Part shown: one piece after another, positions 1-64,000 of the stretch
Position numbering within the stretch: the first letter of the stretch is position 1
Layout: each line of letters opens with the position of its first letter
DNA from: Chitinophaga polysaccharea
Lineage (GTDB): Bacteria; Bacteroidota; Bacteroidia; Chitinophagales; Chitinophagaceae
Direction: 5' to 3'
Length of the DNA: 64,000 nucleotides
Assembly: GCF_007829335.1 (NCBI RefSeq)
Contig: NZ_VIWO01000001.1
Span: 1,612,001 to 1,676,000, forward strand
Program-made: the position numbers and the translations under genes
Notes under the pieces: model-generated
What the model saw: only the letters and a program-made list of their open reading frames with translations
What the model was told of the DNA's origin: nothing
Databases searched by the model: none

Positions 1-1130
1 AAGTAACGGTAAGTGGTCAATTGCCGGGAGGGGGAAGCTCCCAGGCTTTCCGCCACATTCTGCATTTTGGGGTTAAAATCGCCTATCCACTGCATTTCAT
101 AATCCACATATTTAACAGCGCCACTTTGAATTAATTTGGCTCCTTCCACAATAGTAAACGCATCCACGCCCTTGCCCTGGAATTCCGGTACCACCCCGAA
201 AATAATCCCGGTCATTTTTTTGCAATACCCCATCTGTTTCAGATACAGGAATTTGAGCTTCTGCAAGAGGCCAAATTTCCCGTTCATAAGTTTAATATAC
301 TGATTGAGATCGGGAAGGTTAAGCCAGATAGCAATGGGTTCCTCCTGATGGTATACAAACCAGGCGATTTTTTCATCCAGTAATGGCTTCATCTGCTTGA
401 AAAGCGCAATTGCCTGCGCTTTGCCCATATCCTTTCCACCACCATGTTTGGCCCAGGCTTTATTATATACTGTACAGAAATCTTCTGCAAACTTCCGCAA
501 ATCGTTTTTTCTGAGATGTACCGCCTTAAATGCCGGATCAGCAGCAATGGCGGCATGGCGGTCGTAAAACTTGGGTTGCAGAGTATCCGCTACTTTCATC
601 CCGTAGCAAATCTGGTGGAAAAATACCTGGAATCCATACTGCTCAAAGAGGCGAACGTAATAAGGAGGGTTAAAGTTCATGGCATACAGCGGCTCATAAT
701 AGCCTTCCGTGAGTAATCCCCACCAGTTGTTGCGTTCTCCAAAGTTGATGGGACCATCCATGGCCTCCATGCCGCGCTCCTGCAGCCATTGTTTGCCGGT
801 ATCAAAAAGCAGGTTAGCTGCCTCCTGGTTATCAATACAATCGAAGAACCCGATACCACCTACCGGACATTCATCTCCCTTATTCTTATATTTTTTACTG
901 ACAAATGCGGCCATCCTGCCAATTAACTGACCATTACCATCTTTTAAAATCCACCTCACACATTCCCCGTGACGAAAAGCTTTGTTACGTTCCCGGTCAA
1001 ACACCGAGTTGATATCTTTATCCAGCGGCCTTATCCATCCTTCCACGTCTTTATTCAGTAATACATGTACTTCCAGAAATTGCCGGGCTGTCTGTTCATT
1101 GTTTACAATAATCAATTGCATTGTGACCAT
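1..1130 (-). CDS. GNAT-like acetyltransferase family protein, 3' end cut by window edge
   Basis: An open frame runs on the minus strand from ATG at 1130 to the window edge, giving about 376 residues without a stop. The protein begins MVTMQLIIVNNEQTARQFLE; ATG at 1121 is an alternative start. The segment DGPINFGERNNWWGLLTEGY followed by MNFNPPYYVRLFEQYGFQVF resembles a group of long (about 380 residue) GNAT-fold proteins common in Bacteroidota, and a later stretch GIIFGVVPEFQGKGVD looks like the acetyl-CoA binding turn (Q-x-K-G) of GNAT enzymes. The substrate cannot be told from the sequence. It is divergent from the coiled-coil gene at 1185. The family call is recognition from memory, so the specific function is left open. 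Confidence 0.75.
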   Translation of the reverse strand, partial: MVTMQLIIVNNEQTARQFLEVHVLLNKDVEGWIRPLDKDINSVFDRERNKAFRHGECVRWILKDGNGQLIGRMAAFVSKKYKNKGDECPVGGIGFFDCIDNQEAANLLFDTGKQWLQERGMEAMDGPINFGERNNWWGLLTEGYYEPLYAMNFNPPYYVRLFEQYGFQVFFHQICYGMKVADTLQPKFYDRHAAIAADPAFKAVHLRKNDLRKFAEDFCTVYNKAWAKHGGGKDMGKAQAIALFKQMKPLLDEKIAWFVYHQEEPIAIWLNLPDLNQYIKLMNGKFGLLQKLKFLYLKQMGYCKKMTGIIFGVVPEFQGKGVDAFTIVEGAKLIQSGAVKYVDYEMQWIGDFNPKMQNVAESLGASPSRQLTTYRY

Positions 1131-1184
1131 TTGTACAAATGTAATAAAAACTCAGTTGGCACTATTTTTTCTCTCGCTTCAGGG

Positions 1185-1805
1185 ATGAAAAAAGCTTATA
1201 TCTATCCCGCTATTATACTGCTGTTAGTCGTCATATTCAGCCTGGGCTACTGCCAGCAACAGCGGCATGTACGTAAAGTATTATCTGAAAACCAGCGGCT
1301 ATGGAATGAAAACCGGACCCTCCGCCAAAGCCTCGAGCAGGCCGGCGCCGTGAGCCAGCAGATCAACAGTCACCAGGAGCTGCAGCAACGGGTAAGCGGA
1401 CAATTTATCGAGCGCCGTGCCTACTACCGCCGCAACTGGCAACAGTTTATCGCCGCAACGGCAGGCGACTACCATACCGGTTTCCTGGGAGGCATTAAAA
1501 ACCTCACCATTACGGTACGTAATCAAACAGAGTATCCCCTCGACAACGTGGTGGTAAAAGTGCTGTACATGCGCAATAACAATGAAATCTTCAAAACAGA
1601 ACAGTATACCATCAATAACATTTCCGAAAAAAGCAGCCGTAGTATCACTGCTTCCAATAGCCGCAAGGGAAGTAAGGTAGAAGTGAAACTGGTGAGCATT
1701 ACCAGCCAGCCCATGAACTTCTGCTGGGCGGCCGATAAGCCCCTTCCTGCCGGTAACCCCGATCCATTTGAATGTGTGCCCACTGTAAAGAAGGATAATC
1801 ACTAA
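1185..1805 (+). CDS. Membrane-anchored coiled-coil protein of unknown function
   Basis: The 206-residue product starts MKKAYIYPAIILLLVVIFSL, an uncleaved N-terminal membrane helix (about residues 6-22). A polar heptad-rich coiled coil follows (about residues 25-75, containing VRKVLSENQRLWNENRTLRQ). The C-terminal half (about 100-190) is beta-rich, with NLTITVRNQTEYPLDNVVVK, which resembles an FxLYD-type or similar immunoglobulin-like fold. The frame is open further upstream to 1065, but that part overlaps the divergent gene and looks unlike a protein N-terminus, so ATG 1185 was chosen. It ends 9 bp before a GNAT gene and is probably co-transcribed with it. I do not recognise the function. The topology suggests a periplasmic domain held at the inner membrane. 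Confidence 0.75.
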   Translation: MKKAYIYPAIILLLVVIFSLGYCQQQRHVRKVLSENQRLWNENRTLRQSLEQAGAVSQQINSHQELQQRVSGQFIERRAYYRRNWQQFIAATAGDYHTGFLGGIKNLTITVRNQTEYPLDNVVVKVLYMRNNNEIFKTEQYTINNISEKSSRSITASNSRKGSKVEVKLVSITSQPMNFCWAADKPLPAGNPDPFECVPTVKKDNH

Positions 1806-1814
1806 CTTCGCGGC

Positions 1815-2327
1815 ATGATCCAGCTTACCCCTGTTGCCATGGCCGATGATGCCATGAAAGACCTGTACAACGAAGCATTTCCACTGGAGGAAAGAAGACC
1901 CTGGCCCCTGCAGGAGCAACTAATCGCTGCAGACCGCCTCCGGATGTTGCGCATCACCAGTAATGCCGCTTTTGCCGGCTTCGTATTTTACTGGCAACTC
2001 CCCGATTTTTACTTTATAGAACATTTTGCTGTTCACCCCAGCGCCAGGGGCGGTGGCGCCGGTACGCAGGTAATGCAGTTGCTCGAAAAACAATTACAGG
2101 TAATTGTATTGGAAGTAGAACCTCCGGTAACGACACCGGCCATACGTAGAATTAATTTTTATGAACGGCTGGGCTATCAGACGTTCCCGGATCGTTACCA
2201 GCAACCAGCTTACTATCCGCAATTTCCACCACTGGAACTCCGTATCATGTATAAAGGACTCTCTCCCGAAACAATGAGTTTTAGCAAGATTAAATCACAG
2301 CTGTATCAATACATATATAACCAGTAA
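1815..2327 (+). CDS. GNAT family N-acetyltransferase
   Basis: The 170-residue product has a single GNAT domain. The acetyl-CoA pyrophosphate-binding motif A is seen at HPSARGGGAGTQVMQLLEKQ (about residues 75-94), preceded by the beta strand FYFIEHFAV and followed by the typical C-terminal segment IRRINFYERLGYQTFPDRYQ (N-x-x-x-Y-x-x-x-G-Y/F). These are the standard features of small-molecule or protein N-acetyltransferases. The acceptor cannot be predicted. The gene follows the coiled-coil gene by 9 bp and ends just before a strong terminator, so the two form a short operon. Confidence 0.85.
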   Translation: MIQLTPVAMADDAMKDLYNEAFPLEERRPWPLQEQLIAADRLRMLRITSNAAFAGFVFYWQLPDFYFIEHFAVHPSARGGGAGTQVMQLLEKQLQVIVLEVEPPVTTPAIRRINFYERLGYQTFPDRYQQPAYYPQFPPLELRIMYKGLSPETMSFSKIKSQLYQYIYNQ

Positions 2328-2354
2328 CAACAAGTGCGCTCTTTTATAACGCAT

Positions 2355-2391
2355 AAAAAAAAGACCGCCTCATAAACAGAGACGGTCTTTT
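2355..2391. terminator. Bidirectional rho-independent terminator
   Basis: Arms AAAAGACCG-C-CTC and GAG-A-CGGTCTTTT form a stem with one mismatch and a short loop, with A residues on one side and T residues on the other. It lies between the GNAT gene and the convergent lipoprotein gene and can serve both strands. Confidence 0.85.
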
Positions 2392-2461
2392 ATCAGGTAA
2401 CGTCAACGGACGATGTATATTTGGCAAGTATTATGACTTTTTTATGTTGCCAGCTGCAGCG

Positions 2462-4168
<1,707 letters not shown>

Positions 4169-4492
4169 AACTCCCTGTTTTATTAGTCCCGATTTTTATT
4201 GTCCCAGACTTCTGAAGATGTCATGAATGTTGTTGTGTGTATAGTTACTTTATAATATCAACAGCATTTTTTGATGATGAATTGAATAATGTATCGAAGA
4301 CCTGATGATTTAAATTGTTAAAGAATGGTGTTAAAGTTTTTATAACGCTTTTGCTGCAGTTTGGGCGTTTATATATACTATGTCAAAAATGATTCCAATT
4401 TAATAAACGCTTGTAACTATATGTATTTCAATGAAAAATACCGTGTCGATACGAATAATAAAACATTACTGTAATATTGCAGCAGTTCGTTA

Positions 4493-4500
4493 TAATTTTG
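4493..4500 (+). promoter_or_regulatory. Possible -7 element for the PnuC-type gene
   Basis: TAATTTTG matches the Bacteroidota -7 consensus TAnnTTTG and ends 5 nt before the chosen ATG at 4506. No TTTG is seen 19 bp upstream. If used, the transcript would be almost leaderless. A single 6-base match occurs often by chance, so the call is weak. Confidence 0.35.
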
Positions 4501-4505
4501 GCCCA

Positions 4506-5156
4506 ATGTCTTCATTTTTTAGCATTCAGCATATCTTTTTTACTGCACTGGGATATTCGGTCAGTTATGTGGAATTTATAGGTACGTTAACCGGTTTGTG
4601 GTGCGTATGGCTGGCCGCCCGGGATCATATTTTAACCTGGCCGGTAGGGTTAGTCAATGTGAGTTGCTTTTTTATACTCTTCTGGCAATTGCAGCTATAT
4701 GCAGATATGTTTTTGCAGATCTACTTTTTCGCTACGGGTGTGTATGGGTGGATGTTCTGGTACAGGAAGCAGCCGGAAAATGAGCCGGTGTATGCGTTGC
4801 AGCCCCGGCAGCGTTGGGGACTGGGATTGGCGGCATTGATACTTTCCGGGATCACAGGTTATATTATCAGTCGTCTGCATATATGGTGGCCGGGTATATT
4901 TGAGCATCCGGCAGCTTATCCTTATACTGACTCGCTGGTGGCGGTATTGAGTGTAATGGCCAATATCCTGCTGGCGAAAAGAATCTGGGAAAACTGGTTG
5001 CTCTGGGTAATGATAGATGTAGTGGCTACCGTTATTTATTTTATGAAAGACGTGAAGTTCCTGGGAATCGAGTATTTTATTTTACTGATTATCGCCACTA
5101 TGGGCCTTTTGAAGTGGTTGAAAACGTATAGACAACAATCCATTGTAACCAAATAA
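4506..5156 (+). CDS. pnuC: PnuC/PnuT-family vitamin transporter (nicotinamide mononucleotide, riboside or thiamine)
   Basis: PnuC-family proteins are facilitators that move nicotinamide riboside, or in related forms thiamine or riboflavin, across the inner membrane. The 216-residue product (MSSFFSIQHIFFTALGYSVS start) has about seven membrane helices and the family pattern TLTGLWCVWLAARDHILTWP with a following LYADMFLQIYFFATGVYGW. The frame is open upstream to 4431, but homologues begin near the chosen ATG and a -7 promoter element would lie between the two. There is no nadR, thiN or TonB receptor beside it, so the substrate is uncertain. The next gene starts 11 bp downstream. Confidence 0.8.
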   Translation: MSSFFSIQHIFFTALGYSVSYVEFIGTLTGLWCVWLAARDHILTWPVGLVNVSCFFILFWQLQLYADMFLQIYFFATGVYGWMFWYRKQPENEPVYALQPRQRWGLGLAALILSGITGYIISRLHIWWPGIFEHPAAYPYTDSLVAVLSVMANILLAKRIWENWLLWVMIDVVATVIYFMKDVKFLGIEYFILLIIATMGLLKWLKTYRQQSIVTK

Positions 5157-5167
5157 TCAAGCTACCT

Positions 5168-6037
5168 ATGTTCTCAAAATCTTACCGGCGTGTAGCCGTT
5201 GTATTTATACTCGTTTTTATAGCGATGTATGTGTTTCGGATTATTTACGGCTATTGTTACAAGGGCCGGCAATATGACCAATCAGGCGGCAATAGTTTTT
5301 TATCAGATGTTGTTAAGCACCGTAAAAACTATGCCTCTGAAAAAATAAAACCGTTTGACCCCGCCAACGCAGGCTCTACCAGTATAGCAGGTAGCCAGAA
5401 GTATGAGAAAGTGGCCAACGTGCGGTCTAAATCCACCCATTTTACGGAAGATGAAAAACTGCTGCATAGTATCATTAAAAAGTTTGATGCAATCATTCAG
5501 TACCAGCAGGAGTCGGGCAATAAAGGAGCACGGGAAATACAAATGCTGATAGGTGTTTCACCGGAAAAGTTCGACTCATTTTACCTGGCTACGCAGGGAA
5601 TTGGCGTGATTAAATCTACCGAAATTACTAAAACTGATAAAACCAATGAATACCGCAAACTGAACGCCACCAAGGTTTCCCTGGAGAAATCACTGGCTTC
5701 TTTCAACGACCTGAAAGCCAAAGAGGGAAAGATAGAAGACTTTATTGCGTTACATAACAAAATTTACGAGGTGGAAACGGAATTGCAGGGACTGGGCGTA
5801 GAGCTGGGTAATTTTGATACGGAGAATGAATTTTGTACAGTGCAGTTTTCCATGTACGAAGGAGCGGCGGACAAGCCAATCAGTTTTGTAACCCGTTTGA
5901 AAGTGGCGCTGGAGTGGACAATAAAGTACTATGGCGTGTTAGTGGCGGGTGTATTCTTTGCAGCGGCAGCTGCATGGGTAATATTGAAATTGATAGTGTT
6001 GGCAAACACTTTTATCGCTTCACAGAAGAAAGTATAA
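5168..6037 (+). CDS. DUF4349-like membrane protein
   Basis: The 289-residue product has an N-terminal membrane helix (about residues 8-28), a mostly helical extracytoplasmic region and a C-terminal membrane helix (about 255-278, YGVLVAGVFFAAAAAWVILK). The middle reads IGVSPEKFDSFYLATQGIGV, then NATKVSLEKSLASFNDLKAK and IYEVETELQGLGVELGNFDT, which follows the order of the DUF4349 domain: a beta segment, a coiled coil and a closing beta strand. DUF4349 has no settled function. It follows pnuC by 11 bp and ends at a strong convergent terminator. Confidence 0.75.
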   Translation: MFSKSYRRVAVVFILVFIAMYVFRIIYGYCYKGRQYDQSGGNSFLSDVVKHRKNYASEKIKPFDPANAGSTSIAGSQKYEKVANVRSKSTHFTEDEKLLHSIIKKFDAIIQYQQESGNKGAREIQMLIGVSPEKFDSFYLATQGIGVIKSTEITKTDKTNEYRKLNATKVSLEKSLASFNDLKAKEGKIEDFIALHNKIYEVETELQGLGVELGNFDTENEFCTVQFSMYEGAADKPISFVTRLKVALEWTIKYYGVLVAGVFFAAAAAWVILKLIVLANTFIASQKKV

Positions 6038-6039
6038 AA

Positions 6040-6065
6040 ATGCCGGAGTAGTGCTACTCCGGCAT
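6040..6065. terminator. Bidirectional terminator hairpin
   Basis: ATGCCGGAGTAG and CTACTCCGGCAT are perfect inverted arms around a 2-nt centre, flanked by AAAA on the left and TATTTATTTT on the right. It separates the convergent DUF4349-like and metallophosphoesterase genes. Confidence 0.85.
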
Positions 6066-6076
6066 CAGTATTTATT

Positions 6077-7291
6077 TTATACGGTGTACTCACCTACTTT
6101 GGTACCATCGTCTTTCAGCATGGTTAATACCAGTTTTTGCTGATCTGCTTTTATTTTTATGAGGGTGCGGGCGCCGTCTTTCGGGCCGCCACCAATGATA
6201 AGCGGGTATTCATGCTGCCCTTTTACGGGCGCGTAAACGCCGTATTGGTGAGTATGGCCACATACCAGGATATCTATCTTGTGTTTGTTGAACAGGTCGC
6301 CAAACATTTCGCGGCAATGTTTTACGCCGTGCCACTCGCCGGAGTGATAATGTGGAATGTGCATCATGACAACTTTATGCTTCGCTTTTTTAAAGGCAGG
6401 GCTTTGCAGTTGTTGTTCCAGCCATAGTGCCTGTTGCTGCCGGTAGGCATCAAAGTCTACGATGCCCGCATATACGGGGTGAGTGTCTTCTTTATCTTCT
6501 CCCGTATCCAATACAATTGCGAAAACGGGACCTATGTTAAAGGTAAAATAGTTATTGTGTCCCGGGTTATCGAAGTACTGGTGCCATTCCCGGGCGTATT
6601 TGCCCCTGGTTTCGTGGTTACCTCTTACATACATGAAGGGTATTTGGGTAGAAAAGGTATCGCCGCAGGGGCTGAGCATATGATCGATGATTTGTTGTTC
6701 ATCGGCCTGGTAGTCGAACACATCGCCGTTGAAGAAAACGAAATCATAGTGATCTTGCCCATTCAGTTCCATCAGGTGAGGAATAGAGGCCGGGCGGTCG
6801 TGGATATCATTAATGATCACCCAGGATACTTCTTTTGCCTGTGGATCGGGGGCGGTGAAAGTATAGGTATCGCTGGTGATGGTGTTGCCGTAGGTCATTT
6901 TATAAGGTTCAAACGACACGATGTCTTTAGAGCAAACCTTGTAGCTGTATTTTTTTCCTGGTTGCAGGGGGCCCAGTTCAATACGGTGCAGGCGGTTGTT
7001 GGCGTCTACCAGGCCGTGATGGGTGCTGTGGGCTTTCTGGTTGAGCTGTCCGTCGGTACCATATTCCACCCAGCTATAGGAAGGGCGGGAGGTGAGCCAC
7101 ATCACAGAAATGGTATGTGGGCCAGGGTATTGCAGGTAAGGTTTGCACAGAAAGGTAATATCCGGATTATCGGCCGGGTGGATACCGGCTTTGGCTACAG
7201 CGGGTAGGATGCCAGTCATACCCAGCAGGCTGGCCTTGGAAATGTTGCCCAGGAAAGATCGCCTGGACTGTTCACTGTTTGATTTTTTCAT
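6077..7291 (-). CDS. Tat-exported calcineurin-like metallophosphoesterase
   Basis: The 404-residue product starts with a twin-arginine signal (SRRSFLGNISKASLLG), so it is exported folded. A fibronectin/purple-acid-phosphatase-like N-terminal domain (about residues 45-150, with TISVMWLTSRPSYSWVEYG) precedes a metallophosphoesterase core. The metal-binding motifs are all visible in order: INDIHD, FNGDVFD, YVRGNHETR, MMHIPHYH and CGHTHQYG. The enzyme should hydrolyse phosphate esters in the periplasm or outside the cell with a two-metal centre. The real substrate is unknown. It is a single-gene unit, convergent with the DUF4349-like gene. Confidence 0.88.
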   Translation of the reverse strand: MKKSNSEQSRRSFLGNISKASLLGMTGILPAVAKAGIHPADNPDITFLCKPYLQYPGPHTISVMWLTSRPSYSWVEYGTDGQLNQKAHSTHHGLVDANNRLHRIELGPLQPGKKYSYKVCSKDIVSFEPYKMTYGNTITSDTYTFTAPDPQAKEVSWVIINDIHDRPASIPHLMELNGQDHYDFVFFNGDVFDYQADEQQIIDHMLSPCGDTFSTQIPFMYVRGNHETRGKYAREWHQYFDNPGHNNYFTFNIGPVFAIVLDTGEDKEDTHPVYAGIVDFDAYRQQQALWLEQQLQSPAFKKAKHKVVMMHIPHYHSGEWHGVKHCREMFGDLFNKHKIDILVCGHTHQYGVYAPVKGQHEYPLIIGGGPKDGARTLIKIKADQQKLVLTMLKDDGTKVGEYTV

Positions 7292-7511
7292 ATGTAGATA
7301 TTATATATATCGGATAGTTTTTAAAAATAGTAAGAGAATCAAGAAAAGGAAGCTATTTTTATATGAGTGGTGTAGCAATACCGGTTATTTATAGATATAA
7401 ATATTCTGTAATTTGATAGACTGCGCTTTAGATTGCCGGGAGATAAAAGTAAAATAACGGTGAGAACAGTGAAAAATGCGGTGGGAAAAGGTTTTTTTTC
7501 GTCAATACCGT

Positions 7512-7542
7512 TTTGATATTCATCTATTAACTCTTACCTTTG
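7512..7542 (+). promoter_or_regulatory. Bacteroidota-type promoter of atpDC
   Basis: TTTG (7512-7515), a 19-bp spacer and TACCTTTG (7535-7542) match the -33/-7 consensus of the Bacteroidota housekeeping sigma factor. The predicted transcript start near 7549 leaves a leader of about 75 nt before atpD. The rest of the 330-bp gap after 7291 shows nothing else I can name. Confidence 0.8.
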
Positions 7543-7600
7543 CGGCAAATTTTGGAAACTGTTTGCCCCGCAAGCGGTTTTTGAGGAAGTAACATTTTAG

Positions 7601-9127
<1,527 letters not shown>

Positions 9128-9134
9128 TTATAGT

Positions 9135-9161
9135 AATGATCCCGGCCTGGCCGGGATCATT
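9135..9161 (+). other. Intercistronic hairpin between atpD and atpC
   Basis: AATGATCCCGGCC and GGCCGGGATCATT are perfect 13-bp inverted arms around one base. There is no long T run after it (TATCCTTC), so it is not a full intrinsic terminator. It may set the ratio of atpC to atpD mRNA by RNA processing, stabilise the 3' end, or partly attenuate transcription. Confidence 0.7.
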
Positions 9162-9186
9162 ATCCTTCACCATTTACGATCATAAC

Positions 9187-9444
9187 ATGCTATTAGAAGT
9201 ATTAACACCAGAAAGAAAATTATATGCCGGCGAAGTGTACGGAGTACAGCTGCCAGGTATTGACGGTTCTTTTGAAATACTGGATAAACATGCGCCATTA
9301 ATTGCAGCTCTCGGAAATGGTAAAATGAAAGTGCTGAAAGATAAGGCGCATGCCGAATTCTTTACTATCAGCGGTGGATTTGTGGAAGTGTTGCGCAATA
9401 AGGCTACCGTACTCGTAGAAGGCGCTGTAGCAGTGGAGAAATAA
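9187..9444 (+). CDS. atpC: F1 ATP synthase subunit epsilon, short form
   Basis: The 85-residue product (MLLEVLTPERKLYAGEVYGV) is the beta-sandwich domain of the epsilon subunit, which joins the rotor to the catalytic head. SFEILDKHAPLIAALGNGKM and FFTISGGFVEVLRNKATVLV match the family. The C-terminal helical hairpin present in E. coli epsilon (about 138 residues), which carries its inhibitory role, is absent; short forms are usual in Bacteroidota. An upstream in-frame ATG at 9136 lies inside the intercistronic hairpin region and encodes an unlikely leader, so 9187 was chosen. Confidence 0.93.
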   Translation: MLLEVLTPERKLYAGEVYGVQLPGIDGSFEILDKHAPLIAALGNGKMKVLKDKAHAEFFTISGGFVEVLRNKATVLVEGAVAVEK

Positions 9445-9472
9445 GCATACCAGCAAGAAATTATAATAACCA

Positions 9473-9503
9473 GGCCGGGTAAGATTACCCGGCCTTCGTT
9501 TTT
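9473..9503 (+). terminator. Rho-independent terminator of atpDC
   Basis: GGCCGGGTAA and TTACCCGGCC form a perfect 10-bp stem with a 2-nt centre, followed by TTCGTTTTT. Confidence 0.9.
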
Positions 9504-9945
9504 GTCCTAACTATTCCAATCTTAGATGACCCGGTAAGGAACAGGATTGCAACACCGGGATTTCCTCTCTATTCATCTATGTGCAATATATTACCTGTAC
9601 GGCTATACGAGATATCCGCAGTTCTATAATGCACAACAATAAACAGCCGTATCAAGGGCTGTATATATTACCTAATGAATATGCCTTTGATTATAAAGTG
9701 TTGATGATCAGGTAAAATTCTGGTATCGGTCTATAGAAGGGTCAAAATGTTTTCATAGGTTTGTTCCTTCATAGGTGTATTCTTATCGGTTATTACTTAC
9801 CTGAACGGGCTACGTAATTGATATTATTTACCAATTACTTTAGCAAGATATTTAATTTGTTTTAAATAAACACGATTCCGGCTGTTCATTTTTCAATAAA
9901 ACCAGCCATCATGCTACATCTCCTTCTCTTTCAGATTATTAACTT
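9504..9945. other. Intergenic region without a recognised gene
   Basis: This 440-bp stretch is AT-rich in its second half. It holds a weak inverted repeat CCCGGT...ACCGGG at about 9530-9560, a 28-codon ORF (9629-9715) with no support, and an isolated TAGGTTTG at 9756. I see no convincing gene, RNA or terminator here. Confidence 0.5.
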
Positions 9946-10503
9946 TTAGTTCAGGGAGGGATCAATGGGATAATTTGCCATCATGGCAAAGGCGCTGCCA
10001 AGATTTTTGAGAGATTGCTGCCATATTTGCTGTTCCCGGGACTCGAATACCAGGGCTGCATCCGGCTGCGACAGGATCCAGGATTTCTCCTTTACTTCTT
10101 CTTCCAGCTGGCCCTCAGTCCACCCGCTATAGCCAATAAAGAACTTGATCTGCTTAGGCTCCAACAGGCCTTTATTAAGGGCAGCCACCACCTCGTCGAA
10201 CCTGCCTCCCCAGTAAATACCAGGTAGTATTTCCAGGCCCCCGGCAATCAAATCAGGCTGCCGGTGAATAAAATGTATGGTATCCATTTGTACCGGGCCA
10301 CCATAGTAAACCGGGATATTGTTGATTAACACCTCTGGTACCAGGTCGTCCAGTGACTGGGTGAATAACTTATTGATAACGAACCCAAAACTGCCTTTTT
10401 CTTCGTGTTCACAGAGCAATACTACCGTGCGTGCAAAATTTGGATCTTTTAAGAACGGATCAGCTATCAGCAAAATGCCGGGCGACAAACTTACCATAGA
10501 CAT
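9946..10503 (-). CDS. YqgE/AlgH family protein (UPF0301)
   Basis: The 185-residue product matches the YqgE/AlgH family over its full length: SPGILLIADPFLKDPNFART near the N-terminus, LLCEHEEKGSFGFVINKLFT, YYGGPVQMDTIHFIH and FIGYSGWTEGQLEEEVKEKS. The family is widespread, with an unclear molecular function; AlgH was linked to alginate regulation in Pseudomonas, but that role does not carry over. The start used (ATG 10503) has an in-frame second ATG two codons later. It is a single gene with a possible -7 element about 20 nt upstream. Confidence 0.92.
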   Translation of the reverse strand: MSMVSLSPGILLIADPFLKDPNFARTVVLLCEHEEKGSFGFVINKLFTQSLDDLVPEVLINNIPVYYGGPVQMDTIHFIHRQPDLIAGGLEILPGIYWGGRFDEVVAALNKGLLEPKQIKFFIGYSGWTEGQLEEEVKEKSWILSQPDAALVFESREQQIWQQSLKNLGSAFAMMANYPIDPSLN

Positions 10504-10522
10504 ACAATTTTATAGCTCTATT

Positions 10523-10530
10523 CAAATTTA
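10523..10530 (-). promoter_or_regulatory. Possible -7 element for the YqgE/AlgH gene
   Basis: On the minus strand TAAATTTG fits TAnnTTTG and ends about 19 nt before the start codon. The -33 region is not a clear TTTG. Confidence 0.45.
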
Positions 10531-10728
10531 ATTAAATGATTGAATAGTAAAGGAAAAAAGTATCCTGGAAAGTAACTGGCGGAGTAATGTCGCTAAGACA
10601 TTCAGGATCAGGTTTAAAATAGCATGAGGCAGTAGTACTGACTGATTTCTCTACTGAAATAATTCGAAAAATGGAAAAAATGCGAAAATTCTTTGCATTT
10701 TAGGAGCTTGGGAGGAAAATAAAGGAAA

Positions 10729-10869
10729 TAAAAAAGGAGGCTAGAAAACCTCCTTACCATTTTATCAACCAAAATCTAAATCGCTTATGGAACGAATCCA
10801 CATCGATGTATGTAGAAAGTTTAATTACTTTGTTATAATCTTGAACTAATCAAATTTAGTACCAAGATT
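10729..10869 (-). ncRNA. Candidate small RNA (about 140 nt) with promoter and terminator
   Basis: On the minus strand a perfect -7 element (TACCTTTG at 10883-10876) precedes a region of about 140 nt that ends in a rho-independent terminator: AAGGAGG, 8-nt loop, CCTCCTT, then T-rich sequence (10755-10729). The predicted 5' end carries a hairpin of arms AATCTTG..ACTAA and TTAGT..CAAGATT (10837-10869). The only minus-strand ORF starting with ATG that I found encodes 12 residues, so a non-coding RNA is more likely than a gene. It is not one of the universal RNAs that I can recognise. It lies between the YqgE/AlgH and histidine kinase genes. Confidence 0.5.
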
Positions 10870-10875
10870 GTAAAG

Positions 10876-10883
10876 CAAAGGTA
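10876..10883 (-). promoter_or_regulatory. -7 promoter element of the candidate small RNA
   Basis: TACCTTTG on the minus strand is the most common form of the Bacteroidota -7 element. No perfect -33 TTTG is seen; a TTTT lies 17 bp upstream. Confidence 0.5.
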
Positions 10884-11046
10884 AGGAAAGATGCAATAAT
10901 AAAATCAGCAGTGGCCAGTTAAAATTACGTTAAAGTGATGTTGTATTGCTGTTAACAAGCTGCAGGCTTGCGTTCCGTTCGGAATTTTGTATCATAGTTG
11001 CTATAGCAAACATCTTTTTTAACATATTTTAATATTTCCCTCCACT

Positions 11047-11054
11047 TATCTTTG
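11047..11054 (+). promoter_or_regulatory. -7 promoter element of the histidine kinase operon
   Basis: TATCTTTG fits TAnnTTTG and lies 29 nt before the kinase ATG. The -33 region is T-rich but lacks an exact TTTG. Confidence 0.55.
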
Positions 11055-11083
11055 ACGTAACTTAAAGTCAGACAAACCATTAC

Positions 11084-12460
11084 ATGATACCACTGAAGAA
11101 GATTTTTCCCGTTATTGTTGTACTGATCACGCTATCCCTGTTCGGCATCATCTATATCCAGGTGAGCTGGATCAAAAGCGCGATACTGATTAAAGAAGAG
11201 CAGTTGTTTCAACGTGCTGTTAACATGACCAATGACGTGTACAACGATCTGATGTACCGCCGTCAGAGCATGGCCATGTTTAAGCTGGATAACCGGGCGC
11301 CGGCTATAAAAGGATTTAACCCCCTGGATGTTACCCGGATGCCCTATAATCCGCCAGCCATCAGTGAGATCTTCAAAGTAGAGGAAGTGAGGCGTATTAT
11401 CCAGAACAATATGAGGAAAAACCGCCTCGATTCTACTCATTTTGAATTCGCCATTATCGGGGGAATCCCGGGGTCGGACCTGGGAGTGCCCAAAATGTTG
11501 TCAGCCGGCTTTGAGCAAATGTTCCAGCGAAACGATGCTGATAGCATCGGTGACAAAAAAAAATACCGGGTACAGGTAATTCCCCTGGCAGAACCAAATG
11601 ACTTTAATCCCCGGGTGGAGAAGTTATATATTATCATGGCCAACGATGACTCCATTACCCGGCAGTTGGGGATGATGATCGCCGGTGGGGTGCTTTTTAC
11701 CATAATTATTATCACCGCCTTTGCCCTTACCATCCGCACGATGCTGAACCAGAAAAAGCTGTCGGAGATAAAATCGGACTTTATCAACAACATGACACAT
11801 GAACTGAAAACGCCACTGGCCACTATCTCCCTGGCCATTGATGCCATCAGGAATGAGAAAGTGATGTCAAAACCGGAAAAAATTCAATACTTCTCGGGTA
11901 TTATCAAGGAAGAAAATAAACGCATGAATAAACAGGTGGAAAGTATCCTGCAATCGGCCCTCCTCGAGAAAGATGAAATAGGGCTGAAACTTCAGGCCAC
12001 CGATGTACATTCCGTGATCCAAAACACTACGGATAACCTGCAGCTGCAGCTGGCCGGTAAAAATGGTGAGGTAGACCTGCAACTGGATGCTATTAACCCG
12101 GTGATTATGGCGGATGATGTGCATTTTTCCAACCTCATCTTCAACCTGATGGACAATGCCATCAAGTATTCCAATGATCAGCTTAAGATCGTTATCCAGA
12201 CTTATAATACGCGTAAAAGCCTGTTCATCGTGATTATCGACAATGGTATCGGGATGAGCCGCGATACTATTTCCCGTATCTTTGAAAAGTTCTACCGCGC
12301 CCATACCGGGAATGTGCATAACGTAAAAGGTTTCGGACTGGGACTCACCTATGTGAAAGCCATTGTAGACGCACACAAAGGCAAAATTAAAGTGGAAAGC
12401 ATCGTAGGGAAAGGCAGTAAGTTTACCCTGGAATTTCCACAGGAACTAGATAAAGGATAA
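11084..12460 (+). CDS. Membrane sensor histidine kinase
   Basis: The 458-residue product has two membrane helices (about residues 8-27 and 196-217) around an extracytoplasmic sensor region of about 165 residues. The dimerisation/phosphoacceptor domain has NNMTHELKTPLATIS with His239. The ATP-binding domain shows NLMDNAIKYS (N box), IDNGIGMS (G1), FEKFYRAHTG (F box) and KGFGLGLTYVKAI (G2). It resembles the RprX type of Bacteroidota kinases. No response regulator is adjacent. The stop is 5 bp before a ThiF/MoeB-like gene, so the two are probably co-transcribed. The closest regulator gene in the window is at 27.6 kb; pairing is not shown. Confidence 0.93.
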   Translation: MIPLKKIFPVIVVLITLSLFGIIYIQVSWIKSAILIKEEQLFQRAVNMTNDVYNDLMYRRQSMAMFKLDNRAPAIKGFNPLDVTRMPYNPPAISEIFKVEEVRRIIQNNMRKNRLDSTHFEFAIIGGIPGSDLGVPKMLSAGFEQMFQRNDADSIGDKKKYRVQVIPLAEPNDFNPRVEKLYIIMANDDSITRQLGMMIAGGVLFTIIIITAFALTIRTMLNQKKLSEIKSDFINNMTHELKTPLATISLAIDAIRNEKVMSKPEKIQYFSGIIKEENKRMNKQVESILQSALLEKDEIGLKLQATDVHSVIQNTTDNLQLQLAGKNGEVDLQLDAINPVIMADDVHFSNLIFNLMDNAIKYSNDQLKIVIQTYNTRKSLFIVIIDNGIGMSRDTISRIFEKFYRAHTGNVHNVKGFGLGLTYVKAIVDAHKGKIKVESIVGKGSKFTLEFPQELDKG

Positions 12461-12465
12461 AGCGT

Positions 12466-13278
12466 ATGATACTTAGTGAAAAAGAAATTCAGCATTTTAA
12501 AAATCCCATTGCCGTACCGGGTATGGGTGTTGGCATGCAGGAAAAGCTGAAGGAAGCCCGGGTATTAGTAGTAGGAGCCGGCGGCCTGGGAAGCCCGGTA
12601 GTACAGTACCTCAGCGCCAGTGGAGTAGGGGTATTAGGAATCGCGGATTACGGTGTGATCAACGATGAAGATATGCACCGGCAGCCAGTATACCAGATGC
12701 AGGATATCCGTAAGCATAAAGCGAAAATGGCGGCCAGCAGGCTGTGGGCGGTAAATCCGTATACCAAACATTACCCGATACTGATGCAGGTAAAACCTGA
12801 AACCATCGGTATGATGCTGGTGGGTTTTGACCTGGTGATTGATTGCTCACAACATCTGCCCTCCCACCTGGTGATTAATGATGCCTGCCTGGTTCATGAT
12901 AAACCTTTTATTACCGGGGAAGTACATAACTGGATGGCCTGGTTTGGTGGCTTTAATATGCCCCTGGTGGATGGCACGCGCTCAGCTACCTATCGCTGCG
13001 CCCTGCCTATTACAGAAGAATACCGCAATTTTGATGCAGGTGCTATTGGCGCTACGCATGGCGCACTCGGTATGCAAATCGTATGCGAGGTAATCAAGTA
13101 TCTCATGGGCGTTCCCATAGGTGTGGCCGGGAAGCTCTATGGCATAGACTATCTCCATAATCAAACCCAGGTATACGACCTGCAGCCGGATACAGCACAG
13201 ATCGAAGGCACCCGTGCAGCAGGTATCCTCACTGCAGATGATTATGGGCTGGAAATAGTACCGGATGTAGAAGATTAA
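12466..13278 (+). CDS. ThiF/MoeB/HesA-like E1 family protein lacking the catalytic Cys
   Basis: E1-like enzymes adenylate the C-terminus of ubiquitin-like sulfur carriers such as ThiS or MoaD. The 270-residue product has the nucleotide-binding loop VGAGGLGSP (residues 36-44) and keeps the HRQ arginine-finger motif (71-73) and an Asp in VIDCSQHLPS. The zinc site normally made of two CxxC pairs is reduced to one Cys (Cys178 in TYRCALP), and the position of the catalytic Cys before the AG motif is held by Asn in EYRNFDAGAIG. It may still bind ATP but probably cannot form a thioester or persulfide. No thi or moa genes are nearby. It lies 5 bp after the histidine kinase. Confidence 0.85.
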   Translation: MILSEKEIQHFKNPIAVPGMGVGMQEKLKEARVLVVGAGGLGSPVVQYLSASGVGVLGIADYGVINDEDMHRQPVYQMQDIRKHKAKMAASRLWAVNPYTKHYPILMQVKPETIGMMLVGFDLVIDCSQHLPSHLVINDACLVHDKPFITGEVHNWMAWFGGFNMPLVDGTRSATYRCALPITEEYRNFDAGAIGATHGALGMQIVCEVIKYLMGVPIGVAGKLYGIDYLHNQTQVYDLQPDTAQIEGTRAAGILTADDYGLEIVPDVED

Positions 13279-13295
13279 TCATAGTAGATACGCAT

Positions 13296-13336
13296 AAAAA
13301 ACAAATGCCGGAACCCAGTTCCGGCATTTGTTTTTT
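13296..13336. terminator. Bidirectional terminator
   Basis: AAAAAACAAATGCCGGAAC and its exact reverse complement form a 19-bp stem around CCA. It serves the convergent ThiF-like and LD-carboxypeptidase genes. Confidence 0.93.
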
Positions 13337-13354
13337 ATGCTGTTGTAAGGCGGA

Positions 13355-14263
13355 TTATAGCTGCTCAGTGAGGATGGTTTTGGCGCCGATCTTAAGTTCA
13401 TGCTTTACCCCCAGTTTCAGGGAATAGTTTTCGGCGGTATGCCCTGATGGAAAGCCAAAACAAACCGGGTAGTCATATTCCTTTACCAGGTTGCTGATAA
13501 TCTCATATTCGGACTGTCCAAATGGCGTATCTGTTTCCTTACCGTCTACAAAGGAACCCACTACCAGCCCCGCCAGTTTATCTAACCAGCCAGCGCGTTT
13601 CAGGTTGTACATCATCCGGTCGATGTTGTACCGGTATTCGCCTATATCTTCCAGCAGCAGGATTTTACCTTTTGTATTTACCTGGGAGGGCGTACCGGAA
13701 AGATTAGCCAGTATAGACAGGTTACCACCTACCAGTATACCGGAAGTTTTTCCTTCGCGGTTCAGCGGGTGAGCGGCGGTAGTATAGCGATAAGGCTTCC
13801 CTTTCAGTGCGGTAGCCAGGCTGCGTACGTACTCATTATCCAGCGTATCGGGGGTAATGCCGCTGCACATCATGGAATGGAGTGTGGCAATACCAAATTT
13901 CCGTTGTATATGGGAATGCAGTGTAGTAATATCGCTGTAACCACAGAGCCATTTGGGCGACTTCCGGAATTTGGTAAAGTCGAGTTTATCGAGGATACAA
14001 ACCATGCCGTAGCCACCACGTCCGAAGACAATGGCTTTTATTTCCGGGTCATCCAGCATATCCTGCAGTTCTTCCAATCTGAGTTCATCGGGGGCAGAAA
14101 AATTATGAAAGCTGGTGCCTACTGTAATACCAAGGTGTACGCGATAACCCCAGGAGCTGAGCACGCCCCGTGCATATTCAGCTGCCTGCAGGTCCATTTT
14201 GCTGCTGGAACAGGTAATTCCGATCAGATCACCTTTTTTCAAATATGGTGGAATTTTTACCAT
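13355..14263 (-). CDS. ldcA: LD-carboxypeptidase (peptidase family S66)
   Basis: The enzyme cuts the terminal D-Ala from murein tetrapeptides during cell-wall recycling in the cytoplasm. The 302-residue length is usual. The catalytic triad of S66 is visible: Ser110 in CGYSDITTL, a Glu in LLLEDIGEYRYNIDRM (Glu205 or Glu209) and His275 in GFPSGHTAENYSL. The N-terminal GDLIGITCSSS and the GRGGYGMVCILD motif also fit. There is no signal peptide, as expected. Microcin-resistance MccF proteins share the fold, but the length and motifs favour LdcA. It is divergent from metG. Confidence 0.9.
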   Translation of the reverse strand: MVKIPPYLKKGDLIGITCSSSKMDLQAAEYARGVLSSWGYRVHLGITVGTSFHNFSAPDELRLEELQDMLDDPEIKAIVFGRGGYGMVCILDKLDFTKFRKSPKWLCGYSDITTLHSHIQRKFGIATLHSMMCSGITPDTLDNEYVRSLATALKGKPYRYTTAAHPLNREGKTSGILVGGNLSILANLSGTPSQVNTKGKILLLEDIGEYRYNIDRMMYNLKRAGWLDKLAGLVVGSFVDGKETDTPFGQSEYEIISNLVKEYDYPVCFGFPSGHTAENYSLKLGVKHELKIGAKTILTEQL

Positions 14264-14276
14264 TGTACCTTTTGTT

Positions 14277-14284
14277 TACCTTTG
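14277..14284 (+). promoter_or_regulatory. Probable -7 promoter element of metG
   Basis: TACCTTTG fits the -7 consensus; the sequence 19 bp upstream is T-rich (ATTTTTAC) rather than exactly TTTG. Use of it would give a leader of about 110 nt. I see no T-box or other known riboswitch in that leader. Confidence 0.5.
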
Positions 14285-14398
14285 CAGATTAGTTAGCGTA
14301 AATTCATACTTTATTTGCGGACTAAGGTGATAAATTGTAATGGTGATTCCAAAACAATCGCCCGATTTAAAATTTATTTAAGCATTCTTTAAGAGAAT

Positions 14399-16537
14399 AT
14401 GGGAAAATTTAATAGATATTTAATAACTGCGGCATTGCCCTATGCCAATGGCCCGGTACACATTGGTCACCTGGCCGGCTGCTACCTGCCTGCAGATATT
14501 TACGTGCGTTACCTGCGCGCAAAAAAGGCAGATGTAAAATTCGTTTGCGGAACAGATGAACATGGTGTACCTATCACCATCAAAGCGATGAAGGAAAATG
14601 TGAGCCCGCAGGACGTAGTGGATAAATACCATAAAATCATTGGCGATAGCTTTGCCGCTATGGGCATTTCTTTCGACATCTTCTCCCGTACCAGCAACCA
14701 GCTGCATCATCAGACCTCCCAGGATTTCTTCCTGAAAATGTACAAGGACGGCCTGTTTGAAGAAAGAGAAAGTGAACAGTTTTTTGACCCGGAAAAAGAA
14801 ATGTTCCTGGCCGATCGCTATATCATTGGTACCTGCCCTAACTGCGGCAACGACAAAGCCTATGGCGACCAGTGCGAGCGCTGTGGAAGAACCCTCAGCC
14901 CCGATGAACTGATCAACCCTCACTCAGCCCTTAGCAATGCACCATTGGTGAAAAAGAAAACCAAACACTGGTACATGCCATTGCAGAACTACGAACCATG
15001 GCTGAAAGAATATATCATCGACGGTCATAAAGAGTGGAAAAACAATGTATATGGCCAATGTAAAAGCTGGCTGGATAGCGGCTTGCAAAGCCGCGCCATG
15101 ACGCGCGACAGCAACTGGGGGATCAAAGTACCTTTACCGGATGCAGAAGGGAAAGTGCTGTATGTATGGTTCGATGCACCTATCGGCTATATTTCCGCTA
15201 CCAAAGAACTGACGGAAGACTGGGCCAGCTATTGGTGTAAAGAGGATACCAAACTGGTACACTTCATCGGTAAGGATAATATCGTTTTCCACTGTATCAT
15301 CTTCCCCGCGATGCTGAAGGCACACGGAGGATTTGTGGTACCGGATAATGTTCCTGCCAATGAATTCCTGAATATAGAAGGAGAGAAAGTATCTACCTCC
15401 CGTAACTGGGCGGTGTGGGTAAACGATTATATCCAGGACTTCCCGGATCAGCAGGATGTGCTGCGCTATGTGCTTTGCGCTACTGCGCCGGAAACCAAAG
15501 ACAACGACTTTACCTGGAAAGATTTCCAGGACAGGAATAACAATGAACTGGTAGCTGTGTTTGGCAACTTTATCAACCGTGCGCTGGTGCTGATGCACAA
15601 GCTTTGCGGTGGAAAAGTACCGCCGCTGCATGAGAAATACATGGAAGAGGCAGATCGTGAAATGTTGAATGAATTTGCAGTTGCCAAAGAAAAAATTGAA
15701 ACCAGCCTGGAAAATTACCGCTTCCGGGAGGCATTGTCTGAAGTGATGGAATTTGCCCGTAAAGGAAATCAGTACCTCCAGAAGTGCGAACCATGGATAC
15801 TGGCCAGCGTACTTGAAAAGTTGAAGGCAGGGGAGCCTAATATCAAGCATCCTCAGTACGAAGGTAAGAACGAGGAATACTTGCAGGCGCGTATAGATAT
15901 CAGTCTGCATATCTGCCTGCAAATGTCTGCTAACCTGGCTATCTTCTCTGAGCCATTCCTGCCCTTTACCGCCAAGAGGATTTGTCATCTGTTGAAGGTG
16001 GTAGACCGTATGCTGGAATGGGATAACGCCGGCAGCACTAAGTTGCTGAGTGTTGGTTACACCCTGCGTGCACCGGAGCTGTTGTTCAAGAAAATTGAAG
16101 ACGAACAGGTAAAAGCACAGGTAGAAAAACTGCATGCCGGCTTAAAACAAGCCATGGATGCAGCTGCAGCAGCTGCACCTGCTGCCGTTGAAGTGCCTGT
16201 TACGCCGGCAAAGCCTGAAATCCAATACGATGATTTCGCTAAGCTGGATCTGCGCGTAGGCACTATCCTGGAAGCAGAAAAAGTACCGAAGGCGGATAAA
16301 CTGCTGAAATTACTGGTAGATATCGGTACCGAAAAACGTACGGTGGTTTCCGGTATTGCCATGCACTTTGCGCCGGAAGACATTGTGGGTAAACAGGTAA
16401 CACTGGTAGCCAACCTGGCTCCCCGCAAAATGCGCGGTATCGAAAGCCAGGGCATGATCCTCATGGCCGAAGATAACGGTAAGCTGGTTTTTGTAAACCC
16501 TTCTGAAGCTGTAAAAGCAGGTAGCGGCGTAAGCTGA
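14399..16537 (+). CDS. metG: Methionyl-tRNA synthetase with C-terminal tRNA-binding domain
   Basis: This class I synthetase charges tRNA-Met for translation. The 712-residue product has HIGH at residues 21-24 ([12 protein letters not shown]), the zinc knuckle [17 protein letters not shown], and KVSTSRNW in the place of KMSKS, a form common in MetG. The core ends near residue 560. After an Ala-rich linker ([20 protein letters not shown]) comes an OB-fold Trbp111 domain with [20 protein letters not shown] and [11 protein letters not shown], which binds tRNA and gives dimers. ATG 14399 gives the expected [20 protein letters not shown]. Confidence 0.97.
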
Positions 16538-16562
16538 TGCTGATTATCCGAACAAGATATAC

Positions 16563-16597
16563 AGTGGCTGTACCGACCGGTACAGCCACTTTTTTTT
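16563..16597 (+). terminator. Rho-independent terminator of metG
   Basis: AGTGGCTGTACCG and CGGTACAGCCACT form a perfect 13-bp stem with a 2-nt centre, followed by eight T. Confidence 0.95.
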
Positions 16598-16713
16598 GTT
16601 TACCCAAAAAACTATCATAGAAATCATCTTTCTGCTGATGATGGAAGTACAAAAAATGCTAAATTCAGGGATCAGTAAACTTACCAATGCTGTAAGATCC
16701 GTTTAAGACTAAC

Positions 16714-16734
16714 AGCTAAATGCTAAAAGCTATG
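16714..16734 (+). repeat. Three tandem 7-nt units directly before the FadN-type start codon
   Basis: AGCTAAA, TGCTAAA and AGCTATG lie head to tail and run into the ATG at 16732. Similar heptads lie before 21827, nuoC and nuoK (see findings). Confidence 0.6.
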
Positions 16735-19134
16735 ATGAGACATATCAACAAGGTAGCCGTTCTTGGCTCGGGAGTAATGGGATCAAGGATCGCCTGTCAT
16801 TTTGCAGGCATTGGCGTACAGGTTTTGCTGCTGGACATAGCGCCAAAGGAATTGAACGAAGCAGAAACAAAAAAGAAACTGACACTGGAACATCCTGCTG
16901 TAAGAAACCGTATCGTAAATGATGCCCTGCAGGCAGCGATAAAATCCAATCCATCGCCGGTGTTTACGAAAGATGTGGTAAAACGCATTAAAACCGGCAA
17001 CTTCACCGATGATATGAAACGTATCAGCGAGGTAGACTGGATCATCGAAGTGGTAGTAGAAAACCTGGATGTGAAGAAAACCGTGTTTGAACAGGTGGAA
17101 AAATTCCGGAAGCCTGGGACGCTGATCACTTCCAATACCTCCGGTATCCCTATTCACCTGATGACGGAAGGCCGCAGTGAAGATTTTCAAAAGCATTTCT
17201 GTGGTACGCACTTCTTTAACCCGCCCCGCTATCTCCGTTTACTCGAAATAATTCCCACACCTCATACCGACGCCGCCGTGATCGATTTCCTGATGCACTA
17301 CGGCGATCTCTATCTCGGTAAAACTACCGTACTCTGTAAAGATACGCCAGCGTTTATCGCCAATAGGGTAGGCGTATTTTCTATCATGGCCATTTTCCAC
17401 ATCATGCAGGAAATGGGGCTGGGTATCGATGAAATAGATGCGCTGACAGGACCGGTGATTGGTCGCCCTAAATCAGCCACCTTCCGTACCGCCGATGTAG
17501 TAGGGATAGACACCCTTGTAAAAGTAGCCAAAGGCGTGATGGACAATTGTCCGCAGGATGAGGCCATCGGCATTTTTAAAATCCCTGGCTTCCTCCAGAA
17601 AGTAGTGGAAAACAACTGGCTGGGAGATAAGACGGGGCAAGGCTTCTACAAGAAAACCAAAGGGGAAGGCGGCAGTAAGGAAATCCTTACGTTGAACCTC
17701 CAAACCATGGAGTATGGACCTAAACAAAAACCTAAATTTGGCAGCATCGATGCCGCCAAACCTATAGAGGACCTGAAGCAGCGCCTCAAAATGCTGGCTA
17801 CGGCTTCCGACAAAGCCGGCGAGTTTTACAAACAGTTCCATGCTTATCTTTTCTCCTACGTATCGCATCGCATTCCTGAAATAGCCGATGACCTGTACAA
17901 GGTAGATGATGCCATGAAAGCCGGGTTTGGCTGGGAAATAGGCCCCTTCGAATCCTGGGATCTGCTGGGTGTAGCAGCATCCGTAAAGCTGGTAGAAGAA
18001 AAAGGACTGACAGTGGCCCAATGGGTGAAAGATATGCTGGCAAAGGGCATCAGTACTTTCTATAAAACAGATAACGGTAAGAAATTTTATTACGATGTGG
18101 CCTCACAGGCTTATAAACCATTGCCTGGTGAAGGACAGTTCATTATCCTGGAAAATTTCTCCAACAATATTATTTGGAAAAACAGTGCCTGCAGCCTTAT
18201 TGACATAGGTGATGGCGTAGTATGTTTTGACTGGAAAACAAAAATGAATACCATTGGTGGCGAAGTGCTGGAAGGATTGAATAAGGCAGTAGAGCGTGCC
18301 GAAAAAGACTTCCGCGGCCTGGTAGTAGGAAACGATGGCACCAATTTTTCCGCTGGTGCCAATGTAGGTATGATCTTCATGCTGGCGGCAGAACAGGAAT
18401 TTGATGAGCTGGACATGGCGGTACGCCTGTTCCAGCGCAGCACCATGCGTTTACGTTATTCTTCCATCCCTGTGGTGGTAGCGCCTCATGCGCTTACTTT
18501 GGGTGGTGGTTGTGAGATGTGTTTGCACGCCGACAAAGTGCAGGCCGCCGCTGAAACCTACATAGGCCTGGTAGAACTGGGTGTAGGGCTGATTCCGGGC
18601 GGAGGTGGCACCAAAGAAATGACGCTGCGGGCCAGCCTGGAATTTAAAGAAGGCCGGATTGAAGAAGAACCACTGAAAGATTACTTCATGACCGTGGCTA
18701 CCGCCAAAGTGGCCACATCCGGTTTTGAAGGTTTTGATATGGGCGTGCTGCGGAAAGGACATGACGAAATTACCATGAACCCCGGACGGCTCATTGCCGA
18801 CGCTAAACGCAGTGTGATTGCCCTGGCGGATGAAGGATATACCCGCCCAGTGGAAAGAACCGATATAAAAGTGATGGGCCGTGGTGCGCTGGGAGCTATG
18901 CTGGCTGGCGTATACGCGATGAGGTTTGGTAACTACATTTCAGAACACGACCAGAAAGTAGCTAATAAACTGGCATATGTGATGTGTGGTGGCGATCTTA
19001 CAGAAGCATCCTTTGTGAGCGAACAATACCTGCTGGACCTGGAACGCGAAGCATTCCTGAGCCTGTGTGGTGAACGCAAAACATTGGAGCGGCTGCAAAG
19101 TGTGATTAAAACAGGCAAACCTGTACGGAATTAA
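16732..19134 (+). CDS. fadN: 3-hydroxyacyl-CoA dehydrogenase / enoyl-CoA hydratase fusion (FadN type)
   Basis: This fusion carries out the hydration and NAD-linked oxidation steps of fatty acid beta-oxidation. An N-terminal Rossmann domain (VAVLGSGVMGSRIACHFAG) is followed by the dehydrogenase C-terminal domain (FCGTHFFNPPRYLRLLEIIP; DTPAFIANRVGVF), a second short copy of it, and a C-terminal crotonase domain (GLVVGNDGTNFSAGANVGMI; LGGGCEMCLHADKVQAA; GLIPGGGGTKEM). Dehydrogenase-first order and about 800 residues match Bacillus FadN, not FadB/FadJ. Starts at 16720, 16732 and 16735 are all in frame; homologues favour the later ones. The usual thiolase and acyl-CoA dehydrogenase partners do not follow; a terminator does. 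Confidence 0.92.
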   Translation: MMRHINKVAVLGSGVMGSRIACHFAGIGVQVLLLDIAPKELNEAETKKKLTLEHPAVRNRIVNDALQAAIKSNPSPVFTKDVVKRIKTGNFTDDMKRISEVDWIIEVVVENLDVKKTVFEQVEKFRKPGTLITSNTSGIPIHLMTEGRSEDFQKHFCGTHFFNPPRYLRLLEIIPTPHTDAAVIDFLMHYGDLYLGKTTVLCKDTPAFIANRVGVFSIMAIFHIMQEMGLGIDEIDALTGPVIGRPKSATFRTADVVGIDTLVKVAKGVMDNCPQDEAIGIFKIPGFLQKVVENNWLGDKTGQGFYKKTKGEGGSKEILTLNLQTMEYGPKQKPKFGSIDAAKPIEDLKQRLKMLATASDKAGEFYKQFHAYLFSYVSHRIPEIADDLYKVDDAMKAGFGWEIGPFESWDLLGVAASVKLVEEKGLTVAQWVKDMLAKGISTFYKTDNGKKFYYDVASQAYKPLPGEGQFIILENFSNNIIWKNSACSLIDIGDGVVCFDWKTKMNTIGGEVLEGLNKAVERAEKDFRGLVVGNDGTNFSAGANVGMIFMLAAEQEFDELDMAVRLFQRSTMRLRYSSIPVVVAPHALTLGGGCEMCLHADKVQAAAETYIGLVELGVGLIPGGGGTKEMTLRASLEFKEGRIEEEPLKDYFMTVATAKVATSGFEGFDMGVLRKGHDEITMNPGRLIADAKRSVIALADEGYTRPVERTDIKVMGRGALGAMLAGVYAMRFGNYISEHDQKVANKLAYVMCGGDLTEASFVSEQYLLDLEREAFLSLCGERKTLERLQSVIKTGKPVRN

Positions 19135-19151
19135 AAACTGTTATTTTCTAC

Positions 19152-19206
19152 GGGAAATGTAGTGAAGATTAGCCATAAGATCATTCGCTGCATTTCCCTT
19201 TTTATT
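19152..19206 (+). terminator. Probable rho-independent terminator after the FadN-type gene
   Basis: GGGAAATGTAG pairs with CTGCATTTCCC (one G-T) over a 25-nt loop, followed by TTTTTATT. The long loop lowers the confidence. Confidence 0.6.
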
Positions 19207-19228
19207 GTACACCCTTATAATATTTCCC

Positions 19229-20125
19229 GTGCCAATTCTAACCCTACAAAACATTTCAAAAAGATATGGAGCAGTACAGGCTTTAGCCGGTGTTTCCTTT
19301 GAGGTACCTGCGGGCAGCGTCTTTGGTATACTCGGTCCCAATGGGAGTGGAAAAACCACCCTGCTGGGCATTGTAACCGATGTACTGAAAGCCGATACCG
19401 GCCATTTTACCTTATTTGATAAAACACCAACTGCCCGGGAGCGCCGGCAAATAGGCACTTTGTTGGAAACGCCCAACTTTTATCATTATCTCAGTGGATA
19501 TAAAAACCTGGAAATCTCTGCTGCGGTGAAGCAGCGGGGGAAAGATGATATAGCGCGGGTGTTGGATATCTGCGGCCTTACCCAGCGTCAGCATTCCGCT
19601 TTCAAAACCTATTCGCTGGGCATGAAGCAGCGGCTGGCAATTGCAGGGGTATTACTGGGAGACCCGGAAGTGCTCATCCTGGATGAACCTACCAATGGGT
19701 TGGATCCAGCAGGCATTGCGGAAGTAAGGGACCTGGTGCGTCGCCTCGCCGGTACCGGTAAAACCATTATCCTGGCCAGTCACCTGTTGGACGAAGTAGA
19801 AAAGGTATGTACCCATGTAGCTATCCTGAGAAAAGGGAATTTACTGTTATCGGGCGCTGTAAACGAGGTAATTAGCCGGAATGACTATATAGAAATTGCG
19901 GCGGCCAACAACCATGCGCTGCAGTCGCTGCTATTGCAATATCCCGGTTGTACCAGTGCCGAATTGAATGGCGGCCTGCTGAAAGTTATGTTTGCTGCAC
20001 AGCCTGATGCTGCTGCCATCAACAACTACTGCGCGCAACAGGGAATCTGGCTCAGTCACCTTCAACTGCGTAAGAAGAGCCTTGAAACTGCATTCCTGGA
20101 AATTACTAACACCCCTGCACAATGA
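19229..20125 (+). CDS. ABC transporter ATP-binding protein (ABC-2 type)
   Basis: The product (about 298 residues) is the ATPase of a two-gene ABC exporter. Walker A is GPNGSGKTT, the signature is YSLGMKQRL, Walker B is VLILDEPTNGLDP, and the switch His is in ILASHLLDEVEKV. The C-terminal part after about residue 215 is the accessory domain seen in NatA/BcrA-type ATPases. A GTG at 19229 (protein MPILTLQNISKRYGAVQAL) is preferred over the TTG at 19205, which lies in the preceding terminator. Its stop overlaps the permease ATG by 4 bp (ATGA), so translation is coupled. The substrate is unknown. Confidence 0.9.
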   Translation: MPILTLQNISKRYGAVQALAGVSFEVPAGSVFGILGPNGSGKTTLLGIVTDVLKADTGHFTLFDKTPTARERRQIGTLLETPNFYHYLSGYKNLEISAAVKQRGKDDIARVLDICGLTQRQHSAFKTYSLGMKQRLAIAGVLLGDPEVLILDEPTNGLDPAGIAEVRDLVRRLAGTGKTIILASHLLDEVEKVCTHVAILRKGNLLLSGAVNEVISRNDYIEIAAANNHALQSLLLQYPGCTSAELNGGLLKVMFAAQPDAAAINNYCAQQGIWLSHLQLRKKSLETAFLEITNTPAQ

Positions 20126-20898
20126 AACAAATCATCTATACCGAATGGCTGAAAGTAAAGAACTACCGTACTTTCTGGGCAATGCTGCTGCTGGCACTTA
20201 TCATCATTCCCGCGGGTAACTTTATGGTGGCCGATAAGTTCACTGAAAACCTCCAGCAGCTCAGCAAGTTGGTAGGTAACCCTTTTAGTTTCCCGGATAT
20301 ATGGCTAACGATGGCCTCCATCAATAGCTATATTTCTGCTTTATTCGGCCTGTTGTTGATTATCCTGGTTACCAACGAATATACCTACCGTACCAACCGT
20401 CAGAATATCATTGATGGCTGGGAGAGGAAGCATTTCGTATATGCTAAATTGTTCTGGCTGGTGCTGCTGGCACTGTTGACGCTGGTAGTAGCCACCATCA
20501 GTGCTATCCTTGTAGGTGTCATTTATGGTAATAAGCCGTTCAGCTTTGAAGGATATGAATACATGCTCTATTATTTCCTGCAACTGGTGGTGATGCTCAC
20601 GATAGCTTTATTGATCGGGGTGCTGGTAAAACGTGCCGGAATGGCCATTGTACTGTTTGTTGCCTATAATATGATGCTGGATCAATTGTTAACGTTCCTG
20701 CTGAAGCGATACGTTGGCACTATGGGAGGACTGCTGCCACTGCAAAGCGGGGATGAATTGCTGCCTTTTCCGTTGGTGGGTAAAATGGTGGCTACCAGCG
20801 ATCATTACGATACTTATGTATATATACTGGCCATGCTGTGCTATATCATTTTAGGTATCTTTTTGGTTTTCAGGAAAATATTAAAATCCGATCTATAG
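20122..20898 (+). CDS. ABC-2 type transporter permease
   Basis: The 258-residue product has six predicted membrane helices (for example FWAMLLLALIIIPAGNFMV, YISALFGLLLIILVTNEYTY and YILAMLCYIILGIFLVF) and the NEYTYRTNRQNIIDGWERK loop typical of ABC-2 permeases that pair with NatA/BcrA-like ATPases. It overlaps the ATPase gene by 4 bp. Export of a peptide, lipid or drug is possible, and nothing in the context decides which. Confidence 0.85.
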   Translation: MKQIIYTEWLKVKNYRTFWAMLLLALIIIPAGNFMVADKFTENLQQLSKLVGNPFSFPDIWLTMASINSYISALFGLLLIILVTNEYTYRTNRQNIIDGWERKHFVYAKLFWLVLLALLTLVVATISAILVGVIYGNKPFSFEGYEYMLYYFLQLVVMLTIALLIGVLVKRAGMAIVLFVAYNMMLDQLLTFLLKRYVGTMGGLLPLQSGDELLPFPLVGKMVATSDHYDTYVYILAMLCYIILGIFLVFRKILKSDL

Positions 20899-20950
20899 AA
20901 ATATCTATATATTTCACATTCTTTTAAAGCGAAATGTATCGCAGAGAGCT

Positions 20951-20958
20951 TAAATTTG
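20951..20958 (+). promoter_or_regulatory. Possible -7 promoter element of surE
   Basis: TAAATTTG fits TAnnTTTG and ends 24 nt before the surE ATG. The -33 region is not exact. Confidence 0.45.
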
Positions 20959-20982
20959 TTGGGCAATATTAAATGGTGAATT

Positions 20983-21762
20983 ATGGCAAAACAGGAACGA
21001 ATAATATTGGTAACCAACGATGACGGTATTACAGCACCCGGTATACGTGCATTAATTGAAGCGGTACGGCCGCTGGGCAGGATAGTGGTAGTAGCGCCGG
21101 ACAGTCCGCAATCGGGGAAAGGGCATGCTATTACCATTGGCATTCCTTTACGTTTGGAAAAAGTGGATATTTTTGAAGGGGTGGAAGCCTGGCAATGTTC
21201 CGGTACGCCGGTGGACTGTGTGAAACTGGCCCGGGATAAGATTTTGCATGGTAATAAAGCTGATATCTGTGTGAGTGGGATTAATCATGGCGCCAATCAC
21301 TCCATTAATGTCATTTATTCTGGTACGATGTCTGCCGCGATGGAAGCAGCGATAGAAGGAATTCCTTCGGTAGGTTTTTCCTTCCTCGAATACAGTTACG
21401 ATGCAGATTTTTCACTGCCTAAGAAAGTCGCTCACCAAGTAACCAAACGTATGCTTTCGTCTGAATTGCCGGCGGGTACACTGTTTAATGTGAATATCCC
21501 GGTTGTAAGTGAGCACGAGTTTAAAGGATTGAAATTGAGCCGTCAGGCAGATGCCAAGTGGGTAGAGGAGTTTGACGAACGTCGCGATCCGCATGGAAAG
21601 AAATATTACTGGCTGACCGGTGCATTTAAAAACCGCGACACAGGAGAGGATACCGATGTATGGGCATTAGATAATAACTTTGCTTCTATAGTGCCAGTGC
21701 AGTTTGATCTGACTAATTATAAGCTGAAAAAGAAGCTGGAAGAGGATTGGAGCGACCTGTAA
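20983..21762 (+). CDS. surE: 5'/3'-nucleotidase SurE
   Basis: SurE removes phosphate from nucleoside 5'- and 3'-monophosphates and can act on polyphosphate. The 259-residue product shows the metal-binding ILVTNDDG (Asp13, Asp14), VVAPDSPQSGKGHAIT with the metal-binding Ser, and SGINHGANHSINVIYSGTMS with the active-site Asn. The start at ATG 20983 gives MAKQERIILVTNDDGITAPG. It is followed by a small membrane protein and lpxB, a gene order I have seen in related bacteria. Confidence 0.96.
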   Translation: MAKQERIILVTNDDGITAPGIRALIEAVRPLGRIVVVAPDSPQSGKGHAITIGIPLRLEKVDIFEGVEAWQCSGTPVDCVKLARDKILHGNKADICVSGINHGANHSINVIYSGTMSAAMEAAIEGIPSVGFSFLEYSYDADFSLPKKVAHQVTKRMLSSELPAGTLFNVNIPVVSEHEFKGLKLSRQADAKWVEEFDERRDPHGKKYYWLTGAFKNRDTGEDTDVWALDNNFASIVPVQFDLTNYKLKKKLEEDWSDL

Positions 21763-21798
21763 AAAGGTAAAGGCAGCAGTTCCATGATGATCACGGAC

Positions 21799-21819
21799 AG
21801 CTAGCAGCTAAAAGCTAAA
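21799..21819 (+). repeat. Three tandem 7-nt units upstream of the small membrane protein
   Basis: AGCTAGC, AGCTAAA and AGCTAAA lie head to tail, ending 7 nt before the ATG at 21827. The sequence is close to the units at 16714. Confidence 0.65.
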
Positions 21820-21826
21820 CACACGT

Positions 21827-22129
21827 ATGTTAAAAAAAGACAATCTTCCATTAGGGATTTTACTGGGGTTTCTAACCCCACTGGCAGCGTTTTTTCTGTA
21901 CTATTTTTTTGTCATCAGGCCGCATAACAATGTAGGATTTGGACAATTCCTCGGCATCCTGAAAGATAACCGCCAGATGATTCCCAAACTCACCAGCATT
22001 TGCCTGTTGCTGAATGGGCTGGTGTTTTTCCTGTATACAAGAAAACGACTGGATATTACCGCCAAAGGTATTTTCCTGATGACCATGCTGTATGCCATTG
22101 CTATCCTGTTACTCAAACTGATCAGATAA
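21827..22129 (+). CDS. Small three-helix membrane protein
   Basis: The 100-residue product has three predicted membrane helices: LPLGILLGFLTPLAAFFLYY, LTSICLLLNGLVFFLYT and FLMTMLYAIAILLLKLI. The loop between the first two (RPHNNVGFGQFLGILKDNRQ) is polar. I do not recognise a named family. It ends 18 bp before lpxB, so it is likely co-expressed with lipid A synthesis, which gives no proof of a role there. Confidence 0.75.
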   Translation: MLKKDNLPLGILLGFLTPLAAFFLYYFFVIRPHNNVGFGQFLGILKDNRQMIPKLTSICLLLNGLVFFLYTRKRLDITAKGIFLMTMLYAIAILLLKLIR

Positions 22130-22147
22130 TTTTTAATCTACATTATA

Positions 22148-23254
22148 TTGAAATATTACATTATTGCAGGAGAAGCGTCTGGTGATTTGCATGGCAGTAA
22201 TCTTGTAAAGCAATTAAGACAGATAGATACCGCAGCGGATATACGCAGTTGGGGAGGCGATATGATGGAGGCCGCCGGTGCCCATGTGGTAAAGCATTAC
22301 AAGGAACTGGCCTTTATGGGATTTGTGGAAGTGGTGATGAACCTACGCACTATTTTACGCAATATAGATACCTGTAAAAAGGATATTACCGCCTGGCAAC
22401 CTGATGTGCTGGTATTGATAGATTACCCCGGCTTTAATATGCGTATTGCAGAATGGGGAAAACAGCAAGGCTTTAAAATAGTATACTACATTTCTCCACA
22501 GGTGTGGGCCTGGAAAGAAAACAGGGTGAAAAAATTAAAACAGTCTGTAGATAAAATGCTGTGCATTCTTCCGTTTGAACAGGCATTTTATCATAAATGG
22601 AATTATGAGGTAGAATATGTAGGTCATCCGCTGGTAGAAGTGGTAAAAGCTGCTAAGGAAAAGCCTGCAGATGCGCCTTTGTCCGATAAGCCTATTATAG
22701 CCGTATTGCCGGGTAGCCGTAAACAAGAAGTGAGCGTGAAATTGCCGATTATGCTCACCATGGCTAAACATTTCCCTGATTACCAATTTATAGTAGCCCA
22801 GGCGCCCAGCCTGGACGATCATTTCCTCGAAGCATTGACCGGGCAACACCCCAATGTATCGATGGTAAAAGGACAAACATATACCTTATTAAGGCAGGCT
22901 ACCGCCGCCCTCGTAACATCGGGTACCGCTACGCTGGAAACGGCGTTATTCGGGGTGCCTGAAGTAGTATGTTATAAGGGAAATCCTATTTCCTACTTTT
23001 TCGCCAAACACCTGATTAAGGTAAAGTACATCTCCCTGGTAAACCTGGTGATGGATAAACTGGTAGTAAAGGAATTAATTCAACACGACCTTACAGAAGA
23101 GAATCTCCTGAAGGAACTGAGGCTGTTGCTGAAAGATACCAATGTCAGGAAAGTTGTAATGAATGACTATGCCGCATTGTGGCATAAACTGGGCGAGAAG
23201 GATGCTTCCCGCCGCGCGGCTGAAGTGATCTATGAATATGCAGTAGAGCGCTAA
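22148..23254 (+). CDS. lpxB: Lipid-A-disaccharide synthase
   Basis: LpxB joins UDP-2,3-diacylglucosamine and 2,3-diacylglucosamine-1-phosphate to form the lipid A disaccharide at the inner membrane. The 368-residue product has KYYIIAGEASGDLHGSNLVK at the N-terminus, VLIDYPGFNMRIAEW, YYISPQVWAWKENR, CILPFEQAFY, the AVLPGSRKQEV nucleotide loop and LVTSGTATLETALFGVPEV. All are family signatures. The start codon is TTG (22148), as no ATG fits the conserved N-terminus. It ends tail to tail with the 56-residue gene on the minus strand, with overlapping stop codons. Confidence 0.96.
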   Translation: MKYYIIAGEASGDLHGSNLVKQLRQIDTAADIRSWGGDMMEAAGAHVVKHYKELAFMGFVEVVMNLRTILRNIDTCKKDITAWQPDVLVLIDYPGFNMRIAEWGKQQGFKIVYYISPQVWAWKENRVKKLKQSVDKMLCILPFEQAFYHKWNYEVEYVGHPLVEVVKAAKEKPADAPLSDKPIIAVLPGSRKQEVSVKLPIMLTMAKHFPDYQFIVAQAPSLDDHFLEALTGQHPNVSMVKGQTYTLLRQATAALVTSGTATLETALFGVPEVVCYKGNPISYFFAKHLIKVKYISLVNLVMDKLVVKELIQHDLTEENLLKELRLLLKDTNVRKVVMNDYAALWHKLGEKDASRRAAEVIYEYAVER

Positions 23255-23421
23255 TGCTTCCGGATTAGCCGGATGATCATCACGATGATCGCAATAATAA
23301 AAAGTAAAAGAGAGATTCTGTTCATCCCATGCATCATGGCCACGTACCGTGTTTTTGGTGCATTGGGATCTTTTTTACCGATATATAGATACCTCAATAT
23401 TTGTTTCCAGATACTTTTCAT
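23251..23421 (-). CDS. Small DUF6728-like membrane protein (56 residues)
   Basis: On the minus strand an ATG at 23421 opens a 56-residue frame: MKSIWKQILRYLYIGKKDPN, then a polar stretch with MMHGMNRISL, a hydrophobic helix LLLFIIAIIVMII and a basic end RLIRKH. The pattern KKDPNAPKT...MMHGMNRIS followed by one membrane helix is one that I recall from short conserved Bacteroidota proteins (DUF6728). It is too short for most ORF cut-offs. Its stop overlaps the lpxB stop by 3 bp. The basic C-terminus suggests that the protein ends in the cytoplasm. Confidence 0.75.
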   Translation of the reverse strand: MKSIWKQILRYLYIGKKDPNAPKTRYVAMMHGMNRISLLLFIIAIIVMIIRLIRKH

Positions 23422-23445
23422 TTCTCAAAGATCGTAAATCAGTGC

Positions 23446-23453
23446 TATTTTTG
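23446..23453 (+). promoter_or_regulatory. Probable -7 promoter element of the glycosidase operon
   Basis: TATTTTTG fits TAnnTTTG and ends 21 nt before the beta-mannosidase ATG. No exact -33 TTTG is seen. Confidence 0.5.
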
Positions 23454-23474
23454 GTTCTTCTGAAAAATTAGAAC

Positions 23475-26054
23475 ATGAAATATATACTGTTAAGTGCCTG
23501 GCTTTGTTTAGCTGTTTTTATGAATCTGCAGGCACAGGATCATACCGTTAACCTCATGGGCTCCGGCTGGGAGTTTTCCCGTACCGATGAAGGCGTGTGG
23601 CGCCCTGCCACTGTTCCCGGCACCGTACACACGGATTTGCTGGCCCAGCATTTAATTCCTGATCCCTTTATCGGTACCAATGAAAAGGTAGTTCAATGGG
23701 TTGATAAAAAAGACTGGGAATACCGGAAAAAGTGGAAGCTGAAAAAGCAAGAACTGAATTTTGATGTGATGGCGCTCGAATTCAAAGGTTTGGATACCTA
23801 TGCAGACGTATACCTCAATAATCACCTGGTTTTACAGTCATCTAATATGTTTGTGTCGCATGTAGTAAATGTAAAAGAGTGGCTGGTAGCGGGCGACAAT
23901 GAATTACGCATCCTGTTTAAAAGTCCCATTAAAACAGACATGCCTAAATTTTTACAGGATCAGGTTATTTATCCTGCCGGCAACGATGCCAGCGATATTC
24001 CATTAAGCGTATATGCGCGAAAGGCACCCTATCATTATGGTTGGGATTGGGGGCCGCGGCTGGTCACCTCCGGTATCTGGCGCCCGGTTTACCTGCACAG
24101 TTGGAATAGAGCAACCATTCGTGATGTATACTGGCAGCAGTTGAAGGTAGATAGCACGCGGGCGGAAATGCAGGCGGAAGTGACCGTGGAAGCTGCGGTA
24201 CCGGGCGAGTATACGCTGCAGCTGCAAAAGAAATCGGCCCGTGGAGGAGAACCTTCCCTGGCGTTGTTCCCGGTAACTTTACAGGCAGGTACCCAGGTGT
24301 TTAAAATACCTTTCGCGATAGAAAAACCAGTGTTGTGGTGGCCTGCAGGTATGGGTGATCAATACCGGTACGAGCTGGTGGCCAATTTGCTCCTCAGTAA
24401 GAAGAAAATAGATACCCATAGCGATAAAATTGGTATCAGAGCGATAGAGATAGTGAATAAACCAGACAGCCTGGGCGAATCTTTTTATGTGAAAGTAAAT
24501 GGCCGCCCGGTATTTATGAAGGGCGCCAACTATATTCCCCAGGACAATTTTCTGCCCCGGGTAACTGCCGATAAACAGGAGCAGCTGTTTCACGATATGA
24601 CAGCATCGCATTTTAACATGGTGCGCGTATGGGGCGGCGGTGTTTATGAAGATGATAAATTCTACGATCTGGCAGACCAGAAAGGTATCCTGGTATGGCA
24701 GGATTTCATGTTTGCCTGTACCCTTTATCCTTCCGATACTGCTTTCCTGGAGAATGTGAAACAAGAGGCCGCCGATAACATCAGGCGTTTGCGTAATCAT
24801 GCTTCCCTGGCTTTATGGTGCGGGAATAATGAGATAGCGGTAGCTATTAAAAACTGGGGATGGCAAAGCGGTTACGCCTATACGAACAAGCAGTGGGATA
24901 GTTTACAGCAAGGGTACGACCTGCTGTTTAGAACTATTTTACCACAACAGGTGGCGACTTACCAGCCGGGGGTATTTTATTTCCATTCTTCTCCTATCAG
25001 CAACTGGGGAAAGCCGGAAGAATTTACCAGAGGCGATAACCACTACTGGGGCGTTTGGCATGGCATGGAGTGGTTTGAAGCCTTTAATACGCATATTCCC
25101 CGGTTTATGAGCGAATATGGTTTCCAGTCCTTCCCGGGGATGGAAACGATACGCACATTTGCTACCAAAGACGATTACGATATTTTCTCCAACGTGATGC
25201 AGGCACACCAGAAAAGCCCTGCTAAAGGGAATACGGCGATTAAAACCTATATGTTGCATTACTACCGGGAGCCGAAAGATTTTCCGGCATTCGTATATCT
25301 TAGCCAGGTATTACAGGCCGAGGGTATGAAAGTGGCCATAGAGGCGCATCGTCGCGCCATGCCTTATTGTATGGGTACGCTTTACTGGCAGCTGAACGAT
25401 TGCTGGCCTGGCCCGTCCTGGTCGGGCAGGGATTATAACGGTCGCTGGAAAGCGCTGCAATACTACGTGAAAGAGGCTTTCAAGCCCCGGTTGGTGTCTA
25501 ACGTAATAGAAAACGGGCAGTTGAATACCTGGGTAGTGACGGATGAATACCAGGGAAAAGCCGACCTGGTCATGTCGGCGATGGACTTGAACGGAAAGAC
25601 AATCTGGCAAAAGGAGTTGAAGGATATCCAGTTAAACAGCAATGCCAGCGTAAAGCTGCATGCCATCGATACGGCGGCTATTTTGCAGGGACGAAACCCG
25701 GCAATGGTAATATTCTATGCGCAACTGCGAATTGACAATAAGGATTTAGAACGGAATATCTTTTACTTTGCTCCGGCGAAGGAAATGAAGCTGGAGGTGC
25801 CGCACCTGGAAGTAGTGACCAGCAAGCCAGCTAAAGAGAATGGAGTGGTATATATCCGTTTGAAATCGGATAAGCTGGCGCGGAATGTTTATTTATCGCT
25901 CGACAATGCGCCGGCGGCTACACATTTTGAAGAAAACTATTTTGACCTGTTACCTGGGGAAACCCGGACTATCCGGTTGCAAACAACACAATTGCCTGAA
26001 ATTGTTCAGCAGGCATTGAAGATAACCACATTGGAAGCATCTTATAAACACTGA
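23475..26054 (+). CDS. Exported beta-mannosidase (GH2 family)
   Basis: The enzyme removes terminal beta-D-mannose from oligosaccharides. The 859-residue product has a Sec signal (YILLSAWLCLAVFMNLQAQ), the GH2 sugar-binding domain (LEFKGLDTYADVYLNNHLVL), an immunoglobulin-like domain, and a TIM barrel. The acid/base Glu453 is in WCGNNEIAV and the nucleophile Glu547 in RFMSEYGFQSFPG. KAPYHYGWDWGPRLVTSGIW and YWQLNDCWPGPSWS are typical of beta-mannosidases within GH2. It is followed by an alpha-L-fucosidase after 2 bp. There is no SusC/SusD pair in the window, so this is not a full polysaccharide utilisation locus here. Confidence 0.93.
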   Translation: MKYILLSAWLCLAVFMNLQAQDHTVNLMGSGWEFSRTDEGVWRPATVPGTVHTDLLAQHLIPDPFIGTNEKVVQWVDKKDWEYRKKWKLKKQELNFDVMALEFKGLDTYADVYLNNHLVLQSSNMFVSHVVNVKEWLVAGDNELRILFKSPIKTDMPKFLQDQVIYPAGNDASDIPLSVYARKAPYHYGWDWGPRLVTSGIWRPVYLHSWNRATIRDVYWQQLKVDSTRAEMQAEVTVEAAVPGEYTLQLQKKSARGGEPSLALFPVTLQAGTQVFKIPFAIEKPVLWWPAGMGDQYRYELVANLLLSKKKIDTHSDKIGIRAIEIVNKPDSLGESFYVKVNGRPVFMKGANYIPQDNFLPRVTADKQEQLFHDMTASHFNMVRVWGGGVYEDDKFYDLADQKGILVWQDFMFACTLYPSDTAFLENVKQEAADNIRRLRNHASLALWCGNNEIAVAIKNWGWQSGYAYTNKQWDSLQQGYDLLFRTILPQQVATYQPGVFYFHSSPISNWGKPEEFTRGDNHYWGVWHGMEWFEAFNTHIPRFMSEYGFQSFPGMETIRTFATKDDYDIFSNVMQAHQKSPAKGNTAIKTYMLHYYREPKDFPAFVYLSQVLQAEGMKVAIEAHRRAMPYCMGTLYWQLNDCWPGPSWSGRDYNGRWKALQYYVKEAFKPRLVSNVIENGQLNTWVVTDEYQGKADLVMSAMDLNGKTIWQKELKDIQLNSNASVKLHAIDTAAILQGRNPAMVIFYAQLRIDNKDLERNIFYFAPAKEMKLEVPHLEVVTSKPAKENGVVYIRLKSDKLARNVYLSLDNAPAATHFEENYFDLLPGETRTIRLQTTQLPEIVQQALKITTLEASYKH

Positions 26055-26056
26055 AA

Positions 26057-27496
26057 ATGAAAAAATTCTGGATTGCATTAGGTTGCGTATTAATGGGAAT
26101 GGCGAGCGCCCAGGCCCAAAGCGAAGAACATCCGTATGTACCTGAAACCGACCAGGCAGTTGTGAAAAAACTGGATGAGTGGCAGGATTGGAAGTTTGGT
26201 ATGATTATGCACTGGGGACCTTATTCGCAATGGGGCGTAGTGGAATCCTGGAGCATTTGCCCGGAAGATGAAGGCTGGACACAGCGTAAACCTGCCGGTA
26301 TCCCGTATTACGATTACCTGAAAAAGTATGAGGCTTTAGGAAAAACCTTTAACCCGGTACATTTTAATCCAGAAAAATGGGCAAAGGCAGCCAAAGATGC
26401 CGGTATGAAATACCTGGTATTTACGACCAAGCACCATGATGGTTTCTGTATGTTTGATACCAAACAAACAGACTATAAGATTACCGCCGCCGATGGCGCT
26501 TTCAGTAAAAATCCTCGGGCTAACCTCGCCAAGGAGATATTCCAGGCGTTCCGGGAGGAAGGAATTCATGCCGGCGCTTATTTCTCTAAGCCCGACTGGC
26601 ATACAGCATATTACTGGTGGCCTTATTTCCCGCCCCGTGACAGGAACGTGAACTACGATATTAAAAAGTATCCTGAAAGATGGAACCAGTTTAAACAATA
26701 TACCTACAACCAGATAGAAGAGCTGATGACAGGTTATGGTAAACTGGAAATTCTCTGGTTGGACGGAGGTTGGGTACGCCCGCGTAAAACACAGACCAAA
26801 GAATCGCTCTCCTGGAGTCAGACTGCTCCACAGGATCAGGATATAGATATGGGTAAAATTACCACCATGGCGCGCAGTCACCAACCGGGGTTGATCGTGG
26901 TAGACCGTAGTGTACATGGTCCTTACGAAAACTACCGCACGCCTGAGCAGGAAATTCCTAACAAGCCGCTCAGCTATCCCTGGGAAACTTGTATGACCAT
27001 GGGCAGCTCCTGGTCTTATGTACCGGACGATAAGTATAAAACCGTGAATGTGCTCATCCACAACCTGGTCGATATTGTGGCCAAGGGAGGTAACTACCTG
27101 CTGAATGTGGCTCCCGGCCCTGATGGCGAATTGCATGACGCGGCTTATGCTACCATGAAGGGTATTGGGGAATGGATGCATGTGAATGGTGATGCTATTT
27201 ACGGTACCCGCGCTGTAGCGCCTTATAAAGATGGCAAAGTATGCTTTACCCGTAAAAAAGACGGTGCAGTATACGCTATCTACCTGCTGGATGAAAATGA
27301 GCAGGTACCGGCTACTATCAGTTTTAAAGGGCTGACACCTGCCAAAGGCGCCCGCTTACAGCTGTTGGGAGCCAGTAATAAGCTGGTGTGGAAAACTACT
27401 GCCGACGGTGTAACCATCCAGGTGCCTGAAGCTATCCGCCAGAAAGGATTTAAACATGCTGTAGCGATTAAAATACCGACTGTGGAAAAAATGTGA
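26057..27496 (+). CDS. Exported alpha-L-fucosidase (GH29 family)
   Basis: The enzyme releases alpha-linked L-fucose from glycans. The 479-residue product has a Sec signal (FWIALGCVLMGMASAQAQ), the GH29 N-terminal pattern WQDWKFGMIMHWGPYSQWGV, YLVFTTKHHDGFCMFDTK with the conserved HHDGF, and the nucleophile Asp236 in ILWLDGGWVRP. GGNYLLNVAPGPDGEL is also typical. A C-terminal beta-sandwich follows from about residue 380. It lies 2 bp after the beta-mannosidase gene and just before a strong terminator, so the two make an operon aimed at mannose- and fucose-containing N-glycan-like material (inference). Confidence 0.94.
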   Translation: MKKFWIALGCVLMGMASAQAQSEEHPYVPETDQAVVKKLDEWQDWKFGMIMHWGPYSQWGVVESWSICPEDEGWTQRKPAGIPYYDYLKKYEALGKTFNPVHFNPEKWAKAAKDAGMKYLVFTTKHHDGFCMFDTKQTDYKITAADGAFSKNPRANLAKEIFQAFREEGIHAGAYFSKPDWHTAYYWWPYFPPRDRNVNYDIKKYPERWNQFKQYTYNQIEELMTGYGKLEILWLDGGWVRPRKTQTKESLSWSQTAPQDQDIDMGKITTMARSHQPGLIVVDRSVHGPYENYRTPEQEIPNKPLSYPWETCMTMGSSWSYVPDDKYKTVNVLIHNLVDIVAKGGNYLLNVAPGPDGELHDAAYATMKGIGEWMHVNGDAIYGTRAVAPYKDGKVCFTRKKDGAVYAIYLLDENEQVPATISFKGLTPAKGARLQLLGASNKLVWKTTADGVTIQVPEAIRQKGFKHAVAIKIPTVEKM

Positions 27497-27534
27497 TTTA
27501 TGTGTTAGTTCATGTGAATTAATGTTGATAAAGA

Positions 27535-27575
27535 AAAAAAGAGAGGACGGCTTACCCGCAGTCCTCTCTTTTTTG
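27535..27575 (+). terminator. Rho-independent terminator of the glycosidase operon
   Basis: AAAGAGAGGAC and GTCCTCTCTTT form an 11-bp or longer stem over a 12-nt loop, followed by TTTTGTTTT. Confidence 0.93.
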
Positions 27576-27610
27576 TTTTATAACCGATAATATCCACAAA
27601 TGGTAGCTAT

Positions 27611-28351
27611 ATGAACAGAAACCCAAGAGTGCTGCTTGTTGAAGATGATAAGGCCTTCGGTAGTATAGTAAAACAACATCTTGAGCAGGCCGGCTACAAC
27701 GTAGAACATTGTTACGACGGTATTGATGCCTGGAATCTATATCTCAGAAACCGATATGATATTTGCCTGATAGACATTGTCATTCCGAAAATGAATGGTT
27801 TTGAGCTCGCCCGGCATATTCGCAAAAGCACCCTGCTAACGCCTATTTTTTTCCTTTCTTCCGAAAGAACCGGGGATGAAGACCGGATCAACGGATTCCA
27901 GTTAGGAGGCGATGGTTACCTGATCAAACCATTTAGTTTCGAAGAATTACTGAGGAGGATAAGGGTGATCCTGAAATGGACCCGGCCCAACAGAACGGAG
28001 CTGTTGATAGGGCATAACCTGGGTACCTACACATATCATTACCGGAAGCTTAAAATATATGAGACGGAAAGCAAGCTGGTAAAGAGCAAGTTATCCCCGA
28101 TTGAAGCCAAAATGCTGCGTTATTTCCTGTGTCGTCCCAATATTATCGTACAAAAAGACGAAGTGTTACTGCGGGTATGGGGAAAAGAAGATTTTTATGC
28201 CAGCCGGAGCATGGACGTGTTTATTGGCCGGATCCGGAAGCAGCTGAAGCTGGAACCCCGGGTAGAGCTGGAAACGGTGTACAATGTAGGGCTGAGGCTG
28301 AATGTGCCCGAAGCATTACTGCCTGTTAAAATATGTGTACCACTCACCTAG
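27611..28351 (+). CDS. OmpR/RprY-type response regulator
   Basis: The 246-residue product has a receiver domain with the acidic pocket VEDDKAFG, phosphoacceptor Asp55 in ICLIDIVIPKMNGFE, Ser83/84 and Lys106 in GYLIKPFSFEE. A winged-helix DNA-binding domain follows (about 145-235), with LSPIEAKMLRYFLCRPNIIV and SRSMDVFIGRIRKQLK. It resembles RprY. No kinase gene is adjacent. The only kinase in the window is at 11.1 kb. It follows the fucosidase terminator, so it is probably an independent unit. Confidence 0.92.
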   Translation: MNRNPRVLLVEDDKAFGSIVKQHLEQAGYNVEHCYDGIDAWNLYLRNRYDICLIDIVIPKMNGFELARHIRKSTLLTPIFFLSSERTGDEDRINGFQLGGDGYLIKPFSFEELLRRIRVILKWTRPNRTELLIGHNLGTYTYHYRKLKIYETESKLVKSKLSPIEAKMLRYFLCRPNIIVQKDEVLLRVWGKEDFYASRSMDVFIGRIRKQLKLEPRVELETVYNVGLRLNVPEALLPVKICVPLT

Positions 28352-28379
28352 CGCATAAATAACAACCATAACTGAAGCG

Positions 28380-28431
28380 AATTCCCGTTCCTTTCCCGGT
28401 GACTGAGCCAGGGAAAGGATGGGAATTTTTT
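28380..28431 (+). terminator. Rho-independent terminator of the response regulator gene
   Basis: AATTCCCGTTCCTTTCCC pairs with GGGAAAGGATGGGAATT with one bulge, over a 12-nt loop, followed by TTTTTT. It lies upstream of the relA/spoT start and excludes the longer reading frame from 28430 as the real N-terminus. Confidence 0.9.
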
Positions 28432-28495
28432 GCCGGCCCCCGCTTTTTCCATCCTGCTTTTCTTTCAGATTATATTAAATCGTAACTTTATTCTA

Positions 28496-30742
28496 ATGGA
28501 AACAGTGGCAGTTCAAAAATATAATTTAGACGAAGAGCAGGAAAAGAAAGAAATCGTTCGGCATTACCGTGCTTTATTGAGGGCATTAAAACCCCGGCTA
28601 AAAAAAGGCGACAGGGAGCTGGTACGTACTGCTTTTGAAATGGCAGCCGATGCACATAAGGAAATGCGCCGCAAGTCCGGGGAACCGTATATCCTGCATC
28701 CGCTGGCAGTGGCGCAGATATGCGTGGAAGAAATAGGGCTGGGGGTACGCTCCGCTATTTGTGCATTACTGCATGATACCGTGGAAGATACAGAAGTGAC
28801 CCTCGAAGATGTATCCCGTGAATTTGGTAATGAAATCGCACATATCGTAGACGGGTTAACCAAAATATCCACCGTCATAGATTCCAGCACCAGTACCGCA
28901 CAGGCTGAAAACTTCAAGAAGATATTGCTTACCCTGGCCGATGATCCCCGGGTAATACTGATTAAACTGGCAGACCGGCTGCATAACATGCGTACGCTCG
29001 ATAGCATGAGCCGCGAAAAACAGCTGAAAATAGCTTCCGAAACGGTATTTATATATGCCCCCCTGGCACATCGCCTCGGGCTTTATAATATTAAATCCGA
29101 GATGGAAGACCTGGCGATGAAATATACCGAGCAGCAAACCTACCGGGAAATCGCCAAACGGCTCAAAGAAACAAAACGGGAGCGTACCCGCTATATCAAT
29201 GAGTTTATTAAACCTATCAAAGAGGTATTGCAGGAGGAAGGCTTTGAATTCGAGATCTATGGCCGGCCCAAGTCAATCCATTCTATCCATAATAAAATCA
29301 AAACCAAGGGCGTAGCCTTCGAGGAAGTATATGATCTTTTCGCTATCCGTATTATCCTGGATTCCCCATTGGAAAAGGAAAAAGCGGACTGCTGGAAAGT
29401 ATATTCCATTATTACCGACTTTTACCACCCCAGTCCGGAAAGAACGAGAGACTGGCTCAGTAACCCCAAATCCAATGGGTACGAGGCTTTGCACGTAACG
29501 GTAATGGGCCCCAACGGTAAATGGGTAGAAGTACAGATCCGCTCCAAACGCATGAACGACTATGCTGAAAAAGGCGTAGCCGCTCACTGGCGCTATAAAG
29601 AAGGCAGCGGCGCTTCTGCACAGCAGGAATCCAAATTTGATCAGTGGTTTACCCAGATCCGGGAAATACTGAACAATCCCGATTCCAATACACTCGACTT
29701 CCTGGCCGATTTTAAGAGCAACCTGTTCACAGAAGAAATTTATGTATATACGCCTAAAGGCGATCTGAAGATATTGCCGGTTAATTCTACTGCACTGGAT
29801 TTTGCCTACTCTATCCATAGTGCTGTGGGGAATAAGTGTATCGGCGCCAAGGTGAATTACAAGCTGGTACCCCTGAGCCATAAGCTGCGCAGTGGAGACC
29901 AGGTAGAGATTATTACCTCCAATAAGCAAAAACCTTCGGAAGACTGGCTCAACTTTGTGCTCACAGCCAAAGCTAAGTCGAAGATCAAGGATGCCCTGAA
30001 GGAGGAAAAACGAAAAGTGGCCATGGATGGGAAAGCAGCGCTGGAGCGTAAACTATCCCACATGAATATCTCCATCAACCAGCATAATATCAGCGAGCTG
30101 GTACAGTTCTATAAACAACCATCTCCACTCGATTTATACTACCAGGTAGCGGTTAAGAATATCGACCTGAAAGAGCTCAAACAGTTTGCTGTACTGGGCG
30201 ATAAGCTGGAACCCCCAAAACCGGTGAAGGCGCCGGAACATGTACCGGAAGAGCAGGTGAAGCACCAGCTGCCTTCCAAGAAGGATGCAGAGCTGATTAT
30301 TTTCGGTGAAAGCTCGGATAAGATTGCCTATAAGCTGGCTAATTGCTGCCGGCCTATCCCCGGCGATGACGTATTTGGCTTTATTACCGCCAGTGAAGGC
30401 CTCAAAATTCACCGTACCAATTGCCCCAACGCGGCCCAGCTCCTGGCTAACTATGGCCACCGGGTTGTAAAAACCAAGTGGGTAAAGAACCGGGAAATCT
30501 CTTTCCTCACCGGCTTACGTATTATCGGTATGGACGATGTAGGAGTTATCCACAAAATCACCAACATCATTTCGGGAGAATTGAAAATAAATATCTCCGC
30601 TCTCAGTATTGAGTCAAAAGAAGGCCTGTTTGAAGGGTTGATCAAGGTTTATGTACATGATAAAGAGGAGCTGGATGAGCTGGTAGACCGGCTTAAAAAG
30701 CTGGATGGCATACAATCTATCCAACGGCTCGAGGAATCGTGA
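28496..30742 (+). CDS. Bifunctional (p)ppGpp synthetase/hydrolase (RelA/SpoT family)
   Basis: This long Rel protein makes and breaks down the alarmone (p)ppGpp in the stringent response. The 748-residue product has an HD hydrolase domain with HPLAVAQICVEE, ICALLHDTVEDTE and DRLHNMRTLDSM, all metal and nucleotide residues present, so hydrolysis should be active. The synthetase domain follows (GRPKSIHSIHNKIKTKG; YDLFAIRIIL; VEVQIRSKRMNDYAEKGVAA), then TGS (EEIYVYTPKGDLKILP), a conserved Cys-rich region (KLANCCRPIPGDDVFGF) and a C-terminal ACT domain. The ATG at 28496 starts METVAVQKYNLDEEQEKKEI. TAACTTTA (28483-28490), one base off the -7 consensus, lies just upstream and would give an almost leaderless mRNA. 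Confidence 0.96.
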   Translation: METVAVQKYNLDEEQEKKEIVRHYRALLRALKPRLKKGDRELVRTAFEMAADAHKEMRRKSGEPYILHPLAVAQICVEEIGLGVRSAICALLHDTVEDTEVTLEDVSREFGNEIAHIVDGLTKISTVIDSSTSTAQAENFKKILLTLADDPRVILIKLADRLHNMRTLDSMSREKQLKIASETVFIYAPLAHRLGLYNIKSEMEDLAMKYTEQQTYREIAKRLKETKRERTRYINEFIKPIKEVLQEEGFEFEIYGRPKSIHSIHNKIKTKGVAFEEVYDLFAIRIILDSPLEKEKADCWKVYSIITDFYHPSPERTRDWLSNPKSNGYEALHVTVMGPNGKWVEVQIRSKRMNDYAEKGVAAHWRYKEGSGASAQQESKFDQWFTQIREILNNPDSNTLDFLADFKSNLFTEEIYVYTPKGDLKILPVNSTALDFAYSIHSAVGNKCIGAKVNYKLVPLSHKLRSGDQVEIITSNKQKPSEDWLNFVLTAKAKSKIKDALKEEKRKVAMDGKAALERKLSHMNISINQHNISELVQFYKQPSPLDLYYQVAVKNIDLKELKQFAVLGDKLEPPKPVKAPEHVPEEQVKHQLPSKKDAELIIFGESSDKIAYKLANCCRPIPGDDVFGFITASEGLKIHRTNCPNAAQLLANYGHRVVKTKWVKNREISFLTGLRIIGMDDVGVIHKITNIISGELKINISALSIESKEGLFEGLIKVYVHDKEELDELVDRLKKLDGIQSIQRLEES

Positions 30743-30856
30743 TATAGTCATTGTTATTTTAAGGGAAACTATCAGTAAAGGTGACGTATATTTACGTGAT
30801 GTGATGACTATGGGGTTTACTGACCGCAGATAAGGGAAGGCTAAAAGCTTTCAAAA

Positions 30857-30887
30857 TTTGTATTTCTTAATATTCGCCTTAATTTTG
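30857..30887 (+). promoter_or_regulatory. Bacteroidota-type promoter of purA
   Basis: TTTG (30857-30860), 19 bp and TAATTTTG (30880-30887) give a full -33/-7 match with the same spacing as the atpD and nuoA promoters. Confidence 0.8.
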
Positions 30888-30932
30888 CGACTTCTTTTAA
30901 AGCAACAACCTCCGATAATTAATTAAATCATT

Positions 30933-32204
30933 ATGGTAGACGTTTTGTTAGGCCTGCAATGGGGCGACGAAGGCAAGGGTAAAATTGTGGACTATTTTGC
31001 CGGCAGGTACGACGTGATTGCCCGTTTCCAGGGTGGCCCGAACGCTGGTCACACGTTATATGTAAACGGACAGAAAGTAGTATTACGCACCATTCCATCC
31101 GGTGTATTCCACGATAAGACCGTGAACCTTATCGGTAACGGGGTAGTACTGGATCCCGTAGCTTTCAAAAAGGAAAGCGAAGATATCGCAGCACTGGGCG
31201 TAGATCTGACAAAAAATCTGTTTATAGCAGAAAAAACCCATATCATCGTTCCTACGCATCGCGCGCTGGATAAAGCATCTGAAATTGCAAAAGGCAACGA
31301 TAAAATCGGCTCTACCCTGAAAGGGATCGGCCCTGCTTATATGGATAAAACCGGCAGAAACGGTTTGCGTGTAGGAGACGTGTTGTCGCCTAATTTTAAA
31401 AGCCTGTATGAGAGCCTGAAGCAGAAACACCTGCAGCTCTTGTCTCATTACGATATTACAGATCTCACTGCAGATATTGCCGCCTGGGAAGCAGAATTCT
31501 TTGAAGCGATTCCTTTCCTGAAAAAGATGAACGTGGTAAGTGGTGAATATTTCCTGAATGAACAACTGAAAGCCGGTAAAAAAGTATTGGCCGAAGGAGC
31601 TCAGGGAAGTATGCTGGACGTAGATTTCGGTACCTATCCGTTTGTTACTTCTTCCAACACCATTTCTGCGGGTGTATGTACCGGTTTGGGTATTGCTCCG
31701 CGCTGGATCAAAGAAGTAATTGGCGTTACCAAAGCTTATTGTACCCGCGTGGGTAGCGGACCTTTCCCTACTGAGCTGGACAATGAAGTGGGTGAACACC
31801 TGCGTAGCGCCGGTCATGAATTTGGCGCCGTTACCGGCCGTTCCCGCCGCTGTGGCTGGATTGACCTGGTTGCACTGAACTATACCTGCATGCTGAGTGG
31901 CGTAACGCAACTGGTAATGACCAAAAGCGATGTACTGGACGAATTTGATGAAGTATTGGCCTGTACAGCTTATGAGATCGACGGTCAGCAAACAAAACAA
32001 CTGCCTTTCCAGTTAAACGGTCTGGACATTAAACCAGTATGGGAAACCTTTAAAGGCTGGAGTGATAAGACGTCTACTTGTCAGCAATTCAACGAGTTAC
32101 CGACCGAGATGAAAGCGTTTGTTTCATCTGTGGAGAATTACCTGGGCGTTCCCGTGAAATACGTTTCCAACGGACCTGGGCGCGATCAGATCCTTGAAAA
32201 GTAG
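30933..32204 (+). CDS. purA: Adenylosuccinate synthetase
   Basis: PurA makes adenylosuccinate from IMP, aspartate and GTP, the first committed step to AMP. The 423-residue product has LQWGDEGKGKIVD with catalytic Asp12, QGGPNAGHTLYV with the catalytic His, GSTLKGIGPAYMDKTGRNGL (the IMP and GTP site), AEGAQGSMLDVDFGTYPFVT and the GRSRRCGWIDLVAL signature. The full N-terminus is present from ATG 30933. It has its own promoter. Confidence 0.97.
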   Translation: MVDVLLGLQWGDEGKGKIVDYFAGRYDVIARFQGGPNAGHTLYVNGQKVVLRTIPSGVFHDKTVNLIGNGVVLDPVAFKKESEDIAALGVDLTKNLFIAEKTHIIVPTHRALDKASEIAKGNDKIGSTLKGIGPAYMDKTGRNGLRVGDVLSPNFKSLYESLKQKHLQLLSHYDITDLTADIAAWEAEFFEAIPFLKKMNVVSGEYFLNEQLKAGKKVLAEGAQGSMLDVDFGTYPFVTSSNTISAGVCTGLGIAPRWIKEVIGVTKAYCTRVGSGPFPTELDNEVGEHLRSAGHEFGAVTGRSRRCGWIDLVALNYTCMLSGVTQLVMTKSDVLDEFDEVLACTAYEIDGQQTKQLPFQLNGLDIKPVWETFKGWSDKTSTCQQFNELPTEMKAFVSSVENYLGVPVKYVSNGPGRDQILEK

Positions 32205-32297
32205 AAGGAAAAAAGTAAGGAAAAAAAACAGCAAAAAAAATTTGGCGAATAAAAAAAACTATTAAAACTTTACGGCAAAGAAATAAGGCAACCTATT

Positions 32298-32744
32298 ATG
32301 AAATCAAAATCTGATAAAGAGAAAGAGACCAAAAAAACTACTTCTCCTAAGACTGAAAAAGACGCTCCTAAAGCTGCGGCCAAGCCTAAGAAAGAGGTGG
32401 ATGAAGATGAAGAGGAGGAAGATGATGAAGATGTGAAACCTTCAAAATCTGCCGCTAAGAAATCAGATAAGTCTGCATCAAAATCCAAACGTAAAGATGA
32501 CGATGAGGAGGATGATGATGACGATGATATGGACGACATGGACGATGCTTGGGAAAAAGGAGAAGATGATGATTATGATCCCGATTTTGAAGAATTTGAC
32601 ATGCCTAAGTCAAAGGGTAAACGCGGTCGTCCTGCCGGCGGCGGTAAGAAAACCGATGACGACGACGACCTGGGCATAGATGATGAATTCAAGGATATGG
32701 ATCTGTTTAACGATCGTTTTGATGATGAGGATGATGATTTTTAA
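32298..32744 (+). CDS. Highly charged acidic protein with an AT-hook-like motif
   Basis: The 148-residue product is almost all Lys, Asp, Glu, Ser, Ala and Pro. A basic/mixed N-terminal part (about residues 1-35, Lys/Thr/Pro/Ala-rich) is followed by acidic blocks (EVDEDEEEEDDEDV; DDDEEDDDDDDMDDMDD), then KGKRGRPAGGGKK (about 107-119), whose RGRP core is that of an AT-hook, and an acidic C-terminus ending FDDEDDDF. No globular domain is expected. Similar low-complexity proteins exist in Bacteroidota but I know of no tested function. It lies between purA and pabB, with no terminator between purA and it. Confidence 0.75.
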   Translation: MKSKSDKEKETKKTTSPKTEKDAPKAAAKPKKEVDEDEEEEDDEDVKPSKSAAKKSDKSASKSKRKDDDEEDDDDDDMDDMDDAWEKGEDDDYDPDFEEFDMPKSKGKRGRPAGGGKKTDDDDDLGIDDEFKDMDLFNDRFDDEDDDF

Positions 32745-32807
32745 GCTTTAAAACACGATTGTTATCAGGATATTCCACACCTTCCCGGTTGATAATCAGA
32801 AAATATT

Positions 32808-32858
32808 TAAGCAACAAATGTTGAATTGGGGAAACCAGTTCAACATTTGTTGTTTTTT
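32808..32858 (+). promoter_or_regulatory. Terminator-like hairpin containing the pabB start codon
   Basis: CAACAAATGTTGAA (32812-32825) and TTCAACATTTGTTG (32839-32852) are perfect 14-bp arms; four more pairs extend inward to a GGAAA loop. Six T follow (32853-32858). The ATG at 32818 lies in the left arm. This is a complete intrinsic-terminator architecture within the pabB reading frame. Confidence 0.75.
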
Positions 32859-34062
32859 GGACAATAATAATTACGATTCTCCCTGGCACGAATATGACGC
32901 CGTTCTGGCTGCAGATGCCCTGCAAATCCTTGAAGTAAACGCAGGCAACGCCTTCCCCGCTTTACAGGCCTTCCATGACCGGCACGCCGACTGGCTCTTC
33001 GGTCACCTGGCATATGATCTTAAAAATGAAACAGCCCCCGGATTACAATCCGCCAATACCGATGGTATTGGCTTCCCGGATATGTGCTTTTTTCAGCCAC
33101 GTATTATCATTCAATTACAACAACAACAGGTGCATATTGGCGGCATCCAACTCCATGAAACAGAGGCCCGCGCTATATATGACGACTGTTTACGTATGCC
33201 CGTTCACGTAACACCCGTTACCACGGAGCCGGTGCCAGCGCTGCAAAGCCGCCTGGATCACCGCAGCTATATTACCGCGGTAGAGGATATCCGCCAGCAT
33301 ATTTTGAAGGGAGATTGTTATGAAATCAATTTCTGCCGGGAAAATTATATGACTGGTGTCAACGTAAATCCCACAGCGTTATTCACAAAGTTGAATAACC
33401 TTTCGCCAGCACCCTTTGCTGCCTATTATCGACTGTACGATCGCTACCTGGCCTGTTCCAGCCCGGAACGCTTCCTGCAGAAAAAAGGGAACACGGTTAT
33501 TTCACAGCCCATCAAAGGAACCAGCCGTAAAGATGCAGATCCGGTTACCGACCAGCGGTTGCAACAACAATTACTGCAAAATCCAAAAGAGAGAGCCGAA
33601 AATGTAATGGTGGTAGACCTGGTACGCAACGACTTGTCGCATACTGCTGTACAGGGTTCTGTAGAGGTAACCGAGTTGTTTGGAATTTATTCTTTTGCCC
33701 ATGTACACCACATGATTTCCACCGTATCGGCTCAATTGCCGCCACAGCTGCCGTTTACAGCGGTGCTCCGCACTACGTTCCCGATGGGCTCCATGACAGG
33801 CGCACCCAAAATCAGGGTGATGCAGTTGATTGAACAATATGAGCAAACCCGCCGTGGGCTTTATTCCGGAGCAGTAGGATATATTACGCCGGAAGGCGAT
33901 TTCGATTTCAATGTAGTGATCCGTAGTATGCTTTATAATGCGACAAGCCAATACCTGTCTTTCCAAACCGGTTCTGCTATTACCTTCTACAGTGATCCGG
34001 AAAAAGAATGGGAGGAATGCCTGCTGAAAGCAGCTGCCATGGAAAAAACCATTATTGGCTAA
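32818..34062 (+). CDS. pabB: Aminodeoxychorismate synthase component I (PabB/TrpE family)
   Basis: The enzyme converts chorismate to 4-amino-4-deoxychorismate for folate synthesis. From ATG 32818 the product has 414 residues, with the chorismate-binding domain from about residue 140: EDIRQHILKGDCYEINFCRE, SSPERFLQKKGNTVISQPIK, GTSRKDADP, ERAENVMVVDLVRNDLSHTA, TTFPMGSMTGAPKIRVMQLI and RRGLYSGAVGYITPEGDFDF. The PIKGTSRK form is typical of PabB rather than TrpE. The frame stays open upstream to 32752 and reads IRIFHTFPVDNQKIFKQQ, which looks like the normal PabB N-terminus but has no ATG, GTG or TTG. Its 3' end overlaps the convergent epimerase gene by 11 bp. Confidence 0.92.
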   Translation: MLNWGNQFNICCFLDNNNYDSPWHEYDAVLAADALQILEVNAGNAFPALQAFHDRHADWLFGHLAYDLKNETAPGLQSANTDGIGFPDMCFFQPRIIIQLQQQQVHIGGIQLHETEARAIYDDCLRMPVHVTPVTTEPVPALQSRLDHRSYITAVEDIRQHILKGDCYEINFCRENYMTGVNVNPTALFTKLNNLSPAPFAAYYRLYDRYLACSSPERFLQKKGNTVISQPIKGTSRKDADPVTDQRLQQQLLQNPKERAENVMVVDLVRNDLSHTAVQGSVEVTELFGIYSFAHVHHMISTVSAQLPPQLPFTAVLRTTFPMGSMTGAPKIRVMQLIEQYEQTRRGLYSGAVGYITPEGDFDFNVVIRSMLYNATSQYLSFQTGSAITFYSDPEKEWEECLLKAAAMEKTIIG

Positions 34063-34969
34063 ACAGCTGCTCCATCGCTTCATCGATGGTAGGATACGAA
34101 AACTGGAACCCCGTCTGTTGTATTTTAGCCGGAGATGCCTGCATACTCTTTAATACTTCCACACTCATTTCACCTAATGCCAGCTTCAATACTGCCGTTG
34201 GTACATAAGTGGTCATAAAGCTGCGGCCCTTGGCTATCCGGGCCATGCTAAGGATCAGTTCCCGGTTGGAAACAGGATGAGGACTTACCGCATTATAAAT
34301 GCCTTCCAGTTTATCATTAACGATAGCACTGAAATAAAGTCTTACCAGGTCATGAATATGTATCCAGGAAATAAACTGGTCGCCAGAACCCAATATGGTG
34401 GCAAATCCAAAGCGCAGTGGCTTGTAAAACTCTTTAAGGGCGCCGCCTTCCCTGCTCAATACGATCCCGGTACGTAAAATAACCAGTTTCTTTCCCAGCG
34501 TAGTAACCTTAGCAATGCTTTGTTCCCAGGCCTGCGTAGTGCTGCCAAGATAGTCGGTGGCCGGCGGGTCGGTTTCTGTGAAAACATGACCTGTAAAATC
34601 ACCATAGTAGCCGGTGGCGGAGGCGCTGATTACTTTCTTTACTTTATTGGGAATGGTTTGTAGTGCGGTATAGATGAGTGCACTGCTTTGGGTGCGACTA
34701 TCAATAATCTCCTGTTTACGTGCCGCTGTCCAGCGCCTGGCGCCTACATTGGCTCCTGCCAGGTGTACAATATAATCAGCCTGTTGGATGGCGTCTTTAT
34801 CTATCGTTTGTGCTTCCAGGTTCCAATGGGCATATGTTACCGCCTTATTGCCGCCGTTTTCCGGGCGCCTGCTCAATATAATTACCTTGTAGCCGCGCTC
34901 CAGCAACAATTGGGTCAATGCCGTTCCTATAAGTCCTGTTCCACCTGTTATAATGACGCTTTCCATCAA
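34052..34969 (-). CDS. TIGR01777 family epimerase (SDR superfamily)
   Basis: The 305-residue product is an extended short-chain dehydrogenase/reductase. The cofactor loop is VIITGGTGLIGTALTQLL, followed by YIVHLAGANVGARRWTAARK, VISASATGYYGDFTGHVFTE and the C-terminal domain (LALGEMSVEVLKSMQASPAK) that defines TIGR01777 (DUF1731). The substrate is not known; the family includes the plant and bacterial YfcH/SDR39U1 proteins. It is convergent with pabB, with overlapping 3' ends and no space for a separate terminator. Confidence 0.92.
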   Translation of the reverse strand: MMESVIITGGTGLIGTALTQLLLERGYKVIILSRRPENGGNKAVTYAHWNLEAQTIDKDAIQQADYIVHLAGANVGARRWTAARKQEIIDSRTQSSALIYTALQTIPNKVKKVISASATGYYGDFTGHVFTETDPPATDYLGSTTQAWEQSIAKVTTLGKKLVILRTGIVLSREGGALKEFYKPLRFGFATILGSGDQFISWIHIHDLVRLYFSAIVNDKLEGIYNAVSPHPVSNRELILSMARIAKGRSFMTTYVPTAVLKLALGEMSVEVLKSMQASPAKIQQTGFQFSYPTIDEAMEQLFSQ

Positions 34970-35157
34970 GTATAGCTGCTTTTTGAAAATAATTTAATAA
35001 AAGTACACAATAAATCGGGCCTTTTGGAATTTATGTAAAAGCAAGACCTGGCAGGTGTAAATTGACTGCTTAATTTCTGATTTTTAATGTAAGTTTGAAA
35101 TTGAAGCATTGAAACGTGCCATCTGTATTAACACATATCTGAAACTTATATTACCGC

Positions 35158-36678
35158 ATGCATACGCTATACCGCATACAGTTAGTATTGCTGCTGCTTT
35201 TTGCCGGCTCAGCAGCAATGGCACAGAAGATCACCTATTCAGAACCGGAAAAGGATGATTACAAAAGCACAGAGTTCGAAATCATTGGCAGGGTAGCAGG
35301 CAATATCCTCGTGTATAAAACAGACCGTGGCGATTACGTGGTATCAGTGTATGATAATACGATGCAGCTGAAAAACCGGGTGAAGCTGGATTTTCTGCCA
35401 CGGAAGGTGATCAGTATGGACTTTGTGGCTTACCCCGATAAAGTGCTGATGATATACCAGTTTCAGCGTAAAGATGCTGTTTTCAGCCTCTGTGCTACCA
35501 TGTCGCCTGATGCCACCTTCGCAGATGCGCCTATCCTGATCGATTCTACCCGCATTGGTATATATTCCAAAGAAAACAAGGTATATTCTGTGGATGTATC
35601 GGAAGATAAGAACCGCATTATGGTGTATAAGATCAACCAGGACAATGAAAACAACAATGTGTTTTACACTTTCCTGTACGACAGCTCCATGAATCTGGTC
35701 AATAACAGCCGCTTGTCGCTGCCCATGCAGAAAAGACAGTTCCTGAGCAATTTTAACCTCACTAATAGCGGCGATTTTATCTTTAATAAGCTGGAGCGTA
35801 CTTCCAACCGGGATTATGTGTTAAATGGCAACCTGATCATCAAACGTCCGCTGGTAGATAGTTTTGAAGTAACGCACATGGAGTTCAAATCCCAGTTGCT
35901 GGATGAGGTGAAAATGAAGTTGGACAACAACAAGCAAACCGCGCTGGTAACGGCCTTTTACTATAAACAGAAGCGCGGAAATGTAGAAGGCATCTATCTC
36001 TATAAGTATGATTACGGCAATCATAAAACCGTGTATGAGAAATCAACTGCCTTTGCAGATGAACTGAAGGCGAATGCCCGCGGCGAATCCAGCACCAATG
36101 CAGCATTCAATGATTATTTCATCCGGAAAATCATCAATACCGCTAATGGCGGATTCTTATTAACAGCCGAATCGTTCTCCACTTCTTCCCGCTATCAGCC
36201 CTGGAACCGCTGGAATTACATGTACGGAAGCCCATACGGTGGTATGTATGCTCCCTACTACTATTCGCCTTACTCTTCCATGTATTATAACCCCTACTAC
36301 TGGAACAATTCCCAGGGATTGCGCTACCACTACGATAATGTGGCGGTGCTGTCTTTCGATGACGAGGGCAATATGCAGTGGAACAACTTTGTACACAAGA
36401 GCCAATTCGACGATAACGCCGACCTGTACCTGTCTTACCTGATGGTAAATGTGGGCAGTGAACTGCGTTTCCTGTATAATGAGCTGGACAGAAGGAGCTA
36501 TATGCTTACGGATGTAAGCCTGGCGCCGGGTGGAAAAGTAAACCGCATGCCTACCCTGCGTAACCTGGATAAAGGTTTTACCTGGATGCCCCGGTATGGT
36601 AAACAGATCAGTGGTCGTACTGTAGTAGTACCATGTGTTTACAGGAATTATATTTGCTTTGCTAAAATTGACTTTTAA
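35158..36678 (+). CDS. Secreted protein of unknown function with Tyr-rich insert
   Basis: The 506-residue product has a Sec signal peptide (YRIQLVLLLLFAGSAAMAQ). The rest is rich in beta-strand patterns (FEIIGRVAGNILVYKTDRGD; RIMVYKINQDNENNNVFYTF), suggesting a repeated beta-sheet or propeller fold. Around residues 350-390 a Tyr/Pro/Ser/Gly insert (MYGSPYGGMYAPYYYSPYSS) breaks the fold and is probably a surface loop. There is no lipobox, membrane helix or known catalytic motif that I can see. The next gene starts 15 bp downstream. I do not recognise the family. Confidence 0.8.
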   Translation: MHTLYRIQLVLLLLFAGSAAMAQKITYSEPEKDDYKSTEFEIIGRVAGNILVYKTDRGDYVVSVYDNTMQLKNRVKLDFLPRKVISMDFVAYPDKVLMIYQFQRKDAVFSLCATMSPDATFADAPILIDSTRIGIYSKENKVYSVDVSEDKNRIMVYKINQDNENNNVFYTFLYDSSMNLVNNSRLSLPMQKRQFLSNFNLTNSGDFIFNKLERTSNRDYVLNGNLIIKRPLVDSFEVTHMEFKSQLLDEVKMKLDNNKQTALVTAFYYKQKRGNVEGIYLYKYDYGNHKTVYEKSTAFADELKANARGESSTNAAFNDYFIRKIINTANGGFLLTAESFSTSSRYQPWNRWNYMYGSPYGGMYAPYYYSPYSSMYYNPYYWNNSQGLRYHYDNVAVLSFDDEGNMQWNNFVHKSQFDDNADLYLSYLMVNVGSELRFLYNELDRRSYMLTDVSLAPGGKVNRMPTLRNLDKGFTWMPRYGKQISGRTVVVPCVYRNYICFAKIDF

Positions 36679-36693
36679 TCACACCTTTGCACT

Positions 36694-37671
36694 GTGATAA
36701 GATTTTTCCGTTCAGGCAATCCGTTGACGGTATTGCTCCTGCTGATATATACACTGGTCGTTAAGTTTTACTATCTGATTCATCCATCCTCCTTTGTGGC
36801 AGATGGGTCAGAGGGATTATTATACCTCCTGCTGGCGAGATGGATGCAAGCCGCTATAGGCAATAGTCCGTTGATCTTCACTTCCCTGGCGATATTGTTG
36901 TTGTTTCTGCAATCGCTGCTATTTACCCGCATTATCAACCATCACCGGTTGTTTGCCCGGCCTACTTACCTGCCGGCTATGTGTTTCCTGCTTTTCACCT
37001 CTATGCTTTACAGCTGGAATGTGTTTTCTCCTGCGTTGCTGGTCAACCTGATTATGCTGTGGGTGTTTTCCAGTATAACGGAGCTGTATACACGGACTTC
37101 CGCCCGGGATGTGGTATTTAACATCGGGTTTGCGTTGGGGGTATGTGGATTGTTTTATTTTCCGTCTGTCATCTTCTGTGTGCTGTTGTTGGCGAGCATG
37201 CTCATTATGCGGGCTTTCCGCCTGGCGGAATGGATTATTGCCATGCTGGGGCTCATATGTCCGATTTATTTGATGGGTACTTATCTCTTCCTGACCGGGC
37301 AGATGACTTTGCTCTTGAAAATACCGAATATTGGGTTGTCGCTACCTATGATTAAGGATTATAAGGTATGGGGAGCCATGGTGGCCTGTTTGTTGTTTTT
37401 TGTGATAGGCTGGCTGTTATTACAGCGTCCGCTTAAGAAAATGTTGATTCAGGGCCGTAAGATATGGGCCGCATTGATCATATATGTGCTGGTAGCCATG
37501 CTGGTACCGTTTTTTAACGTACATTTTTCTGCCGGGTACTGGGTATTGGCCGTTTTGCCGGTTTCCATGTTTGCCGGTAACGTCTTTTGGTCGGTCACAA
37601 ATGATACTTTTGCCAACGTTATCCACTTTATCACACTGGCGTACGTCATCGTTATGCAGTATTTCAGCTAG
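36694..37671 (+). CDS. DUF6427-like polytopic membrane protein
   Basis: The 325-residue product has about nine predicted membrane helices and the N-terminus MIRFFRSGNPLTVLLLLIYT typical of DUF6427 proteins, a family that I know only from Bacteroidota; function unknown. Other family-like parts are TRIINHHRLFARPTYLPAMC and NVFSPALLVNLIMLWVFSSI. The start codon is GTG (36694). It follows the secreted protein gene by 15 bp and is likely to be co-transcribed with it. Confidence 0.8.
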   Translation: MIRFFRSGNPLTVLLLLIYTLVVKFYYLIHPSSFVADGSEGLLYLLLARWMQAAIGNSPLIFTSLAILLLFLQSLLFTRIINHHRLFARPTYLPAMCFLLFTSMLYSWNVFSPALLVNLIMLWVFSSITELYTRTSARDVVFNIGFALGVCGLFYFPSVIFCVLLLASMLIMRAFRLAEWIIAMLGLICPIYLMGTYLFLTGQMTLLLKIPNIGLSLPMIKDYKVWGAMVACLLFFVIGWLLLQRPLKKMLIQGRKIWAALIIYVLVAMLVPFFNVHFSAGYWVLAVLPVSMFAGNVFWSVTNDTFANVIHFITLAYVIVMQYFS

Positions 37672-37750
37672 TTTCTCCATTTTAAAAGGCTGATTACCAG
37701 TAATTTGTTAAATCAGGACAAACGGCAATGGAAAATTGCGAACGGCGAAG

Positions 37751-37777
37751 TAATTTTGTCCTTTCCCATTAGATTTG
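37751..37777 (+). promoter_or_regulatory. Two possible -7 elements upstream of purQ
   Basis: TAATTTTG (37751-37758) and TAGATTTG (37770-37777) both fit TAnnTTTG and lie 85-110 nt before purQ. Neither has a clear TTTG 19 bp upstream. Confidence 0.4.
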
Positions 37778-37861
37778 TCATTCGTGAAAAATGAGGATAA
37801 AAACGGGGATAGAAACAGTTTTTAAAAACATTATTTACACATAAACACAAAACATTTTCAG

Positions 37862-38554
37862 ATGAAATTTGGCGTTGTCACCTTTCCCGGTTCTAATTGT
37901 GATCATGATATGATTGATTCCCTGCGTAACGACCTGGGACAGGAAGTAATAGAACTGTGGCATAAGGACAGAGACCTGAGCGCATTCACTACCAATGACT
38001 GCATCGTATTGCCGGGTGGTTTTTCTTATGGCGACTACCTGCGTTGCGGCGCTATCGCGAGATTTAGCCCAATGATGCAGAGTGTGATTGAATTTGCCAA
38101 CAAAGGTGGCCGCGTAATCGGTGTTTGTAATGGTTTCCAGGTATTATGCGAAGCCGGCCTGTTGCCAGGTGCATTATTGCTGAATGACCACCAGCAGTTT
38201 GTTTGCAAGAACGTTTTCCTGAAAAGCGAAAATACCACTACCTCGCTCACTAAAGATGTAACCGGCAGGGCGCTGATGATACCCGTAGCCCATGGAGAAG
38301 GCCGCTACTATGCCGATGATGCTACCATTGAAGAACTGTTTAAGAATAACCAGGTACTGTTCCGCTACTGCGATGAGTTTGGCAACATTATTGAATCTGC
38401 TAATCCAAACGGCGCCATCCGTAATATCGCGGGTATTTGTAACAAAGAAAGAAATGTCTTTGGTATGATGCCTCACCCGGAAAGAGCTACCAGCCTCGCC
38501 CTGGGTAATACGGACGGGCAGCTGATTTTACAGAGTCTGATCAATAACAACTAA
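37862..38554 (+). CDS. purQ: Phosphoribosylformylglycinamidine synthase subunit I (glutaminase)
   Basis: PurQ releases ammonia from glutamine for the PurL step of purine synthesis (FGAR to FGAM). The 230-residue product is a class I glutamine amidotransferase: VVTFPGSNCDHDM at the N-terminus, LPGGFSYGDYLRCGAIA, the nucleophile Cys89 in IGVCNGFQVLCEAGLLPG, PVAHGEGRYY and the catalytic His and Glu in MMPHPERAT. It is separate from purL, as in Bacillus and not as in E. coli. A DsbD-type gene follows after 35 bp with no terminator visible between them. Confidence 0.97.
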   Translation: MKFGVVTFPGSNCDHDMIDSLRNDLGQEVIELWHKDRDLSAFTTNDCIVLPGGFSYGDYLRCGAIARFSPMMQSVIEFANKGGRVIGVCNGFQVLCEAGLLPGALLLNDHQQFVCKNVFLKSENTTTSLTKDVTGRALMIPVAHGEGRYYADDATIEELFKNNQVLFRYCDEFGNIIESANPNGAIRNIAGICNKERNVFGMMPHPERATSLALGNTDGQLILQSLINNN

Positions 38555-38589
38555 TAGATTAAATCAACCAACCAATTAAAAAGAAAAGC

Positions 38590-39045
38590 ATGAAAAAATT
38601 ACTCACAGCACTGGCATTGTTCGCCTTGCCCATCCTGGCAAGTGCACAAATCGAAAATCCGGTAAAATGGAGCTTCTCTGCCAAGAAAGTAAATGCCAAC
38701 ACCTACGAGGTACACGCCATCGCTACAATCGAAGCTGGCTGGCATCTGTACGCGCAGGAAGCAGGAGAAGGTCCGGTACCTACCTCTTTCAAGTTTACTA
38801 AAAATCCACTGGCAACACTGGATGGTAAAGTAACGGAAGCGGGTAAACTGCATAAGGCATTCGACAAAAACTTCAACTCTGAACTGAAATACTACGAAAA
38901 CACAGTAGACTTCGTGCAGAAAGTAACCGTAAAAGGTAAAGCAGCTACTAAAGTGAAAGGCTCTGTAGAATTCATGGTGTGTGATGACCATCAGTGTCTG
39001 CCTCCAAAAGAACTGGAATTTGCGGTGAATGTAGGAGGAAAGTAA
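38590..39045 (+). CDS. Exported DsbD alpha-domain-like protein
   Basis: The 151-residue product has a Sec signal (LLTALALFALPILASAQ) and one domain, WSFSAKKVNANTYEVHAIAT ... GWHLYAQEAGEGPVPTSFKF ... SVEFMVCDDHQCLPPKELEF. The last part has a Cys-x4-Cys pair (CDDHQC) as in the N-terminal (alpha) domain of DsbD, which receives electrons from the membrane part. It stands alone here and is followed by a full-length DsbD with its own alpha-like domain. A terminator separates the two genes. Confidence 0.85.
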   Translation: MKKLLTALALFALPILASAQIENPVKWSFSAKKVNANTYEVHAIATIEAGWHLYAQEAGEGPVPTSFKFTKNPLATLDGKVTEAGKLHKAFDKNFNSELKYYENTVDFVQKVTVKGKAATKVKGSVEFMVCDDHQCLPPKELEFAVNVGGK

Positions 39046-39077
39046 ATTGTATCCGGTAACTGATAAAAATACTCGTA

Positions 39078-39115
39078 AAACGAGTTCCTCTTCCAGGGAA
39101 CTCGTTTCTTGTTTT
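39078..39115 (+). terminator. Rho-independent terminator after the DsbD alpha-like gene
   Basis: AAACGAGTTCC and GGAACTCGTTT form an 11-bp stem with an 8-nt loop, followed by CTTGTTTTC. The T run is broken. Confidence 0.75.
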
Positions 39116-39149
39116 CTCAGATCTATATTATTTAAAGCCTATTGACTTT

Positions 39150-41186
39150 ATGAAGCAACTGCTTTCATTTTTGATACCTGTCTTCGCCCTCTTTGCCTTG
39201 CATGCAAATGGCCAGGACAACAGCCCGAAACCTGTTAAATGGCAGTTTTCCGCAGAAAAAAAAGGCGACCAGGAATATGTACTGCACCTGAAAGGTATGG
39301 TAGACAAAGGCTGGTTGATTTTTTCCACCACTATGGGAAATGATGATCCCAATACCAGGGTAGCGCTGGACACCAGCGTGAATGCTACTATTGCCGGCAT
39401 TACAGAAAATGGTAAGCTGGAAAGCCGCAAAGAGCCATTATTCGACAATCTCGACATCAAATATTTCGAGAATGAAGTGGAATTACTGGCGGATGTAAAG
39501 CTGAAAGGCGCAACGTCCAAACTGAGTGGTACCATTACTTACATGGCCCTGAAAGGGGAGGAGGCGGTTCCGGTAGAAGAAACTTTCAGCGTGCCGGTGG
39601 AGCAATCTGCCAGCGCTGGTACTGCGCCTACTGCTGCTGCCGGTAGTAAGGATACCGCTTCAGGAGATGTGGCCGACGATGATGCCTCTAATAAATCGCT
39701 CTGGTGGATATTTATCGCCAGCTTTGGTGGTGGTTTTATCGCATTAATTACGCCTTGCGTATTTTCTATGATTCCTATCACGGTGAGTTTCTTCACCAAG
39801 CGTAGCGGCACCCGTGCTCAAGGTATCAAGAATGCCTTTACTTATTCTTTGTCTATCATCGTTATTTATACGCTGCTGGGCTTTCTTATCACCAAGATAT
39901 TCGGCGCCAGTGCGCTGAATTCCCTGGCGAGTAACGGTATCGCCAACATGATTTTCTTTGTGATCTTCCTGTTGTTTGCGTTCTCGTTCCTGGGCGCATT
40001 TGAAATCAGCCTGCCCAGCTCCTGGGCCAATGTGTCTGATTCTAAAGCAGGTATGGGCAGCATGCTGGGTATCTTCTTCATGGCACTCACCCTGGCCATC
40101 GTATCTTTCTCCTGTACAGGTCCTATTTTAGGAAATCTGTTGGTGCTGGCGGCTAAAGGAGGTAACTCCGGTCCCCTGGTAGGTATGTTTGGCTTTTCCC
40201 TGGCCCTGGCCATCCCGTTCTCCTTATTCGCGCTGTTTCCCAGCCTGCTGAATAAGATCGGGAAATCCGGTGGTTGGTTAAATGCGGTGAAAGTAACCCT
40301 GGGTTTCATTGAATTGGCGCTGGCGTTGAAGTTTTTCTCCAACGTAGATATGGCGTATCACTGGAACCTGCTGGACCGTGAAATATTCCTCGCCCTGTGG
40401 ATCGCTATCTTCGGATTGCTTACGCTGTACCTGATTGGCAAGCTGAAATTCAGCCATGACAGCGATGTTCCTTTCCTGTCGGTTACAAGGCTCTGCTTCG
40501 CCATCGTTACGTTTACCTTCGTGGTATATATGATCCCGGGTATGTGGGGGGCGCCACTGAGAGGTATTAGTGGATTCCTGCCACACGAAGGTTCCCAGGA
40601 CTTTAACCTGAATAAATCGCTGGTGGATATCCAGGCGACCCTGGAAAGTGGCGCTGGTAGCGGCACTGGCGGCAGCCAGGCTAACACCGTGAAACCAAAA
40701 AAACTGGTGGGGATCTTACACTCTGAAATTCCGGGTGTGGAAAACGTATTCTTCGACTACGAGGAAGCGCTGGCAGCAGCTAAAGCGGCCAATAAGCCCC
40801 TGATGCTCGACTTCACCGGTCATACCTGCGTAAACTGCCGTAAGTTCGAAAAATCGGTACTGTCATCGCCTGCAGTAATGAAAATCCTGCGCAACGACTT
40901 TATCGTGGCTTCTTTATACACGGATGAAAAAACATCGCTGGAAGATGCGGAAAAATATGTTTCCAAAACTACCGGTGAAAAAGTGAACAACGTGGGACAG
41001 AAGAACCAGGACCTGGAAGTATCTAACTTCAATCGTAACTCACAACCTTACTATATCCCGGTTGACCTGGAAGGTAAGCCACTGGTGAATAAAGGATATG
41101 GTTATGATCCGAAGGAAGATGTGGATGCATTTGTGAAATACCTGGAAGGAGCAAAAGCAGAATTTGCTAAACGTCATGCCAAGTAA
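39150..41186 (+). CDS. dsbD: Thiol:disulfide interchange protein DsbD (cytochrome c biogenesis type)
   Basis: DsbD carries reducing power from cytoplasmic thioredoxin to the periplasm. The 678-residue product has a Sec signal, an N-terminal alpha-like domain (about residues 25-150) that lacks the Cys pair of the preceding protein, eight or nine membrane helices with the paired Cys203 (ALITPCVFSMIPITVSFFTK) and Cys322 (IVSFSCTGPILGNLLVLAA), and a C-terminal thioredoxin domain with Cys560-x-x-Cys563 in FTGHTCVNCRKFEKSVL. The separate Cys-bearing alpha-like protein upstream may supply the missing exchange site (inference). Confidence 0.93.
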   Translation: MKQLLSFLIPVFALFALHANGQDNSPKPVKWQFSAEKKGDQEYVLHLKGMVDKGWLIFSTTMGNDDPNTRVALDTSVNATIAGITENGKLESRKEPLFDNLDIKYFENEVELLADVKLKGATSKLSGTITYMALKGEEAVPVEETFSVPVEQSASAGTAPTAAAGSKDTASGDVADDDASNKSLWWIFIASFGGGFIALITPCVFSMIPITVSFFTKRSGTRAQGIKNAFTYSLSIIVIYTLLGFLITKIFGASALNSLASNGIANMIFFVIFLLFAFSFLGAFEISLPSSWANVSDSKAGMGSMLGIFFMALTLAIVSFSCTGPILGNLLVLAAKGGNSGPLVGMFGFSLALAIPFSLFALFPSLLNKIGKSGGWLNAVKVTLGFIELALALKFFSNVDMAYHWNLLDREIFLALWIAIFGLLTLYLIGKLKFSHDSDVPFLSVTRLCFAIVTFTFVVYMIPGMWGAPLRGISGFLPHEGSQDFNLNKSLVDIQATLESGAGSGTGGSQANTVKPKKLVGILHSEIPGVENVFFDYEEALAAAKAANKPLMLDFTGHTCVNCRKFEKSVLSSPAVMKILRNDFIVASLYTDEKTSLEDAEKYVSKTTGEKVNNVGQKNQDLEVSNFNRNSQPYYIPVDLEGKPLVNKGYGYDPKEDVDAFVKYLEGAKAEFAKRHAK

Positions 41187-41206
41187 TTAGCAGGATGCTA
41201 TAAAAG

Positions 41207-41248
41207 AAGCCGGCGGTATCTGTGAAGAAACCGCCGGCTTTATTTTTT
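41207..41248. terminator. Bidirectional terminator
   Basis: AAGCCGGCGGT and ACCGCCGGCTT form a perfect 11-bp stem over a 12-nt loop, followed by TATTTTTT. It lies between the convergent dsbD and hisS genes; the hisS side has a weaker T run (TTCTTTTAT). Confidence 0.9.
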
Positions 41249-41266
41249 GCTGAAGCCAGCTGTATG

Positions 41267-42616
41267 TTAGAAGGTAAATTGTAGTAATGCAGCCGCCTCA
41301 ATTTTTTCCTGTTGACGGTTCACCAGGTTTTTGATGCTGAGAGTATTTTCCTGTAACTCTGATTCACCGAGGATGATCACATACGGAATACCACGTTTAT
41401 CTGCATACTTCATTTGTTTGTCCATCTTGGCATTTTCATGGAACAGTTCTGCTGCTACGCCATTTTTACGCAGTTGCATCATGTAGTCAAATGCTTTACG
41501 GGCGCTGTCTTCTCCCAGGTTCAGGAACAGGACTTTGGTAGATTGCTGTGCTGTTTGGGGAAACAGCTGCAGTTCTTCCAGCACATCATAAATACGATCT
41601 ACGCCAAAGGAGATACCAACGCCGGAGATGCCCGGAAGGCCAAAGAGGCCTGTGAGATCATCGTATCGGCCGCCGCCGCCGATACTTCCCATTTTAACCG
41701 TGGCAGGTGCTTTTACTTCTACGATTAAACCGGTGTAGTAGTTGAGGCCGCGGGCCAGGGTTACGTCTATGATCGGTGTAGTATTAAAATCGGCATAACC
41801 AGCGTTGATCACAAATGATAATTCCTCGATGCCTTTTAGCGCTGTAGCGGAGGATTGTAGCAGTTCTTTCAGTTGCGACAATTTTTCCGTGCTGCTGCCG
41901 TCAATGGCGAGGAAGCGTTCAATTGTATTAATATCCTCAGATGCGAGTCCGCGCTCTTCCAGTTCTTTCCGCACACCGGCTGCGCCTATCTTATCCAGTT
42001 TATCGATGGAGATGGTAATATCAGTCAGCAGTTCGGGTTTGCCGATTACTTCTGCGAGGCCAGCCAGTATTTTGCGGTTATTAATGCGCAGTTCATATCC
42101 TTTCAATCCCAGTTTAGTAAACACAGTATCGTAGATCAGCAGGAGTTCCACTTCATTCAGCAGGGAATTGCTTCCAACCACGTCTGCGTCGCACTGGTAA
42201 AATTCGCGGTAGCGGCCTTTCTGGGGTTTGTCGGCCCGCCATACCGGCTGCATTTGATAGCGTTTAAAGGGTAAAGCCAGTTCATGTTGATTCATCACCA
42301 CATAGCGGGCAAATGGGATCGTGAGGTCGTACCGCAGGGCCTTTTCCGTGATAGCGGCTACGAGTGCTTTATTATCTTTTGCTTCGTGAGCGGCGGGATA
42401 GATCTCTCCATTGTTCAATACTTTGAACATCAGTTTGTCCCCTTCTTCTCCATATTTGCCGGTAAGGGTAGATAAATTTTCCATCGCAGGGGTTTCCAGG
42501 GGCTGGAAGCCGAATAGTTCGAAGGTTTCGCGGATGGTTTGGAAGATATAATTACGTTTTCTTACTACCACGGGGCCAAAATCACGGGTGCCTTTAGGAA
42601 TGCCTGGCTTTATCAT
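41267..42616 (-). CDS. hisS: Histidyl-tRNA synthetase
   Basis: This class II synthetase charges tRNA-His. The 449-residue product has the HisRS start IPKGTRDFGPVVVRKR, class II motif 2 in GRYREFYQCDADVVGS, the HisRS signature LARGLNYYTGLIVEV, motif 3 in GISGVGISFGVDRIY and a C-terminal anticodon-binding domain (KVLFLNLGEDSARKAFDYM). It follows the tyrosine phosphatase gene by 20 bp on the same strand and is probably transcribed with it. Confidence 0.97.
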   Translation of the reverse strand: MIKPGIPKGTRDFGPVVVRKRNYIFQTIRETFELFGFQPLETPAMENLSTLTGKYGEEGDKLMFKVLNNGEIYPAAHEAKDNKALVAAITEKALRYDLTIPFARYVVMNQHELALPFKRYQMQPVWRADKPQKGRYREFYQCDADVVGSNSLLNEVELLLIYDTVFTKLGLKGYELRINNRKILAGLAEVIGKPELLTDITISIDKLDKIGAAGVRKELEERGLASEDINTIERFLAIDGSSTEKLSQLKELLQSSATALKGIEELSFVINAGYADFNTTPIIDVTLARGLNYYTGLIVEVKAPATVKMGSIGGGGRYDDLTGLFGLPGISGVGISFGVDRIYDVLEELQLFPQTAQQSTKVLFLNLGEDSARKAFDYMMQLRKNGVAAELFHENAKMDKQMKYADKRGIPYVIILGESELQENTLSIKNLVNRQQEKIEAAALLQFTF

Positions 42617-42636
42617 CTCAAAAAAATATTAAAAGT

Positions 42637-43074
42637 TTATTGTTGCTGGGCTGTGATGGCATCACAGGCCTCATAGATCATTTTATATACGGGAGCAAAC
42701 ATTTTGTCGTCGTAGTAAGGGTCCGGTACTTCCTGTTGCCCTGGCAGCAGGAATTGCACTTTGGCTTTATCTGCCCCGTTGCGGGCTGTTCTTATCACGT
42801 CGGCATAGTTATTCCGGTCCATTACATAGATGCGGTCGAAGGTATCGAAATCGGCTGCCTGGAACTGCCGGCCTTTGAGGCTGGAGATGTCCACGCCGTT
42901 TTTCCTGGCTTCTTTTACAGACCGGTGGTCGGGGGAATGGCCTATATGCCAGCTCCCGGTGCCGGCAGAATCAATTTCCCATTTGAGCCCCCTTTCGGTA
43001 GCCAGATGTCGCATTACGCCTTCTGCCAGGGGAGAACGACAAATATTTCCCAGGCATACCATCAAAATCTTCAT
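42637..43074 (-). CDS. Low-molecular-weight protein-tyrosine-phosphatase
   Basis: The 145-residue product removes phosphate from protein tyrosines (or arginines in some relatives) in the cytoplasm. The P-loop is VCLGNICRSP with nucleophile Cys7 and Arg13, and the general acid Asp is in VPDPYYDD. SAGTGSWHIGHSPDHRSVKE is also typical. In other bacteria, members act on tyrosine kinases of capsule synthesis; no such kinase is near. It is 20 bp upstream of hisS on the same strand. Confidence 0.95.
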   Translation of the reverse strand: MKILMVCLGNICRSPLAEGVMRHLATERGLKWEIDSAGTGSWHIGHSPDHRSVKEARKNGVDISSLKGRQFQAADFDTFDRIYVMDRNNYADVIRTARNGADKAKVQFLLPGQQEVPDPYYDDKMFAPVYKMIYEACDAITAQQQ

Positions 43075-43100
43075 ATCGTATCAAAAGATGAATCAGGCCG

Positions 43101-43108
43101 CAAACCTA
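43101..43108 (-). promoter_or_regulatory. Possible -7 element for the phosphatase-hisS operon
   Basis: On the minus strand TAGGTTTG fits TAnnTTTG, about 27 nt before the start codon. No -33 TTTG. The remaining AT-rich gap up to 43385 shows no gene or terminator. Confidence 0.4.
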
Positions 43109-43385
43109 CAAGATATTATGGAAATGTTTGCCCATTTGCATCTTTATCATAGAAACGGGCTCAAAAAGAAGGATTTCAGATGCATTAAAGCAAAAACTTC
43201 CGCAAATTGTAATTAGCGGGAAATGATGAAATTTTAAATCAAAAATTTGCGCGATGTTGAAAAAATGCCTCAAATTGCGGCCGGATAAGCGATTGGATGC
43301 AGTTTTGTTGCAGTTTTTTAACATTCTTCTAAAATTCTCTTTACCGGATTAAAAAATTATTTTTTGTATAATTGTAACTCGCAAC

Positions 43386-43628
43386 ATGGAAACACACGAA
43401 GAACAGACAAGCAGACGACTGGAAAACAGGTATCGGCCAATGGGTGAGCTGATCAGAGGGTTATTTTTTATCCTTTTTGGTTTGTTTGCCGTATTCGGAG
43501 AACGAATGGGGGTGGCTCATTTCAATATTTCACAAACAACGATGAACATAGCTGGTGCGATATTGCTAATCTACGGTCTCTTTAGGGTTTATAATGGAAT
43601 CAGGAAACTTTTTTTTAACAGGAACTAA
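43386..43628 (+). CDS. Small two-helix membrane protein
   Basis: The 80-residue product has a charged N-terminal tail (METHEEQTSRRLENRYRPMG) and two membrane helices, LIRGLFFILFGLFAVFG and TTMNIAGAILLIYGLFRVY, with a basic end. The topology suggests both ends in the cytoplasm. I do not recognise a named family. It lies 11 bp before a PstS-like lipoprotein gene and is likely co-transcribed with it. Confidence 0.75.
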   Translation: METHEEQTSRRLENRYRPMGELIRGLFFILFGLFAVFGERMGVAHFNISQTTMNIAGAILLIYGLFRVYNGIRKLFFNRN

Positions 43629-43639
43629 AGAGGGCAGAT

Positions 43640-44554
43640 ATGTTTTTCAGTTTTAAAAGAATGAATGCTGTATATTTATCAGCACTAATATTGGTGTTAG
43701 CGGCTTGTGGCCCAAATCCCAATGCGAAAAAACTTGATACAGCCACGGAAGGTACTATTCGCATCAGCGTAGATGAAACGTATAAACCGCTCATGGATTC
43801 AGAAATAAAAGTTTTTGAATCGCTGTATCCCAAAGCACATATTGAAGCTTCTTATAAACCGGAAGCAGATTGTTTTAAAGATCTTTTAAATGATAGCGCC
43901 CGCCTGGTGATCGTAACCCGCGATTTCAACAAACAGGAGCTGGAATATTTCAAGCAAATAAAAATTACGCCTAACAGCCTTTTACTTGCCTGGGATGCAT
44001 TGGCACTGGTGGTGAATAAAGACAATCCTGATTCTGTATTTACGATGGATCAGGTGCGCAGCATCATGGACGGTAGTGCTAAAGATAGAAAATGGCAACT
44101 GGTGTTTGATAATGCCAACTCAAGCACCGTGCGATACATCATGGATTCCATCAACAAGGGAAAGCCTTTGCCAACAAACACAATGGCTGCCAAAACCAAT
44201 CCTGAAGTGGTGGATTACGTGTCTAAAAACAAAGACGCAATTGGTGTGATAGGTGTCAGCTGGATCTCTGATCCCGCCGATTCATTGTCAATGGCCTTCA
44301 CGAAGCAAGTGAGTGTAGTGAGGTTAAGGGCAGACAATGGTTCGGATTTTGTTAAACCATACCAGGCTTATATTGGTATTGGTTCCTATCCATTAAAGCG
44401 TGGCTTCTTTTTCTGCCTGAAAGAGCCTTATCATGGCCTGGGCAGTGGATTTGCAACCTTTCTCGGCAGTTATGAAGGGCAACTGGTCATCAAACAGTTC
44501 CGTTTATTCCCCGCCAGATTGAATGTAGTTTTCCGGGAAGCGAACCTGAAGTAG
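43640..44554 (+). CDS. PstS-like periplasmic binding lipoprotein
   Basis: The 304-residue product has a lipoprotein signal with lipobox LAAC in ALILVLAACGPNPNAKK. The mature part follows the phosphate-binding PBP fold (PstS superfamily): GTIRISVDETYKPLMDSEIK, ARLVIVTRDFNKQELEYFKQ, LLAWDALALVVNKDNPDSVF and IGVIGVSWISDP. No pstC, pstA or pstB genes are near, so a classic phosphate importer role is doubtful. In Bacteroidota such genes often sit after exbB-exbD-tonB and before a TPR gene; here only that tail is present. ATG 43661 is a possible alternative start. Confidence 0.82.
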   Translation: MFFSFKRMNAVYLSALILVLAACGPNPNAKKLDTATEGTIRISVDETYKPLMDSEIKVFESLYPKAHIEASYKPEADCFKDLLNDSARLVIVTRDFNKQELEYFKQIKITPNSLLLAWDALALVVNKDNPDSVFTMDQVRSIMDGSAKDRKWQLVFDNANSSTVRYIMDSINKGKPLPTNTMAAKTNPEVVDYVSKNKDAIGVIGVSWISDPADSLSMAFTKQVSVVRLRADNGSDFVKPYQAYIGIGSYPLKRGFFFCLKEPYHGLGSGFATFLGSYEGQLVIKQFRLFPARLNVVFREANLK

Positions 44555-44590
44555 AAAAAAAACACAACTAAAACTAAAAAACCAGATTGC

Positions 44591-46354
44591 ATGAACAAAC
44601 GGAAAAGTTTAATCGTAGCATTGCTTTGCGCTGCATCCAGCGGTGTGATGGCCCAATCTGTGGAAGACGGAGTGAAAGACCTGTATTATGGTAAATATCT
44701 GTCTGCCAAGCAGAATTTAGAGAAGGTGATAGCAGCAAAGCCTACGGAGGACAAAGCTTATTATTACCTCGGTATAGCACAGCTTGGACTGGAAGATGTT
44801 GCAGGTGCTGCAGCTACTTTCCAGAAAGGTTTACAGGCAGTGCCTACTTCAGCCTTATTACAGGCAGGTATGGGCCGTATTGATCTGATCAATGGTAATG
44901 CCGCTGCTGCAAAACAGAAATTTGAAGCCGCCAGTGCTGCTACTCAGGGCCGCGACGGGGATGTAGCCCGCGCAATAGCCGATGCCAACACCGAAATTAA
45001 AGGTGGCGATCGCCCTTATGCCCTTACTGTGATGGAAAAACTCCTGAACAATGAAGGCCGCAAAAAGAAAGAACAATACACACCGATCGCAGCTGACTAT
45101 ATCGAATTAGGAGATGCATACCGCTTCCTGGGTGGTGAAAATGGTGGTAAAGCCATCACTACTTATGAAAAAGCGCTGGAAGTGGATCCTAACAACGCAG
45201 AAGCTGTAATGAAAGAAGGTTTGGTAAACTACAACGCCAGGCTGAAATCTGAAGCAGTAGCTGATTATACCAAAGCTACCAATATGGACGCCAACTATGG
45301 CCCGGCTTACTACGAACTGTTTAACTTCTATATTACACCAAAGAAAGATCAGTTATCCTGGGACGAAGCAGCCAAGTACCTGGAAAAATATATGGCGGTT
45401 GCTGACCCGGCAGATAAAACCAAGAACCAGTACCTGGGCGCTTACATCGCTTTCTTTAAGAAAGACTATGATAACGCGATCTCTAAAGGTCAGGCTACCC
45501 TGGCAGGCGCTAATGAGCTCTATACCAATAAGCTCAACCTGTTGATAGGAGATGCTTACCTGCAGAAAGGCGACTCCCTGAGCGCTAAGAAAACAATGGA
45601 TGAGTATGTAGCTAAAGTGGGCGAGTCCAAACTGGACTCCAACGACTATAAGCTGCTGAGTACTATCTACATGCGTTTAAAATCTGCCGATACTACTACG
45701 CAAAACCAGTATACTGAAAAAGCGCTGGGCTACCTGGAAAAATATGCAGGATCTATCACTGCCAAAGATCCGGAAACCTTTATCCAGATTGCAGAACAGC
45801 TGAAAGCAGCAAGAAAATACGCAGCTGCTGCTGAGTGGTATGCAAAAGCCAATGAAATAAGCCTTGCCAATAAAGAGCAATTACAGGCCATTGACTATTT
45901 CAACGTAGGTATCAACTACTACTATGGCGCAGTAAATGTTAAGCCTTCTGATACCGCCCTGCTGTCGAAAGCAGATGCCGCTTTCCAGAAAGTAATTGAG
46001 GCAAAGCCTGAACTGGGTACCGGTTACTACTGGAGAGGTATGACTAACTTCGTTAAAGATCCGCAGGCGCAGGAAGGTATTGCCAAGCCTTACTACGACA
46101 AATACATTGAAATCTCAGAAGTAGACCCGGCTAAAAACAAGAGTACGCTGATCAACGCTTATACTTATGAGTTGCTGTATTACTACTTTAAGGAAGATAA
46201 AGCGAATTTGAAGGTGTATGCAGATAAACTGACTGCTTTAGACCCAAATAACGGCACCGTTAAGCAAATCACAGAAAATATGGCTGCCCGCGAAAAAGCG
46301 GCTAACAAGCCAGCGGCTAAACCAGCTGCTAAGGCAGGCCAGAACAAGAAATAA
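44591..46354 (+). CDS. Exported tetratricopeptide-repeat protein
   Basis: The 587-residue product has a Sec signal (SLIVALLCAASSGVMAQ) and a run of TPR units, for example LYYGKYLSAKQNLEKVIAAK, DKAYYYLGIAQLGLEDVAGA, AITTYEKALEVDPNNAEAVM and AYIAFFKKDYDNAISKGQAT. The C-terminus is Ala/Lys-rich (NKPAAKPAAKAGQNKK). TPR arrays are protein-binding scaffolds. It follows the PstS-like gene by 36 bp and ends at a strong terminator. A periplasmic assembly role is possible but not shown. Confidence 0.88.
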   Translation: MNKRKSLIVALLCAASSGVMAQSVEDGVKDLYYGKYLSAKQNLEKVIAAKPTEDKAYYYLGIAQLGLEDVAGAAATFQKGLQAVPTSALLQAGMGRIDLINGNAAAAKQKFEAASAATQGRDGDVARAIADANTEIKGGDRPYALTVMEKLLNNEGRKKKEQYTPIAADYIELGDAYRFLGGENGGKAITTYEKALEVDPNNAEAVMKEGLVNYNARLKSEAVADYTKATNMDANYGPAYYELFNFYITPKKDQLSWDEAAKYLEKYMAVADPADKTKNQYLGAYIAFFKKDYDNAISKGQATLAGANELYTNKLNLLIGDAYLQKGDSLSAKKTMDEYVAKVGESKLDSNDYKLLSTIYMRLKSADTTTQNQYTEKALGYLEKYAGSITAKDPETFIQIAEQLKAARKYAAAAEWYAKANEISLANKEQLQAIDYFNVGINYYYGAVNVKPSDTALLSKADAAFQKVIEAKPELGTGYYWRGMTNFVKDPQAQEGIAKPYYDKYIEISEVDPAKNKSTLINAYTYELLYYYFKEDKANLKVYADKLTALDPNNGTVKQITENMAAREKAANKPAAKPAAKAGQNKK

Positions 46355-46377
46355 GCATTGAAAAATGTCAAATAACT

Positions 46378-46409
46378 AAAAAACCTCCTGTACTTACAGG
46401 AGGTTTTTT
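46378..46409 (+). terminator. Rho-independent terminator before the nuo operon
   Basis: AAAAAACCTCCTGT and ACAGGAGGTTTTTT form a perfect 14-bp stem with a 4-nt loop. It isolates the nuo promoter from upstream transcription. Confidence 0.95.
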
Positions 46410-46454
46410 AGTTTCCGGTTGGTGAAAAAAGATAATATTTTAACTGCCAATAGA

Positions 46455-46485
46455 TTTGATATTTGGTCAACTTACAGTATTTTTG
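46455..46485 (+). promoter_or_regulatory. Bacteroidota-type promoter of the nuo operon
   Basis: TTTG (46455-46458), 19 bp and TATTTTTG (46478-46485) give a full -33/-7 match. It lies inside the longest open frame of nuoA, showing that the true start is downstream at 46518. Confidence 0.8.
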
Positions 46486-46517
46486 CGCATTCGGACAATG
46501 TTTTTATCGGGAAGCTT

Positions 46518-46913
46518 ATGTATACAGACACTGTATTTTTGTCAGCAACGACTACTCCTTTCAGCTATTTCCCTATAGTACTGCAATTAATTGCTGCTTT
46601 AGGTTTCGTAGGGATCACGATGTTAGCTACTCACTTTTTGGGTCCCAAGCGTAAAACCAGCGATAAGCTTATTAACTTTGAGAGTGGAATCGAGCAAAAG
46701 GGAAATGCCCGCCAGCCAGTAGCTATCAAATACTTCCTCACCGCTATTCTTTTCGTGTTATTTGATGTGGAAGTTATCTTTTTCTACCCTTATGCTGTGA
46801 ATTTCAGGGAGCTGGGTTGGGAAGGCTTCATGGCTGTGTTGATGTTTGTGGGTTTCTTCTTATGTGGTTTTATTTATATCACGAAGAAGGGCGCCCTGAA
46901 GTGGGAAGACTAA
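46518..46913 (+). CDS. nuoA: NADH-quinone oxidoreductase subunit A
   Basis: NuoA is a small membrane subunit at the junction between the arm and membrane of complex I. The 131-residue product has three membrane helices and the family pattern KLINFESGIEQKGNARQPVA and KYFLTAILFVLFDVEVIFFY, with acidic residues in the second and third conserved blocks. ATG 46518 was chosen because a promoter lies upstream of it and within the longer frame (from 46419). It is the first of 14 nuo genes that run to 60093 on one strand. Confidence 0.95.
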   Translation: MYTDTVFLSATTTPFSYFPIVLQLIAALGFVGITMLATHFLGPKRKTSDKLINFESGIEQKGNARQPVAIKYFLTAILFVLFDVEVIFFYPYAVNFRELGWEGFMAVLMFVGFFLCGFIYITKKGALKWED

Positions 46914-46937
46914 TCTTAAACCTCTAAATTAAATCCA

Positions 46938-47501
46938 ATGGCTCGTCCGGTTCAATATAATAATAAAGTGAAGATGGTGGAAATCCCTGATGGATATTCC
47001 GGTGAAGGATTTTATGCCACCTCTTTTGATAAGGCAATAGGCCTGGCGCGTAAAAACTCCATCTGGCCTTTACCTTTCGCTACATCCTGCTGTGGTATTG
47101 AGTTCATGGCTACCATGGCGGCTACCTATGATATGGCGCGTTTTGGAGCAGAACGTATGGCTTTTACACCGCGTCAGTGCGATTTGTTGATGGTGATGGG
47201 TACTATTTCCAAGAAAATGGGACCTATTGTACGCCAGGTATACCTGCAGATGGCGGAACCACGCTGGGTAATGGCTGTAGGCGCCTGCGCCTGCAGCGGT
47301 GGTATATTTGATACCTATTCCGTATTACAGGGTATAGACCAGGTAATTCCGGTAGATGTATATGTACCGGGATGCCCTCCAAGACCAGAAGGAATTATCG
47401 ACGGTTTCATGAAAATACAGGACCTCGTAGGTCAGGAAAGTCTTCGCCGCCGTAACTCCGACAAGTATAAGGAGCTGATGGAATCCTACGGTATCAAGTA
47501 A
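46938..47501 (+). CDS. nuoB: NADH-quinone oxidoreductase subunit B
   Basis: NuoB holds iron-sulfur cluster N2, the last electron carrier before the quinone. The 187-residue product has the four ligands: Cys51 and Cys52 (PFATSCCGIEF), Cys117 (VGACACSGG) and Cys146 (VPGCPPRPEG). The gene starts 24 bp after nuoA. Confidence 0.97.
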   Translation: MARPVQYNNKVKMVEIPDGYSGEGFYATSFDKAIGLARKNSIWPLPFATSCCGIEFMATMAATYDMARFGAERMAFTPRQCDLLMVMGTISKKMGPIVRQVYLQMAEPRWVMAVGACACSGGIFDTYSVLQGIDQVIPVDVYVPGCPPRPEGIIDGFMKIQDLVGQESLRRRNSDKYKELMESYGIK

Positions 47502-47518
47502 GGAGAGGGAATGGTTAA

Positions 47519-47546
47519 TTGTAAATCGTAAATTTCAAATTGTTAA
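47519..47546 (+). repeat. Four 7-nt units running into the nuoC start codon
   Basis: TTGTAAA, TCGTAAA, TTTCAAA and TTGTTAA lie head to tail; the last base is the A of the nuoC ATG. Confidence 0.6.
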
Positions 47547-48061
47547 TGTCTTTAACAAACGAACGCATACAGCAACGCCTGACGGAGAAGTTTGGAGATG
47601 TGCTTAGCGGCTTTGAAGAGCCGTTTGGACTGCTTACCCTCACCGCACAGAAAGATTATAACCTGAAAGTAATGCAATTCCTGTTTGATGATGAGGAATT
47701 GCGTTTTCGTTTTTTAACGGATATCACTGCCGTGCATTATCCGGAAAAAAAGAACGAAGAACTGGCAGTAGTATATCACCTGCACAACTTGCAGGACAAT
47801 ATCAGGCTCCGTCTGAAAGTATTTACGCCTGTGACCAAACCGGACGTTTTTACCGCTACCAGCTTATATGAATCGGCTAACTGGATGGAACGCGAAACGT
47901 ACGATTTCTTCGGGATCAATTTTGTTGGCCATCCTAACCTGATCCGTGTACTGAATGTAGACGAAATGACCTATTTCCCCATGAGAAAGGAATATCCGCT
48001 GGAAGACGCTATGCGTATTGACAAGGATGACGAAATGTTTGGAAGGGGAGGAAATATTTAA
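47546..48061 (+). CDS. nuoC: NADH-quinone oxidoreductase subunit C
   Basis: NuoC is the 30-kDa-type subunit of the peripheral arm. The 171-residue product has the signature WMERETYDFFGINFVGHPNL and the C-terminal RKEYPLEDAM. It is separate from nuoD, not fused as in E. coli. ATG 47546 is preferred to a TTG two codons upstream. Confidence 0.96.
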   Translation: MSLTNERIQQRLTEKFGDVLSGFEEPFGLLTLTAQKDYNLKVMQFLFDDEELRFRFLTDITAVHYPEKKNEELAVVYHLHNLQDNIRLRLKVFTPVTKPDVFTATSLYESANWMERETYDFFGINFVGHPNLIRVLNVDEMTYFPMRKEYPLEDAMRIDKDDEMFGRGGNI

Positions 48062-48073
48062 TACAACCAGGCT

Positions 48074-49294
48074 ATGTTAGATCAGAAACAACATATAAAA
48101 CTGCCGGAAGGCTCCATCGAGAAAGACACCACCACGCTGAACCTGGGTCCTACCCACCCGGCTACCCACGGCGTATTTCAGAACATCCTGGAAATCGATG
48201 GTGAGCGTATTGTGAGCGCGGTACCTACTGTAGGGTACATCCACCGCGCATTTGAGAAGATTGCGGAGCGCCGTCCTTATTACCAGATTACACCACTTAC
48301 CGATCGTCTTAACTACTGTTCCGCTCCTATCAACAACATGGGATGGTTACTCACCGTAGAAAAACTCCTGGGTATCGAAGTGCCTAAACGGGTAGACTAC
48401 CTGCGTGTGATAATCATGGAACTGGCACGTATTGCAGATCACCTGATCTGTAGCTCAGTAATGGGTGTGGATACCGGTGCTTTAACCGGTTTCGTATACG
48501 TGATGACCTACCGGGAATTGATATACGAAATTTACGAAGAAATATGCGGTTCCCGTCTGACCACCAACATTGGTCGTATCGGTGGTTTTGAAAGAAATTT
48601 CACGCCAACTGCATTTGCCAAAATAGAACGCTTCCTGGCAGAATATCCAGCCGTACTGAAAGAGTTTGAAACCCTGCTTACCCGTAACCGTATCTTCATG
48701 GAACGTACCCAAGGGGTAGGCGCTATCAGTGCGGAAAGAGCGCTCAGCTATGGCTTTACAGGTCCTAACCTGCGTGCTGCCGGCGTTGACTACGATGTAC
48801 GTGTAGCTAATCCGTACAGCTCCTACCAGGACTTCGACTTTACGGTACCAGTGGGCACTACCGGCGATAGCTACGACCGCTTCCTGGTGCGTAACGCCGA
48901 AATGTGGGAAAGCATCAGCATTATCCGTCAGGCCATGGAGAAACTGAAATCCCTGCCGGCAGATGTATACCATGCAGACGTACCAGCTTATTACCTGCCT
49001 GATAAAAAGGATGTATATACGAAAATGGAAGCCCTTATCTATCACTTTAAAATAGTGATGGGGGAAACAGATATATTACCGGGTGAGGTGTACAATGCCG
49101 TGGAAGGAGCAAATGGTGAACTTGGATTTTACCTGATCAGCGATGGCGGCCGTAGTCCTTACAGACTGCATTTCCGCCGTCCCTGCTTTATTTACTACCA
49201 GGCTTATCCCGAACTGATTAAAGGTTCCATGCTGAGCGATGCCATCGTTTGTATGAGTAGCCTGAACCTGATTGCGGGAGAACTGGATGCCTAA
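48074..49294 (+). CDS. nuoD: NADH-quinone oxidoreductase subunit D
   Basis: NuoD is the 49-kDa-type subunit that forms the quinone site with NuoB. The 406-residue product has TLNLGPTHPATHGVFQNILE (the quinone-binding His is here), GYIHRAFEKIAERRPYYQIT, SVMGVDTGALTGFVY and the C-terminal GRSPYRLHFRRPCF. It starts 12 bp after nuoC. Confidence 0.97.
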   Translation: MLDQKQHIKLPEGSIEKDTTTLNLGPTHPATHGVFQNILEIDGERIVSAVPTVGYIHRAFEKIAERRPYYQITPLTDRLNYCSAPINNMGWLLTVEKLLGIEVPKRVDYLRVIIMELARIADHLICSSVMGVDTGALTGFVYVMTYRELIYEIYEEICGSRLTTNIGRIGGFERNFTPTAFAKIERFLAEYPAVLKEFETLLTRNRIFMERTQGVGAISAERALSYGFTGPNLRAAGVDYDVRVANPYSSYQDFDFTVPVGTTGDSYDRFLVRNAEMWESISIIRQAMEKLKSLPADVYHADVPAYYLPDKKDVYTKMEALIYHFKIVMGETDILPGEVYNAVEGANGELGFYLISDGGRSPYRLHFRRPCFIYYQAYPELIKGSMLSDAIVCMSSLNLIAGELDA

Positions 49295-49351
49295 CAGGGA
49301 GCTGATAAACTCCGGTAAAGAATATTTTGAAGATTAAAGCTGATTAAAATA

Positions 49352-49855
49352 ATGGCTGAGGTTCAATTTTCGGAAGAGAAACTGAATAAAGTAAAAGAAA
49401 TCATTGCACGCTACCCGGCAGGGAAGCAGAAAAGTGCATTGATACCAGTGCTGCACCTGGCTCAGGAGGCATTTGGTGGATGGCTGAGTGCAGAAACAAT
49501 GGACTACGTTGCTGCGCTATTGCAACTGGAGCCGATTGAAGTGTATGAAGTAGCTACTTTCTATAGCATGTTTAACCTGAAACCGGTTGGTACCTACCTT
49601 TTCGAGGTATGCCAAACAGGTCCCTGCATGGTAAGTGGTGCTGATCAGATCATTGATTATATAAAAAATAAACTGGGTATTGGTGTGGGCGAAACTACAG
49701 CAGACGGGTTGTTTACCCTTAAAACGGTAGAATGCCTGGGCGCCTGTGGTTACGCACCAATGATGCAGCTGGGTAAGCATTACCGCGAGCATCTGACGCC
49801 TGCCAAGGTAGATGAAATCATTGCAGAATGCAGATCTAAAGCAAACGCAAACTGA
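49352..49855 (+). CDS. nuoE: NADH-quinone oxidoreductase subunit E
   Basis: NuoE is the 24-kDa-type subunit with the [2Fe-2S] cluster N1a. The 167-residue product has VYEVATFYSMFNLKPVGTYL, the first Cys pair in FEVCQTGPCMVSGA and the second in VECLGACGYAPMMQLG. Its TGA stop overlaps the ATG of the next small gene by one base (TGATG). Confidence 0.96.
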   Translation: MAEVQFSEEKLNKVKEIIARYPAGKQKSALIPVLHLAQEAFGGWLSAETMDYVAALLQLEPIEVYEVATFYSMFNLKPVGTYLFEVCQTGPCMVSGADQIIDYIKNKLGIGVGETTADGLFTLKTVECLGACGYAPMMQLGKHYREHLTPAKVDEIIAECRSKANAN

Positions 49856-50067
49856 TGCATCCAAAAAACAACCTGCCCATGCGTGTAAGGGACATGTATC
49901 AGCGGCATAAACTGCAAATCGTAGAAGCACTTTTACTGGTGGGATTACTCACCGCATTGTGGCGGATCGATAACTGGCTGGTTTCCTTTATCTGTGGCGT
50001 TAGCGCCGGCCTCCTGTTTTACAGACTGGCAGACCGCATTTCGCAACACGGTATACGTAAGGCATAA
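49855..50067 (+). CDS. Small membrane protein between nuoE and nuoF
   Basis: The 70-residue product (MHPKNNLPMRVRDMYQRHKL start) has a basic N-terminal tail and two hydrophobic segments, IVEALLLVGLLTALWRI and LVSFICGVSAGLLFYRLA, then a polar end. It shares one base with the nuoE stop codon, so translation should be coupled, and it keeps the direction and spacing of the operon. It is not one of the 14 standard complex I subunits and I do not recognise a family. A role as an accessory or assembly factor is only inference. A non-coding gap of 65 bp separates it from nuoF. Confidence 0.7.
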   Translation: MHPKNNLPMRVRDMYQRHKLQIVEALLLVGLLTALWRIDNWLVSFICGVSAGLLFYRLADRISQHGIRKA

Positions 50068-50132
50068 AAGATATACACAAAAATCATTGATGGGATCGGA
50101 TAGTCCGATACCATTACACCATAAGGAAGAAA

Positions 50133-51494
50133 ATGGGACGCAAATTACTGTTAGATAAAGCACATATAGAAGGCATCCGGTACTATGACACCTACCGGAG
50201 CAATGGCGGTTATGCTGCAGCGGAAAAAGCGCTGAAAACCATGGGACCCGATGCGGTACTGGAAGAAGTGAAGAAGAGCGGCCTGAGAGGTCGTGGTGGT
50301 GCAGGTTTCCCTACCGGTTTAAAGTGGAGTTTCATCGCTAAACCGGAAGGCGTTCCCCGCTACCTGGTTTGTAATGCGGATGAATCGGAACCAGGTACGT
50401 TCAAAGACCGTTACCTCATGGAATTCATCCCCCACCTCCTCATTGAAGGGCTCATTATCTCCAGCTTTGCCCTTGGCGCTAACAGTGCTTACATCTACAT
50501 CCGCGGTGAATATGCATGGATTCCCGACATCCTGGAACAAGCCATTGCAGAAGCAAAAAATAAAGGATGGCTGGGTAAAAACATTCTCGGTACCGGCTTC
50601 GATCTCGAAATATATGTACAACGTGGCGCCGGCGCCTATATCTGTGGCGAAGAAACAGCCCTGATAGAATCGCTGGAAGGCAAACGCGGTAATCCCCGTA
50701 TCAAACCGCCATTTCCGGCGGTAAAAGGATTATGGCAGTGCCCTACCGTGGTAAATAACGTGGAAACACTGGCGGCAGTAGTGCCTATCATCAACATCGG
50801 CGGCGACGAATATATCAAGTATGGCACCGGCAAATCTACCGGTACCAAACTGATTTCTGCCTGTGGCAACATCAACAAGCCCGGTGTATACGAAATTGAA
50901 ATGAATATCTCCGTAGAAGAGTTCATCTATTCTGATGAATACTGCGGGGGTATCAAAAATAACAAACGCCTGAAAGCCTGTATCCCCGGCGGATCTTCTG
51001 TACCGGTGTTACCAGCTAACCTGTTGCTGAAAACAGCAAAGGGCGAAACCCGCATGATGACCTATGAAAGCCTTGCTGATGGCGGATTTGCAACAGGTTC
51101 TATGCTCGGTTCCGGTGGATTTATTGTGATGGATGAAGACCAGTGTATTGTACGTAATACCCTCACTTTTGCCCGTTTCTACCATCACGAAAGCTGTGGC
51201 CAGTGCAGCCCTTGCCGTGAAGGTACCGGTTGGATGGAGAAAGTACTGAAGAATATTGAGTACGGTAAAGGTAAAATGAGTGATATAGACCTGCTCTGGG
51301 ATATTCAACGTAAGATAGAAGGAAATACTATTTGCCCGCTCGGCGATGCTGCTGCATGGCCGGTGGCTGCCGCTATACGCCACTTCCGTGACGAATTTGA
51401 ATGGCATGTGGCGCATCCGCAGGAAGCCCTGACCCGGAACTTTGGGCTGGCGCATTATGCGGATCCATTGCCGGCCCCGGTAGCAGCTGTGTAA
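50133..51494 (+). CDS. nuoF: NADH-quinone oxidoreductase subunit F
   Basis: NuoF binds NADH and FMN and cluster N3. The 453-residue product has the FMN loop SGLRGRGGAGFPTGLKWSF, the NADH-binding YLVCNADESEPGTFKDR and YIYIRGEYAW, and the [4Fe-4S] ligands in ESCGQCSPCREGT and TICPLGDAAAWPV. Confidence 0.97.
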   Translation: MGRKLLLDKAHIEGIRYYDTYRSNGGYAAAEKALKTMGPDAVLEEVKKSGLRGRGGAGFPTGLKWSFIAKPEGVPRYLVCNADESEPGTFKDRYLMEFIPHLLIEGLIISSFALGANSAYIYIRGEYAWIPDILEQAIAEAKNKGWLGKNILGTGFDLEIYVQRGAGAYICGEETALIESLEGKRGNPRIKPPFPAVKGLWQCPTVVNNVETLAAVVPIINIGGDEYIKYGTGKSTGTKLISACGNINKPGVYEIEMNISVEEFIYSDEYCGGIKNNKRLKACIPGGSSVPVLPANLLLKTAKGETRMMTYESLADGGFATGSMLGSGGFIVMDEDQCIVRNTLTFARFYHHESCGQCSPCREGTGWMEKVLKNIEYGKGKMSDIDLLWDIQRKIEGNTICPLGDAAAWPVAAAIRHFRDEFEWHVAHPQEALTRNFGLAHYADPLPAPVAAV

Positions 51495-51590
51495 GTCAGT
51501 GGGTAAACAACACAATAGTAAACAAGTTATAAAATCATAACCTTTGCTTCCTTGCTGCTGAGCAGCTTCGCAGGCAAAAACTATATTAAG

Positions 51591-52679
51591 ATGGCGGAGG
51601 AAAAAAAATTATTTAAGGTTAAAATCGATAACATCTCTGTAGAGGTGGAACCCGGTACAACCATACTGAATGCGGCCAGGCAGATAGGAGGAGAAATAGT
51701 GCCGCCAGCCATGTGTTATTATTCCAAACTGCAGGGAAGTGGTGGTAAATGCCGCACCTGCCTGGTGAAAGTATCCAAAGGCTCCGATGCCGATCCTCGT
51801 CCCATGCCTAAACTGGTGGCCAGCTGCCGTACTACCGTCATGGACGGTATGGAAGTGTCTAACATCACTTCCCCGGAAGTACTGGAAGCACGTAAGGGCG
51901 TGGTGGAATTCCTGCTGCTTAACCACCCGCTGGACTGCCCGGTATGTGATCAGGCGGGAGAATGCCACTTACAGGATCTGAGCTACGAACACGGAGCGGA
52001 TAGCACCCGTTATGAATTTAAACGCAGAACTTTCGATAAGGTAGACCTGGGCGATAAAATCAAATTACACATGACACGTTGCATCCTCTGCTACCGTTGC
52101 GTGTATACTGCCGACCAGCTGACCGAAAAACGTGAACACGGGATATTAGGTCGGGGAGATGCCTCTGAAATCAGTACCTATATCTCGCAGTCACTGGATA
52201 ACGACTTTATCGGTAATGTGATCGATGTTTGTCCGGTAGGCGCCTTAACCGATCAAACTTTTCGTTTCAAAAACCGTGTATGGTTCCTGAAACCGGTGGA
52301 TGCCCACCGCGATTGTGAAAATCCGAAATGCTGCGGTAAAACTGTGTTGTGGATGCGTGGTAATGAAGTATTCCGCGTAACTGCCCGTAAAGACAAATAT
52401 GGCGAAGTAGAAGCATTTATCTGTGATACCTGCCGTTTTGATAAAAAAGATGTGAAAGACTGGATCATCGAAGGCCCACGTAAAATAGAACGCCACAGCG
52501 TTATTTCACAAGGTCATTACGTGAATACCGTGAAGCCTAAAGATGCGTTGGTAGAAGTACTGGATGGCAGACAACCTAAGCTGTTGTTTAATATCCATTC
52601 TGAAAGCCAGGTAAACAGACCGGACATTGATCTGTCGAAGATCCATGGCCCGGCTCACTCTGATGATTTTAAGAAGTAA
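51591..52679 (+). CDS. nuoG: NADH-quinone oxidoreductase subunit G, short form
   Basis: NuoG is the large iron-sulfur subunit of complex I. The 362-residue product has the N-terminal [2Fe-2S] domain (PAMCYYSKLQGSGGKCRTC), the His-Cys cluster motif HPLDCPVCDQAGECHLQDL, two [4Fe-4S] motifs (RCILCYRCVYT and NVIDVCPVGALTD) and the start of the molybdopterin-type region (CENPKCC ... FICDTCR). It stops there, while E. coli NuoG has about 900 residues with a full molybdopterin-like domain. The end is clean and nuoH begins 21 bp later, so this is a natural short form. ATG 51591 (MAEEKKLFKVKIDNISVEVE) was chosen over an upstream ATG. Confidence 0.93.
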   Translation: MAEEKKLFKVKIDNISVEVEPGTTILNAARQIGGEIVPPAMCYYSKLQGSGGKCRTCLVKVSKGSDADPRPMPKLVASCRTTVMDGMEVSNITSPEVLEARKGVVEFLLLNHPLDCPVCDQAGECHLQDLSYEHGADSTRYEFKRRTFDKVDLGDKIKLHMTRCILCYRCVYTADQLTEKREHGILGRGDASEISTYISQSLDNDFIGNVIDVCPVGALTDQTFRFKNRVWFLKPVDAHRDCENPKCCGKTVLWMRGNEVFRVTARKDKYGEVEAFICDTCRFDKKDVKDWIIEGPRKIERHSVISQGHYVNTVKPKDALVEVLDGRQPKLLFNIHSESQVNRPDIDLSKIHGPAHSDDFKK

Positions 52680-52700
52680 CAATCGTAATTACGTGTAAGT

Positions 52701-53744
52701 ATGACCTTATTAAGCATAGATTGGTTTTTTATAATTGAAAAAGTACTCCTGATATCCGGAGTGCTGGTACTTTCACTGGTAGTGGCCATGTATTCTACCT
52801 GGGGAGAAAGGAAGATCGCGGCGTGGATCCAGGATCGTCTGGGGCCTAACCGTGCAGGTCCTATGGGATTATTGCAACCATTGGCCGATGGAGGAAAGCT
52901 CTTCTTCAAGGAAGAAATTATTCCAAATACTTCCAACCGCTTCCTGTTCATACTCGGTCCCTCCATTGCTATGCTGGTGGCTTGTATGACCAGTGCTGTT
53001 ATTCCCTGGGGTGATACGCTGACCATCGCCGGCCGTGAAATATCCCTGCAGGTAGCGGATGTTAACATTGGTATTCTCTTCATTTTTGGTGTAGTGAGTA
53101 TGGGCGTATATGGGATTATGCTTGGAGGTTGGGCATCCAACAATAAATACTCCCTGCTGGCGTCTGTACGTGCTGCGTCCCAGATTATTTCCTACGAGCT
53201 GCCAATGGGGCTGGCTTTGATCGCCCTGCTGATGATGACCGGTTCCCTGAGTTTAAAAGATATCGTAGAACAGCAACGCCATGGGTTGTGGAATGTGGTA
53301 TACCAACCACTGGGCTTTTTCATCTTCCTGGTATGTGCTTTCGCTGAATGTAACCGTGCTCCTTTCGACTTACCTGAAGCAGAAAACGAATTGAACGGAG
53401 GGTATCACCTGGAATATTCTTCCATGAAACTTGGTTTCTTCCTGTTCGCAGAATATATCAATATGTTTATCAGCTCTGCCCTGATGGCTACTATGTACTT
53501 CGGTGGTTATGCTTTCCCGTACATGGATAAGCTGGGAGTAGATGGTAACATATTAACGCTGTTAGGGTTCCTGGCGCTGTTTATCAAAACCCTGGGATTC
53601 ATTTTCTTCTTTATGTGGGTACGTTGGACGGTGCCAAGATTCCGTTACGATCAGCTGATGCGCCTGGGTTGGAAAATAATGATTCCATTGGCGTTGGTAA
53701 ATATGCTGATTACAGGAGCGTTGGTATTGGCGCGTCAACATTAA
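52701..53744 (+). CDS. nuoH: NADH-quinone oxidoreductase subunit H
   Basis: NuoH is the membrane subunit that forms the quinone tunnel. The 347-residue product has eight or nine membrane helices, STWGERKIAAWIQDRLGPNR, QPLADGGKLFFKEE and the conserved acidic loop ECNRAPFDLPEAENELNGGY. Confidence 0.97.
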   Translation: MTLLSIDWFFIIEKVLLISGVLVLSLVVAMYSTWGERKIAAWIQDRLGPNRAGPMGLLQPLADGGKLFFKEEIIPNTSNRFLFILGPSIAMLVACMTSAVIPWGDTLTIAGREISLQVADVNIGILFIFGVVSMGVYGIMLGGWASNNKYSLLASVRAASQIISYELPMGLALIALLMMTGSLSLKDIVEQQRHGLWNVVYQPLGFFIFLVCAFAECNRAPFDLPEAENELNGGYHLEYSSMKLGFFLFAEYINMFISSALMATMYFGGYAFPYMDKLGVDGNILTLLGFLALFIKTLGFIFFFMWVRWTVPRFRYDQLMRLGWKIMIPLALVNMLITGALVLARQH

Positions 53745-53795
53745 TATTATCTCATTAAATACACACGCAGGTGTGGATGAAATAAAGCATTCGTT

Positions 53796-54299
53796 ATGCA
53801 AGCATTAACAAACAGGGCAAAAGCAGTAGATCGCCGGCCGATGACCTTCATGGAGAAGTTGTATATCCCTGCTATTGCCAAGGGTATGACTATCACTTTT
53901 AAACATATTTTTCACCGTAAGGCCACGGTGAGCTTTCCTGAAAAGAAACGTGACTTCAGCCCGGTATTTCGTGGATTACATATATTAAACCGTGACGAAG
54001 AAGGACGTGAAAGATGTACCGCCTGCGGATTATGTGCGGTAGCTTGTCCAGCTGAAGCCATTACTATGGAAGCAGCAGAAAGAAAGCCCGGAGAAGAAAA
54101 CCTGTATAGGGAAGAAAAATATGCCGCAAGATATGAGATCAATATGTTGCGTTGTATATTCTGCGGTTTTTGTGAAGAGGCTTGTCCTAAAGACGCTATC
54201 TATATGTCTGAAACCTTTGCTCCCGCAAACTATCAGCGTAAAGGCTTCATTTACGGAAAAGATGATCTGTTGATTCCTGATCCTAAAGAGGGGAAATAA
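53796..54299 (+). CDS. nuoI: NADH-quinone oxidoreductase subunit I
   Basis: NuoI is the 8Fe ferredoxin-like subunit that carries clusters N6a and N6b. The 167-residue product has the two CxxCxxCxxxCP motifs, CTACGLCAVACPAEAIT and CIFCGFCEEACPKDAI. An N-terminal amphipathic part precedes them; ATG at 53838 (MTFMEK) is an alternative start. Confidence 0.96.
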   Translation: MQALTNRAKAVDRRPMTFMEKLYIPAIAKGMTITFKHIFHRKATVSFPEKKRDFSPVFRGLHILNRDEEGRERCTACGLCAVACPAEAITMEAAERKPGEENLYREEKYAARYEINMLRCIFCGFCEEACPKDAIYMSETFAPANYQRKGFIYGKDDLLIPDPKEGK

Positions 54300-54350
54300 T
54301 ATTATTCACAGCGCATTTAGCTAAAAATACAATAGTCAAACATAGCAGAG

Positions 54351-54851
54351 ATGGGAATGAGTATCCAACAAATAATTTTCATGGTGCTGTCGGTCATCGC
54401 GCTGATTTCAGCATTGGGCGTGGTATTAAGTAAGAATCCTGTGACGAGTGTGTTGTGCCTGATCGTAACATTCTTTACTATAGCCGGGCATTATATTATG
54501 ATGAATGCCCAGTTCCTGGCAGTGGTACATATCATTGTGTATGCCGGTGCCATCATGGTATTGTTCCTTTATGTACTGATGCTCATGAACCTGAATGCAG
54601 AGCTGGAACCACAGAAACGCAACTGGCTGAAATATGCCGGCGCTATCAGTGGGGGTGCTTTACTGGTGGTACTGGTAGCTGCTTTACGCGATGCCAGCAT
54701 GCCTGCATTGAGCACGCAACCTACGGAAGTAGGGTTGATTAAGAACCTGGGACAAATCCTGTTCAAACAATATGTGCTGCCATTTGAGGTGAGCAGTATC
54801 CTGTTCCTCAGCGCCATGGTAGGTGCCGTTGTAATTGGTAAAAAAGACTAG
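54351..54851 (+). CDS. nuoJ: NADH-quinone oxidoreductase subunit J
   Basis: NuoJ is a membrane subunit next to NuoK. The 166-residue product has five membrane helices and the conserved third helix VHIIVYAGAIMVLFLYVLM with the Tyr and Gly positions of the family. Confidence 0.95.
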   Translation: MGMSIQQIIFMVLSVIALISALGVVLSKNPVTSVLCLIVTFFTIAGHYIMMNAQFLAVVHIIVYAGAIMVLFLYVLMLMNLNAELEPQKRNWLKYAGAISGGALLVVLVAALRDASMPALSTQPTEVGLIKNLGQILFKQYVLPFEVSSILFLSAMVGAVVIGKKD

Positions 54852-54880
54852 AAAAAGAGTATACGCGGAGCTGCCGGGTA

Positions 54881-54908
54881 TGCTTAATTGGTAATTCGTA
54901 ATTTATTT
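54881..54908 (+). repeat. Four 7-nt units just before the nuoK start codon
   Basis: TGCTTAA, TTGGTAA, TTCGTAA and TTTATTT lie head to tail and end one base before the ATG at 54910. Confidence 0.55.
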
Positions 54909-54909
54909 T

Positions 54910-55227
54910 ATGCCTGTTCAATATTACATATTCCTGAGTATCGCCTTGTTTTGTATAGGTGTGATGGGTGTACTGATGCGCAGAAATGCCATCATCATCT
55001 TTATGTGCATAGAGCTGATGCTGAATGCGGTGAACCTGCTGATGGTATCATTTTCCAAAATGTGGGCAGATGCAGGCAGAGTAGATGCCGGATCGGCACA
55101 GCTGTTTGTATTCTTTATAATGGTGGTGGCGGCTGCAGAAGTAGCAGTGGGACTGGCTATCATTACAATGGTTTACAGAAATACACACTCAGTAGATATT
55201 AACATTCTTAACAGGCTGAAAAATTAA
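54910..55227 (+). CDS. nuoK: NADH-quinone oxidoreductase subunit K
   Basis: NuoK is a three-helix antiporter-like membrane subunit. The 105-residue product has the two essential intramembrane glutamates, in [16 protein letters not shown] and [16 protein letters not shown]. The overlapping open frame in another phase (54888-55202) is a shadow. Confidence 0.96.
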
Positions 55228-55282
55228 TAATTCTGCTCTTCTTAATTATTGAATTTTTCGTCGTCGTAAATAGAATTGATAA

Positions 55283-57181
55283 ATGATTAATCTAGTTTGG
55301 CTGGTACCATTTTTACCATTATTAGGTTTCCTGGTGAATGGATTGGGACGCAGATTTTTATCCAAGTCCCTGGTAGGATTTGTTGGAAGCGGCGCTGTAC
55401 TGGCGTCCTTTGTGATTAGCCTGTTAATATTCCTGGAAGTAAAAGCTCCCGGTTTTGCTGCACAGGTAGTTACCCTGTTTGATTTTATCAGTGTGGGATC
55501 CCTGCATATTCCTTTTGCTTTCCAGGTAGATCAGCTGAGTGCCCTGTTCCTGCTGGTGATCACCGGTGTGGGCACCCTGATACATATCTACTCTACTTCT
55601 TACATGCATGATGAAAGCGATGAAAGTTTTGCCAGGTATTTTGCTTACCTGAACCTCTTCGTTTTTTCTATGTTGATACTGGTGCTGGGCGCCAACTACG
55701 TCATGATGTTTATAGGCTGGGAAGGGGTTGGTCTTTGCTCTTATCTCCTGATCGGTTTCTGGTTTAAAAATACCAGCTATAATAACGCCGCCAAGAAAGC
55801 ATTTGTGATGAACCGCATCGGTGACCTTGGTTTCTTGATTGCTATTTTCTTCATGATCATGCAGTTTGGTACGGTTACTTTCCCTGAGGTATTTGCCAAA
55901 GCAGCGCCGCTGGGCATGAACAACACGATCCTCAGCGCCATTGCCATGCTGCTGTTTGTAGGAGCGATGGGTAAATCTGCCCAGATTCCTTTATATACCT
56001 GGTTACCGGATGCGATGGCGGGCCCTACCCCGGTATCAGCCCTGATCCACGCCGCTACCATGGTTACTGCCGGTATTTACATGATTGCCCGCAGCAACGT
56101 GATTTACACACTGGCGCCACATGTGCAAACGGTCGTAGCGATCATTGGTTTGGCTACCGCCCTGTTTGCCGCTTCGATCGCGTTAAAACAAAATGATATT
56201 AAAAAAGTGCTGGCTTATTCTACCGTGAGTCAGCTCGGTTATATGTTCCTGGCCCTGGGTGTAGGCGCTTATGGAGCCGCGGTGTTTCACGTAATGACAC
56301 ATGCGTTCTTCAAAGCTTTATTATTCCTTGGCTCTGGATCTGTGATTCACGCCATGGGCGGAGAACAGGATATCCGCAAGATGGGTGGTTTGAAAAAGTT
56401 CATGCCTACTACCAGCTGGACTTTCCTGGTAGGCTGCCTGGCTATTGCTGGTATTCCGGGATTCTCCGGTTTCTTCTCTAAAGATGAAATCCTGGCGCAG
56501 GCTTATGCTAACAACCCCATGTTATATGTATTGGGACTGATTGGCGCTCTGATGACGGCTTTTTACATGTTCCGTTTATACTACATCACTTTTGCCGGTA
56601 AATTCCGCGGTACACATGACCAGGAACATCACCTGCATGAAAGCCCGGCTGCAATTACTATTCCATTGGTGATTCTCGCTGTGCTCTCCATCTTTGGTGG
56701 TTATGTAGGTTTACCAGAAGTATTTGGTACAAAGAACCTGCTGGCTGATTACCTGTCGCCAGTATTTGCACCTTCTGCTCCGTTTGCAGTAGAGCATCAC
56801 CTGGCCCACAACACCGAATGGTTATTAATGGGTGTGAGCAGTGTATTGGTGATTGTATTTATCCTGCTGGCCCGTCGGAAATTTGCGAGTTATGAAGATA
56901 CCGGCGCTGAGAGCATCGGCTTCGGTAAAGTGCTGGAAAACAAATGGTATATAGATGAATTGTATGATACTATCATAGTGAAACCATTGTATGAACTGGG
57001 TCGTTTCTTCCGGGATACGATAGAAAAGGCAGGTATCGACAAACTGGTAAATGGTATCGGGCGTGGTGTACAGCTGGGTGGCCAGCGGATTCGCCTGGTA
57101 CAGAATGGCCTGGTAGGTTTTTACATCTTTGCCATGGTTATCGGTATGATTGTATTATTTGTGATCGGATTCTTATTATAA
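55283..57181 (+). CDS. nuoL: NADH-quinone oxidoreductase subunit L
   Basis: NuoL is the distal proton-pumping subunit with a long lateral helix. The 632-residue product has about 16 membrane helices, MFIGWEGVGLCSYLLIGFW with the key Glu, PVSALIHAATMVTAGIYMIA, QNDIKKVLAYSTVSQLGYM with a pumping Lys, and a C-terminal amphipathic segment and final helix. Confidence 0.97.
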   Translation: MINLVWLVPFLPLLGFLVNGLGRRFLSKSLVGFVGSGAVLASFVISLLIFLEVKAPGFAAQVVTLFDFISVGSLHIPFAFQVDQLSALFLLVITGVGTLIHIYSTSYMHDESDESFARYFAYLNLFVFSMLILVLGANYVMMFIGWEGVGLCSYLLIGFWFKNTSYNNAAKKAFVMNRIGDLGFLIAIFFMIMQFGTVTFPEVFAKAAPLGMNNTILSAIAMLLFVGAMGKSAQIPLYTWLPDAMAGPTPVSALIHAATMVTAGIYMIARSNVIYTLAPHVQTVVAIIGLATALFAASIALKQNDIKKVLAYSTVSQLGYMFLALGVGAYGAAVFHVMTHAFFKALLFLGSGSVIHAMGGEQDIRKMGGLKKFMPTTSWTFLVGCLAIAGIPGFSGFFSKDEILAQAYANNPMLYVLGLIGALMTAFYMFRLYYITFAGKFRGTHDQEHHLHESPAAITIPLVILAVLSIFGGYVGLPEVFGTKNLLADYLSPVFAPSAPFAVEHHLAHNTEWLLMGVSSVLVIVFILLARRKFASYEDTGAESIGFGKVLENKWYIDELYDTIIVKPLYELGRFFRDTIEKAGIDKLVNGIGRGVQLGGQRIRLVQNGLVGFYIFAMVIGMIVLFVIGFLL

Positions 57182-57214
57182 ACCAATAGCGGAAGTTACA
57201 AGCGCAGATAAATT

Positions 57215-58651
57215 ATGTTGACAGTTTTATTAATATTGATTCCTTTCATAGCCGGCCTTATCGCATTTGGTCTGAAGGGATCCGGGCCAAAGGTGCTGGG
57301 CATGATTTCATCGCTGGCAACAGTGGTGTTAGCAATAGGAGCATGGTGCCGTTTTCGTACTGCTCCAGACAGTCTGAATCTTGTTGCCAACTGGATTCCG
57401 CAGCTGGGAAGTCAATTTCGTGTAGGGTTAGATGGAATGGGCGTGATGCTTTGCTTATTGACGGCGATAGCTTCTCTGCTGGTTTTCATTACTATTTATA
57501 ACCGCGATTATGAAAAGCCGGGCGCTTTTTATGGTTTGATGTTATTGTCCCAGGCCGGGCTAACCGGTGTTTTCACCGCTTTTGATGCCCTGCAGTTTTA
57601 CATTTTCTGGGAATTAGCGCTGATACCTGTTTATTTTCTTTGCTCTTTATGGGGAGGTGAAAAACGTATAGCCGTTACCTTTAAATTCTTTGTCTATACT
57701 TTCCTTGGTTCACTGTTGATGATGGTAGGTATTATCTACCTGTATTTCCAAACCGCTGATCATTCCTTCAGCTGGTCTTCCTTCAGTAGTATTCACCTGA
57801 ACCCGGATGATCAGAAATGGTTATTCTGGTTATTCTTTGTGGCATTTGCCATTAAGATGCCCATATTTCCGTTTCATACCTGGCAGCCGGATACCTATGA
57901 GCAGTCGCCCACGCCTGTTACGATGATCCTTTCCGGTGTCATGGTAAAAATGGGATTGTTTGGCATTATCCGCTGGTTATTGCCGGTGATTCCGCAAGGC
58001 GCCGCTATGTGGTCGGATGTAGCCATTGTACTGTGTGTGATCGGTATTATCTACGCGTCCTGTATCGCCATGGTGCAGAACGATCTGAAACGCCTGATTG
58101 CTTATTCTTCCATTGCCCACATTGGCTTAATGTGTGCTGCTATTTTCGCTAACAACGAGCAAAGTCTGCAGGGTGTGCTGATCCAGATGTTTAACCACGG
58201 TATCAATATCATTGGTTTGTGGATTATCGTAGAAGTGATACAGCAACGCTTAGGAGTGAAGAACATGGATCAGATGGGTGGTATGGCACGGAAAGCCCCC
58301 CGGATGGCTATTTTCCTCGTTATTATCAGTCTGGCTAACATCGGCTTACCGCTTACCAATGGTTTTATCGGTGAGTTCCTGATGTTCAGCGGATTGTTCC
58401 AATATAATCACTGGTTTATGGCATTTGCGGGATTAGGTATTATCCTCGCTGCTGTGTATACCCTGGGTATGATACAGAAGGTAATATTTGGTGAAAGCAA
58501 TGACTTAACCGACACCACTACAGATTTGCAGCCTGGCGAAACCCTGGCTTTGAGCCTGGTTGTGATCATGATAATTGTGTTGGGTGTGTATCCAAAGCCA
58601 ATGCTGGATTTGGTGAGCAGTACATCTGAAGTGGTAAATAAATTGTTTTGA
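57215..58651 (+). CDS. nuoM: NADH-quinone oxidoreductase subunit M
   Basis: NuoM is a proton-pumping antiporter-like subunit. The 478-residue product has FYIFWELALIPVYFLCSLWG with the key Glu, HTWQPDTYEQSPTPVTMILS, QNDLKRLIAYSSIAHIGLM with a pumping Lys, and about 14 membrane helices. Confidence 0.97.
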   Translation: MLTVLLILIPFIAGLIAFGLKGSGPKVLGMISSLATVVLAIGAWCRFRTAPDSLNLVANWIPQLGSQFRVGLDGMGVMLCLLTAIASLLVFITIYNRDYEKPGAFYGLMLLSQAGLTGVFTAFDALQFYIFWELALIPVYFLCSLWGGEKRIAVTFKFFVYTFLGSLLMMVGIIYLYFQTADHSFSWSSFSSIHLNPDDQKWLFWLFFVAFAIKMPIFPFHTWQPDTYEQSPTPVTMILSGVMVKMGLFGIIRWLLPVIPQGAAMWSDVAIVLCVIGIIYASCIAMVQNDLKRLIAYSSIAHIGLMCAAIFANNEQSLQGVLIQMFNHGINIIGLWIIVEVIQQRLGVKNMDQMGGMARKAPRMAIFLVIISLANIGLPLTNGFIGEFLMFSGLFQYNHWFMAFAGLGIILAAVYTLGMIQKVIFGESNDLTDTTTDLQPGETLALSLVVIMIIVLGVYPKPMLDLVSSTSEVVNKLF

Positions 58652-58719
58652 GATTTGGTCATTTAGGTACTGAATAACGAAATGGAAAAATTTGTAACGG
58701 GGTTTTGTAACGCAAAAAT

Positions 58720-60093
58720 ATGAATGCACTAATTTCTACTGCTTTATCGGGCGTTGTACTGATGTTTGTTGGTTTATTTGTACGCAATAAGCAGCATATT
58801 AAATTTTTTGCCATCGCGGCCATCATTATAGCATTTATTGCTAACCTGGCGCAGTATCCGTCTGTAGAACACGGCGGTTATGTGATGTATGGCATGATTG
58901 AAGTGACCAAATTTGGCGTGTTGTTCAATGCGGTAGCTTTGGGCGCCACTTTGTTATATTTCCTGTTATCCGGCAGTGAGTTTGAAAAAGTAGGAGAGCA
59001 TGTGGCAGACTATTTTACCCTGGTGTTCTTTATCCTGGCTGGTATCTCCCTGGCAGCTACTTTCAGCAACCTCCTCATGTTGTTCCTGGCTATTGAAATC
59101 ATGTCTATTCCGCAGTATATCCTGGCAGGGGCCGACAAGAAGAGCCTGAAGGGCAATGAAGCTTCCCTGAAGTACTTCCTGATGGGATCTTTTTCTACCG
59201 GTATTTTACTGATGGGTATTACCCTCATATATGGAGCCGCCGGAACTTTTGATATCGCCGGTTTGGGCCTGGGTACAGAAAGTGTACATCCCCTGGCTTT
59301 GTGTGGTATTATCCTGATCGTATTTGCATTATCCTTTAAAGTATCCGCAGCGCCATTTCACTTCTGGACACCAGACGTATACGATGGTTCACCTACCGTA
59401 TTTACCTCTTTCATGTCTACCATTGTAAAGGCAGGTGCTTTTGTAGCTTTTTTACGGATGTTCCACGGCAGCTTTGCCGGCGGTACCATCAGCGAACACT
59501 GGACCCTGATCCTGTCTATCATTACCGCAGTAACCCTGGTAATTGGTAACTTCAGCGCTGTATTCCAGCAAAGCGTAAAACGTATGCTGGCCTACTCCAG
59601 TATCGCACAGGCAGGCTTTATGCTGTTTGCCGTAGTAGCCATGAATGATATGGGTACACAGGGCATCGTGTTATATGCCGCCGCTTACAGTATTGCTACC
59701 ATTGGTGTATTTGGCGTACTGATGAAATTGAAGGATTATACTTTCGAAGGGTTCAACGGCCTTGCCCGCAAACAGCCTTTGCTGGCCGCTGCAACAGCAG
59801 TGTTCCTGTTTTCCCTGGCAGGTATCCCTGTAACAGCTGGTTTCTTTGCCAAATACTTTGTATTATCTGCTGCTATCCAGCATGGCCATTTACTGTGGCT
59901 GGTAATACTGGCAGTGCTTTGTGCTGCTATCAGCGTGTATTACTATTTCCGTGTCATCATGGCGATGTATTTCAAAACCGGTGAACCTGAAGTAGAAAAC
60001 ATCTCCGGAGGCTTTAAAGCTGCATTAATACTGGCAGTAGCCCTTGTGCTGGTATTGGGATTATTCCCGAACCTGTTACTTTGCTGGCTGTAA
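58720..60093 (+). CDS. nuoN: NADH-quinone oxidoreductase subunit N
   Basis: NuoN is the third antiporter-like subunit and the last gene of the operon. The 457-residue product has FLAIEIMSIPQYILAG with the key Glu, FHFWTPDVYDGSPTVFTSFM, QSVKRMLAYSSIAQAGFML and about 14 membrane helices. A terminator follows. Confidence 0.97.
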   Translation: MNALISTALSGVVLMFVGLFVRNKQHIKFFAIAAIIIAFIANLAQYPSVEHGGYVMYGMIEVTKFGVLFNAVALGATLLYFLLSGSEFEKVGEHVADYFTLVFFILAGISLAATFSNLLMLFLAIEIMSIPQYILAGADKKSLKGNEASLKYFLMGSFSTGILLMGITLIYGAAGTFDIAGLGLGTESVHPLALCGIILIVFALSFKVSAAPFHFWTPDVYDGSPTVFTSFMSTIVKAGAFVAFLRMFHGSFAGGTISEHWTLILSIITAVTLVIGNFSAVFQQSVKRMLAYSSIAQAGFMLFAVVAMNDMGTQGIVLYAAAYSIATIGVFGVLMKLKDYTFEGFNGLARKQPLLAAATAVFLFSLAGIPVTAGFFAKYFVLSAAIQHGHLLWLVILAVLCAAISVYYYFRVIMAMYFKTGEPEVENISGGFKAALILAVALVLVLGLFPNLLLCWL

Positions 60094-60114
60094 TCACCAG
60101 TTACCAAATAATGG

Positions 60115-60146
60115 AAAGACCGGGGCAAACGCTCCGGTCTTTTTTA
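60115..60146 (+). terminator. Rho-independent terminator of the nuo operon
   Basis: AAAGACCGG and CCGGTCTTT form a 9-bp stem with a 10-nt loop, followed by TTTTTATT. Confidence 0.9.
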
Positions 60147-60214
60147 TTGCCGCTACCGACCAGCTGCTGACGCCGCTCATCCCAAAATGAACGAATTAAA
60201 TACCTATATTACGT

Positions 60215-60222
60215 TAACTTTA
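60215..60222 (+). promoter_or_regulatory. Possible -7 element of the MacB-like permease gene
   Basis: TAACTTTA is one base off TAnnTTTG and ends 16 nt before the ATG. The same octamer lies just before the relA/spoT start (28483). Confidence 0.35.
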
Positions 60223-60238
60223 TAGGTAACCCGATATT

Positions 60239-61516
60239 ATGCAAGCAAGAGATATTTTTTCCCTGGCGTACCGTTCTGTAACTGGCAATAAGCTGCGTAC
60301 AGGTCTTACTGTGTCCATTATTGCATTGGGTATTACTGTACTGGTGGGTATTCTTACTGCGATCGACAGCATGAAAAGCAGTATTTACAGCAGCTTTGCG
60401 AGTATGGGGGCCAACAGCTTTTCTATTCGTAACCGGGGTATGCAGCTACATATGGGGGATGATGGCAATAAAGCGTCCAAGGGGAATAAAAATATCAAGA
60501 AGGTAAAAAAATCCAACAGTAATAAAGTGATCCGCTACCCTGAAGCAGTGGCTTTCCGCGACCGGTATAAATTCCCTGCTATTGTAAGTGTATCTTTCCA
60601 GGCCAGCGGTATTGCCACCGTGTATAAGGATGATAAGAAAACCAACCCTAATGTACAGGTAATAGGGGGGGATGAAAACTACCTGCAGATCTCCAACTAT
60701 GAAGTAGCCCAGGGACGTAATTTCAACCAGCTGGATGTGCAATCGGGCCGGAATGTGGCTATCCTGGGACAGGATGTTGCCCAGAAACTCTTTGGTAAAG
60801 ACATGAAGAATGTGGTAAATAATACTGTCCGGGTGGGAGATATCCGCTACCGCGTTATTGGCGTGCTAGCTTCCAAAGGAAGTAGCAAAATGATGAGTGC
60901 CGACAACGTAGTGATTACTACAGTTAACAATACCCGGCGTATTTTTGACCGCCCTAATGCCAGCTACCAGATTGGCGTATCGGTAAAAGATATCAAACAA
61001 ATAGATGCCGCCCAGGGAGAGGCCATCGGGTTGTTCCGCATTATCCGGGGACTGGCGATCACTGAAGAAGATAACTTTGAGCTGAGTAAAAGTGATAGTA
61101 TCGCTGAGATGTTGTTCTCCAGTTTGGGAAAAGTGAACCTCTTTGCTATCGTTATTGCCTTTATTACGCTTTTTGGATCAGCTATTGGTCTCATGAATAT
61201 TATGCTGGTATCAGTAGCGGAGCGTACCCGCGAAATAGGTGTTACTAAAGCTTTGGGCGCCACCAGTAAAGTAGTACGTACCCAGTTCCTGTATGAGGCG
61301 ATTATTATTAGTGTGATGGGAGGTATTATCGGGGTTATTATGGGCATGTTACTGGGTAACATTGTATCGGCATTACTGAAATCTTCTTTTATCATCCCCT
61401 GGCTGTGGATATTAATAGGGGTAAGCCTCTGTGCGGCCGTAGGCCTGGTGTCTGGCATTTATCCCGCTTATAAAGCCTCCAAATTAGATCCTATTATAGC
61501 CTTGAGATACGAATAA
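60239..61516 (+). CDS. MacB/FtsX-type ABC transporter permease
   Basis: The 425-residue product has one N-terminal membrane helix (LRTGLTVSIIALGITVLVGI), a large extracytoplasmic MacB-PCD-like domain (about residues 45-285) and three C-terminal helices of the FtsX fold, with SAIGLMNIMLVSVAERTREI, GVTKALGATSKVVRTQFLYE and AVGLVSGIYPAYKASKLDPI. These are typical of MacB-type mechanotransmission permeases, which work with a LolD/MacB-like ATPase and often a membrane-fusion protein. No such ATPase is beside it. Substrate unknown. Confidence 0.92.
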   Translation: MQARDIFSLAYRSVTGNKLRTGLTVSIIALGITVLVGILTAIDSMKSSIYSSFASMGANSFSIRNRGMQLHMGDDGNKASKGNKNIKKVKKSNSNKVIRYPEAVAFRDRYKFPAIVSVSFQASGIATVYKDDKKTNPNVQVIGGDENYLQISNYEVAQGRNFNQLDVQSGRNVAILGQDVAQKLFGKDMKNVVNNTVRVGDIRYRVIGVLASKGSSKMMSADNVVITTVNNTRRIFDRPNASYQIGVSVKDIKQIDAAQGEAIGLFRIIRGLAITEEDNFELSKSDSIAEMLFSSLGKVNLFAIVIAFITLFGSAIGLMNIMLVSVAERTREIGVTKALGATSKVVRTQFLYEAIIISVMGGIIGVIMGMLLGNIVSALLKSSFIIPWLWILIGVSLCAAVGLVSGIYPAYKASKLDPIIALRYE

Positions 61517-61565
61517 TATTTTATTATCTTGTTGTTTTCCATGTTCATGTAAAACAACAATACAT

Positions 61566-62879
61566 ATGCCCTTATTAGTTGTTATCGCCGCTATTCTTTT
61601 ACTGGTAGTGCTGGTTACCTGGTGCAAACTCAATACTTTCCTTTCTTTCCTGATCGTGTCTTTGTTGATGGGGTTGGCCCTGCACATGAAAGTAACAGAC
61701 ATTACACAGTCTATTCAAACAGGTATAGGTAAAACGCTGGGTTCGCTGATTGTCATTATTGTTTTTGGTGCTATGCTTGGTAAGCTGGTAGCGGAAAGCG
61801 GTGCGGGGCAAAAGATTGCCGGAGGCCTGATGAATGTATTTGGACCGAAGTATGTACAGTGGTCACTCATGCTCACCGGCTTTATTGTAGGTATTCCCTT
61901 GTTTTATAACATCGGATTTGTGTTGATGGTTCCCCTGATTTTCACCGTGGCAGCACGTACTAAATTACCAGTGGTATACCTGGGCATTCCCATGCTGGCC
62001 TCTTTATCCGTAACGCATGGTTATTTGCCTCCACATCCTTCTCCTACTGCGCTGATACAGCAGTTTCATGCTAATATGGGAATGACTTTATTATTCGGCA
62101 TCATGGTGGCCATTCCGGCTATTATATTGGCGGGACCCGTGTTTTCGCGTTTCCTGAAACATTACACCAATCCTCCGGGGCAGATGTTTGTTGCTCCGCC
62201 CATTCCGGAAGAGCAGTTGCCAGGAATGTTTACCAGTTTATTTGCCGCCTTGCTGCCAGTGTTTCTACTGGCAGGAACGGCGCTGGCAAAGTTATGGGTA
62301 GCAAAGGACAGTACTCTGTTTCATGTAGCCGACTGGCTGGGAGAGCCGTTGATAGTGATGTTGCTGGCGGTGTTGAATGGCGTGTACTTACTGGGATTAA
62401 GAAGAGGAATGCCTGCAAAAAAAGTAATGAGTATTATGGATGATGCAGTAAGAGAGGTAGCGGTGATTATTCTTATCATCGGAGGTTCGGGTGCGTTGAC
62501 ACAGTTATTACACGACAGTAAGGTAAGCGCTTATATTGCAGATACTCTACAACATATGCATCTGCATCCATTATTGCTGGCCTGGGGTATTGCTGCTATT
62601 ATACGCGTATGTATCGGATCGGCTACCGTAGCGGGTTTAACTACTGCGGGGATAGTGGCGCCCATGATTGCTGCATCGGGTGTAAATCCCAATCTCATGG
62701 TATTGGCTACCGGGGCAGGGAGCCTGATGTTTTCCCATATTAATGATGCAGGCTTCTGGATGTTCAAGGAATATTTTAACTTGTCGGTAAAGGATACGAT
62801 TAAAACCTGGTCGGTGATGGAAACAATTGTTTCTATAACGGGGTTGATCGGGTGTTTATTATTAAGTATGATTGTATAA
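61566..62879 (+). CDS. GntP/DsdX-family proton symporter
   Basis: The 437-residue product has about 12 membrane helices and the GntP-family patterns IVIIVFGAMLGKLVAESGAG, GFIVGIPLFYNIGFVLMVPL, THGYLPPHPSPTALIQQFHA and the C-terminal ATVAGLTTAGIVAPMIAASG with SHINDAGFWMFKEYFNLSVK. The family takes up gluconate and other sugar acids, and in the case of DsdX, D-serine. A D-threonine aldolase/D-serine dehydratase-like gene follows after 56 bp, so a D-amino acid is a fair guess for the substrate (inference). Confidence 0.92.
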   Translation: MPLLVVIAAILLLVVLVTWCKLNTFLSFLIVSLLMGLALHMKVTDITQSIQTGIGKTLGSLIVIIVFGAMLGKLVAESGAGQKIAGGLMNVFGPKYVQWSLMLTGFIVGIPLFYNIGFVLMVPLIFTVAARTKLPVVYLGIPMLASLSVTHGYLPPHPSPTALIQQFHANMGMTLLFGIMVAIPAIILAGPVFSRFLKHYTNPPGQMFVAPPIPEEQLPGMFTSLFAALLPVFLLAGTALAKLWVAKDSTLFHVADWLGEPLIVMLLAVLNGVYLLGLRRGMPAKKVMSIMDDAVREVAVIILIIGGSGALTQLLHDSKVSAYIADTLQHMHLHPLLLAWGIAAIIRVCIGSATVAGLTTAGIVAPMIAASGVNPNLMVLATGAGSLMFSHINDAGFWMFKEYFNLSVKDTIKTWSVMETIVSITGLIGCLLLSMIV

Positions 62880-62935
62880 CATTGACGGCTGAACGTAAAT
62901 GATTTAACAGGGCTGTAAAAAATAAATTTTTATTC

Positions 62936-64000
62936 ATGGAATGGTATCAGCTTGCAAATGCCGCGCAGATAGATTCTCCGGCAATAGTTATTTATAGTGA
63001 CAGGGTAAAAGATAATATCGCTTTATTGAAAACAATGATCGATGATATACAACGGTTACGCCCACATGTAAAAACAAATAAGATCGCGGAAGTAGTACAG
63101 TTGATGCAGGAAGCAGGTATACAACGTTTTAAATGCGCTACAATAGCAGAAGCAGAAATGCTGGGGATGGTGCAGGCTGAAGACGTGCTGCTGGCTTATC
63201 AGCCCGTGGGACCTAAAATAGTGCGACTGTTAGAACTGGTACAGAAGTATCCGCAAACTGCTTTTTCCTGTGTAACCGATAACAAAGATACCGCGTTAGC
63301 GATCAGCGATATCTTTGCGGCGCAGGGGCGGCGTCTACCAGTGTATGTTGATTTGAATGTAGGTATGAACCGCACCGGCATCCGGCCCGGGCAGGCTGCA
63401 TTGGAGTTATACCAATATCTTCATACCCTGCCAGGTGTAATCCCGGTAGGATTACATGCATATGACGGGCATATTCATGATACGGACATGACTATACGAA
63501 AAGAAAAATGTGATGCGGCGTATGCTCCGGTAGCTATGCTGGCAACGCAAATTGCCGATACCGGATTACCCCGACCAGTAATTATTGCAGGTGGCAGTCC
63601 CACCTTCCCGGTACATGCAAAACGAAAAGATATACAATGCAGCCCGGGTACCTTTGTATTCTGGGACTGGGGATATGGAAAGAACTTACCGGAACAACCA
63701 TTCAAATGGGCAGCGTTGGTGCTCAGCCGGGTAATATCGGTCATTGACGAGCAACACATTTGTCTTGATCTCGGTCATAAATCAGTGGCTGCGGAAAGCC
63801 CGCAGCCGCGTGTTCATTTTTTGAATGCGCCTGCTGCACAAATCATCTCTCAAAGCGAAGAACATCTGGTACTCAAGGTAGAAACTGCCAGCCAGTTCCC
63901 GGTAGGTACCGTGCTATACGGTGTACCGCTCCATATATGCCCTACGGTGGCATTATATGAGAAAGCATATGTAGTGGAAGACAATGCTGCTATTGCCAAC
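62936..64000 (+). CDS. D-threonine aldolase / D-serine dehydratase-like PLP enzyme, 3' end cut by window edge
   Basis: An open frame of 355 codons runs from ATG 62936 to the window edge. The fold-type III (alanine racemase-like) barrel shows the PLP lysine Lys46 in RPHVKTNKIAEVVQ, where the usual HVKTHK has Asn for His, then VYVDLNVGMNRTGIRPG, GLHAYDGHIHD and IIAGGSPTFPVH. In the C-terminal beta domain, His333 and Cys335 in PLHICPTVALYE are the zinc ligands of DSD1/D-threonine aldolase enzymes. It should act on a beta-hydroxy D-amino acid (D-serine, D-threonine or 3-hydroxy-D-aspartate). It pairs with the upstream GntP/DsdX-family permease. Confidence 0.9.
   Translation, partial: MEWYQLANAAQIDSPAIVIYSDRVKDNIALLKTMIDDIQRLRPHVKTNKIAEVVQLMQEAGIQRFKCATIAEAEMLGMVQAEDVLLAYQPVGPKIVRLLELVQKYPQTAFSCVTDNKDTALAISDIFAAQGRRLPVYVDLNVGMNRTGIRPGQAALELYQYLHTLPGVIPVGLHAYDGHIHDTDMTIRKEKCDAAYAPVAMLATQIADTGLPRPVIIAGGSPTFPVHAKRKDIQCSPGTFVFWDWGYGKNLPEQPFKWAALVLSRVISVIDEQHICLDLGHKSVAAESPQPRVHFLNAPAAQIISQSEEHLVLKVETASQFPVGTVLYGVPLHICPTVALYEKAYVVEDNAAIAN

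Follow-up and report, generated by a model that had tools for sequence, protein, structure and literature searches.

A conserved terminator-like hairpin within the first codons of pabB suggests that one operon ends within the coding sequence of the gene after it in Chitinophagaceae

In the window, i.e. the whole 64,000 nt-long stretch of the 7.6 Mb genome of Chitinophaga polysaccharea analysed here, pabB contains within its first codons a long hairpin that ends in a T run. The hairpin has the form of the ordinary terminators of this genome, and its base changes across the family Chitinophagaceae indicate that it is under selection as RNA. We consider it probable that it is a leaky intrinsic terminator of the purA-acidic gene transcript, embedded in codons 16-32 of pabB, with a weak start codon that would keep ribosomes mostly off it. 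This suggests that the coding sequence of a gene has taken up the end of the operon before it.

Gene order and flanking genes

The genes relA/spoT, purA, the acidic ORF and pabB stand in this order, and a convergent epimerase-family gene comes next (Table 1). The latter, at 34052-34969, encodes a TIGR01777-family oxidoreductase and its end overlaps the pabB end by 11 bases. PabB was recognised by PF00425 with 280.5 bits (cutoff 27); the best NCBIfam match of the protein started from the ATG was TIGR00553, with 306.6 bits, which is below its cutoff of 328.4. The PabB of the window is 95% identical to the C. eiseniae protein. For the acidic 148-aa protein no family match was found in Pfam or NCBIfam. 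It is rich in lysine and aspartate, and its C-terminus is usually an aspartate/glutamate run with a final F or Y.

The promoter-like site upstream of purA fits a Bacteroidota-type pattern, the consensus of which is given in PMC7366714. The pattern had 7 matches in the 64 kb, on both strands, vs 2.6 expected by chance, and no further + strand match was present between the site upstream of purA and the pabB end.

Table 1. Features of the purA-pabB region (positions in the window) and hairpin loci of the sister family
Feature	Position	Strand	Remarks
Promoter-like site, Bacteroidota type (TTTG ... TAATTTTG)	30857..30887	+	45 bases upstream of purA
purA, adenylosuccinate synthase	30933..32204	+	NF002223, 551.9 bits, cutoff 402
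Acidic 148-aa protein gene	32298..32744	+	directly upstream of pabB; from the ORF list
pabB with proposed start ATC	32764..34062	+	in-frame TAA at 32749
Hairpin left arm	32809..32829	+	pabB codons 16-22
ATG where the ORF list opens pabB	32818..32820	+	probably internal codon (residue 19 when the protein is extended); in left arm
Hairpin loop GGAAA	32830..32834	+	variable across relatives
Hairpin right arm	32835..32855	+	pabB codons 24-31
Six-T run, presumed termination tract	32853..32858	+	three T paired, three free
Sister-family hairpin loci	about -73..-38 before aligned codon		L189, L276, L277, L298, L299, L301

Structure of the hairpin

The preliminary description of this DNA, made from its letters, had reported a hairpin with a GGAAA loop and six T in the 5' part of pabB, and the predicted fold confirmed it. 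Precisely, the minimum free energy of 32790-32870 was -29.1 kcal/mol, vs -10.7 kcal/mol (sd 2.4) in 200 dinucleotide shuffles (z = -7.7), none of which was as good (0/200). The arms had been given as perfect over 14 bp, or 18 bp with the inner pairs; they are indeed perfect, but the stem is longer, since 32809-32829 and 32835-32855 form 21 unbroken pairs, 19 Watson-Crick and two G-U. The first three T of the run 32853-32858 pair with bases 32811-32809. Only six of the 21 pairs are G-C, whereas the stem of an intrinsic terminator is expected to be G+C-rich; several intergenic hairpins of the same genome also have 3 to 6. The loop gains one codon in L119 and L241 (Lacibacter cauensis) with the stem still intact, and these two loci are scored as misses in the fixed register used below.

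The stem begins 65 bases past the last base of the stop codon of the acidic gene, on the same strand. A terminator scan returned no other + strand terminator-like site from the purA start to the pabB end, as had been claimed for the sequence after the acidic gene. The same scan also omitted the pabB hairpin itself, probably because the stem consumes half of the T run. A search of Rfam over 32200-33400 gave 7 matches at E ≤5, none of which reached the gathering score; the two matches over the hairpin were to miRNA models, with 20-22 bits vs a cutoff of 70.

Comparison with the terminators of the genome

We surveyed 400 kb of the same genome (269 ORFs), considering as an ORF any frame of at least 150 aa and as inside any position at least 30 bases from the ORF ends; both strands were counted and palindromic terminators were counted twice. 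Perfect hairpins with a T-rich end and 14 or more pairs numbered 44: 29 were ≤150 nt after a sense stop, 14 were elsewhere between ORFs, 1 was antisense and 0 were inside a sense ORF, bearing in mind that the pabB hairpin itself was classed as intergenic because of the late ATG and that similar mis-classed hairpins could hide among the 14. Shorter hairpins with a T-rich end (9-13 pairs) were found 16 times inside sense ORFs in the same 400 kb. The plan of the pabB hairpin, whose left arm carries an A tract and whose right arm a T tract, is that of the terminator 13292-13340. This terminator, very strong and located between genes, even contains the same CAAATG/CATTTG segment.

A hairpin for RNA processing or for 3'-end protection, where a nuclease cut would separate the purA-acidic mRNA from pabB and the purA-acidic mRNA would be stabilised, agrees with the long double-stranded RNA conserved at this gene boundary; such a function leaves the T-rich end and the terminator form unexplained, and we regard it as quite improbable.

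Conservation of pairing in Chitinophagaceae

The pairing was compared in 69 Chitinophagaceae genera, with one sequence for each genus and 21 pairs for each sequence, that is 1449 cells. Conservation of pairing in relatives had been set beforehand as a check, and the outcome was clear: paired stem cells were 92.1% of the 1449, vs 83.8% (sd 0.55, max 85.5%) in 1000 swaps of the arms between genera. Slid registers paired in 32-52% of cells, and palindromic control frames farther down the gene in a mean of 38% (max 48%). At least two Watson-Crick types, each in at least two genera, were present at 12 of the 21 pairs. The register sets third codon positions opposite each other, and in many cases a change is silent in both arms; in other cases compensation altered the protein on both arms, ATG~CAT being replaced by GTG~CAC in 10 genera and by CTG~CAG in 2.

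In these 69 genera there were 22 A-C mismatches vs about 75 in the swaps (29%), and 153 G-U pairs vs 208 (74%), part of the raw difference between 153 and 22 being due to base composition. G-U is thus tolerated and A-C purged, which points to sense-strand RNA. This bears on a DNA-level palindrome, e.g. an operator for a DNA-binding protein, to which a near-perfect inverted repeat would be well suited. In DNA, G-T and A-C are equally bad, yet A-C was reduced far more than G-U with respect to the swap expectation, and the bases change in step instead of being fixed. For these reasons we disfavoured the operator, which we consider very improbable.

As for single sequences, at least 11 of 13 core pairs are kept in 78/78 examined genomes of the genus Chitinophaga (78 of 79 genomes, G064 being left out with its pabB match broken by stops) and in 67 of the 69 family genera, the misses being L138 (10) and L155 (7), with L124 and L164 unanchored and outside the pairing counts (on visual inspection, the hairpin is present in L124, and L164 has a weak one of a different kind). 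The same holds for 72 of the 79 anchored named loci, a count that leaves out the unanchored L269 and is not to be summed with the other sets, as the named loci partly duplicate other sampled genomes (e.g. L195 = G014). Keepers include Niastella, Paraflavitalea, Pinibacter, Taibaiella, Terrimonas, Flavihumibacter, Flavisolibacter and Ferruginibacter, and one keeper, Pedobacter L248, is from another family. The pabB of this Pedobacter has a shorter, partial stem, a remnant or a chance occurrence, and no acidic gene upstream. A free search for hairpins of ≤ -14 kcal/mol preceding a T-rich stretch was successful in 68 of the 71 family genera.

Codon choice was evaluated in 101 sequences, which include repeats, some Chitinophaga and a few non-family loci such as L194 and L248. 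TTC was used for 90/97 Phe at codon +21, which is paired, vs 32% in the rest of the gene. The T run is only mildly favoured, with TTT for 58/72 Phe at +36 (68% in the gene body) and TTA/TTG for 56/97 Leu at +39 (37% in the gene body), and it is interrupted in many relatives (TTTATTGG, TTTCCTGG). Codon bias and covariation led us to reject the hairpin as a chance by-product of the amino-acid sequence.

Start of pabB

According to the preliminary description, the left arm contains the ATG at 32818 and the T run codes for part of PabB, and both statements are correct. The same ATG had also been taken as the pabB start; conserved codons, a confident structure model and solved relatives argue instead that it is internal, at about codon 19, so that ribosomes would reach the hairpin after about 15 codons. 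The start is probably about 18 codons upstream, at ATC 32764. In the ORF list pabB opens at ATG 32818, since the sequence from the in-frame TAA at 32749 up to this codon has no ATG, GTG or TTG.

The frame upstream of ATG 32818 is open and resembles the PabB N-terminus of other genera, which mostly have GTG or TTG at about -57 (positions are counted from the codon aligned with ATG 32818). In the in-frame range -90..-36, 60 of the 78 Chitinophaga genomes have no ATG, GTG or TTG, 18 have GTG or TTG, and 0 have ATG. Codon -54 is ATC or ATT in 62/78 of these genomes (ATC in 61 of the 62); its neighbour -57 is variable, and codon -60 is a stop in three genomes. Between -51 and -13 the synonymous share of codon differences was 35% in the pabB frame (4843/13727) vs 17-18% in the other two frames (2341/13222 and 2256/13451), the counts being pairwise and ignoring kinship.

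A structure model of the protein read from ATC 32764 had a pLDDT of 95-98 at residues 1-30, where residues 3-8 form the first strand and residues 12-23 the first helix. Residues 3-431 of the model align with residues 2-426 of 3h9m, the solved PabB of Cytophaga hutchinsonii (Z 51, rmsd 1.9, 394 aligned), and the sequence alignment puts query residue 16 on chain residue 16. According to the model, a start at ATG 32818 would remove this strand and about half of this helix. Conservation and N-terminus homology together suggest initiation at AUC; if AUC is the start, as is likely, start-codon rules misplace the pabB start in most genomes of the genus Chitinophaga.

Weak starts accompany the hairpin in the rest of the family too. 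Among the 82 other (non-Chitinophaga) family loci with the hairpin, the start codon in reach is GTG/TTG in 58, ATG in 19 and neither in 5. ATG is in reach in 0/78 Chitinophaga genomes vs 13 of 18 order-level loci outside the family, a comparison that ignores kinship and in which an ATG within the scanned range need not be the true start; seven unanchored order-level loci are absent from these counts and from the acidic-gene context counts given below. The pabB of L118, L121, L150, L235, L249, L262 and L270 (L118 and L249 being apparently one genome) has a CTG at -51 or -42 and no ATG, GTG or TTG in reach. We considered such CTG-only loci in Chitinophagaceae as another sign of very weak starts.

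This company of weak starts would also be expected of a dedicated, regulated attenuator of pabB, in which a signal (translation state, folate or a protein) would set termination or readthrough and the purA side would be incidental; moreover, the element is kept over the family and is located in pabB. Nevertheless, the RNAalifold consensus of -66..-13, calculated on 46 distinct sequences from 62 Chitinophaga genomes, was empty (0.0), so that an antiterminator-type switch, lacking a conserved alternative fold, is unsupported. No Rfam match was at cutoff, and plain leakage accounts for the data without any signal. Such an attenuator is a tentative possibility, somewhat doubtful in our opinion. 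An upstream antiterminator or riboswitch was rejected: the sequence of the window alone does fold a stem over the proposed start, but this stem is absent from the 46-sequence consensus. The preliminary description had put forward both an attenuator and a purA-side terminator tolerated by pabB. We favour the latter as the origin of the element, the former being a possible consequence only.

The gene boundary and other families

The acidic gene, which itself sits behind purA, is directly upstream of pabB in 78/78 genomes of the genus, in 81 of the 82 other family loci and in 70 of the 72 named loci with the hairpin. The three exceptions are L143 and L239, contigs with little upstream sequence, and L248, the Pedobacter. 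In hairpin loci the acidic stop is found from 69 nt before position -57 to 5 nt beyond it. Seven named loci miss the hairpin in the fixed register: L230, L255, L268 and L273 are without the acidic gene, and the remaining three, with the acidic gene, are L241 (intact, loop insertion), L247 (10/13) and L257 (lost). The acidic gene is kept and the hairpin absent in L155 and L257; in L257 the acidic stop lies deep within the region that normally codes for the PabB N-terminus. We rejected read-through or a frameshift leading from the acidic gene into pabB, given that the frame of one gene relative to the other is not constant across genomes.

In the seven genomes of a sister family, which belong to genera g136 and g155, the acidic gene is followed by an unrelated hairpin, at -73..-38 and with a run of seven to nine T. 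This hairpin too is in the first codons of pabB and has compensatory changes between genomes; its energy is ≤ -16 kcal/mol in 6/7 genomes and weak in G315. Some sister-family loci are the same genomes under two names (L275 = L303, L276 = L300, L277 = L302). ATG is in reach in 7/7 of these genomes, each carrying its own in-gene hairpin, and this contradicts a weak start as a general requirement for such a terminator. A third hairpin form is present in both sampled genomes of genus g128 (L193, L281). Outside the family, a hairpin of ≤ -14 kcal/mol was found in 3/9 genera with the acidic gene vs 3/21 without it, and we rejected the acidic gene as a general predictor of the hairpin there, the difference being weak.

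The differently placed hairpin of the sister family also bears on a hairpin that would control translation without termination, either by hiding ATG 32818 against a truncated PabB or by slowing early elongation. The ATG is within the stem, the true start is probably weak, and the codon aligned with ATG 32818 is, in nearly all family members, ATG, GTG or CTG, all of which agrees with such a control. A few family genera have ATA at that codon, though, and the stem is much longer than masking requires; the T-rich end, the likeness to the terminators of the genome and the sister-family hairpin are left unexplained. We consider it unlikely that the hairpin acts on translation alone.

Discussion

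According to the leaky terminator that we favour, an RNA polymerase starting before purA would reach the T run and would usually stop near 32858, and the readthrough fraction would yield pabB mRNA. With a pabB start upstream of the hairpin, the full-length pabB message must traverse it. The weak start, probably AUC here and mostly GUG or UUG in related genera, would lower translation and leave the stem free to fold, and an early-starting ribosome could melt the stem and raise readthrough, this ribosome gating being the least certain step of the mechanism. On balance, purA and the acidic protein would be abundant and PabB scarce, with pabB transcription partly gated by its own translation.

Like intrinsic (Rho-independent) terminators, the pabB hairpin is a hairpin with a U tract after a gene, and it has the same A-tract/T-tract form as the intergenic ones of this genome. 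Unlike the usual ones, it lies within the codons of the gene that follows, and compensatory changes, some of which cost protein sequence, have preserved it over the family. In E. coli, leaky intra-operon terminators are located between genes, for example between rpsU and dnaG or between rplL and rpoB. The pabB hairpin, as these terminators do, would set the upstream genes high and the downstream gene low on one transcript; here, however, little sequence separates the two genes, and the hairpin occupies codons 16-32 of the second. In ribosome-mediated attenuators of the trp type, a translating ribosome decides whether the terminator forms. The same would apply to the pabB hairpin, but with neither a leader peptide nor a conserved alternative stem, and the ribosome would translate the structural gene itself. 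The AUU start of infC is weak, seldom used for initiation, and restricts expression. The AUC start that we propose for pabB, from conservation and N-terminus homology, would resemble it.

As regards the position within a reading frame, some E. coli 3' ends map inside ORFs, and one fifth of the listed ends are predicted to be intrinsic, according to passages of PMC7815308. These ORF-internal or premature ends, which like the pabB hairpin are within reading frames, are presented there in terms of regulation or sRNA production in one species, and no family-wide covarying terminator at a gene boundary is described in these passages. Searches of open-licence PubMed Central articles (titles and abstract beginnings) did not return a description of the present element. 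Intrinsic terminators, leaky operon terminators and ORF-internal 3' ends are already known; what is new is the position within the coding sequence of the next gene, the family-wide conservation against protein sequence and the company of apparent non-AUG starts.

We also mention a bolder conjecture, to which we assign only a slim chance, in which the terminator in the N-terminal codons of pabB would be a boundary device common to the family, switched by the weak start of pabB itself (AUC in Chitinophaga). Transcription would then read out initiation capacity; the folate fed by PabB, by formylating the initiator tRNA, could tie folate synthesis to initiation, and the N-terminus of the protein would have evolved under terminator constraint.

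Terminators are normally sought between genes. In nearly 70 sampled genera a transcript apparently has its end encoded in the first 32 codons of the gene that follows, with the protein sequence giving way where this is required.
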